DNA of 33,685 bases. Source: a virus. Shown here in pieces: positions 1 through 33,685 of the stretch. The translations under genes were made by a program, and so were the position numbers. Each line of letters opens with the position of its first letter. Within the stretch, counting starts at the first letter, position 1. Where the stretch lies: positions 1 to 33,685 of the IMG/VR virus record IMGVR_UViG_3300031673_000276; one strand, 5' to 3'. The notes under the pieces are model-generated. The model ran no database searches and was not told the origin of the DNA. It worked only from the letters and a program-made list of their open reading frames with translations.

Positions 1-1954
1 TTGCAAAAAGGTTAATTGTAACGTTCTCAGGATTTGCAAAAGTATCGATTGCCAATTCCCATGCTTGGAAGTCGTTGGTTGGAACAACGAGAGGTTGTCC
101 CGGATGACCAGACTTTCTTCCACCTTGCACATAATCATTACCATATGAACGTACTCTTCTATTTACATCCCAACCATCAAAACCACCAGCAGGAACTACT
201 GTAAATTTCCTTGTCTTTGGATTATAATAAGGACTTGTTTGAACATCAACATCAGCAGCAGTCTGGAATTTTCCAGCACCACCAATGAACTCAGTTGCAC
301 CTGTTATAATTGTTGCTCCAGAATCCATGTGGAATCCTTTGGTTTTTGTAAAACCACTTGAAGCCTGTCCACTATAAAAATTATCAAAATTGAAGAAATT
401 CTGGTTGATGCCATCACCAGTATAAGCAAGTTCAGAAATACCTAAGTATGTCTTTGCGATTTTATCGGTATCAGCATAACTGGTTTTATAGAAAATTGCA
501 GGTGCAATACCTTCACTTACCGTATCGTCAGTGACCGCCTCACTATAATTATTAAACATGAATCCTTCAAAACCTGCTGGGAATACATCAAGAGGAAGTT
601 CTTCTGCGATTTCAACCATAACATAGTTACTTAAAAGACTGTATTCACCATCACTTGTACCGATACGCTGTCCAATGTAATTTAAAGCACCCTTAATCAT
701 AGTGTTTTTTGAAAATGTTTCCAATACAATTGGATTCGCATCTGTGTCATAGAAACTACGGATTACAACATCAAATTCTCCAGAATATGGGTCAATGTTT
801 CCAATAGTAATTTTAATTTCTTGGTTCGCACTGTCGCCATCAGAAATAGTAATAAACTTAAAAAGTCTGTCAACACTATTACCTTTTAATTGAGATACAA
901 CCCAAGGAGTTTCTGGTGTTTGAAAACCGACTTCGTAATCAGTAAAATAATCGGTAGTACCTGTAACCATTAATGTGTTAATACCGTAAGCAATGCCATC
1001 AGCATCAAGTTTCTTAATGAGGTCAGGATAAATTGCCTGAACCCAAATCATTGTACTTTTGTCTTTTGGTTCGTAACCAATTACATTTGGTAGAAAATTA
1101 CTGCTATTTGAATTTAATGATGCCTCATAGGTCGCAGAAGTTCCACTATATGCCGAACCAGTATCAGTGTTTGCAGCAGTTAATATAAATTTAGCATAAA
1201 TATCACCAGTTGGACTCAGCACGCTATCAATTGTGTCATTAGTGGTTATATTAAGTTCATTTGTTAGGAAGTCGGTCACTGGAACAGAATCATAATCAGT
1301 ATTTGAATCACCTCTACTTCTGATTACGGCAAGAACCATACCCTCATAATCACTTAATGATGCTCCTGAATATATTGTTGTATTACCACTAACAGTACCG
1401 CTTGAAGTTTGGGCACTATATGTTAATACTATGAAATTTTTAATTGTGTTAGTGAAAATGTTTGTCAGAGTATTCTTTTCCCACCCACTTTCATAAGTAC
1501 CAGTAACACCAACTCCACCAGCAGCCACACCTAAGAAATTATTATCAGTAAAGCCTGATAATGGAAATGTACTTGATGAAGTTATACCTGTATAACCTGA
1601 AGATGTATTAACACCTGCTGTCATTGTTATGTTCCAAGCAGTTCCTGCTTGATATCCACTGAGTCCCAGAACTCTGGTTACCCAAAGTTGCTGTGCTTCT
1701 TCCAAGAAGGAGTTAGCAACATATGGTAATTGATATTTTAATGTTTTATCTGAGTCTTGAAATCTTTTAGTGCTTTGTGCACCAAATCTTTCTGAGAACT
1801 GAGTTTGGTCTTGGATGAAGATTGGTTCGAAAGCGGGACCCTTTAAGGTTTCGCCAGCCAATCCCAAAGTTGTTATACCTACATTACGTGTTACGTAAGT
1901 CAGGTCACGTTCTTTAAATTTTACACCCGGTGAGGTAAATACAAAATCTGCCAT
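1..1954 (-). CDS. 18: Tail sheath protein, gp18-like (C-terminus beyond window edge)
   Basis: Contractile tail sheath subunit that polymerises around the tail tube and drives contraction on infection. The minus-strand frame is open from ATG 1954 to the left edge, giving 651 codons so far. The N-terminus reads MADFVFTSPGVKFKERDLTY, close to the start of T4-type sheath proteins (FTSPGV-x-x-x-ERDL), followed by a TTLGLAGETLKGPAFEP block typical of the family. The last visible residues (WELAIDTFANPENVTINLF) look like the conserved C-terminal sheath domain, which continues outside the window. T4 gp18 is 659 aa, so this homologue is longer, with a Ser/Thr/Gly-rich middle that probably forms the variable outer domains. 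It is divergent from the gene at 2248. A late-type motif lies 72 bases upstream (2018-2026). In T4 this gene sits between 17 and 20; here it is about 31 kb from both. The identification is from sequence pattern, without alignment. Confidence 0.9.
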   Translation of the reverse strand, partial: MADFVFTSPGVKFKERDLTYVTRNVGITTLGLAGETLKGPAFEPIFIQDQTQFSERFGAQSTKRFQDSDKTLKYQLPYVANSFLEEAQQLWVTRVLGLSGYQAGTAWNITMTAGVNTSSGYTGITSSSTFPLSGFTDNNFLGVAAGGVGVTGTYESGWEKNTLTNIFTNTIKNFIVLTYSAQTSSGTVSGNTTIYSGASLSDYEGMVLAVIRSRGDSNTDYDSVPVTDFLTNELNITTNDTIDSVLSPTGDIYAKFILTAANTDTGSAYSGTSATYEASLNSNSSNFLPNVIGYEPKDKSTMIWVQAIYPDLIKKLDADGIAYGINTLMVTGTTDYFTDYEVGFQTPETPWVVSQLKGNSVDRLFKFITISDGDSANQEIKITIGNIDPYSGEFDVVIRSFYDTDANPIVLETFSKNTMIKGALNYIGQRIGTSDGEYSLLSNYVMVEIAEELPLDVFPAGFEGFMFNNYSEAVTDDTVSEGIAPAIFYKTSYADTDKIAKTYLGISELAYTGDGINQNFFNFDNFYSGQASSGFTKTKGFHMDSGATIITGATEFIGGAGKFQTAADVDVQTSPYYNPKTRKFTVVPAGGFDGWDVNRRVRSYGNDYVQGGRKSGHPGQPLVVPTNDFQAWELAIDTFANPENVTINLFA

Positions 1955-2017
1955 GTTATTTATTTATTTAAGTTTTTATTATTTTTTTCTAATTATAAGC
2001 GATGCTCATTCTTTTTC

Positions 2018-2026
2018 AATAAATAC
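2018..2026 (-). promoter_or_regulatory. Candidate late promoter motif (sense GTATTTATT) for tail sheath
   Basis: On the minus strand this reads GTATTTATT, starting 72 bases before the sheath ATG at 1954. It matches the motif found before most structural genes in the window. The spacing is the longest of the set, so this assignment is weaker than the others. Confidence 0.4.
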
Positions 2027-2223
2027 TTAAAAAATATCGAAAAGGTGTTTTGTCGCAATTATTATCGCCCAGCAATTCTTCTCTATAAACCTCGATTCTC
2101 TGGTTTTTCATTTTTTTTCTATCCGATTTTCTGAAATTCGGAAATTTTTGATTCGAATTCGGCTCGATTCGGTAAAAAATATTTTTTAAAAAAAATCAAA
2201 AAAGTTGGGTTTTTATCGTATTA

Positions 2224-2232
2224 GTATTTATA
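2224..2232 (+). promoter_or_regulatory. Candidate late promoter motif GTATTTATA
   Basis: GTATTTATA starts 24 bases before ATG 2248. This is the same motif and nearly the same spacing as upstream of the portal, protease, hub and gp15-like genes. Confidence 0.6.
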
Positions 2233-2247
2233 GGAAACATTTTAAGT

Positions 2248-4371
2248 ATGAATAAATCACAACGAATTTATTTGAGCAGTGGTAATACTGGAAACGATAG
2301 TGAGGATAAATATATAAAAGTAAAACTTGAACAAGATGTTCAGACTCTCGAATTCATGTCTTTAAGGCTCGGTACTGCTGATGTGTATCAAAACTTTAAT
2401 GCTGATTACGGTGTATTGGTTGGAAGAGTGATTGCTAATGGTGGAATCGGAGTACCTAATGCCAAAATAAGTATTTTTATTCCCCTAACCGATGACGATG
2501 CGTTAGATAAAGACATTTATAGTGTCTATCCCTATAAAACACCCAGAGATAAAAATAATGAAGGTAAACGATATAATCTGTTGCCACGTGTTTCCCAAAA
2601 AGACCCCACAACAGGTATTGTCACACCTAAACAAGCATTTGGTAGTTTTCCAATTAAAGAAGAGGTTGTGGGAAACCTACCATTTCTTAATATTTATAGA
2701 AAATATTATAAATATACAGCACTTACAAACACTGCGGGGGATTACATGATATTCGGTGTACCTGTTGGTACACAAACCATTCATTTGAGTTGTGATATTA
2801 CCGATATTGGAAAATATAGTATGAACCCAGCCAGTATGGTAACAAATCTTGGATATTCACCAAACCTATTTACTGACAACAACACCAGAATAAAACCAAG
2901 TAATGATTTGAGTGATTTACCGAACATCGAAACCCAAGAAATAACTGTTGATGTTGTGCCATTTTGGGGTGATGTTGAGAATTTTGAAATCGGCATAACT
3001 CGTCAAGACTTTAGAATTCGTTCCGTACTCACTAACACATTCGTGCTTTTTGGGAGTGTATTTACTGACGGCAATAATGCCATGTGGAGTGCTCAGTATC
3101 TTAGTCAAGAAAGAATCAGCGAGTATTTCAGAGCCAGCCATCCTTCACAGGCATTGCATGGGGTCTCGAATAAACGAATTGGAGTAGTTACAGAGAAGAT
3201 TTATTATTATCCAACAAATATTAGTACTTTTAAAATTATTAATGGTCAAGTCGCAAATGATGGGAGTGATATGATGCTTCTGGATAAAAGCGAATATTCT
3301 GTATATAAACGTGAAGGTGATTTCGTGGTTATTGTAAATTGTAACAGAGATAAAATAATTACCGATGAATTGGGAAACCCCGTACCTGTAGATAATGATA
3401 GTGTTGAGGGAATATTTACAAAATTTATTGGATTTATAACATTAGAACTCAGTCCAGATGTTGTTCCAATGAGTTTCAGCACAAATGTGGGTGAGGATGT
3501 TGATATTGTACCACTTAGATATAAACTAAAATTCCCACAATACGCTAATCGAAATGCAGGACTTCAGCCACCCAATGAATCAACAGGTGTTGATGTTGGT
3601 AATACTAATACATGGAGAAAACAACATAAGACTTTTGAGGGTGGAAAATATTATAGTGTTGCTAAGTTTCATGGAATTACTTTCAATAATTTTGATGGTA
3701 ATGATAACCAGCAAAGTGAAAGCAATGGTTTCTTTGTTAAAGATACCCAGAATAATCTTACCTTAGACCGTAATAATAATGTCGGTATTTTAATAACAGA
3801 GACCGATGGGAATTACAATAATGGTAGTTATCATTTTCCAAGTAATGGTGTTCAGGGTTCGTTAGATGCATTTGGTGCTGCATGGTTAAATCTAACAGTT
3901 CATCTTCCACAAGTGGGATATAGTGTGGATGGGTGGGAAAAAATGGATTATGTAAGAACAGATGATAACTTCTCACATCAAAGAAGACCAGATAATTATA
4001 GATATTTAAATGGTTATTATGTTGGGGATAACATTCAAACAATTGCAGCAGGTCAATTTAATACCAAATGGTTTGCTCGTTCTGACGTGCATTGGACGGA
4101 TATTATTGAAATTCCCATTACTGATATAATTCAAATGAAATCAATTGAAACTAAGGGATTCACTGATGGTGCTGCACCCGGATTAACTGGTATAGAATAT
4201 CGTAATGGTGAGCATGTTCCCTCAAATTGGACAGTAACTGATGCAGCACCATTACTTGGTCAGAAGCGGGATGGTAACCCTATTAATAGTGATGATGAAA
4301 CCAAATATTTTTATAAGGGTTGGGGTCCAGCCAATTGTGTTGAATATTTAGCACAACTCGGAATAATATAA
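2248..4371 (+). CDS. Large virion structural protein with carboxypeptidase-regulatory/Ig-like domain
   Basis: Protein of 707 aa, probably a baseplate or tail appendage component. Around residues 55-80 it has GVLVGRVIANGGIGVPNAKI, and near residues 165-180 an AGDYMIFGVPVGT segment. Together these resemble the start and end strands of a carboxypeptidase-regulatory-like beta-sandwich (a G-x-V ... G-V-P-A-x-V pattern later followed by G-x-Y-x-F-x-x-V-P-x-G), here split by an insertion of about 80 residues. The rest is Asn/Gly/Tyr/Thr-rich, beta-strand-like sequence common in phage adhesins. It has no signal peptide or membrane segment. It begins 15 bases after a late-type motif and ends just before a strong hairpin terminator. 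The two following plus-strand genes (4908, 6500) have similar composition and may form one assembly with it. Its exact structural role is inferred. Confidence 0.6.
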   Translation: MNKSQRIYLSSGNTGNDSEDKYIKVKLEQDVQTLEFMSLRLGTADVYQNFNADYGVLVGRVIANGGIGVPNAKISIFIPLTDDDALDKDIYSVYPYKTPRDKNNEGKRYNLLPRVSQKDPTTGIVTPKQAFGSFPIKEEVVGNLPFLNIYRKYYKYTALTNTAGDYMIFGVPVGTQTIHLSCDITDIGKYSMNPASMVTNLGYSPNLFTDNNTRIKPSNDLSDLPNIETQEITVDVVPFWGDVENFEIGITRQDFRIRSVLTNTFVLFGSVFTDGNNAMWSAQYLSQERISEYFRASHPSQALHGVSNKRIGVVTEKIYYYPTNISTFKIINGQVANDGSDMMLLDKSEYSVYKREGDFVVIVNCNRDKIITDELGNPVPVDNDSVEGIFTKFIGFITLELSPDVVPMSFSTNVGEDVDIVPLRYKLKFPQYANRNAGLQPPNESTGVDVGNTNTWRKQHKTFEGGKYYSVAKFHGITFNNFDGNDNQQSESNGFFVKDTQNNLTLDRNNNVGILITETDGNYNNGSYHFPSNGVQGSLDAFGAAWLNLTVHLPQVGYSVDGWEKMDYVRTDDNFSHQRRPDNYRYLNGYYVGDNIQTIAAGQFNTKWFARSDVHWTDIIEIPITDIIQMKSIETKGFTDGAAPGLTGIEYRNGEHVPSNWTVTDAAPLLGQKRDGNPINSDDETKYFYKGWGPANCVEYLAQLGII

Positions 4372-4375
4372 AAAA

Positions 4376-4394
4376 ACCCGCTCACTGAGCGGGT
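4376..4394. terminator. Bidirectional intrinsic terminator
   Basis: ACCCGCTCA and TGAGCGGGT form a 9-bp GC-rich inverted repeat with a very short loop, flanked by an A-run on the left and a T-run on the right. It therefore works as a rho-independent terminator on either strand. It sits between the convergent ends of the 707-aa structural gene and the lipoprotein gene. Confidence 0.9.
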
Positions 4395-4401
4395 TTTTTT
4401 G

Positions 4402-4815
4402 TTAATTCAAAACAAAGGTATTTCCATTGTATCGAAGTTTCACCGTGTTCGGAGTGTCAGGTGTCAGAATTTCATAGGTTCTCCCAATAGCACCTGAGTT
4501 TGTAATTGGTTCGGTAAATGTAATTGTAGATGAAGTTAATTCAATTCCCTCATATTGCATGGGAAAAAGTTGTACCCCCGTTATTTCACCCAAATCCCTG
4601 AGTTCACTCAGAGTCACAACATTACCATCGATGGTAATGTTAAAACGAGGATACTCCACTGTATTACCGTTAGTGGATACCCATGAGAGGTTCACCCAAT
4701 CAGGATATTGTTCTTCGAGTGTCTGGTCAGGAACAATCGGGTCGTCTTTGCAACAACTGGTGCTCATCAGAGCAACAGCAAACAGAATCGTCATTAAATA
4801 AGTTACTTTTTTCAT
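4402..4815 (-). CDS. Predicted surface lipoprotein (phage-encoded, function unknown)
   Basis: Protein of 137 aa with a lysine-containing N-terminus, a hydrophobic stretch at residues 5-17 (YLMTILFAVALMS) and a lipobox-like STSC ending at Cys21. The residues after it are C-K-D-D-P. In Bacteroidota, an acidic KDD-type signal just behind the lipidated cysteine marks export of lipoproteins to the cell surface. That signal was described in Capnocytophaga as QKDDE-like. The mature part is short, polar and beta-rich (LSWVSTNGNTVEYPRFNIT), with no enzyme motif. The gene is a single inverted unit between plus-strand structural genes, closed by its own terminator and with only a weak TATGTTTA element upstream (4832-4839). 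This layout is typical of a moron gene expressed in the infected cell. It could block adsorption of other phages, but nothing proves that. Confidence 0.7.
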   Translation of the reverse strand: MKKVTYLMTILFAVALMSTSCCKDDPIVPDQTLEEQYPDWVNLSWVSTNGNTVEYPRFNITIDGNVVTLSELRDLGEITGVQLFPMQYEGIELTSSTITFTEPITNSGAIGRTYEILTPDTPNTVKLRYNGNTFVLN

Positions 4816-4894
4816 AATTCAAATTTTTAGTTAAACATACTCATTATACGAAAATAAAGTGAGAATGTTACAAAAATCAGAAAAAATTTTGCAG

Positions 4895-4903
4895 GTATTT
4901 ATG
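4895..4903 (+). promoter_or_regulatory. Candidate late promoter motif GTATTTATG
   Basis: GTATTTATG starts 13 bases before ATG 4908 and leaves only four bases between motif and start codon. If the motif is a -10-type element, the transcript would have almost no leader. Confidence 0.5.
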
Positions 4904-4907
4904 TTAT

Positions 4908-6509
4908 ATGGATAATAACGTGGAAATATTACTTGGTAATCAGAAGAACATTGACTCGATTAATGTTAATGGGTACAGTAAGATTGAATTAACCAATAAC
5001 GTGTCAAAACTCACGGAATTCACAGTAAATGATGTCGTGAATAGTACTGAAGTTTTTGATGCGGAACGAGAAGCCAATCCCGTTTATAGAATCTATGGTA
5101 GAATCGAATGGATGTCATTACTGAATGGATTAAATGCAGAATATTCGGCACTGAAAGACTTTTTCGACCCATATACTGGAAACTCAAAAAGTATATTAAA
5201 TTCATTCGACTTCTATCTCGTAGCACCATCTTCAGGACAATCATATATCAATATCTCAAACACGAACCACTATAAAAGAAGTTTTGAAGTAATTGCTGGT
5301 AAAGATGATTTTGAAATATATAATGCTGGTTTCAGTAATAATTTATATGGAGAACAAGTATATTCATTTAGTTTCAAATCTGATTTCAATGTCACTACAC
5401 TTTTTGATAATTTTGGGTTTCCAGTAACTGAATTATTTATATATGCGCAATACAAATCATTACCAGCACCCGCACCAATAGAACAAATGTCATATACGAC
5501 TTGGGCATCAAATGGTACTGAGAGTAAAGCAACGCTTAATAAAAAAGATTTGGAAGTCGGTGATATTGTTGAAACAAATAGCGGTGGTGATATTTATGAT
5601 TTAGTCGAATATTTACCTACCGAATATTATCAAGCACAGATTAGTAGTCAAACATTTTACATCAGAACATATTATTATCAGGGTTATCAAAGATGGTTGG
5701 AATGGAGTTATAATCCATTCATTCCCCTTCAATTAAGATATTTTGATAGCACAGTTAACTATGCTCCACTAAGTGAAATTGTTGAATACAGCACAACACT
5801 CGATGTATTCGATGTCAATAATCCAACAGATAAAATTAACATAACTAAATCATCAAAACAAAGCCTGACAACAAGTCTACAAACAATCAACAAGTGGAAT
5901 ACCCAAAGCAGTCTTAATTATAGTTGGGTTGCAACAACAGGATATCTTGAATTTGATAATACAGGGACTTATAATATAACTTTTAAAACAAATATACGCT
6001 TATCTCAAGACACCGATAAATATATTGCAGAAACATACTTAGAAGAATTGGCTGGAACTGGTTGGGATACAATTCCAAATACAATAAGAAAATATCGGAT
6101 AAATAGTCCAATACAGGGAACAAATATTGTCAGGGGATTTTATTCTGAGGATAGGATTAGAATAAGAACCCGATTAATTCCGAATCCCGATGAAAGAAAA
6201 GTTGAAAGAATACCTGATTACGCCTTGATGAATCTAACTGAAGGGAAATACATTTGGCGAGATATATTACCACAAGGATATATTGACCCATTAACTGGTG
6301 ACGGAGTTGATTATCCGTTTTTCAACCAAAGAAGGTATTTATTCGAACCAATTGTGTTTGATGTTCCACCAAATCTAAATGAAGACCTAACATTAAAACA
6401 TGATAACACACTTACTGTGTTTAATGAAATCTCATATTGGCAGAACGCAACAAATCTCGATAAAACACCAATTACTGAATTAGATAATATAGGAAAACCA
6501 TGTCAATAA
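4908..6509 (+). CDS. Putative structural/tail appendage protein, unknown
   Basis: Protein of 533 aa that I do not recognise. The sequence is rich in Asn, Thr, Tyr and Ser and looks like mostly beta structure, with no signal peptide, transmembrane segment or coiled coil. A proline-rich segment near residue 185 (SLPAPAPIEQ) may link two halves. The C-terminal part has denser charged and aromatic residues (RIRTRLIPNPDERKVERIP). The gene starts straight after a late-type motif and overlaps the next gene by 10 bases, so the two are probably co-expressed. The context between a large structural gene and a gp15-like tail-completion gene suggests a virion role such as a fibre, collar or baseplate attachment protein. 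This is inference from composition and position. Confidence 0.5.
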   Translation: MDNNVEILLGNQKNIDSINVNGYSKIELTNNVSKLTEFTVNDVVNSTEVFDAEREANPVYRIYGRIEWMSLLNGLNAEYSALKDFFDPYTGNSKSILNSFDFYLVAPSSGQSYINISNTNHYKRSFEVIAGKDDFEIYNAGFSNNLYGEQVYSFSFKSDFNVTTLFDNFGFPVTELFIYAQYKSLPAPAPIEQMSYTTWASNGTESKATLNKKDLEVGDIVETNSGGDIYDLVEYLPTEYYQAQISSQTFYIRTYYYQGYQRWLEWSYNPFIPLQLRYFDSTVNYAPLSEIVEYSTTLDVFDVNNPTDKINITKSSKQSLTTSLQTINKWNTQSSLNYSWVATTGYLEFDNTGTYNITFKTNIRLSQDTDKYIAETYLEELAGTGWDTIPNTIRKYRINSPIQGTNIVRGFYSEDRIRIRTRLIPNPDERKVERIPDYALMNLTEGKYIWRDILPQGYIDPLTGDGVDYPFFNQRRYLFEPIVFDVPPNLNEDLTLKHDNTLTVFNEISYWQNATNLDKTPITELDNIGKPCQ

Positions 6510-7336
6510 TCAGAGAAAGGATAAAATTTAACAATCTTGATACAAATATTAAATTTGGGTTGGGTATTGGTAATCGCCTCAGTGGTTATCAACAAGAAAT
6601 TGATAGTCTAACCGAAGAAACCAAAGTCGAATTAACAAATCCAATTATTGATAACGAAGTCAGGAGATTCCAATACGATTCAAATGATGCGGGTGTTACA
6701 TATCTATGGTTCTATTTCAGTGCTGGTGGTAGTTCAGCATATAATAGTTTTACAAGCACTGGTGCGAGATTTCAGTTAAATGAAATTAATAACACAAACT
6801 CAGGAATACAGAATAGTTTTTTTATTATGGATTTTTACGACACATATGATAACTACACCCAAACAAAAATATTCACGATTTACAATACCCAGATATTAAA
6901 AGGTGAAAAAAGTGGTACTACACCTATACCAAAATATAAACTATTTAGTGACACAGTGAACCAATTTTATAACTGGTATGTGCCGAAATCATATATTGAT
7001 GAACAGACTGGTTCAACGGTAACGGGTTACATTAAATTTAGTTTTTATAGTGCAAAATTTGGTGATATCACGTTATTCTTTAACAACGACAACGGTGGTC
7101 TCAAGACACCAGAAAGAATGTATTTTAAAGTCTTATTAAACCTCAACACAATGACATGGAAATTCGATTATAGCAGCACGAATTTTCCACCCAATGCAAA
7201 AGCATTTCAAGTACCATTTACAACCACATATTCTCAAAGAGTTAATGATACCGTTGAAAGTTTTGAAAATGAACAACAAAATCCTCCAGATGGAAATGTA
7301 TTTGATTGGACAGACGGAAAATATGATGTGGTTTAA
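6500..7336 (+). CDS. Putative structural protein, unknown
   Basis: Protein of 278 aa, not recognised. Its ATG lies inside the last codons of the preceding 533-aa gene, which suggests translational coupling. The sequence is Asn/Thr/Tyr/Phe-rich with alternating hydrophobic residues (TYLWFYFSAGGSS, KFSFYSAKFGDITLFF), as expected for a beta-sandwich. There are no cysteines and no membrane segment. The C-terminus is acidic (DGNVFDWTDGKYDVV). It ends convergently with the gp15-like gene, sharing bases of the two stop codons and leaving no room for a terminator. It is likely a partner or second domain of the 4908-6509 product. Confidence 0.5.
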   Translation: MSIIRERIKFNNLDTNIKFGLGIGNRLSGYQQEIDSLTEETKVELTNPIIDNEVRRFQYDSNDAGVTYLWFYFSAGGSSAYNSFTSTGARFQLNEINNTNSGIQNSFFIMDFYDTYDNYTQTKIFTIYNTQILKGEKSGTTPIPKYKLFSDTVNQFYNWYVPKSYIDEQTGSTVTGYIKFSFYSAKFGDITLFFNNDNGGLKTPERMYFKVLLNLNTMTWKFDYSSTNFPPNAKAFQVPFTTTYSQRVNDTVESFENEQQNPPDGNVFDWTDGKYDVV

Positions 7337-8097
7337 CTAATGGCTAACCCAATTCTTGGCTTTCTGATAGTCTTAACGATTTCAAATTCCTTTTCGTCTC
7401 GAATGAAACCCAGAATTTTTAATGCGTATTTCGATACGAAGAAACGGTCACCATCAATATTTTCAATTGGATTTGATTCCGCAAAACCTTCAAAAAGAAC
7501 TGGTAATGGACTTCCATTAATCCAAACATATTCTTGACGACTTGCGAAGTTCTTCAATACCTGTTCATCATATAGATTTACATCAACACGGTATTTTGTA
7601 AAAAGCGCAACTTCGTAAATCATATCGACATTCACAGGTTCTGGCATTTTGAACTGCAAATATATAATTTGTCCATTATCCAGTATCGGAACGTTCAGAT
7701 ACCTAAACTTACGAGGTTGAGGTACTCTGTATTTCGTACCAAGCCTTGTACCTGCCTGTTTATCAATACGTCTGACAGTAATATATGGGGTTGGTACGTT
7801 TTTATCGTTATCCATGAATTTCCAAGTTTTACTGAATTCACCCCAACGGTCATTATCAAGATAGAAAGTAGGGACTAATCTACCGTCAATTGTTAATTGC
7901 ATGCCTTTAAGGTTAACATAATCAAAAAGTGCTTGGTCAAGGTCTTCGAGCAATATAGTTCTTGGAAGATATTTGGTATCAACATCTGTTGCAGCCATGA
8001 GTTCTGCGATTCTATCAAAACCGTATTCCAGATATTTAGTACCAATATCAGGTGGATTGACATCCAGTGTTAATTTTATTTTTTTTGGAAGCGACAT
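7333..8097 (-). CDS. gp15-like tail completion / sheath-stabilising protein (tentative)
   Basis: Protein of 254 aa, close to the 272 aa of T4 gp15, which caps the tail tube and sheath and joins tail to head. The middle has a TPYITVRR segment followed by MIYEVALFTKYRVDVNLYDE. The C-terminus has a DGDRFFVSKYALKILGFI strand. This order (substrate strand, then YEV-x-x-x-TKY-x-x-x-x-N, then a terminal V-x-G-Y/F-I strand) is what I associate with T4-like tail-completion proteins. It could instead be another tail-terminator-fold protein. It has its own late-type motif 23 bases upstream of the ATG (8112-8120). It lies outside the operon with the gp13/gp14-like genes, whereas in T4 genes 13, 14 and 15 are contiguous. 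Confidence 0.5.
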   Translation of the reverse strand: MSLPKKIKLTLDVNPPDIGTKYLEYGFDRIAELMAATDVDTKYLPRTILLEDLDQALFDYVNLKGMQLTIDGRLVPTFYLDNDRWGEFSKTWKFMDNDKNVPTPYITVRRIDKQAGTRLGTKYRVPQPRKFRYLNVPILDNGQIIYLQFKMPEPVNVDMIYEVALFTKYRVDVNLYDEQVLKNFASRQEYVWINGSPLPVLFEGFAESNPIENIDGDRFFVSKYALKILGFIRDEKEFEIVKTIRKPRIGLAIS

Positions 8098-8111
8098 GTA
8101 ATCAATTTTTA

Positions 8112-8120
8112 TATAAATAC
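8112..8120 (-). promoter_or_regulatory. Candidate late promoter motif (sense GTATTTATA) for gp15-like gene
   Basis: The minus strand reads GTATTTATA starting 23 bases before ATG 8097. It sits back to back with the host-type plus-strand promoter at 8123-8153. Confidence 0.6.
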
Positions 8121-8122
8121 TC

Positions 8123-8153
8123 TTTGATTTTAAATATTTAATACTTACATTTG
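8123..8153 (+). promoter_or_regulatory. Bacteroidota-type housekeeping promoter (TTTG-19-TAnnTTTG)
   Basis: TTTG at 8123-8126 and TACATTTG at 8146-8153 are separated by 19 bases. This matches the Bacteroides sigma-ABfr consensus (-33 TTTG, -7 TAnnTTTG). It stands 18 bases before ATG 8172, ahead of the metabolic gene cluster. This suggests that these genes are read early by unmodified host polymerase. Confidence 0.7.
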
Positions 8154-8171
8154 CTCAATTAATAACATGTT

Positions 8172-8513
8172 ATGCTTGTAGAACGAAAAGAATATATTGA
8201 AAAAGAAACCAATTTGACATTTATTGAATCTATTTTCAAATCTGAGAACATACTAAGTACCACATATTTTCCTCATTCTCAAAGACTTTATATCTCATTT
8301 AGTCGGGGTGACACCTACTCGTATGAAAATATTAACCCTGAATTCTATCGGGAATTCGAAGCAGCCGAATCACATGGCAAGTTTTTTCATAAAAACATAA
8401 ATAAAAAAACACAATACCCCCATAGAAGGGAATATAAACTCCTTCCATATGAGGTTGAGGGACTTAGAGAAGTTGTGGAGAATCATAAACCAGAAAATGA
8501 TGATGAATCCTGA
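8172..8513 (+). CDS. KTSC domain protein
   Basis: Protein of 113 aa. Residues about 25-77 fit the KTSC domain, a small lysyl-tRNA-synthetase-associated and phage domain: a strand with ILSTTYFPHSQRLYISFSRG, then DTYSYENINPEFYREFEAAE, then SHGKFFHKNI. The family pattern is S-x-I-x-x-x-x-Y-x(5-7)-L-x-I-x-F-x-x-G-x-x-Y-x-Y, then A-x-S-x-G-x-F/Y-F/H, ending in N-I or K-I. The domain's molecular role is unknown. It is the first gene of the plus-strand cluster behind a host-type promoter. The C-terminus is charged and overlaps the next gene. Confidence 0.7.
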   Translation: MLVERKEYIEKETNLTFIESIFKSENILSTTYFPHSQRLYISFSRGDTYSYENINPEFYREFEAAESHGKFFHKNINKKTQYPHRREYKLLPYEVEGLREVVENHKPENDDES

Positions 8514-8793
8514 ACAATATGAAAACCTAATTGCTTTACTTGAAGAAGCATTGAAATTCTATAGTAATAAAGAAAATTATTTGTTTTACACAAACAAAGA
8601 TGCACCCATTGTATTAGATGAAGGTTCACAAGCCAGATTCGCACTATTAAAAGTTCAAGAAACTCTTGATGCCGACAAAAAATTACAGGAAGATTATAAC
8701 AGGGTTATTAGTGAAACAATCGAAGCCATCGAAACCACACCAATTGACCTCACAAGTACAATAAATTCATTAAAGAATATAGGGAATGATTAA
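8503..8793 (+). CDS. Hypothetical helical protein
   Basis: Protein of about 96 aa, not recognised. It is predicted to be mostly alpha-helical (YENLIALLEEALKFY, ARFALLKVQETLDADKKL, YNRVISETIEAIE). The frame is open from 8449, but the natural start is one of the ATG codons at 8497-8503. I take 8503 (MNPEQYENL), which overlaps the end of the KTSC gene by 11 bases. Its stop overlaps the start of the MazG gene. Position and coupling point to early expression with the nucleotide-metabolism genes; there is no functional motif. Confidence 0.65.
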   Translation: MNPEQYENLIALLEEALKFYSNKENYLFYTNKDAPIVLDEGSQARFALLKVQETLDADKKLQEDYNRVISETIEAIETTPIDLTSTINSLKNIGND

Positions 8794-9160
8794 TACTTTT
8801 AACGAATACCAAAAAGAAGCGGTTGCTCTCAAGATAAGTCTTAAGAAATTCCAGAAAATCTTCCCCGATGCTGATGACAGAATAATTAATTTAATGGCTG
8901 TTGTTTATGACGGTCTGGGTCTGGGAGAAGCAGGTGAAGTACAGGGAAAAATAAAGAAAATAATCAGGGATAATGGTGGTATTATAACAAATGAAGCCAC
9001 CGAAGAAATAAAATCAGAACTCGGAGACACCTTGTGGTACATCACATCGATGTGCGAAAATCTGGGTATAACTTTAGCTGATGTTGCAACAGCCAACATC
9101 GACAAACTTCATGACCGCCAAAAGAGAGGTGTTTTGGGTGGAAGCGGAGATAATAGATAA
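8786..9160 (+). CDS. MazG-like nucleoside triphosphate pyrophosphohydrolase
   Basis: Protein of 124 aa that likely hydrolyses (d)NTPs to monophosphates and pyrophosphate. The all-alpha NTP-PPase signature is visible: GLGEAGEVQGKIKK around residues 45-58 (the ExxE part of the metal site) and EEIKSELGDTLWYI around 72-85 (the second ExxD part). The C-terminal LADVATANIDKLHDRQKRG is also typical of phage MazG proteins. Phage MazG proteins are thought to adjust nucleotide pools or (p)ppGpp during infection; the substrate cannot be read from sequence. The start ATG 8786 overlaps the preceding stop by 8 bases. Thymidylate synthase lies downstream in the same cluster. Confidence 0.9.
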   Translation: MINTFNEYQKEAVALKISLKKFQKIFPDADDRIINLMAVVYDGLGLGEAGEVQGKIKKIIRDNGGIITNEATEEIKSELGDTLWYITSMCENLGITLADVATANIDKLHDRQKRGVLGGSGDNR

Positions 9161-9164
9161 AACT

Positions 9165-9329
9165 ATGAAAAATAATAGCCATGAAAAACCAACAGCAGAC
9201 GTAAAACTCTATGCAAGTCCAAAGAAAACGGGTATTGTCTTGATAAGTGATAACAAATTCTTTACAAGGGTATGGTTTTGGTTTTCAAATTCATTCAGAT
9301 ACGTTTTCACAGGACGTGTGAGATACTAA
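9165..9329 (+). CDS. Small hypothetical protein
   Basis: Protein of 54 aa from ATG 9165, four bases after the MazG stop. The same frame is open from 9081, but that longer version would lie inside the MazG gene. The sequence is basic with an aromatic-rich C-terminal half (FFTRVWFWFSNSFRYVF) that may bind membrane or be amphipathic. No family is recognised. Spacing supports a real gene in the cluster. Confidence 0.55.
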   Translation: MKNNSHEKPTADVKLYASPKKTGIVLISDNKFFTRVWFWFSNSFRYVFTGRVRY

Positions 9330-9359
9330 AATAACATTTATATTAAAACAATCGAGATT

Positions 9360-9563
9360 ATGAAGGGTACAACTGGAATCAAGATGAGACAACAACGTGC
9401 AAAAGCAATGCTTGAAGCACAACTCAAACGTGGCACTAAGCCAGAAAAAATCAACAAAAAAACAACCAGTAATATGGTTGCACTCACCGATGCCGATAGA
9501 AAACGCATTCTGCAAGAAATCGACAATATTAATAATAAGAAGAGTAGTAAAGCATTTGTATAA
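9360..9563 (+). CDS. Small basic hypothetical protein
   Basis: Protein of 67 aa, highly charged and lysine/arginine-rich (GIKMRQQRAKAMLEAQLKRG, then NKKSSKAFV). It has a predicted helix in each half and no recognised domain. It follows the 54-aa gene by 30 bases and precedes the HAD gene by 5 bases, with the same strand and rhythm as the rest of the cluster. The composition would suit a nucleic-acid-binding role, but nothing more specific can be said. Two longer minus-strand frames across this region are shadows. Confidence 0.6.
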   Translation: MKGTTGIKMRQQRAKAMLEAQLKRGTKPEKINKKTTSNMVALTDADRKRILQEIDNINNKKSSKAFV

Positions 9564-9568
9564 TAACA

Positions 9569-9880
9569 ATGGCAGCACATATCTTTGATATTGATGGAAC
9601 AATTGTTAATTATCACACAAGTGAATGGCTTGAGGGTGCTAAAGAGTTGTTAGTTGGTATTCATAATGCTGGACATCAAATAATATTCATTACGATGCGT
9701 GGTGAACATGATGAAGGTACAATATGGAGTATCGAAAATACAAAGAATACAATATTAAAAGACCTTGATGAATTAGGTGTGAAATACACTATCATTTTTG
9801 GTGTTCAATCACCAAGAATAGTTTATGATGATTCAGAACTGATTTTAAATAAAAGAAAAACAAATCAACCTTACAAATGA
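9569..9880 (+). CDS. HAD-superfamily phosphatase-like protein
   Basis: Protein of 103 aa with the HAD motif I FDIDGT (Asp7 nucleophile, Asp9 general acid), a motif II-like IFITMRG around residues 39-45 and an acidic VYDDSE (Asp87/Asp88) in the motif IV position. It is much shorter than typical HAD phosphatases and has no cap domain, like minimal phage HADs such as polynucleotide-kinase phosphatase-type or NIF-like domains. The substrate is unknown; position next to thymidylate synthase suggests a nucleotide or polynucleotide phosphate. Its stop overlaps the start of the thymidylate synthase gene by four bases (ATGA), indicating coupling. Confidence 0.75.
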   Translation: MAAHIFDIDGTIVNYHTSEWLEGAKELLVGIHNAGHQIIFITMRGEHDEGTIWSIENTKNTILKDLDELGVKYTIIFGVQSPRIVYDDSELILNKRKTNQPYK

Positions 9881-10935
9881 AAGAATATCTGGACGTATTA
9901 CAAAAGATTCTTGACGAAGGTGTTGAGAAAGAAAGTGGTAGGGCAAATATGCCGAACACCATAGGAATTTCGAAAGCCGATATCAGTATGGATTTGTCTC
10001 AGGGGTTTCCATTACTTACTACAAAACGTATGTTTTGGAAAGGTGTCGTGTATGAACTCCTATGGTTTCTCAGGGGTGAAACCAACATCAAATACCTTGT
10101 TGATAATAATGTGAACATCTGGAATGGTGATGCATATCGTTGGTATTTGAAACACCATTTTATTTGTGCAAAGGAAGTTGACCCAATAACTATGGAAGAA
10201 TTTGTTGAAATGATTAAATCAGTAAAATCATATGACGATTTGGCGACATATAACTTCGGAACATATCGTCTTGGTGACTTAGGTAAAGTTTATGGTCATC
10301 AATGGCGCAATCAAAATGGTGTTGACCAACTTCAGGAAATTATGGATGGTCTGAAGAAAAATCCTTACAGTCGTTATCACATTCTTGATGGTTGGAATAA
10401 AGCAGATTTTGTTGATATGGCACTTCCACCATGTCACTTATTATATCAATTCATTGTAAGACCCCTGAGTGCTGAAGACCGATGGGATTTGTTTCAAAAC
10501 ATTGAGTGGAACACCCCACTTAATATGAAAGATACCAGTGATGAAACCCTACATAGTGTTTGCGACCAACATAACATACCCCGATTCTATCTTGACCTTA
10601 ATATGTATCAACGCAGTTGTGACACATTCTTGGGTGTACCTTTTAATATCGCCAGCATGTCGTTACTTCTAATGTTATTTGCAAATGCCAATAACATGAT
10701 TGCAGGTGTTGCGAACTGGATTGGTGGTGATACGCACCTCTATGTAAGCCATTTGGATGCTGTTAGGGAGCAACTGAGTAGAACACCAACCAAACTTCCT
10801 ACAATGAGCATTAATAGACGTGTGGATAGTCTTGGGGATATTTGTAATCTAACAATTCATGATTTTATCCTGAAAGACTATGAACCACAGGACAGTATTA
10901 AAGCAGAATTGTTCACAGGACTTAAAAAGAAATAA
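9877..10935 (+). CDS. thyA: Thymidylate synthase (ThyA type)
   Basis: Converts dUMP to dTMP with methylene-tetrahydrofolate and supports phage DNA synthesis. The protein is 352 aa, against about 264 in E. coli. Recognisable blocks are GRANMPNTIG (phosphate loop, Arg22), ELLWFLRGETN, IWNGDAYRWY, LGKVYGHQWR, ALPPCHLLYQF with catalytic Cys186, LDLNMYQRSCDTFLGVPFNI (Arg247) and THLYVSHL. The extra length comes from insertions around residues 92-132 and 196-235, both near usual lineage-variable sites. The residue matching E. coli Arg127, normally the second Arg of SRR, is Tyr167 here (SRYH). The frame is unbroken, so there is no td-like intron. It overlaps the HAD gene upstream and is followed one base later by a small gene. 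Confidence 0.97.
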   Translation: MKEYLDVLQKILDEGVEKESGRANMPNTIGISKADISMDLSQGFPLLTTKRMFWKGVVYELLWFLRGETNIKYLVDNNVNIWNGDAYRWYLKHHFICAKEVDPITMEEFVEMIKSVKSYDDLATYNFGTYRLGDLGKVYGHQWRNQNGVDQLQEIMDGLKKNPYSRYHILDGWNKADFVDMALPPCHLLYQFIVRPLSAEDRWDLFQNIEWNTPLNMKDTSDETLHSVCDQHNIPRFYLDLNMYQRSCDTFLGVPFNIASMSLLLMLFANANNMIAGVANWIGGDTHLYVSHLDAVREQLSRTPTKLPTMSINRRVDSLGDICNLTIHDFILKDYEPQDSIKAELFTGLKKK

Positions 10936-10936
10936 A

Positions 10937-11209
10937 ATGGATGAAAAACTGAAAGACGTTAACTTAATTGACGAATTAGAAACCACTTTTGATGAAGTGA
11001 AGGAACAACTTATTAGAGATGAAAAACGTTATGGTAATACTTGGAAAGAACGGGGATTGGTCTTTACTGGACAATCACAAGAAGAACGATTTTTTCAAAA
11101 AATTTCGGATTACATGTACAATTTTCGAGAACTTGGTGTTCCAATAAATTGGTTGAAAGTATTAGGCGAAGCACATATTGCTTGGGTAAGAGAAAAGAAA
11201 CTTAAATAA
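10937..11209 (+). CDS. Hypothetical protein
   Basis: Protein of 90 aa from ATG 10937, directly after the thymidylate synthase stop. The longer open frame from 10880 would run into that gene. It contains RYGNTWKERGL, SQEERFFQKISDYMYNF and GVPINWLKVLGEAHIAWVRE. The last block (W-x-K-x-x-G-E-A-x-I-x-x-V-R-E) resembles a conserved helix of small phage proteins found near nucleotide-metabolism genes, but I cannot name the family. It is likely soluble and helical. Co-transcription with thyA is the only functional hint. Confidence 0.65.
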   Translation: MDEKLKDVNLIDELETTFDEVKEQLIRDEKRYGNTWKERGLVFTGQSQEERFFQKISDYMYNFRELGVPINWLKVLGEAHIAWVREKKLK

Positions 11210-11214
11210 GTTGA

Positions 11215-11463
11215 ATGTCGATATTGTACATAGTAATATTACTATTGGTGGTAATTGTAGGACTACTTGCAGTTGCACTATATCTATTTGCAAAAAAGTC
11301 AACATATTTATCTGATAAAGAAAAACAATTTATTGTCTTTGTTATCGACATATTCAAAGACTATGGTGATGATTTGGGTATCCAAACTAAGGAACAACAT
11401 GAAAAACTCGTGGAAGAACTCGAAAAAATAAAAACCAAACACTTGAAAAATGACAAAACTTGA
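11215..11463 (+). CDS. Small single-pass membrane protein
   Basis: Protein of 82 aa. Residues 3-26 form a strong hydrophobic helix (ILYIVILLLVVIVGLLAVAL), followed by a basic KKS stop-transfer and a charged, helical cytoplasmic tail with a short coiled coil (EQHEKLVEELEKIKTK). The tail resembles small phage inner-membrane proteins of unknown role. It could be a lysis-control or membrane-modifying protein, but it lies in an early-looking cluster, which argues against a holin. It overlaps the next gene by 14 bases. Confidence 0.65.
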   Translation: MSILYIVILLLVVIVGLLAVALYLFAKKSTYLSDKEKQFIVFVIDIFKDYGDDLGIQTKEQHEKLVEELEKIKTKHLKNDKT

Positions 11464-11725
11464 ACAAATTCAGGAATGGTATCCTGACGAAGAACTTCTT
11501 TCTGCTGATGGATTTGAAGACAGCGTAATTGGTGTGACTTATGATAAGTCTGCTGGGGCATATAAATTAGTTTATTCCAGAAGTAAATGTATTGAAGTTC
11601 TGATTACCAGAGATAAAATGGGTAAAGAGGAAGCCGAAGAATATTTTGACTTCAATGTAGAAGGGGCATACATGGGAGAGAAAACACCCATATGGGTTGA
11701 TGATTTAATGTTTTATTGTGAATAA
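11450..11725 (+). CDS. Hypothetical acidic protein
   Basis: Protein of 91 aa, acidic, probably a small alpha/beta fold (VIGVTYDKSAGAYKLVYSRSKCIEVLI, then KEEAEEYFDFNVEGAYMG and TPIWVDD). The block of a beta pair followed by G-x-x-E-A-x-E-Y-F-x-F-N-V-x-G-A-Y-x-G is, as I recall, common in small phage early proteins of unknown role. It starts inside the preceding membrane-protein gene and ends the plus-strand cluster just before a hairpin. Confidence 0.7.
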   Translation: MTKLEQIQEWYPDEELLSADGFEDSVIGVTYDKSAGAYKLVYSRSKCIEVLITRDKMGKEEAEEYFDFNVEGAYMGEKTPIWVDDLMFYCE

Positions 11726-11729
11726 AAAA

Positions 11730-11750
11730 AGCGGACATCAGATGTCCGCT
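11730..11750 (-). terminator. Intrinsic terminator of the neck operon, partly bidirectional
   Basis: AGCGGACA (11730-11737) pairs with TGTCCGCT (11743-11750). On the minus strand the hairpin is followed by an uninterrupted run of seven T, a strong terminator for the operon ending at 11762. On the plus strand the tail is only TTTCAT, so it is weaker for the cluster ending at 11725. A second partial copy, ATGTCCGCTT (11754-11763), lies beside it and could form an alternative pairing. Confidence 0.85.
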
Positions 11751-11761
11751 TTCATGTCCGC

Positions 11762-12616
11762 TTAATAATCGTAATCGCCTTCATCACCGAAGGGTGTATA
11801 TCCTTCACCACCACGGTCATATTCTGACGGGTCACGCATTTGTTGACCACTTAAATTATACCAAGTATTAGTTTTGGAGTCGAATAATTCTTCTGATTGA
11901 CTTGGAGAATAATATTCCTTACTCAATTCAACACCATTCATTGTATATACAGTTTCTGTTCGCATACGACCAACTTGGTCTCTGGTGATATTGTTTTCCT
12001 GTGCGAATTTCTGGAATTGAGGTGTGGCAACAACATCATCAACGGTTTCAATATGATAACCTTCTTCCTCATCTATTGGGTCTGTTTGACCCAAAAATTC
12101 ACCATCACGACTATAAACCAAATAACTTTTCATACGTTTGAAACTCTCACGGTCTTCATTCAAATTAATATCACCAATTCCAGTAGAACCATAAATTGGA
12201 TTAAGTTTGTATGATTGTGCTGTTACAAATCCGCTTGATGCCTGTTTTCCTGTTGGCAAAACAATTCCCTTTTCAATCAGTTGTTTGGCAATTTCCTCAT
12301 TTTCACTCCAAGATTTCAAGAAGAACTCATCTTTAGGTAAATCTGCTGATTCTGGAAGATTTGCTGACACCGTGGCGTAAGCTCCCTCTTCGGGTGACAT
12401 CAACTGCACTGCCAATGCACCATTGTTATTATATTCATTAAAATCAAAATATAGAGTTTCCTCTTCGCCCCATAAATTTAATGTAAATGTCTTGGTTTTG
12501 CCCACACTTTCAGTTAATCTGAATTTCTTCTTATTAACAATATTCTGATTTACGTTAGGTTTAAAGTCAGAATTGACTTTTTTCATAACCTCAAATAATC
12601 TTTGTTTATTTCCCAT
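11762..12616 (-). CDS. Candidate internal head protein with shared N-terminal targeting motif
   Basis: Protein of 284 aa, no known family. The N-terminus KQRLFEVMKKVNSDFKP nearly repeats that of the product at 13196-13543 (KQRLFEVMGKLDATFKP) and resembles KERLQEIAKQINLDEI in the product at 14676-15371. Downstream is LTE|S at residues 34-37, which fits the T4 prohead-protease site [IL]-x-E|[AGS]. The middle is acidic with beta strands. The C-terminus is Gly/Asp/Tyr-rich and repetitive (EGYTPFGDEGDYDY). It is the last gene of the neck operon, 11 bases after the gp14-like gene, and is followed by a terminator. Inference: it carries a capsid-targeting sequence and is packaged in the head, like T4 internal proteins. 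Alternatively it is a minor structural protein. Confidence 0.6.
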   Translation of the reverse strand: MGNKQRLFEVMKKVNSDFKPNVNQNIVNKKKFRLTESVGKTKTFTLNLWGEEETLYFDFNEYNNNGALAVQLMSPEEGAYATVSANLPESADLPKDEFFLKSWSENEEIAKQLIEKGIVLPTGKQASSGFVTAQSYKLNPIYGSTGIGDINLNEDRESFKRMKSYLVYSRDGEFLGQTDPIDEEEGYHIETVDDVVATPQFQKFAQENNITRDQVGRMRTETVYTMNGVELSKEYYSPSQSEELFDSKTNTWYNLSGQQMRDPSEYDRGGEGYTPFGDEGDYDY

Positions 12617-12627
12617 TGTAGTATTTT

Positions 12628-13185
12628 TTATAAATTAAATCCCTTAGTTTCACTTAAAAACGGCACAACGTCTTCCTTCACAGGAACACCTACGATTTTC
12701 TTCCAATATGATTTGAATCCACCTATGGTTTTCTTGGTTTCGTCAGCAACGTTGTTAGCACTTTCAACTTCATAATATCTGTTCTTTTCACCACTCATAT
12801 TGTATTCAATAATATCACCTCTATCAATTTCAATTTGTTTTTCTTGCAATTCCTTGAAGTAAACACCAAAACTAATATTACCACTGTCATCACGTGCAAT
12901 ACCACCAGCGTTTCCACCATAATATTCCTGTTTACCGTCATCAATGGTCACCATAACACTTATTGTCACTGGTGTCATAAACTTCTTATCCTTGGTCTTG
13001 GATTGTCCGTATAAACTATGTGATTTGGTTTCAAGTAGATTGATTTTATGAATAATAACTGTCTGTGCATTGTCGGTTTGTAAGAAATTTCTACCATACA
13101 TCACATCTAAGTCAAATGACTTGTCCGTCATGAACATCCCCATTCTATTATCCTCAATATCAATTAATTGTTTTTTCTTTTTCAT
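12628..13185 (-). CDS. gp14-like neck protein (tentative)
   Basis: Protein of 185 aa, compared with 256 aa for T4 gp14. It contains LLETKSHSLYGQSKTK, then VTISVMVTIDDGK, YGGNAGG, ISFGVYFKELQEKQIEIDRGDIIEYN and RYYEVESANNV. The order (YG-x-S near the start, beta strands, then a P/R-G-D-x-I block followed by a Y-E-V strand) matches my memory of T4-like gp14 neck proteins, which link the head to the tail. It lies in an operon with the gp13-like gene, as in T4, but a 115-aa gene separates them. It does not carry the shared N-terminal KQRL motif of its neighbours. Confidence 0.45.
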   Translation of the reverse strand: MKKKKQLIDIEDNRMGMFMTDKSFDLDVMYGRNFLQTDNAQTVIIHKINLLETKSHSLYGQSKTKDKKFMTPVTISVMVTIDDGKQEYYGGNAGGIARDDSGNISFGVYFKELQEKQIEIDRGDIIEYNMSGEKNRYYEVESANNVADETKKTIGGFKSYWKKIVGVPVKEDVVPFLSETKGFNL

Positions 13186-13195
13186 TAAATTTACA

Positions 13196-13543
13196 TTAAT
13201 TCATTATTTCATCACCTTTCAATTTAAAGATGTTGAAATCAAAATATTTTTCATCAGTAATTATTGGAAATAAAGACTGAAGATTCGAAAAATTACCAAA
13301 TTTAATTACTCCAAAATCTTTAAGACGCTGTAATTCATCAGGTGTTAGTATTCCGAATTCATGGGTTAAATTACCAACACTTGCTGCCTCATTTTTTCTT
13401 ACACTTCTCCACCCTTCTCCGATAATTTCTGTATTCAACATTAATTGGTTATGTAAAGATTTCCAATTAATATCGTGTGGTTTAAATGTCGCATCTAATT
13501 TACCCATAACTTCAAAAAGTCGTTGTTTATCATATTTTTTCAT
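13196..13543 (-). CDS. Small candidate internal head protein with shared N-terminal motif
   Basis: Protein of 115 aa from ATG 13543. The frame is open to 13585, but that would run into the gp13-like gene. The chosen start gives MKKYDKQRLFEVMGKLDATF, which aligns with the N-terminus of the 284-aa protein in the same operon and sits one base after the upstream stop. Residues 41-44 read IGE|G, matching the T4-type protease site. The remaining 70 or so residues have a helix-rich part (TPDELQRLKDFGVIKFGNFSN) and no known domain. Both product size and layout (short conserved head, cleavage site, unrelated body) match T4 IPI-IPIII-like proteins. The function of the body is unknown. Confidence 0.6.
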   Translation of the reverse strand: MKKYDKQRLFEVMGKLDATFKPHDINWKSLHNQLMLNTEIIGEGWRSVRKNEAASVGNLTHEFGILTPDELQRLKDFGVIKFGNFSNLQSLFPIITDEKYFDFNIFKLKGDEIMN

Positions 13544-13544
13544 C

Positions 13545-14663
13545 TTAAATCGGTATAATTGGGAACATTGGTGGTTGATAACCACGTTCTTTGTTCACAT
13601 TCTCTGCGATTTCTGCACGTTCTTTAGTTAATTCAACTTGACCCATTTTGTTTAATTGTTCAATTATTAGCTTTTCGGTGACTTCTTTCAAAGCAATGCC
13701 TTCATCAAGTAAATGACGGTAATCCATTGTTAATTGTTTCTCGGTTACACCAAGTTCACCACTATAAAAACCACGGATGCCACCAATTACCATTTTTACC
13801 TTGGCAATAAGGAAATTTCTGATTTGCTGATGTGCAACATCATTCATTCTGCTCCATTCTAATATTTTTGTTGGCGGGTCTGATGGCAATTTGACGATAT
13901 CACTATTATCTTCTAAACACTGGTCTCTGTCTGCTCCAATTGTGTCGTAATACCAATACCATACTTTTCTACCACTATAATGTTTGCCCCATGTATTGGC
14001 AATTTCATGACGGTCATTAGGAACGGGATACAGGTGTAATATTTTTTCACCAGTCGCCAAACCCGTAATACGATATGTTAATATTGACTGCAACACTCTT
14101 TGTTTCATTCTTCGGTCTTGTGCCGACAACAGGGTTGAATATGTTGGTTGCACATATAATGCAGGGCGACCAAGATATGACATACCCATCATACCAGCAC
14201 TCCATGCGTTTAATGCAAATGGGTCAACGAGTCCACCATCGATTAGTGGTGGGGTTTCCCAAAGCACCTCATTTACTTCCCTGCCAGCAGGTATTATATA
14301 ATGTTGTGTATGGGCACTACAAATGATATAATCTCTTTTAAGTTCCCAACCAGTTGCTGCTGGAGCATTTGTACCCAGACCAACTTGACGACTATACGCA
14401 TAGGTGAAACTTTCCATGTAGGAATTTGGTTTGGTTGTAAATGCTGCAAGGAAATCACCAGTTTCCTTATTCATACCTTCCAATCCAATCCATTGTTGAT
14501 GAATTAACCATTGGTTAAGTAATGCTGAATAGTCTTCGATAACCATTTCTAAATAAGAATCCATCATCTCATCAATGATTTCGAATGGTCTCAGTGGATA
14601 CCCCAACTCATGTTTGACTTTAAGGTATAACTTATTTTTATCTGCTACTGTTATTAATGCCAT
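13545..14663 (-). CDS. gp13-like neck protein (tentative)
   Basis: Protein of 372 aa, against 309 for T4 gp13, a head-completion protein that forms the neck with gp14. The N-terminus has VKHELGYPLRPFEIIDEMMD followed by a helix, which fits the family's LG-x-P-x-x-x-x-E-x-x-D-E pattern. Further on are HYIIPAGREVNEVLW, ILHLYPVPND and KVWYWYYDT. These resemble the conserved LYPxP-containing core of T4-like gp13/neck proteins. The C-terminal part is helical and charged (EVTEKLIIEQLNKMGQVELTKERAEIA). It is second in the operon, 12 bases after the 231-aa gene. Neighbour order with the gp14-like gene supports the call. Confidence 0.55.
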   Translation of the reverse strand: MALITVADKNKLYLKVKHELGYPLRPFEIIDEMMDSYLEMVIEDYSALLNQWLIHQQWIGLEGMNKETGDFLAAFTTKPNSYMESFTYAYSRQVGLGTNAPAATGWELKRDYIICSAHTQHYIIPAGREVNEVLWETPPLIDGGLVDPFALNAWSAGMMGMSYLGRPALYVQPTYSTLLSAQDRRMKQRVLQSILTYRITGLATGEKILHLYPVPNDRHEIANTWGKHYSGRKVWYWYYDTIGADRDQCLEDNSDIVKLPSDPPTKILEWSRMNDVAHQQIRNFLIAKVKMVIGGIRGFYSGELGVTEKQLTMDYRHLLDEGIALKEVTEKLIIEQLNKMGQVELTKERAEIAENVNKERGYQPPMFPIIPI

Positions 14664-14675
14664 AATATTTTTCTT

Positions 14676-15371
14676 TTATGTCCTACTTTGAGCCTTCTCC
14701 CCAAAATAAACGTACTTAAAGTCTGCGGGTTTCAATAAATGATTACCAGCAGCAAGTTCATATACTCTACTAACAAACAATTTTCTTGTTGGAAATGGTT
14801 CTGAAGTACTTGTTCTTACTGGAAAAAATGGTTTAATTTCTTCGAAATCCGTCACAACTCTATAATTATTAGGGTCTTTTAACCCTTCCATTCCAGCATT
14901 TATATCATAAACAGCATATGTTGATTTACCAAAACCTTGTGGTAGGATTGTGAAGTAGTCACCCTTGGGACCCGACTCAACATACCTCATATCAGGATGT
15001 TTCACCAACGAAGTTTGTCTATTTGGGTCTGGTTGCCAATCAGGATTGAGTTTTTTCATTTTATCGGCATATAGTTGACCAAAACTAAAGGAATACCAAC
15101 TGCTTTTAAATATGATTGCATGGTCAAGGTCTTCACTAAACATTGGGTTCTTTATTGCATTTTTACCTCTACCTTCCAGATTTTTATTGATGCTTACTGG
15201 ATTCGTATAATAAGTAAAGGCAACAGTTCCTGCTTTTGGGTTTGTTGCGAGAAAATCGAAAAAGTCCTCAACTGTTGTTATCTGCTTGGCTTCACCAAGA
15301 TAGTTTTTAATAATTTCATCAAGATTAATTTGTTTCGCAATCTCTTGAAGTCTTTCCTTAGTAAGTATCAT
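14676..15371 (-). CDS. Candidate internal head protein, first gene of neck operon
   Basis: Protein of 231 aa, not recognised. Its N-terminus KERLQEIAKQINLDEI aligns with those of the 284-aa and 115-aa products, and YLGE|AKQ at residues 24-30 matches the [IL]-x-E|A prohead-protease site. The body looks like a globular alpha/beta domain with many aromatic residues (IIFKSSWYSFSFGQLYADKM, YFTILPQGFGKSTYAVYDIN, LFVSRVYELAAGN). It has no transmembrane segment. It is led by its own late-type motif 23 bases upstream and heads the operon that encodes the neck. A DNA- or host-target-modifying activity after ejection is possible, but there is no catalytic signature I can name. Confidence 0.6.
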   Translation of the reverse strand: MILTKERLQEIAKQINLDEIIKNYLGEAKQITTVEDFFDFLATNPKAGTVAFTYYTNPVSINKNLEGRGKNAIKNPMFSEDLDHAIIFKSSWYSFSFGQLYADKMKKLNPDWQPDPNRQTSLVKHPDMRYVESGPKGDYFTILPQGFGKSTYAVYDINAGMEGLKDPNNYRVVTDFEEIKPFFPVRTSTSEPFPTRKLFVSRVYELAAGNHLLKPADFKYVYFGEKAQSRT

Positions 15372-15385
15372 GTTTTAATGTTTTC

Positions 15386-15394
15386 TATAAATAC
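15386..15394 (-). promoter_or_regulatory. Candidate late promoter motif (sense GTATTTATA) for neck operon
   Basis: The minus strand reads GTATTTATA starting 23 bases before ATG 15371. It is the only such motif seen for the five genes down to the terminator at 11730. Confidence 0.65.
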
Positions 15395-15439
15395 TAAAAA
15401 GTTTTTTTAAAAAATCGTTCCATTCTCAAAAGATTGTCA

Positions 15440-15447
15440 TATATTTG
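15440..15447 (+). promoter_or_regulatory. Bacteroidota-type -7 element TATATTTG
   Basis: TATATTTG fits the -7 TAnnTTTG consensus and lies 25 bases before ATG 15473, at the head of the plus-strand helicase cluster. No clear -33 TTTG is visible about 20 bases upstream, so the promoter is weaker evidence than the one at 8123-8153. Confidence 0.5.
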
Positions 15448-15472
15448 TAGTTAACGACATAAACAACGAAAT

Positions 15473-15958
15473 ATGTATAGAATCGAATATAAAATCGACT
15501 TAAATGAACAGGGAAGACCTTGTATTGATTTGCCTGAAGACTACGAACAGCATCCAGAAGACCGTTTTTTTGCATTGGAAATCACCAGATACATGCTTCA
15601 GGACTTATTGAAACGCAGAAGTCCAGACTTAGACTCGCAAACCATTGGTGTAATGGATGATGCCGAAAGACTACTTGGTCAACTCGGTGATGAAGTCGCT
15701 GCAATTCTATATGATGGCATGAGAGTACAAGGTGAAATGAGAATGATTTTGGATTGTGCGTATCATATCCAAGTTAGTAGTGTTGAAGAACGTGATGCGC
15801 TGCCTGATAAAGACATAGTTTACGAAGACAAGATATATGATAGAATCGAGGGATTGAGAGTATATGTCCTACAACCACTTGAATTATATGATAAGAATCT
15901 ATCTGGGGCATACGAATTAATTGATGGAATCACTAACGAACATTGGGTAAAAATATGA
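15473..15958 (+). CDS. Hypothetical protein
   Basis: Protein of 161 aa, acidic, not recognised. The first half is helical (FALEITRYMLQDLLKRRSP, MDDAERLLGQLGDEVAAILYDG). The second half includes SSVEERDALPDKDIVYEDKIYD, reminiscent of phage proteins in which a short beta repeat reads valine-rich EERDAL motifs; similar segments occur in virion proteins as well. It is first in the helicase cluster behind a host-type promoter element and overlaps the next gene by four bases (ATGA). Confidence 0.65.
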   Translation: MYRIEYKIDLNEQGRPCIDLPEDYEQHPEDRFFALEITRYMLQDLLKRRSPDLDSQTIGVMDDAERLLGQLGDEVAAILYDGMRVQGEMRMILDCAYHIQVSSVEERDALPDKDIVYEDKIYDRIEGLRVYVLQPLELYDKNLSGAYELIDGITNEHWVKI

Positions 15959-16206
15959 TACATAGAATCGAATTTACAATAAGCATGGAAACCAATCTTC
16001 TTCATCAAGAAGAATATTTGAAATTACAAGAACAATTTTATTCAAAAATCATTGATGAAGAGATGCCAGCAATGACATTTGAAGAATTAAATAAAATTCT
16101 TGAATTAGATAAAAAGAAATTCCATACAACATCTATTAAATTTCCAGAAATGACCCGTGACGAGAATGATTACCCCAGAACAACAAAAATTGAAATTAAA
16201 GCATGA
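15955..16206 (+). CDS. Hypothetical small protein
   Basis: Protein of 83 aa from ATG 15955, chosen because this start overlaps the upstream TGA (ATGA) and the next gene uses the same arrangement. It is charged and helical (EEYLKLQEQFYSKIIDEEMP, TFEELNKILELDKKK). Its first residues MIHRIEFTISM echo the MYRIEYKIDL start of the preceding protein, so the two may share a small N-terminal strand motif. No function is recognised. Confidence 0.65.
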   Translation: MIHRIEFTISMETNLLHQEEYLKLQEQFYSKIIDEEMPAMTFEELNKILELDKKKFHTTSIKFPEMTRDENDYPRTTKIEIKA

Positions 16207-17687
16207 GTTTCAAACCAACTCCAGAACAAGACCGAATATTTTTATTCACGAAAAAAAGACCCGAAAATATTCTGATTAAGGCTTACGCAGGTGCTGGTAA
16301 AACGACAACGATTGTTGAAGCCGTGAAATTGTTACCTGTAGATAAGTCCATAATGTTTCTGGCATTCAATAAACACATTCAGGAAGAACTGAAAACAAAA
16401 TTACCTGAACATGTCAGATGTTACACCACATATGGATTGGGTGTGTCTGCAATTAAGAGAAAATATGGTGACAGAATACAATTTGATGAGTTTAAAGCCG
16501 ATAAAATCATATTGAAAAAGTCAAAATCGTGGGGTTTGACTGAAGAATTACGAGGTGAAGAAGAGATTTCAATATATCTTAATAATATGAAGAAACTCTG
16601 TAACTTATGTAGACTAACACTTACCACAAAACCAGAATTTATACCATATGTTGCGGAAAGATACGATATTCCACTTAGTAAACCCAAGGATGTTAAGCGT
16701 GCACTGAAGGTTTTGGACTTCATGACTACTGATAGGAAAACCTACGACTTCACCGATATGATTTTTTTACCCGCCATTGATAACAGTATTTGGTTTTTCC
16801 CACAAGACTACGTTTTTGTTGACGAAGTTCAAGATTTGAACCGTTGCCAAATCAGAATTATTGAGAAAGTATTGAAGAAGGACAAAGCAACAAAAAAACT
16901 TCAAGGTAGATTGATAAGTGTTGGTGATTTCTTTCAGGGAATCTATGGATTTAATGCTGCTGATGAAAAATCGTTTGCGTGGTTCGAAAAATTCCCGAAT
17001 ACCAAAATTCTACCGCTTTCCGTATCATTTAGATGTTCACAAGCCGTGATAAGAAAGGCACAGGAAATCGTGCCAGACATCAAAGCACTTCCAGATGCAC
17101 CAGAAGGTAGTGTTAGGGATGGTAATGTGCTTGAAGAAGCGCAAAGCGGTGATTTTATCCTCTGTAGAACAACAATGCCACTGGTGAAACTGTTTTTCGA
17201 GTTCCTTACGCAGCGTAAGAAGGCAATTATTAAGGGTAGTGATATCGGTGTCCATCTCATAGAGTTAATCGGTAAAATCAATAATGTCCAGAAATTAATT
17301 AGTTTCTGGGAAGCCGAGTTATTTGCATTCAGAAAAGACTTGAAGAAACAAGGTGTCCTGAACCCCAATGACCATAGTGGATACACGGCACTTGAAGACA
17401 AAGTGATGACATTATTGTTTCTTGCCAGACTTTCAGACAGCATTCTGGACTTGAAGTATAAAATAAAATCGATATTCACTGATGAAATACAAGGAATTGT
17501 TCTGAGCACCGTACATAAAATCAAAGGTTTAGAAGCAGACCGAGTATTTATTATTAGACCAGACCTATTACCGATGCAATCAGTGAAACCTTGGCAACAT
17601 ATTCAGGAAAAGAATTTGGAGTATGTTGCGATAACTCGTGCTCGTTTAGAACTTATCTATGATAATAATTGGTGCGATGAAGAATAA
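16203..17687 (+). CDS. UvrD/Dda-like superfamily 1 DNA helicase
   Basis: Protein of 494 aa that likely unwinds DNA 5'-3' or 3'-5' using ATP in phage replication or recombination. Walker A is AYAGAGKTT (residues 27-35). Motif Ia/Ib lies in MFLAFNKHIQEEL. The Walker B motif is VDEVQD (Asp207-Glu208, Asp211), with a QGIYGFNAAD-containing motif III after LISVGDFFQ. Motif IV-like LPLSVSFRCSQAVI and motif V STVHKIKGLEAD are followed by motif VI EYVAITRAR (474-481, Arg479 and Arg481). Length is near that of T4 Dda (439 aa), and shorter than cellular UvrD (about 720 aa). The F-box-helicase-like and UvrD families overlap here, so polarity cannot be given. It is coupled to the upstream gene by ATGA. 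Confidence 0.92.
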   Translation: MSFKPTPEQDRIFLFTKKRPENILIKAYAGAGKTTTIVEAVKLLPVDKSIMFLAFNKHIQEELKTKLPEHVRCYTTYGLGVSAIKRKYGDRIQFDEFKADKIILKKSKSWGLTEELRGEEEISIYLNNMKKLCNLCRLTLTTKPEFIPYVAERYDIPLSKPKDVKRALKVLDFMTTDRKTYDFTDMIFLPAIDNSIWFFPQDYVFVDEVQDLNRCQIRIIEKVLKKDKATKKLQGRLISVGDFFQGIYGFNAADEKSFAWFEKFPNTKILPLSVSFRCSQAVIRKAQEIVPDIKALPDAPEGSVRDGNVLEEAQSGDFILCRTTMPLVKLFFEFLTQRKKAIIKGSDIGVHLIELIGKINNVQKLISFWEAELFAFRKDLKKQGVLNPNDHSGYTALEDKVMTLLFLARLSDSILDLKYKIKSIFTDEIQGIVLSTVHKIKGLEADRVFIIRPDLLPMQSVKPWQHIQEKNLEYVAITRARLELIYDNNWCDEE

Positions 17688-17728
17688 TTATTTCGACAAT
17701 ACATGAGCAAACTTTTTATATTTTTGAT

Positions 17729-17737
17729 GTATTTATG
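17729..17737 (+). promoter_or_regulatory. Candidate late promoter motif GTATTTATG before homing endonuclease
   Basis: GTATTTATG starts 23 bases before ATG 17752, the usual spacing for the motif. It would give the endonuclease gene late expression separate from the helicase cluster. Confidence 0.5.
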
Positions 17738-17751
17738 TAAAAAGAAACATA

Positions 17752-18546
17752 ATGGGATATATTTATTCATTAATTGACCCTCGTGATAATAAGGTAAAAT
17801 ATGTTGGTCAAACAAGATTTAAATTAGAAAAGAGATACAAAGAACATTTAAGAAATTCTAAATATCAGGCAACAAAAAACCATAATGTTTATTGTTGGAT
17901 AAATGAGTTGGGTTTAAATGGTTTAACGCCAATAATTCAGAAAATTGAAGAAATTGATATTAAACAACTAAATAAAAGAGAAAAATATTGGATTTCAAAA
18001 TATGGTGATGATTTAAAAAATATGACTGTTGGTGGTGATGGAATTAAATATGTTAATAAGAGAAAGTTTTCCGACACACACAGAAAGAGAATCGGTGATT
18101 CTTGTAGGGGTGATAAACATTACAATTATAATAAACCAGCAAAAAATATAAAATCAGTTTTAATGTTTGATGTGAATGGAGATTTCTTAGAAGAATTCTC
18201 ATCAATTAAAATTGCATCAGAAAAAACAAAAATAAAATTATCTGGAATTAGTAATTGCTTAAATGGAAGAAGAAATTCGGCAGGTGAATATCTTTGGATT
18301 TTTAAAAATGAATTTACTGATGAATTTTTAAAAAAGAAAGTTTTGAATTCGAAAATCAATCCGACCAATAAAAGAAAAAGTATTAGTGTTTTAAAAATTA
18401 ATATTGAAACAAATGAAATTGTTGAGGAATATCAATCATATAAAGAAGCAGCCAGAATGAATGGAACATCAGATGTTACCATAAAATATGTTTCTCTTAA
18501 AAGTAAAACACATATATTTAATAATCATAAATGGTTAATAAAATGA
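17752..18546 (+). CDS. GIY-YIG homing endonuclease with NUMOD domains
   Basis: Free-standing selfish endonuclease of 264 aa, comparable to T4 Seg proteins. The GIY-YIG core begins at residue 2 with GYIYSLI, and YVGQT follows at residues 17-21, close to the usual spacing. Arg29 in KRYKEHL and the Glu in LNKREKYWISKYG match catalytic positions. A NUMOD3-type DNA-binding motif is at about 100-115 (RKFSDTHRKRIGDSCRG). Two NUMOD1/IENR1-like repeats follow (about 138-180, and 215-262 with EEYQSYKEAARMNG). Codon use is more A-rich than in its neighbours, consistent with recent insertion. It lies in a 64-base spaced slot after the helicase and is coupled by ATGA to the zinc-ribbon gene. No intron or interrupted gene is visible beside it. 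Confidence 0.93.
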   Translation: MGYIYSLIDPRDNKVKYVGQTRFKLEKRYKEHLRNSKYQATKNHNVYCWINELGLNGLTPIIQKIEEIDIKQLNKREKYWISKYGDDLKNMTVGGDGIKYVNKRKFSDTHRKRIGDSCRGDKHYNYNKPAKNIKSVLMFDVNGDFLEEFSSIKIASEKTKIKLSGISNCLNGRRNSAGEYLWIFKNEFTDEFLKKKVLNSKINPTNKRKSISVLKINIETNEIVEEYQSYKEAARMNGTSDVTIKYVSLKSKTHIFNNHKWLIK

Positions 18547-18716
18547 AAGTTAAGAAAAAAATAACGAAGAAACAATATTCAGACGTAAATCCATACGATT
18601 TGAATAGACTCGGAATGGGATTTAACCAACCATGTCCGAAATGTGGACTTGAAATAGATAGAAGAGCGAGTCCTTACGAACCAATCGGTTTTATAAAATA
18701 TTGTAGATGTAAATAA
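18543..18716 (+). CDS. Small zinc-ribbon protein
   Basis: Protein of 57 aa from ATG 18543, which overlaps the endonuclease stop (ATGA). The C-terminal half has CPKCGLEIDRR and YCRC, a four-cysteine CxxC...CxC arrangement suited to binding one zinc ion. The N-terminus is strongly basic (MKVKKKITKKQ). Small ribbons of this kind are common in phages and often bind nucleic acid or RNA polymerase. The specific role is unknown. Confidence 0.7.
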   Translation: MKVKKKITKKQYSDVNPYDLNRLGMGFNQPCPKCGLEIDRRASPYEPIGFIKYCRCK

Positions 18717-18723
18717 GAAAAAT

Positions 18724-19023
18724 ATGGAATGGATAGTTAAAATAGAAGAAACAAAAGACCAGAAAGACCAGAGAATCAGAATAACATTCAATCCGATTCT
18801 GGAACTCATTCATTTCTTTGGTGAGTGTAAATTAAAGAATAACAATTGGACAGTCTTTAGTCAAGACAGTCATAAGATGGAAATTAGTTTGGAACAAATC
18901 CAAGAAAAAATGGAAGTCGTTGTTAAAGACATGAGACTAAGACTCAAGGAATATGAGAATCTCGATAAAGGATTTAGTGTTCTTAAATGGGTTGCTTTTG
19001 AGGAAGACGTTATTGATGATTAA
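18724..19023 (+). CDS. Hypothetical protein
   Basis: Protein of 99 aa, not recognised. It begins MEWIVKIEETKDQKDQRIR with a beta strand and charged segment, followed by an FNPILELIHFFGE strand-helix and a C-terminal helix with EQIQEKMEVVVKDMRLRLKEYE. It looks soluble and acidic. It is last in the plus-strand helicase cluster and runs 14 bases into the convergent minus-strand gene, with no terminator between them. Confidence 0.65.
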   Translation: MEWIVKIEETKDQKDQRIRITFNPILELIHFFGECKLKNNNWTVFSQDSHKMEISLEQIQEKMEVVVKDMRLRLKEYENLDKGFSVLKWVAFEEDVIDD

Positions 19024-19408
19024 CAGCAAGTTCTGGGTCTACTGCTGGGTCTCCTGTGTGTGAAGTGGTACTATTTCCACCAAACCCACCACCACTGTTT
19101 TCAATTGTTGTACTAAGGTCTTCAAATCGTTTAGTGAGGTCAGTAATTGTGTTACTGTTGGCTTTAATTGCCTCATTCACTTTACCAAATTCCCCTGTAA
19201 TATAAACTTGTTGTTGGTCGTATAGTTGTTTTTGGTATACCTCTACCTTTTCTGCTCTGGGTTGAAACACCAAAAAATAAAAACTAATAAATAGAGCCAA
19301 AATAGAACCCAGAGTTGCCAAGAAACTTTTAACTGTAAATACTATTTGTGTGTTTGCACCAATTGTCGGTATAATTGGCTGTGTTGGCTGTGTATTATCT
19401 CTTGGCAT
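19010..19408 (-). CDS. Single-pass membrane protein with coiled coil
   Basis: Protein of 132 aa if started at ATG 19408 (MPRDNTQPTQP). The frame extends to 19525, but upstream starts would overlap the previous gene by up to 58 bases, so the start is uncertain. Residues about 23-48 form a hydrophobic helix (FTVKSFLATLGSILALFISF), preceded by a Pro/Thr/Gln-rich tail. Behind it is a helical region (EKVEVYQKQLYDQQQVYI and TITDLTKRFEDLSTTIE). The C-terminus is Gly/Ser/Thr-rich. It looks like a type II or tail-anchored membrane protein with a periplasmic or cytoplasmic coiled coil. It may be a lysis or assembly factor made late with the capsid genes; nothing identifies it further. Confidence 0.6.
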   Translation of the reverse strand: MPRDNTQPTQPIIPTIGANTQIVFTVKSFLATLGSILALFISFYFLVFQPRAEKVEVYQKQLYDQQQVYITGEFGKVNEAIKANSNTITDLTKRFEDLSTTIENSGGGFGGNSTTSHTGDPAVDPELAVNHQ

Positions 19409-19466
19409 AGTCTTAGTTTTTTTAATTTTTAAATTCTCCGATATTTTAAATATTGTTTTTATTACC

Positions 19467-19994
19467 TTATTTACGAATCCTTGGTTCATATACTGATTTT
19501 TCCCATTTAATTTCAAATTCAACATCTGGTTTGATTGAATGATACGTATAAATCAGTGTTGGTATGGTACTTATTGAAGCCACAAAACCATCTGGAAACT
19601 GATGCAATAACATATCAACCCCACTGATAAAAATTCTTGTACGATATAACCAAGTACTCGTAGTATCTCCCTCGAAAATAGATTTACTCACCAAATATAA
19701 TTCATAATGATAAAGTTTTTCAGGAACAACATTTTTTTGTTCTTTTATTGGTTTGATGTTGTTCGGAATGACTTCATCAAAATGTGTCGCAGGGTCAACC
19801 TTTTCAATCGTTGCAAATGCACTTATTGAAACAACATTTTGACCACTAACAACCTTAAATGTTCCAAAATCTCGATAAATGGTTTTACTATAAGCACTTG
19901 TCTGTCCATTTAAAAACAATACCATCGATAAGAGAATCAAAATAACGATAATTCTTAATACGATTCTTTTTGTTCGTCTTTTTAATTTCTTCAT
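19467..19994 (-). CDS. Membrane-anchored or secreted protein, unknown
   Basis: Protein of 175 aa. The N-terminus has a strong arginine/lysine cluster (MKKLKRRTKR), then a hydrophobic helix at residues 11-29 (IVLRIIVILILLSMVLFL) and a polar segment that could include a signal-peptidase site near LNGQTSA. The body is beta-rich and contains DPATHFDEVIPNNIKPI. The C-terminus (EFEIKWEKSVYEPRIRK) is charged. It would sit in the periplasm, anchored or released. A late-type motif (20001-20009) lies six bases before the ATG, and the gp23 terminator lies just upstream, so it forms its own late unit with the next gene. A lysis or envelope role is possible but unproven. Confidence 0.65.
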   Translation of the reverse strand: MKKLKRRTKRIVLRIIVILILLSMVLFLNGQTSAYSKTIYRDFGTFKVVSGQNVVSISAFATIEKVDPATHFDEVIPNNIKPIKEQKNVVPEKLYHYELYLVSKSIFEGDTTSTWLYRTRIFISGVDMLLHQFPDGFVASISTIPTLIYTYHSIKPDVEFEIKWEKSVYEPRIRK

Positions 19995-20000
19995 ACTGTA

Positions 20001-20009
20001 AATAAATAC
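20001..20009 (-). promoter_or_regulatory. Candidate late promoter motif (sense GTATTTATT) before membrane-protein pair
   Basis: The minus strand reads GTATTTATT starting 15 bases before ATG 19994. It is immediately downstream of the capsid terminator, which suggests a separate transcription unit. Confidence 0.5.
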
Positions 20010-20026
20010 TGGTTTAAAACAAAAAA

Positions 20027-20044
20027 GGGAAGCATGTGCTTCCC
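20027..20044. terminator. Intrinsic terminator after major capsid gene
   Basis: GGGAAGCA and TGCTTCCC form an 8-bp inverted repeat with an A-run on one side and a T-run on the other, so it works in both directions. On the minus strand it ends the gp22-gp23 transcript and shields the following membrane-protein genes, which have their own motif. Confidence 0.88.
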
Positions 20045-20069
20045 TTTTTTATCTTTGTCAATCAATTGA

Positions 20070-21752
20070 TTACACTAAGTCACCAATTCCGAAAGTCTGA
20101 AGACCATCACAGTAGATTCTACCGTAATATCTGTTCAATACCATTTTCTTTGCATAACGAGTCATGATACCACGAATCGGAGTGAAATCGAATGGGTTGT
20201 ACATTACAGGAGTTAACTGCATAGGCACGTAAGGAGCATAGATGTAACCTGTTTCCAAGATACTTGTTCCTTTATGACCAATAAGCACTGTGTTAGCAGG
20301 TGAATAAGGGTCACGATATACCAAGTAACGTCCACTTAAAGTACCGATTTTCTCAATACCCATGTTGTACTTATCCTGCTCTGGAGCAGCATTAGATACG
20401 TGGAAATACTCAAGGTCATCAAATACAGCAGATACTTCAGGAGATACAACTACCCAAGATGCGCCACCACGAAGGGTTGCCTTGTGAATTTGTGCTGAAA
20501 TCTGGTTGATTTTAGTAACCAATGTCTGATTCCAGTCCTTCTGTACACCATAATAAGTGTTAGTTCCTTTACGGAGTCCGTTATAATCCCAACGAGCAGT
20601 CCAAGCAGCACCTCTACGAAGGTCACGAAGAATCTCACGGTCAATCTCAGCAGCCATTTGCTCTGACAATAAAGCAGTTAATTCTGCTTCAGCATCAATG
20701 TTATGGAATGCTGACACGTCTTGTGCCAATTCAGGTGTCCACATAGCACGCATTTTACGTGTTTCAACTGAAACAGTAACTTGGTCTAATTGGAAGGTAA
20801 CTTCAGCCATTCTTGAATCTTCTTCAAGGTCGCTGTAAGTTCTGTAACTGTAAGTGAATGCAGGAGTACTTGCACCACTCATAGGCTGATAACCATTAGT
20901 ACCTGCGTAACTCACGTCAACAAGAAGAACTAAATGTCCTGTTTTGTCAACAATTGCCTGTCCGTATTTCTGAACCTTTACATTGAAAGGAAGAGCATCA
21001 CCAGCAGTGATACCTTCGCTTGCATAAGGAGCAGGAGCGGTTAAATCAACTGTTGCCACAACCTGTAAACCAGCAAGGAATGATTCAGTGTCCATAGGAA
21101 CACCAGTCGGTCCGACCAATTTACCTTCTTGAGTTGAATAAATGCCATCAATTGTTATTGTTACATACTTATCAACACCAAGAACCCAAGTAGATGCAGT
21201 AGTTGCACCAGTTACAACAGTGATGTCGCCTTTTGAACGGTCAAACAATGATGTACCTTCTTCATTATACTCAGTTGCATAGAATGCATCGTACAATGAA
21301 CGAGTTTCGAACTGTGTTCTTGAAGTAGCAGCTTTATCAGCAGCGTTGCCATAAGCACCATCTGGAGATGTGTGTAGGTCACCCGGAGTTGTTGTAGTAG
21401 TAGCACTTTCTACTCTTACACTTGTCTTTGGGTTTATGTAGTATAACTTACCAATAGGTAGGTTAAGTGCCTGTACAGACACGATATCATTTGCTAATAA
21501 TTTAGCAAAAACTCTTCGGATTACAGGGAATGCAACTGTTTCAAACTGACCACTGTTTGCTGAATCTGACGACTCATTAATCATGTGTGAAAGTTGATTC
21601 TCGAATAACTGAGCACAGTTTTCTTTTACATTACCTTCTAATCCTTCTAACAAACCAATCTTTTCCCAACGATTGCTTGTTATTTCTCTTTGTTCACGGA
21701 GTTGCTTCAAACCAATGTTACCAACTTCCGCACTTTCCATTAAAAATCCCAT
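20070..21752 (-). CDS. 23: Major capsid protein, gp23-like
   Basis: Forms the icosahedral head lattice. The precursor is 560 aa (T4 gp23 is 521). The early part RWEKIGLLEGLEGN parallels T4 KWKPLLEGEG. The conserved core opens with FETVAFPVIRRVFAKLL and ANDIVSVQALNLPIGKLYYI (about 70-106), matching T4 V-x-x-M-V-R-R-x-x-P-N-L-I-A ... GVQPM-x-x-P-T-G. The C-terminal AKKMVLNRYYGRIYCDGLQT also fits. A candidate maturation site INE|S (58-61) corresponds in position to T4 LTE|A at residue 65 and would leave about 500 residues. A second possible site is LLE|G (34-37). It follows the scaffold gene by 22 bases on the same transcript and is followed by a strong terminator. No late-type motif lies directly before it, so it probably uses upstream promoters. 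Confidence 0.95.
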   Translation of the reverse strand: MGFLMESAEVGNIGLKQLREQREITSNRWEKIGLLEGLEGNVKENCAQLFENQLSHMINESSDSANSGQFETVAFPVIRRVFAKLLANDIVSVQALNLPIGKLYYINPKTSVRVESATTTTTPGDLHTSPDGAYGNAADKAATSRTQFETRSLYDAFYATEYNEEGTSLFDRSKGDITVVTGATTASTWVLGVDKYVTITIDGIYSTQEGKLVGPTGVPMDTESFLAGLQVVATVDLTAPAPYASEGITAGDALPFNVKVQKYGQAIVDKTGHLVLLVDVSYAGTNGYQPMSGASTPAFTYSYRTYSDLEEDSRMAEVTFQLDQVTVSVETRKMRAMWTPELAQDVSAFHNIDAEAELTALLSEQMAAEIDREILRDLRRGAAWTARWDYNGLRKGTNTYYGVQKDWNQTLVTKINQISAQIHKATLRGGASWVVVSPEVSAVFDDLEYFHVSNAAPEQDKYNMGIEKIGTLSGRYLVYRDPYSPANTVLIGHKGTSILETGYIYAPYVPMQLTPVMYNPFDFTPIRGIMTRYAKKMVLNRYYGRIYCDGLQTFGIGDLV

Positions 21753-21774
21753 TTTATTATATTTTTATGTTTTT

Positions 21775-23283
21775 TTAAATTATTTTTTTGCTTCCTCTTT
21801 TTTCAACATACTCAATGATTTTCTTCATCTTGTTGATGTGAGCATCATTTTCATATGCAATTACTTCTTTTGCTTCCTCAAGACTTTGCTTTGAAGACGG
21901 TGCGACAGAAGCAGTCACTTTTCCTTCAATGCTTTCAGTTAAAGTAGGTTTGCTTGCTTTCATTTCTGTTAGGAAGCTCTTGTACTTTTCCTGTGATTCA
22001 GCGATAGTATCAACTTTCTTAAACTCATTGATAATCTTAATTTTATCTTCTTGAGTTAAAGCCAGACTTTCGTTTACCAATAGGTTATTTACATGCGCTA
22101 AGTTGGTATTGAAAGTCGCCATTTCTTTTAATTGATTGCGATACTTTTCGAGTGCAGACTTATATTGTTCTACTAACGTAGTCACAGACTGCTTGTATTT
22201 TTTGGTTTCGTTTAATTTCTTTGTTAAACTTTTGTTTTCACTAATTAAACTACCAATCTTTTTATTATTTTCTTGAAGACCACTACGCATTTTATTTTGC
22301 GCTGCTTGGTCTCTATATCCCTCACCGGGTATGGCAGCAGTCACTTTCTTCATGTTTGAAAGTGTCTGTGTTTTACTTTCTTCAATTTCTTCTTCTTCCA
22401 TTGGTGCAGGTGCACCTAAGACTGCTGCAACATCAGCATCACTAATGTCACCTTCTACTTCGTCAATCATTGCTTGGGTCGGTCCGCCATCGTTTACTTT
22501 GTTAGCACCCTGTCCACCATGATTTTTTTGTTCACCCATTCCACTAATCATTTCATCAAGTTGCTCACGCATCTTAACTAATTGATTAAATGCATCACCA
22601 CCTTGGTTTTCAGGAGAACCACGTTTTTCCAATTCTGGACGAGGTAAACCACCCATGTCACTGAGTTCTTCCTCTAAACTGTCCATTCCTTGAATTTCGC
22701 TTTCGATTTCGTCCATTGTAATAACTTCGTCATCGTCTTCTGCATTTTCTAATGCAGTCCCAACGCTTGATGCGTCAAGTTCTGTTATGTCAAACTCTTC
22801 CTTCATAGAGGTTTTGTTTGCCATTGTTTCTTTTTTTGTTGTGATTTTTTCGACAAAAGTGTCACCGTCTTCGGTTTCGCCTTTACCAAGATTCGGAGTA
22901 CCGCTTTCAACGTCACCCATAAAATCTTTTTCACGTTCTTCTTTTACAACGTCTGGTCCAACTTCAGGTGCTTTATTATCAAATGGTTGATTCTCTTCAC
23001 CTTCTTTAATGACCTTTTTGGTCTCTTTGGTTTGTTTTTTCATAACAGATTCTTTGTTTGTTTCGACATTATCTGACTTGTCAGATTCTTTATTTTCGTC
23101 TAATTTCTTATAAGACTCTTTTGCCTTTTTATTTTTATTTAATTCTTCCTTTAATAAGTCGTTAAACTTTTCAGGATACGTTTCCGCTAAATTTTTTTTA
23201 GCATTAGCAACAGCAGCCTCTTGGATTTCTGCAAACTCAAGGAGTGCTTCTTTAATTACCGATGATTTTTTATCGTCTTTCAT
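21775..23283 (-). CDS. 22: Prohead scaffold protein, gp22-like
   Basis: Core scaffold that directs capsid assembly and is degraded by the prohead protease. It is 502 aa, nearly twice T4 gp22 (269 aa). The N-terminal helix reads EALLEFAEIQEAAVANAKKN. A very long Lys/Glu/Asp-rich central section with little order follows. A coiled coil appears around residues 330-400 (NNKKIGSLISENKSLTKKL then SALEKYRNQLKEM), with a conserved-looking C-terminus (LALTQEDKIKIINEFKKVD, then DAHINKMKKIIEYVEKRG). Several [IL]-x-E sites are present (IQE|A near residue 22, LAE|T). It is identified by composition and position between gp21 and gp23. A late-type motif lies 45 bases upstream (23320-23328). Confidence 0.85.
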   Translation of the reverse strand: MKDDKKSSVIKEALLEFAEIQEAAVANAKKNLAETYPEKFNDLLKEELNKNKKAKESYKKLDENKESDKSDNVETNKESVMKKQTKETKKVIKEGEENQPFDNKAPEVGPDVVKEEREKDFMGDVESGTPNLGKGETEDGDTFVEKITTKKETMANKTSMKEEFDITELDASSVGTALENAEDDDEVITMDEIESEIQGMDSLEEELSDMGGLPRPELEKRGSPENQGGDAFNQLVKMREQLDEMISGMGEQKNHGGQGANKVNDGGPTQAMIDEVEGDISDADVAAVLGAPAPMEEEEIEESKTQTLSNMKKVTAAIPGEGYRDQAAQNKMRSGLQENNKKIGSLISENKSLTKKLNETKKYKQSVTTLVEQYKSALEKYRNQLKEMATFNTNLAHVNNLLVNESLALTQEDKIKIINEFKKVDTIAESQEKYKSFLTEMKASKPTLTESIEGKVTASVAPSSKQSLEEAKEVIAYENDAHINKMKKIIEYVEKRGSKKII

Positions 23284-23319
23284 TCTATTTAAATGTCGTA
23301 TCTAATACTATAATTTTTA

Positions 23320-23328
23320 TATAAATAC
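23320..23328 (-). promoter_or_regulatory. Candidate late promoter motif (sense GTATTTATA) for gp22-gp23
   Basis: The minus strand reads GTATTTATA starting 45 bases before the scaffold ATG. It is the only motif seen upstream of the capsid gene within this transcription unit. Confidence 0.55.
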
Positions 23329-23416
23329 ATTCTCATTACGAAAAAGTGTAATTTTTAATAAAAACAACATCACTTTTTCTTGCATATCTGATTTTTTATA
23401 ATTATCTTATGCGCTT

Positions 23417-24133
23417 TTATAACAAGAATTTATCAATTGCTGTAATAATTTTACCCTCGTCTTCCTTAAGTAAAATGCCGTTTTTACTAACATAGTGTTC
23501 ACCAAAACTAACATTACCTTGTTTTTCTGGGAAAAGAAATGCACCCGGGGTGCTTGGCGTTGCTACCAAATCAAAACCAATTAATTCAAAATCGTCCTGA
23601 ACCATATTCTCACCATTAATTTCCTTTAATGTTCCAACACCACGACTCGAAATACCTAACTTGATTTTATTCTGTAAATAAAGAACAATCTTATCACCAA
23701 CAACAGAAACCACACCGTATTTGATGTATCCGGGCGATACAATCAATTTCAATTGACCATATAACACGTTTTCTTGTTCACCTTTACCCCACCACATTTT
23801 GGTAATCATGTGTGAGATGTTCTGTAATGAAATGATTGATGAGTCGGGGTGGTCGGCTTCAGATACCGCACTATTGGCACTAACGAGTTCCTGATACATG
23901 TCAACTTGTGGTACTAATACTTCTCTGGAGTAGATACGACCATTTTTGTTTTTAACACCCCATTTCTGTAAAATACAGTTAACTAATACAGGTTCATTCG
24001 GTTTTAATTCAAAGTTTTCATTAAGAATATCTTTGTTGATTTCAGAACTTACGTATCCAGCATCGGATTCGATTAATATACCGAATCCCGTATCGCCTTC
24101 CTCTAATATCCTGCTTAATTGTTTCTTTAACAT
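23417..24133 (-). CDS. 21: Prohead core protease, gp21-like
   Basis: Serine protease of the herpesvirus/T4 assemblin type that processes head proteins. It is 238 aa (T4 gp21 is 212). The catalytic regions are visible: SEADHPD with His95, KLGISSRGVG with Ser162/Ser163 as nucleophile, and the following DFELIGFDLVATPSTPGAF, which matches the conserved block of the family. Residues 18-75 (KNKNGRIYSREVL) fit the N-terminal strand and loop pattern N-x-N-G-R-I-Y/F. It sits between the candidate core/small genes and the scaffold, the same order as T4. It has its own motif variant CTATTTATA 23 bases upstream. Its N-terminal ILEEG may be a self-cleavage site. Confidence 0.93.
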   Translation of the reverse strand: MLKKQLSRILEEGDTGFGILIESDAGYVSSEINKDILNENFELKPNEPVLVNCILQKWGVKNKNGRIYSREVLVPQVDMYQELVSANSAVSEADHPDSSIISLQNISHMITKMWWGKGEQENVLYGQLKLIVSPGYIKYGVVSVVGDKIVLYLQNKIKLGISSRGVGTLKEINGENMVQDDFELIGFDLVATPSTPGAFLFPEKQGNVSFGEHYVSKNGILLKEDEGKIITAIDKFLL

Positions 24134-24147
24134 ATTAAATTCTTTTA

Positions 24148-24156
24148 TATAAATAG
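24148..24156 (-). promoter_or_regulatory. Candidate late promoter motif variant (sense CTATTTATA) for gp21
   Basis: The minus strand reads CTATTTATA starting 23 bases before ATG 24133. The first base differs from the usual G, but the spacing is standard. Confidence 0.5.
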
Positions 24157-24165
24157 TTTCGAATA

Positions 24166-24321
24166 CTATTTTATCCCCACCACAACATCTGGACTATCTT
24201 CGTTGATTTTAAGTACGGTAACATTAGCAATGTTTTTAATGAACATATAAGTTTCCAACTCACTTAATTTTTTGGTGAGAGATTTATTAACTTCTTTGAG
24301 TTTTTCTAATTTTTTTGACAT
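24166..24321 (-). CDS. Small coiled-coil protein (51 aa)
   Basis: An open frame of 51 codons plus stop fills the gap between gp21 and the membrane/coiled-coil gene. ATG 24321 lies 18 bases after the upstream stop. The product starts MSKKLEKLKEVNKSLTKKLS with heptad-like leucines, followed by a beta-rich C-terminus (ANVTVLKINEDSPDVVVGIK). Length, start position and the fit in a 200-base gap of an otherwise gap-free late region support a real gene. No function is recognised. The position next to gp21 would suit a small head or core protein. Confidence 0.6.
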   Translation of the reverse strand: MSKKLEKLKEVNKSLTKKLSELETYMFIKNIANVTVLKINEDSPDVVVGIK

Positions 24322-24339
24322 AATATGAACTTTGTTAAC

Positions 24340-24759
24340 TTACTTTGATAGTTTCTCGACTTTAGTTTGGATTTCATTAAGTTTATTTAAAATCTTTTCA
24401 GAATCTACACGACCAATTTTGTCCGTTAAATCCAATAGGTTTGAAACACCGTTTAATACACGAAGCGTTTCTTTTTCACTTTCCATCCATTGACGAGTTC
24501 TATCCTCTTCACGCTTAAGCATTTCAACTCTAAGACTTTCTAAACTATCTGTCTGTTCTTTTCTAATATTATCGATTTTTGCGATATGTTGTTGCTGCAT
24601 TAATTTTGTTTCTGCAATTCTCTTTCTTAATGATTTTACCATATAAGAAAGGGTAATGAAGAAAAGCACAGTAGTACTAATAAATATGTAAAAAAACACA
24701 TTAGTCCAAATAGGGTGTGCGTGGAAATTTATTACTTCCGTGATTTCAAGTAGCACCAT
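24340..24759 (-). CDS. Membrane-anchored coiled-coil protein
   Basis: Protein of 139 aa from ATG 24759. An upstream ATG at 24792 is in frame, but the late-type motif at 24771-24779 lies between the two, and the spacing to 24759 (20 bases) matches other genes, so 24759 is preferred. Residues about 19-42 form a transmembrane helix (NVFFYIFISTTVLFFITLSYM) followed by a basic KSLRKR. A long charged coiled coil runs over residues 45-100 (MLKREEDRTRQWMESEKETL), and the C-terminus ends LNEIQTKVEKLSK. The shape is that of a spanin-like or membrane-tethered assembly protein such as a prohead initiator. Neither can be established from sequence alone. Confidence 0.7.
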   Translation of the reverse strand: MVLLEITEVINFHAHPIWTNVFFYIFISTTVLFFITLSYMVKSLRKRIAETKLMQQQHIAKIDNIRKEQTDSLESLRVEMLKREEDRTRQWMESEKETLRVLNGVSNLLDLTDKIGRVDSEKILNKLNEIQTKVEKLSK

Positions 24760-24770
24760 TTTTCTTTTAT

Positions 24771-24779
24771 AATAAATAG
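24771..24779 (-). promoter_or_regulatory. Candidate late promoter motif variant (sense CTATTTATT)
   Basis: The minus strand reads CTATTTATT starting 20 bases before ATG 24759. It helps decide the start of the membrane/coiled-coil gene. Confidence 0.45.
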
Positions 24780-24826
24780 TATAGGACTTCAATTAGTCCA
24801 ACACATTTTATATTTTTTATTAAGAG

Positions 24827-24835
24827 GTATTTATA
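24827..24835 (+). promoter_or_regulatory. Candidate late promoter motif GTATTTATA for baseplate hub
   Basis: GTATTTATA starts 26 bases before ATG 24853. It is back to back with the minus-strand variant at 24771-24779. Confidence 0.6.
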
Positions 24836-24852
24836 TTAGAAAATCCAGAAGA

Positions 24853-27800
24853 ATGTCAGAAAAAATAGAATCAAATGGTAATGTAATACTCATAGAACCG
24901 AACTTAGTTAATGTCAATGAGAATATTGTTAATGGCATACCTCAATATCAGGATATGTATATTTTTGCTGAACTAACTGCAAAAAGCAAGGGAAGAACAA
25001 TTATTATTGACGGAAACACCAATAGCACGAAGTCCAAAATAATTAATTTTATTGGAAACGACCAGAACAATGAAGACCTTAATAACCCAAATTATCTGAA
25101 CTTCACTACAAATTATTATGAGGGAAGTACTGGTGACAAAACTCATTATGAAGGTTTTGGTATTAATAACATTAAAATCGTTATTAATTCGTCATTTATT
25201 CCACAGGTTGATATTCAATTCGTTGACATAAGGGGTCTGGCATTTTTCAATCAAGCCGATTCACCATATAGAATTTTATTTGATTTCCCACCACCAATCT
25301 TTACGCTGACAGTAAAAGGATATTATGGTAAGCCATTAACATATCAATTACATCTTGTTAAATATACCAGCGAATTTAGTGCTGCAAACGGTAATTTCAT
25401 TATCGATGCTCAATTTGTTGCCATGACCTTTGCACCATTATCTGATATTTTATTCAGATATGTGGTAAATACCCCCTTAATTGGTAATGAGGCATCGATG
25501 AATCCAGAACCGGGGTTTGCACCAACAAACACATACGAATTAATATTAAAATTAAAAAATCTGTATGCTGCGGTTAGAAAAAAATTGGATACTGATGCCG
25601 AGAATATCAAATATAAAAACATATTAATCGATATTGAGAAAATCGATTCAACGTTTGAGATATTGAAAAAGGAAAATTATAAGGAAAATGAGATATTAAA
25701 ACCTGCTGGCACGCCATGCTTGATTACAAGAACACCAGACCCAAACGATGGGTTATTAATTTTTCCACAAACCAATTCAGTTCCCCAAGATAAATTAACT
25801 GTAATTAATGACTTGTCCGAATATAATGAAATCATTAAAACTCAGAACTCAAGTGGTATTGATAGTAGGATAAAAGATAGATTATATATGGTTTATCTTG
25901 TTGCCACAAACGTTAAACAAGAAGACAATACAGAACCACCAAATACATTGGAAACACTACAAACAGCCTTTGAACACGATACTGAGAATGATTCTAACTT
26001 TGAAACCCCATTATTAAAATTCAAAGACCAGTTACTTAGTGAAAAAATATCATCAATCATTTCTGATGATGACGATATTATAGCACCGAAATCATTTCTT
26101 AACGCATATAACATTGTGACTGGAGTAAAAAGCAAGAACCCAAACTTATTAGTTTCATTAGATGGGTATGTCAAGTATTATGGTATGGATATTAGTGGTT
26201 TTTACCAGAAACTATATAAGAAAAAAACAGAATTAGAAATCGAGAAAAACACACTGTCTTTAGATATTGCAATAAAAATTAATGCTATGGTTGAGGAAAG
26301 GCTCGGTATGATACCATCGATTTATAACATATTTGAAATAATTCTAAATGATGTTGATAAATTTTTTGGTAAAATAAAAGCAACATCAAATAAAGCATAT
26401 GACTCACACAAAGAACCTGCTAATAGAAAGATAATTCTTAATGATAGTGATTATGCTGAAAAAAAGGACGAAGATACCGAAATTTTTGCATTTCCGTTAG
26501 TTATTAACACATTAAGTAATCGACAAGAACGTGTTGCCCCAATTGCTTTAAGTAAAAAAGTTCCTTTTCCTGAACTTGAACTTGTTAGTGATTTTATGGA
26601 TACATTTTTAATTCAAAACAGATATGCGAAACAAATAAATGCAAGAGCAAACCAAAATGATGATGGAACATTTAAGTGGATACCAATATCACCATTTGAT
26701 TCAACGCTTGGTGGCGCAACTCCTGAAAGTCCATATCTGGGTATTAGTGATGATATACAAACCGAAACGCTAAACATAATCTTAAAACGTTTTTACATGC
26801 TAACCCAAGGTACGATTCCAGAAGCATTCTATCCCGATGAATTCGGTAAAAGAAACAAGGTGAAGGAGAATTATACCCGAAGTAGTGCATATTTAAATCT
26901 ATATTCGAAATCCGAAGCAATTAATTTAGAATCAACGTTAGTATCAAAGAATAATGCCAATGCACTTAAAATCATGGCAGATAAATATAGTAAGTCAATA
27001 GAGACATTCTATAGGGACATTTCTGGAATTACTACCACCTATAATTCTGATTCTGGAGAAGTTACGGGTTCATTGTATGATTTTCCCCAATATGACCCAG
27101 AATATTTTTTAATATCACCATCAAGTGGAAGTGAGGGAAGGGTTTATGTAGATAAAACCGACCCCGGTTTTGAAGGTCTTAAACTAACCAATGAAGATAT
27201 CGGTCTCCAAACTCTTAGCGAAAACACCAATAACCCCGTTGATAATTTTAAAGACGAAATCAAAATCAGTGGATTTTGGGGTAATAAAAGTAGTGCTGAA
27301 TACTATTTCGACTTCACAGAACAAAATCTTCTATATTTGAGAGACAAAACAATTAAGAAGGGGGTTAATATAATAGATTATAACGGAGAAATTCGAACAT
27401 ATTCAAGATATTTATCAGGAAGAAATTATTATTATGCGGATTTAACCATTAGTGGAGCACGTCATGGTGAGGTGAAAGATTATTATACTGCTTACCCGGG
27501 CTGGGAAAATAAAAACCAAACCGATGCACAGAGACAACAAATCGCATATACTCAAGGTAATGGTGCTTTTAAGGAAGTGATAGATAGTGAGGGAAAACAA
27601 CTGGATTATGGTGCTGACATAATTGGTATTTGGTCAGAACAATTAGGACAATACGATTCATACATTATTGATGACATCACAGGTACAACACAATTAAGTT
27701 CGATGATAGTTCTTTCAAATTTCGGTTATACCATTAGTCCATTCAACAAATTCCCAAACCTATTGAACACACTTGTATTTGACACACCATCAGCAATTGA

Positions 27801-30228
27801 AGTCCCAGCATTTTATTCTGCATATGTTGGAGCATTAATTACCGCAGAAGAACAAGGTTGGATGGATGATGTTGTGGATTTTTTCACAATCAATGGTGGT
27901 AGTTATCTTGATAATCGTGGTTTTTTCGTCTTGGCAGATGCGCATGATGCAAATCAATACTTATCCGTTAAAGATAAGGAAAAATTCAAGAGTGCATATA
28001 TGACATATATGACTATGCATGTTGATATCGTTAGGGAAATTAAGGACATGTATGGTTGGGTTCACGACAGTAGAAATGCTGCAATTAAACCCGATTACGA
28101 TACATATAATGGTCATGAAAGAACCTTATATTCATATTTTCTTAACCAAAACGGAAATGTTAGAAAAGACGTTAAAGGAAATAAGGGAATGTTCTTTAAT
28201 GTTATTGCTAATTTAATTGTTAGGGAGAGTATCGTTAATTACAGCCAAATAACGTTTCAAATGTCTAATATCATTCCACCATATCCTGCTGGATACACCC
28301 CAATTAAAACATTAAATCAAAACTCACTGACTGTTGGTGGTAATAAATATATTAAAGAATTTAATGATAATTATTTCATAAACCTATTCACAAGCCTAAG
28401 TACTTTGATTTACGAAACCGATAAGAAATTAAAAGAAGAGGAAGAAGAACTGAAAAAAGTAAAAGGTGATGCTAACATTATAAATCAATTATATTATTCG
28501 TTTAAGAATATCAATGATAAGTGGTTAACGGGAACAGCCAAAGGTAAAATGAATTATCCTTTTAGTAAAGGTGATGATTCAAAATTAATTGATTCATTTG
28601 CTTTTGTTGACAGAGGAATGAATCCAATCGGTGAAACCATACTAAATGCTGAAATTCTTGGTGATATGTTGGATGACCCAAATATTAGTTTATGGTCAGT
28701 ATTGTCACAATTAATATCTTCAAACGGTTTCGAGTTCTTCCCACTCCAAAACTTTTTGAGTTTTAAAAACGAAAATAGTTGGGAAGATAGTTTCAAAATA
28801 CATACTGGTGGGTACGATGATACCCAAAATCCATTCTTTGTGGTTATGTATATAGGTGGTTCTTCAAGCTATCCATCTGTTTCTGGAAACGGTTTTGAGA
28901 ATGACGGTATCATTAATATCTTAGACCCGGGCGCAGGTTTTTCTGGAGACGATTCTGGTATGGAATACGAAGAGAATCAGAATCAAGAAAAAATTGAAGA
29001 TTTTCCATTCCGTGAAGTCCGTGCATTTAGAGTTAGATTCGGGGAACAGAATCAATCCATGTTCACCGACATTAAAATTGACAGCAAAGAATATCCAGAA
29101 ACCAACGAAAGTATTCAAATTCTGTCAAGACTGGCTGGTGACCAGAACCCAGATGCACCCGTACCTATAGGACAAAGCCTATATAATTTATATGAAAACA
29201 GGTCATATAAGGCAACTGTTACTGGCTTCGGAAATGCCATGATTCAACCAACACAATATTTTCAATTAGAAAATATTCCATTATTTAATGGCGCATATGT
29301 TATTTTAACTGTTGAACACAATATAACGGCAAATAAAATGACAACGAGTTTTAGTGGGACTAAACTAACAAAATATCCGATGCCAAGAGTATTAACCCCT
29401 GTCGCATTTACGAGTTATGATGGATTATCTGGTGGTGATGCCGTTAGAACAGCACTTAATACCGCAAATCTTGCTAAAGGCATGACATCTCTAAGAGTTC
29501 AAGGAACTAAAACGGAAGGTGGATTGGATAGTGAATTAGGTGTTGACGTATCACACCATAATGGGAACGTTGATTGGAAAAAAGCGAAAGCGAATAACGT
29601 TAAATTCGCAATTATTAAACTTACTGAAGGTAAAACATGGTATGATGGTGACACCAGTAATTATGTTGGTCAATATAATTTAAATAAAAATATCGCAGAT
29701 GCGCTTGCAAATGATATCATTGTTAGTTATTATCATTTTGCGAGATTCGGAAGAACAAGCAGTCCAACAATTGACGGACAAGATGATGCAAATAATTTTA
29801 TCACGCATTTGAATCCTTTACCTGAAAAACCTAAAATACCAGTTGTGTTAGACCTTGAAGAAGATTGTTTTAATAGTGACGATAAATATAATTGGGGAGC
29901 AATATCGAACCCCAATACGAGTATCAACGAATACACTCAAGCATTTATTGAAACCATGACAGCGAGTAATTATGATGTTATGATTTATTGTCGTACTGAC
30001 CTTGTTAAGAAATGGAATTTATATAATTATAGCAAGTATCCTTTCTGGGTAGCAAGATATATGGATTTAAGAAGAAATAATCCAGAAGTCGATGAACCAA
30101 CAATTCCAAAAGAATGGAAAAACGGTTGGACTGCATGGCAGTTTACACCAGCAGGAATGATTGATGGTGTTCGTGGTAATGTTGATTTAAATGTAATGAA
30201 AAAGGGTTTTATTGAGAAATATACTTAA
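24853..30228 (+). CDS. Baseplate hub protein fused to GH25 lysozyme
   Basis: Multidomain tail-tip protein of 1791 aa. Residues about 110-195 (FIPQVDIQFVDIRGLAFF, then PPPIFTLTVKGYYG) look like the first hub domain found in T4-like large baseplate proteins. The long middle is beta-rich, with one helical charged insert near 1195-1205. At about 1390-1550, VRFGEQNQSMFTDIKIDSKE and FQLENIPLFNGAYVILTVEHNI match gp27/gpD-like hub domains. The C-terminal ~230 residues are a GH25 muramidase: GVDVSHHNGNVDWKKAK (Asp1565), IIVSYYHFARFG, PVVLDLEED with Asp1667 and Glu1669, and WTAWQFTP. It would puncture the envelope and cut peptidoglycan during infection. T4 uses separate gp5 (GH24 lysozyme) and gp27. 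It lies alone on the plus strand inside the late minus-strand block, with its own late-type motif. Confidence 0.88.
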   Translation: MSEKIESNGNVILIEPNLVNVNENIVNGIPQYQDMYIFAELTAKSKGRTIIIDGNTNSTKSKIINFIGNDQNNEDLNNPNYLNFTTNYYEGSTGDKTHYEGFGINNIKIVINSSFIPQVDIQFVDIRGLAFFNQADSPYRILFDFPPPIFTLTVKGYYGKPLTYQLHLVKYTSEFSAANGNFIIDAQFVAMTFAPLSDILFRYVVNTPLIGNEASMNPEPGFAPTNTYELILKLKNLYAAVRKKLDTDAENIKYKNILIDIEKIDSTFEILKKENYKENEILKPAGTPCLITRTPDPNDGLLIFPQTNSVPQDKLTVINDLSEYNEIIKTQNSSGIDSRIKDRLYMVYLVATNVKQEDNTEPPNTLETLQTAFEHDTENDSNFETPLLKFKDQLLSEKISSIISDDDDIIAPKSFLNAYNIVTGVKSKNPNLLVSLDGYVKYYGMDISGFYQKLYKKKTELEIEKNTLSLDIAIKINAMVEERLGMIPSIYNIFEIILNDVDKFFGKIKATSNKAYDSHKEPANRKIILNDSDYAEKKDEDTEIFAFPLVINTLSNRQERVAPIALSKKVPFPELELVSDFMDTFLIQNRYAKQINARANQNDDGTFKWIPISPFDSTLGGATPESPYLGISDDIQTETLNIILKRFYMLTQGTIPEAFYPDEFGKRNKVKENYTRSSAYLNLYSKSEAINLESTLVSKNNANALKIMADKYSKSIETFYRDISGITTTYNSDSGEVTGSLYDFPQYDPEYFLISPSSGSEGRVYVDKTDPGFEGLKLTNEDIGLQTLSENTNNPVDNFKDEIKISGFWGNKSSAEYYFDFTEQNLLYLRDKTIKKGVNIIDYNGEIRTYSRYLSGRNYYYADLTISGARHGEVKDYYTAYPGWENKNQTDAQRQQIAYTQGNGAFKEVIDSEGKQLDYGADIIGIWSEQLGQYDSYIIDDITGTTQLSSMIVLSNFGYTISPFNKFPNLLNTLVFDTPSAIEVPAFYSAYVGALITAEEQGWMDDVVDFFTINGGSYLDNRGFFVLADAHDANQYLSVKDKEKFKSAYMTYMTMHVDIVREIKDMYGWVHDSRNAAIKPDYDTYNGHERTLYSYFLNQNGNVRKDVKGNKGMFFNVIANLIVRESIVNYSQITFQMSNIIPPYPAGYTPIKTLNQNSLTVGGNKYIKEFNDNYFINLFTSLSTLIYETDKKLKEEEEELKKVKGDANIINQLYYSFKNINDKWLTGTAKGKMNYPFSKGDDSKLIDSFAFVDRGMNPIGETILNAEILGDMLDDPNISLWSVLSQLISSNGFEFFPLQNFLSFKNENSWEDSFKIHTGGYDDTQNPFFVVMYIGGSSSYPSVSGNGFENDGIINILDPGAGFSGDDSGMEYEENQNQEKIEDFPFREVRAFRVRFGEQNQSMFTDIKIDSKEYPETNESIQILSRLAGDQNPDAPVPIGQSLYNLYENRSYKATVTGFGNAMIQPTQYFQLENIPLFNGAYVILTVEHNITANKMTTSFSGTKLTKYPMPRVLTPVAFTSYDGLSGGDAVRTALNTANLAKGMTSLRVQGTKTEGGLDSELGVDVSHHNGNVDWKKAKANNVKFAIIKLTEGKTWYDGDTSNYVGQYNLNKNIADALANDIIVSYYHFARFGRTSSPTIDGQDDANNFITHLNPLPEKPKIPVVLDLEEDCFNSDDKYNWGAISNPNTSINEYTQAFIETMTASNYDVMIYCRTDLVKKWNLYNYSKYPFWVARYMDLRRNNPEVDEPTIPKEWKNGWTAWQFTPAGMIDGVRGNVDLNVMKKGFIEKYT

Positions 30229-31004
30229 AGTAATTCCTTTTTGAATTCATGAAGTCCGATAATGTTGTCATCAACAGTTTTTCGGTCATAAACCATTTCC
30301 TTGATTTTCAAAATGGCTTTAATAATGTTATCCCGAACATTCACCTTATCGATTCCCTCTAATATTACAAGAGTTTCAGTTTTGTAGGTCTCAAGAAGTG
30401 TTTGTTTTTCCTTAGTAGTCGATTTGATAAGTGTTTTCAATAAATCCTTATCGCCTTCATCAAGTGAAGCATATTTTTCATTGAATTTGCCAACGGCAAT
30501 TTCGATAACGTCTTCATTAATTGGTTCTACATCAACGTTTTCAAGTAACGCTTTTTTCGGTTCTTTAATGTGATTGAAAACCAATGTAAATGATTCATGA
30601 ATGGCATCAACATCTATTTCATCACTAACTTTCAGGGATTCGGTGATAAGAGTATTAATCGCAGCATATAATTGCACCTTTTCATCGTCAAGGGGAAGGA
30701 CGGCTTCACTAATGAAAGGATTTAATTTCTGACGTTCAGCTTCTATTTCCTCAACGGTATATACTTCAAATAATTTGATATTATTGTCGACATATTCTTT
30801 AGCAAACAATTCGTTCTCAATGTGCTTGCCTTCAATATTATTATAGACTTTAAATTCCAACTGAAGAATTGGTGAACTTTTAACAACCTCAAAAAAATCA
30901 AAAGCGATTTTCTTTGATTCTCCAATCAAGTTGTCGTTGAAATACGACTCATTTAATTTATTGGAAATTATCAAATTAGCAATTCCTATGTTGACGTTTT
31001 TCAT
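30225..31004 (-). CDS. Candidate prohead core protein (gp67/68 position)
   Basis: Protein of 259 aa, highly charged and helical (IHESFTLVFNHIKEPKKAL, SLDEGDKDLLKTLIKSTTKE, IKAILKIKEMVYDRKTVDD), without known domains. The N-terminal 40 residues contain two sites of the T4 protease type, LNE|S (17-20) and IGE|S (27-30). The gene lies between portal and the gp21 region, the slot of T4 prohead core genes 67 and 68. Composition (acidic, helix-rich, no membrane segment) fits a core protein lost on maturation. It ends convergently with the hub gene with overlapping stops and is led by a late-type motif (31024-31032). The assignment is by position, composition and sites, not by similarity. Confidence 0.6.
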   Translation of the reverse strand: MKNVNIGIANLIISNKLNESYFNDNLIGESKKIAFDFFEVVKSSPILQLEFKVYNNIEGKHIENELFAKEYVDNNIKLFEVYTVEEIEAERQKLNPFISEAVLPLDDEKVQLYAAINTLITESLKVSDEIDVDAIHESFTLVFNHIKEPKKALLENVDVEPINEDVIEIAVGKFNEKYASLDEGDKDLLKTLIKSTTKEKQTLLETYKTETLVILEGIDKVNVRDNIIKAILKIKEMVYDRKTVDDNIIGLHEFKKELL

Positions 31005-31023
31005 ATGGTATGATTCGATTTAA

Positions 31024-31032
31024 TATAAATAC
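31024..31032 (-). promoter_or_regulatory. Candidate late promoter motif (sense GTATTTATA) before core-protein gene
   Basis: The minus strand reads GTATTTATA starting 28 bases before ATG 31004, in the 81-base gap after the portal stop. Confidence 0.6.
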
Positions 31033-31085
31033 TATAATTAACTATAAATGCTTGCTTCATACAAGATATTAATAAAATACTCAAA

Positions 31086-33086
31086 CTATTCGCTTAAGTC
31101 AATGTTTTCAATATCCTCAATGTCAATATCTTGCACTTCGTTAATTTTTTGTTGGGTGTTAATAGTTTCAGTATCTTCCAATAAATGGTCTATTTCGGCA
31201 ATCATATCAGCAGCACCCTTATTTAATTTATCGTTAATCTTGTTGTTTTCCTGAATAATCTCCTTCTGTTTAATCTTTTTCTTTTGTTCAGGTTCTTGTG
31301 TACTACCATAAACAAGTTTTTCGACCTGTTTAATATATTCTTCTTCACTCATTTTGGTTTCCATCAATGGAGCACCGCCACCAAGTGGAGCACCACCTAA
31401 TGGAGCACCAGCTTCAGCACCGCCCATAGGTGCACCGCCCAATGGTTCACCACCGCCTAATGGTGGCATTCCTTCACCGCCCATAGGTGCACCGCCTTCA
31501 GGTGGCGTTCCACCTTCGGTTTCACCAGTCATCGCCATGTCTTCAATTGGCTCACCGAATCTCTTATCAATATCGGTAAATAAACCAGATTTCTTAATTG
31601 TAACTGGTGAGTCTTGAAGTTCTTGCATAACAACCTTTTCCATTTTCTGTTGCTTCAAATCATCAACAATTTCTCTGTCACTCATATTGAAAATCAGGCG
31701 TTTTGCTGTTGTATGAGACATTGCTGCAATACCACCTTCACCACGTGTTAATTCAGTGTATGTCTGTGCTTTATCACGCATTAATTCAGACTTCAGCAAT
31801 TCCTGCTGAGTACTTGGGTTTGTAAGTGTGAGTTGAAAACCACTTAAATCTTCACCACTGTAACCCAATAGATACAAATGAATCATTGCCATTTTATTGA
31901 GTTCCTGAATCATTGCTTGTTGAATACGATTGATTTTCTTAGCAAATCTAATATCGTATTGTGCCATATTTTTACCAGCACCAGCAGCGTCTTGGAAACT
32001 CAGGAATGGTTTTGGAACACCGAGACCAACAAATAAATTGTCTCTAAGGTATTCAATATCTTGTATTTGGTCGAGATTCGTTGCGCCCGGGAGCGTCTCA
32101 ACACCCGTTTGTGTGTTTGCATTTCTTACTGGAAGAAAATAGTCTTCGTCATTACCAAGAATGTTGAAACGATAATCGATTTGACCATCATTTGGTGATA
32201 CCTGTGCTGTTTTTTTGAACATGGTCGAAACCTTGTAGATGTATTCTTCGATATCGTCTTCATCGATATTTCCAACATCGATTTTAAACACCTTTTTCTC
32301 GCCAGCACGGATAATACGGTAGGTAAGCATAGCGTCTTCAGCCATAACCAACTGACGGAATACCCTACGAACCTTATTTAAAATCGATGAACCATAAGGT
32401 AAATACTTATCGTCTCCAAGTAATCTGAAGTGAGCGATTTCAAAAACATTGAATTCATCACCAGTCATTCTTTCCTTGAATTTCACCAATGGTTTGCCGT
32501 TTTGTATCCTTTCAAACCTCTCAATTTCGTAATTCACGAGTTGTTTTACATGGGTAATACCTTTTTTTCTCTCACCGTAAAGCAATACGAAATTATCACC
32601 ATATTTAACTGTGTTTCTCACCCAGAAAGGCAAGTTAACATTCACATTCACAATGTCATAGAAGAATTCTTCTAATAACATCTTTATTCTTTCCTTATTG
32701 GAATATATGTTGAGCATTTTACCATTTAATCCAATGGTTGTTGCTTCTTCCATGAATAAATCCAATGCACTACTGATAATTGGATAATATTCCATACCCT
32801 CATAATCAATATATGCTGGGAGTCTGGCTGCTTCATATTGCAATGCTTTCTGGAAACCTCTATCGGTTGTACGGAAGAATTTGTTTTGAAGTTCACGCTT
32901 TTGTTCCAGTTCCAGACCCTTTTTATGTATTTCTTCGGGAGTGTTACCTTTAATAACAATTTTAGATTTCTGTGGTGTTGCTACGGGAGCAATTGGTGAC
33001 GATTCTTGAAAGCCAAAGCCATCAAGATTTAGCATCTTATTAAGTTGTTGGTATATCGTCCCTTTATTTTCGTTTTCGCCAGCCAT
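31086..33086 (-). CDS. 20: Portal vertex protein, gp20-like, with Gly/Pro-rich C-terminal region
   Basis: Forms the dodecameric portal through which DNA is packaged and to which the neck attaches. It is 666 aa (T4 gp20 is 524). Family blocks are LPAYIDYEGMEYYPIISSAL and NLPFWVRNTVKYGDNFVLLY in the N-terminal half. The block IQDIEYLRDNLFVGLGVPKP, then the GKNMAQYDIRFAKKINRIQQ helix, is characteristic of T4 portals. The C-terminal ~150 residues are extra. About residues 519-573 form a repetitive Gly/Pro/Ala/Met/Leu section (GGAPLGG, GGAPMGG and variants), followed by a charged helical tail ending in an acidic stretch (EVQDIDIEDIENIDLSE). A late-type motif lies 32 bases upstream and a second one between this gene and gp17. 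Confidence 0.95.
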   Translation of the reverse strand: MAGENENKGTIYQQLNKMLNLDGFGFQESSPIAPVATPQKSKIVIKGNTPEEIHKKGLELEQKRELQNKFFRTTDRGFQKALQYEAARLPAYIDYEGMEYYPIISSALDLFMEEATTIGLNGKMLNIYSNKERIKMLLEEFFYDIVNVNVNLPFWVRNTVKYGDNFVLLYGERKKGITHVKQLVNYEIERFERIQNGKPLVKFKERMTGDEFNVFEIAHFRLLGDDKYLPYGSSILNKVRRVFRQLVMAEDAMLTYRIIRAGEKKVFKIDVGNIDEDDIEEYIYKVSTMFKKTAQVSPNDGQIDYRFNILGNDEDYFLPVRNANTQTGVETLPGATNLDQIQDIEYLRDNLFVGLGVPKPFLSFQDAAGAGKNMAQYDIRFAKKINRIQQAMIQELNKMAMIHLYLLGYSGEDLSGFQLTLTNPSTQQELLKSELMRDKAQTYTELTRGEGGIAAMSHTTAKRLIFNMSDREIVDDLKQQKMEKVVMQELQDSPVTIKKSGLFTDIDKRFGEPIEDMAMTGETEGGTPPEGGAPMGGEGMPPLGGGEPLGGAPMGGAEAGAPLGGAPLGGGAPLMETKMSEEEYIKQVEKLVYGSTQEPEQKKKIKQKEIIQENNKINDKLNKGAADMIAEIDHLLEDTETINTQQKINEVQDIDIEDIENIDLSE
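31360..31530 (-). repeat. Gly/Pro/Ala-rich tandem-like repeats in portal
   Basis: On the minus strand the portal gene encodes repeated GGAP[LM]GG-type units in this stretch. On the DNA level the plus strand shows recurring GGTGCACC / GGAGCACC segments. The repeats are imperfect and in frame. Confidence 0.8.
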
Positions 33087-33109
33087 TATTATAATTTTTT
33101 ATAGTTTTT

Positions 33110-33118
33110 TATAAATAC
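33110..33118 (-). promoter_or_regulatory. Candidate late promoter motif (sense GTATTTATA) for portal
   Basis: The minus strand reads GTATTTATA starting 32 bases before the portal ATG at 33086. Confidence 0.6.
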
Positions 33119-33145
33119 TCTGAAATTTTAGAAAAGTCAGTTATT

Positions 33146-33154
33146 TATAAATAC
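33146..33154 (-). promoter_or_regulatory. Second late-type motif between gp17 and gp20
   Basis: TATAAATAC on the plus strand reads GTATTTATA on the minus strand. It lies just after the gp17 stop and 28 bases upstream of the other copy. The sequence is part of a short near-palindrome (TTATTTATAAATAC), so it may instead read in either direction. Confidence 0.45.
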
Positions 33155-33157
33155 AAA

Positions 33158-33685
33158 CTATGTTTTATTTGTACCTTTCATTCCATTAAATAACCATGCA
33201 TTTGCACCGTAGGGGTTTAATGGGTTCATACTATCTGGTGAAATATATGGTTTGTTTTTACCATGTTGTTTTTTTCCTATCTCATTCATATCGTTTATCG
33301 TGAGAATCGATTTAAGCATTTTTTCGGTAATTCCTTTACTTTGTTTAAATCTTGCCATGTCAAAATTCAATACAAATAATCCGATTGCCAATCCCATGAT
33401 ACTGTCATCATGGAAACTACGTTTATGGTCAGCAACACGGTTTCCAGCCACAGTAACGAACGTTTTAAGTTCACCGAGCAATCTACTCGACCTAATAATA
33501 ACATCCTCTAAGTGAATGGCTCTCTGCATTTCAAGTACAACGGATGGGCGGTTATTTCCGATGAAGAAACCGGGTATCAGGTCAACGTTCGAAATCGCAC
33601 CATCAGGCATCACTTTCTGACCTCTTTTAATATAACCTTGTAATCTATCTCTTGTTGGTTTATGTGCTACTTCGGCATAATGAAC
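33158..33685 (-). CDS. 17: Terminase large subunit, gp17-like (C-terminal part; start beyond window)
   Basis: DNA-packaging motor and nuclease. Only the last 175 codons are in the window; the frame is open to the right edge. The visible part contains FFIGNNRPSVVLEMQRAIHL, an IIRSSRLLGELKTFVTVAGN block and HDDSIMGLAIGLFVL. These are the C-terminal RNase H-like nuclease features of T4 gp17 (SxRxxxELxTF... then the acidic DD-x-x-M-A/G-L-A-x-A helix). The usual A-x-x-G-x-x-D-D motif is here VADHKRSFHDD. The tail (MNPLNPYGANAWLFNGMKGT) fits as well. In T4 it is followed by the sheath and tube genes; here the portal follows after 71 bases. Confidence 0.93.
   Translation of the reverse strand, partial: VHYAEVAHKPTRDRLQGYIKRGQKVMPDGAISNVDLIPGFFIGNNRPSVVLEMQRAIHLEDVIIRSSRLLGELKTFVTVAGNRVADHKRSFHDDSIMGLAIGLFVLNFDMARFKQSKGITEKMLKSILTINDMNEIGKKQHGKNKPYISPDSMNPLNPYGANAWLFNGMKGTNKT

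Follow-up and report, generated by a model that had tools for sequence, protein, structure and literature searches.

Does this locus encode a T4-type piercing device drawn into a single chain, or a hub that carries its lysin in some other arrangement? The DNA analysed (hereafter the window, 33,685 nucleotides) comprises positions 1-33,685 of the IMG/VR record IMGVR_UViG_3300031673_000276, a genome fragment. An earlier note had read P0001, the product of its plus-strand gene at 24853-30228, as gp27 and gp5 in one chain, with a GH25 muramidase placed at the end. From the results described below (features in Table 1), we consider it likely that P0001 serves a contractile, T4-like phage as its baseplate hub, with a C-terminal virion-associated peptidoglycan hydrolase that constitutes an exchangeable cassette.

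Table 1. Features of the hub-lysin gene and its neighbours in the window
Feature	Residues	Positions	Strand	Basis or remark
Hub-lysin ORF (P0001)	1-1791	24853..30228	+	1791 aa, ATG to stop
Putative tail-tube/gp27 domain-1-like barrel	31-191	24943..25425	+	Model and VIA-align
Large middle region, mainly helical in model	192-1194	25426..28434	+	
Strongly conserved C-terminal hub core	1195-1520	28435..29412	+	Alignment A2
Variable linker, cassette exchange region	1521-1561	29413..29535	+	
GH25 muramidase domain	1562-1791	29536..30225	+	Pfam match and 1jfx alignment
w259, right border of cassette		30225..31004	-	259-aa convergent gene
T4-type portal (Gp20)		31086..33086	-	Portal_T4, E 6.3e-61
Prohead protease		23417..24133	-	Peptidase_S77, E 1e-16
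Major capsid protein Gp23		20070..21752	-	Gp23, E 1.3e-73

The Gp20 portal, Gp23 and S77 prohead protease place the window among T4-like phages, as a distant relative. The tail part of the genome lies outside the window, and gp25/gp6 wedge and tail tube genes were found in the relative G004. The hub gene had been described as standing alone on the plus strand within a minus-strand block, and this holds: between 19010 and 33685 the remaining plus-strand ORFs of at least 80 aa are short and nested within longer minus-strand ORFs, and a 99-aa plus-strand ORF (18724-19023) only just enters that stretch. This layout is conserved, since the hub gene runs antiparallel to w259 in 80/80 distinct hubs and to the prohead protease in all 54 loci that contain the protease. 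With Pfam and PHROG at E<=1, the w259 product gave no match. Chimaeric assembly is an unlikely source of the fusion, because the same 1791-aa protein recurs unchanged on another contig (L002, which may stem from the same sample) and because a fused GH25 was seen in 36 distinct hubs. The head-gene region of the window also holds a GIY-YIG endonuclease with NUMOD motifs (17752-18546, plus strand), and weakly related ORFs adjoin the protease gene in L007, L017, L019, L025 and L029; this suggests that the GIY-YIG-type ORFs of this region are free-standing homing endonucleases.

The placement of a GH25 domain at the extreme C-terminus of the 1791-aa chain was confirmed. The Pfam profile Glyco_hydro_25 matched residues 1564-1773 over its full length (1-180 of 180; E 1.3e-30), and alignment with the solved muramidase 1jfx (E 2.5e-14) paired D1565, D1667, E1669 and D1778 with D9, D98, E100 and D198, which we take to be the catalytic acids of 1jfx. 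All four acids are retained in each of the 36 distinct GH25-bearing hubs. On the basis of this alignment, the GH25 domain of P0001 would be expected to hydrolyse peptidoglycan.

For the remainder of the chain, an AlphaFold2 model of residues 1-1200 was built on 22 sequences. Its mean pLDDT was 69, with values per block of about 30-59 over most of the first 215 residues and of 32-59 per 10-residue block in residues 31-191. Foldseek returned no PDB match under E 0.001 with this model; 15 of its first 20 rows were phage tail or injection-system entries, including T4 gp27. In VIA-align, residues 31-191 fell on hub and tube barrels: 9f4a_BE gave a Z of 8.0, 2z6b_D 7.1, T4 gp27 (1k28_D) 7.0 and the pyocin R2 hub (6u5h_A) 6.5; among the matches listed 8.0 was the best score and most lay at 5-7, a Z below 8 may reflect a common arrangement alone, and the rows compared were Foldseek's own candidates. 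By title, at least 47 of the 50 rows among the matches listed were phage tail or neck, gene-transfer-agent or injection-system proteins. Given the range of Z and the origin of the rows, we assign residues 31-191 to a hub/tube-type barrel with moderate confidence. Two matches in BFVD fell under E 0.001, with identities of 18% and 15%, one of them being named 'Lysozyme' (Myoviridae sp. ctPuP5, E 9.8e-16); both are probably relatives.

The hub-type N-terminal and central region proposed in the earlier note is thus upheld, with that moderate confidence, for residues 31-191, but the central stretch of about 1000 residues has no assigned fold: matches to the N-terminal barrel took up the VIA-align list, which barely reached residues 192-1194. 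Of the two ends of the chain that had been put forward for structure prediction, the first yielded the putative barrel, whereas residues 1195-1791 were poorly modelled except for the GH25 domain, with pLDDT mostly under 50 in residues 1195-1520. Because the AlphaFold model is poor there, the fold of residues 1195-1520 is one that we infer, and we presume it to be a second hub barrel. In tblastn against 50,697 phage records, neither the hub N-terminus nor the core had a match at E<=1. Against PDB sequences, a profile of the hub N-terminus (A3) had a single match, to a glycoside hydrolase at E 0.18, and a profile of the C-terminal part (A2) had none at E<=5. Neither profile matched LR756508, Mel-JY01, LR756511, Flavobacterium immuto, RM378 or Lak-C1, six records picked for capsid or spike similarity and searched without a positive control; hmmsearch and hhalign of A2 and A3 on the fetched parts of these records gave noise only. 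In L092 and L205 (contig 3300018020_000031) the hub is a shortened 973-aa ORF with the N-terminal match upstream at the same locus, which we attribute to a frameshift, an insertion or a sequencing error.

Tubes, initiators and hubs all occur among the barrel matches, which are thus generic, and the tail region of G004 encodes a 1084-aa protein that may also have a tube fold, so that P0001 might be a different baseplate or tail-tip protein of the tube initiator or wedge type, in which case GH25 would still be a virion lysin. We consider this unlikely: besides T4 gp27 and the pyocin R2 hub, the VIA-align rows include Mu-type hub relatives (3d37_A, 3cdd_E), and we know of no C-terminal enzymes on tube initiators. 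Hub-type proteins with C-terminal enzymes are, in contrast, described elsewhere (parts of PMC7048315 and PMC11406892).

Taking P0001 as a hub, a single chain that unites a complete gp27 plus gp5 device, bears the enzyme at its end and needs no spike gene of its own would account for the presence of a hub-like N-terminus and a muramidase in the same protein. However, no OB-spike or needle family (Gp5_OB, Gp5_C, Phage_base_V) was found in P0001 with Pfam at E<=1, nor was any T4-type octapeptide tandem ([VI]xG spaced by 8) or DNA tandem repeat, in agreement with the earlier observation that needle repeats are missing from the chain. The combination seen in T4 gp5, an OB domain and a C-terminal beta-helix in the lysozyme-bearing chain, is not found in P0001. 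Relatives of the window instead hold a separate OB-domain spike candidate of 295-297 aa (297 aa in G004, a 365-kb record, where it lies near the tail tube gene and gives weak OB-domain matches). The gene was found in 11 of 12 long records, the exception being a 128-kb fragment, and in 8 of 16 records of mixed length, with 62-69% identity to the G004 copy in the other seven; it is absent from the window fragment. Phage_base_V was matched at E<=1 by all seven aligned candidates (best 1e-4; 0.12 in the first member), and the PHROG 'baseplate hub subunit and tail lysozyme' at E<=0.1 by five of the seven (best 2.6e-7), the first member covering only positions 17-65 of 868 in that profile. No enzyme family was found in the candidate family, and it had no PDB match. 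Searches of 12 records for the PAAR and Gp5_OB families returned nothing, Gp5_OB matching no control either.

The spike candidate likewise lacks T4-type octapeptide repeats, so a needle, if there is one, would be built differently, and the role proposed for the candidate rests on its OB matches and its proximity to the tube gene. Nearly all long relatives have this separate gene, and searches of its product revealed no enzyme domain; a gp27-gp5 fusion is therefore not supported, and we regard it as highly improbable. What survives of the earlier proposal is a hub-type N-terminus (with moderate confidence), an enzyme at the extreme C-terminus, a chain lacking needle repeats and an arrangement that differs from that of T4. 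A better statement is that the lysin is carried on the hub rather than on the spike and is an exchangeable cassette. A gene for a 135-aa protein (L050:888-1295 and relatives, 59-75% identical to the G004 copy) stands just before the spike candidate in six of eight loci, in some with one small ORF between; the protein has no Pfam match and, judged by eye, is a candidate for the spike tip.

The state of the enzyme slot was compared among relatives. Loci were taken from a first search (28), from the best 80 of 119 and from the best 80 of 186, and because these were best-ranked matches, the proportions are biased toward relatives of the window. After removal of rows whose core did not reach near the profile end, 164 hub rows represented 80 distinct hubs: 36 had a fused GH25, 39 were split, 2 had M15, 2 had M23 and 1 had a weak lysozyme/GH19-like domain, the M15, M23 and GH19-like types being assigned by hand. 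The lysozyme/GH19-like tail, in L130, matched Phage_lysozyme2 (E 0.0034) and GH19 (E 0.03), both below the cut-off. In the first search, 22 distinct complete hubs (9 with GH25, 1 with M15 and 12 with a short tail) were obtained from the 28 loci, and an extra plus-strand gene lay directly behind every one of the 12 short hubs. This downstream gene matched SLT in 6 and Glucosaminidase in 4 of 12 members at E<=0.1, and the Pfam cut-off was passed by L008, L074 and L095, which points weakly to a transglycosylase-like (SLT) product. An SLT-like gene was next to each of the 39 split hubs (38 by profile and L137 by eye); M15 is additionally present in the SLT-like genes of L010, L075 and L190, and Amidase_2 in those of L024, L078 and L095.

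By comparison, among the 72 GH25 rows (36 distinct), no same-strand ORF of at least 60 aa starts within 400 bp past the stop. The fused and split states are therefore mutually exclusive. The stop of a GH25 hub lies a median of 2 bp from w259 (range -4 to 87, n=36), and that of a split hub a median of 880 bp (range 822 to 1820, n=39). Eight of the 12 long records (114-365 kb) contain the SLT gene, every one with a split hub; it is absent from G004 (GH25-fused) and G003 (M15-fused), and also from G010 and G023, whose hubs run off the contig end. A programmed frameshift that would join the short hub to the SLT gene was considered and set aside on visual inspection, as the two reading frames are related differently at different loci. 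At L015 a fused M15 hub is followed directly by a second, separate M15 gene (L015:15017-15547); this locus breaks the simple picture of fused or split hubs, and perhaps represents an intermediate in cassette exchange.

Trees of the hub indicated that exchange has been repeated. In a tree of 80 rows, built from the hub core with the enzyme left out, the split label has to change 15 times, at least 10 times on starred (supported) branches, compared with 26.9 for shuffled labels. A quick tree of residues 1-700 (57 rows) gave 12 changes, at least 8 of them forced, compared with 18.8 for shuffled labels; L028 forms a long branch in both trees. Breakpoints are visible in the DNA. In all five unfiltered pairs of a split and a fused hub, similarity stops 56-165 nt before the stop of the short hub and restarts -10 to +51 nt from the stop of the fused hub. 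L131 and L132 share 84% identity across the 4.8 kb preceding the break and 78% beyond it; for L094 and L107, identity beyond the break is 94%. Breakpoints near the 3' end of the hub gene, together with a restart at the fused stop, indicate that whole cassettes were exchanged. We base the breakpoint claim on these five pairs, because a larger list gives 14 of 1393 pairs and had passed a filter for matches with an end close to the stop; for two of the 14 (L014-L107 and L073-L107) similarity restarts 220-251 nt away. As a cassette, the enzyme slot runs from where the hub core ends to the w259 stop codon.

That the C-terminal enzymes are lysis endolysins fused to an adjoining structural gene and acting only in lysis, as the common use of GH25 as an endolysin domain and the stand-alone GH25 genes in 4 of the 12 long relatives might suggest, is very unlikely, since an enzyme of one of several classes occupies the slot in 80/80 distinct hubs and the split-hub records G017, G018 and G020 also hold a stand-alone GH25 elsewhere.

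The stand-alone genes (225-240 aa; L209-L212, in G010, G017, G018 and G020) lie far from the hub and probably encode the lysis endolysins. Their products start with 'S(K/Q)xR(L/I)xxLxCVLGLDCS'; at the corresponding place many fused hubs have the similar 'ERLxQLNSVYGIDVS', but the hub of the window has 'EGGLDSELGVDVS'. In a GH25 tree, the hub domains and the phages' own stand-alone GH25s cluster apart (97/95) from six other phage GH25s, a small outgroup sample. The fused GH25 may thus be related to the stand-alone GH25, a possible source. The end of many split hubs, 'NSMYxFKIQ', resembles the start of the fused-GH25 junction. With a register chosen by eye beforehand, and with 27 of the 39 split tails and 34 of the 36 GH25 junctions included (every third row for the permutation), the junction-peptide score was reached in 0/2000 column permutations; of 313 positions scored, the junction ranked first in 5 of 11 GH25 hubs and among the best six in all 11. 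We offer only as a suggestion that this end could be a remnant, a docking peptide, or both. More speculatively, the hub might be a standard socket for interchangeable wall enzymes, with a tail that serves as the start of a fused GH25 or, in hubs with an early stop, as a short peptide docking the separate SLT-like protein in the virion. This peptide would be what remains of the first strand of a GH25 once fused there, and whole cassettes would be recombined at this fixed point to match the host peptidoglycan; we hold this extended scheme to be possible but rather doubtful.

For a hub-borne lysin, the most likely sequence of events would be as follows. By analogy with gp27, three copies of P0001 would assemble into a tube-like hub at the tip of the tail tube, and a separate OB-domain spike without an enzyme domain, whose gene is seen in relatives, would sit below it. 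Upon contraction the spike would open the outer membrane and the hub would enter the periplasm, where the tethered GH25 domains could cleave glycan strands and so allow passage of the tube. In relatives, the same slot contains GH25, M15, M23 or a weakly assigned lysozyme/GH19-like domain in frame, or else an early stop followed by a transglycosylase-like gene; the split enzyme would most likely do the same work in the virion as a subunit of its own.

C-terminal lysins have been described on other hubs; the present case is probably a hub-borne lysin of a T4-like clade, in which the exchange of enzymes is unusually clear. Among the open-access papers surveyed, largely by title and abstract, none was seen to describe a GH25 hub in a T4-like phage or an exchange between fused and split states. 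Siphophages such as 80alpha have a non-contractile tail, and to our knowledge 80alpha-type Tal systems have no separate OB-fold spike. The Tal protein of 80alpha, gp59, resembles P0001 as proposed here in combining a gp27-like N-terminal hub with a C-terminal hydrolase domain, but that domain matches GDSL/SGNH hydrolases, with predicted activity, whereas P0001 carries GH25 (from part of PMC7048315). The available sections of PMC11406892 describe Deep-Blue Gp189 and Vp4 Gp110 as hub ectolysins of Bacillus myophages with measured lytic activity. As proposed for P0001, these are central hubs of contractile phages with a C-terminal peptidoglycan hydrolase and a separately encoded, membrane-piercing spike; unlike P0001, they carry an NlpC/P60 peptidase, and their phages have a Gram-positive host, and those sections describe no exchange with a split downstream gene (PMC11406892). 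The related hub A511 Gp98 is without a C-terminal hydrolase (same sections of PMC11406892). T4 itself shares the Gp20/Gp23-type head genes with the window. Its gp27-gp5 complex, as far as it is covered in an excerpt of PMC3004832, has the parts proposed here, a tube-like hub, an OB-fold spike and a muramidase at the tail tip, although its lysozyme lies in the middle of gp5 and the GH25 described here lies on the C-terminus of a hub-like chain. VgrG is similar to the hub proposed here as a hub-containing tail-tip protein with varied C-terminal catalytic domains, but has hub and spike in a single chain (excerpt of PMC3004832), whereas here the hub and the spike candidate are separate genes. A C-terminal CHAP domain is reported for the tail enzyme of phage K (part of PMC3207973).

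The individual parts of P0001 (hub, GH25 and C-terminal tail lysin) are familiar. The clade, known almost only from environmental contigs, offers a sequence-rich natural experiment in which the same hub scaffold bears several enzyme types, fused or separate, exchanged repeatedly with visible DNA breakpoints. This makes it possible to test which enzyme properties suit a contractile tail and how the enzyme docks. A single Bacteroidota MAG contig was the sole confirmed match in a search of 84,980 genomes, weak evidence for Bacteroidota as the host; L208, from the same search, is of the split type and stands outside the counts for the 80 hubs. Elsewhere in the window, a 137-aa protein (4402-4815, minus strand) has a lipoprotein-like start, judged by eye, and a 165-aa ORF with a similar lipoprotein-like start is present at the corresponding position in G004.
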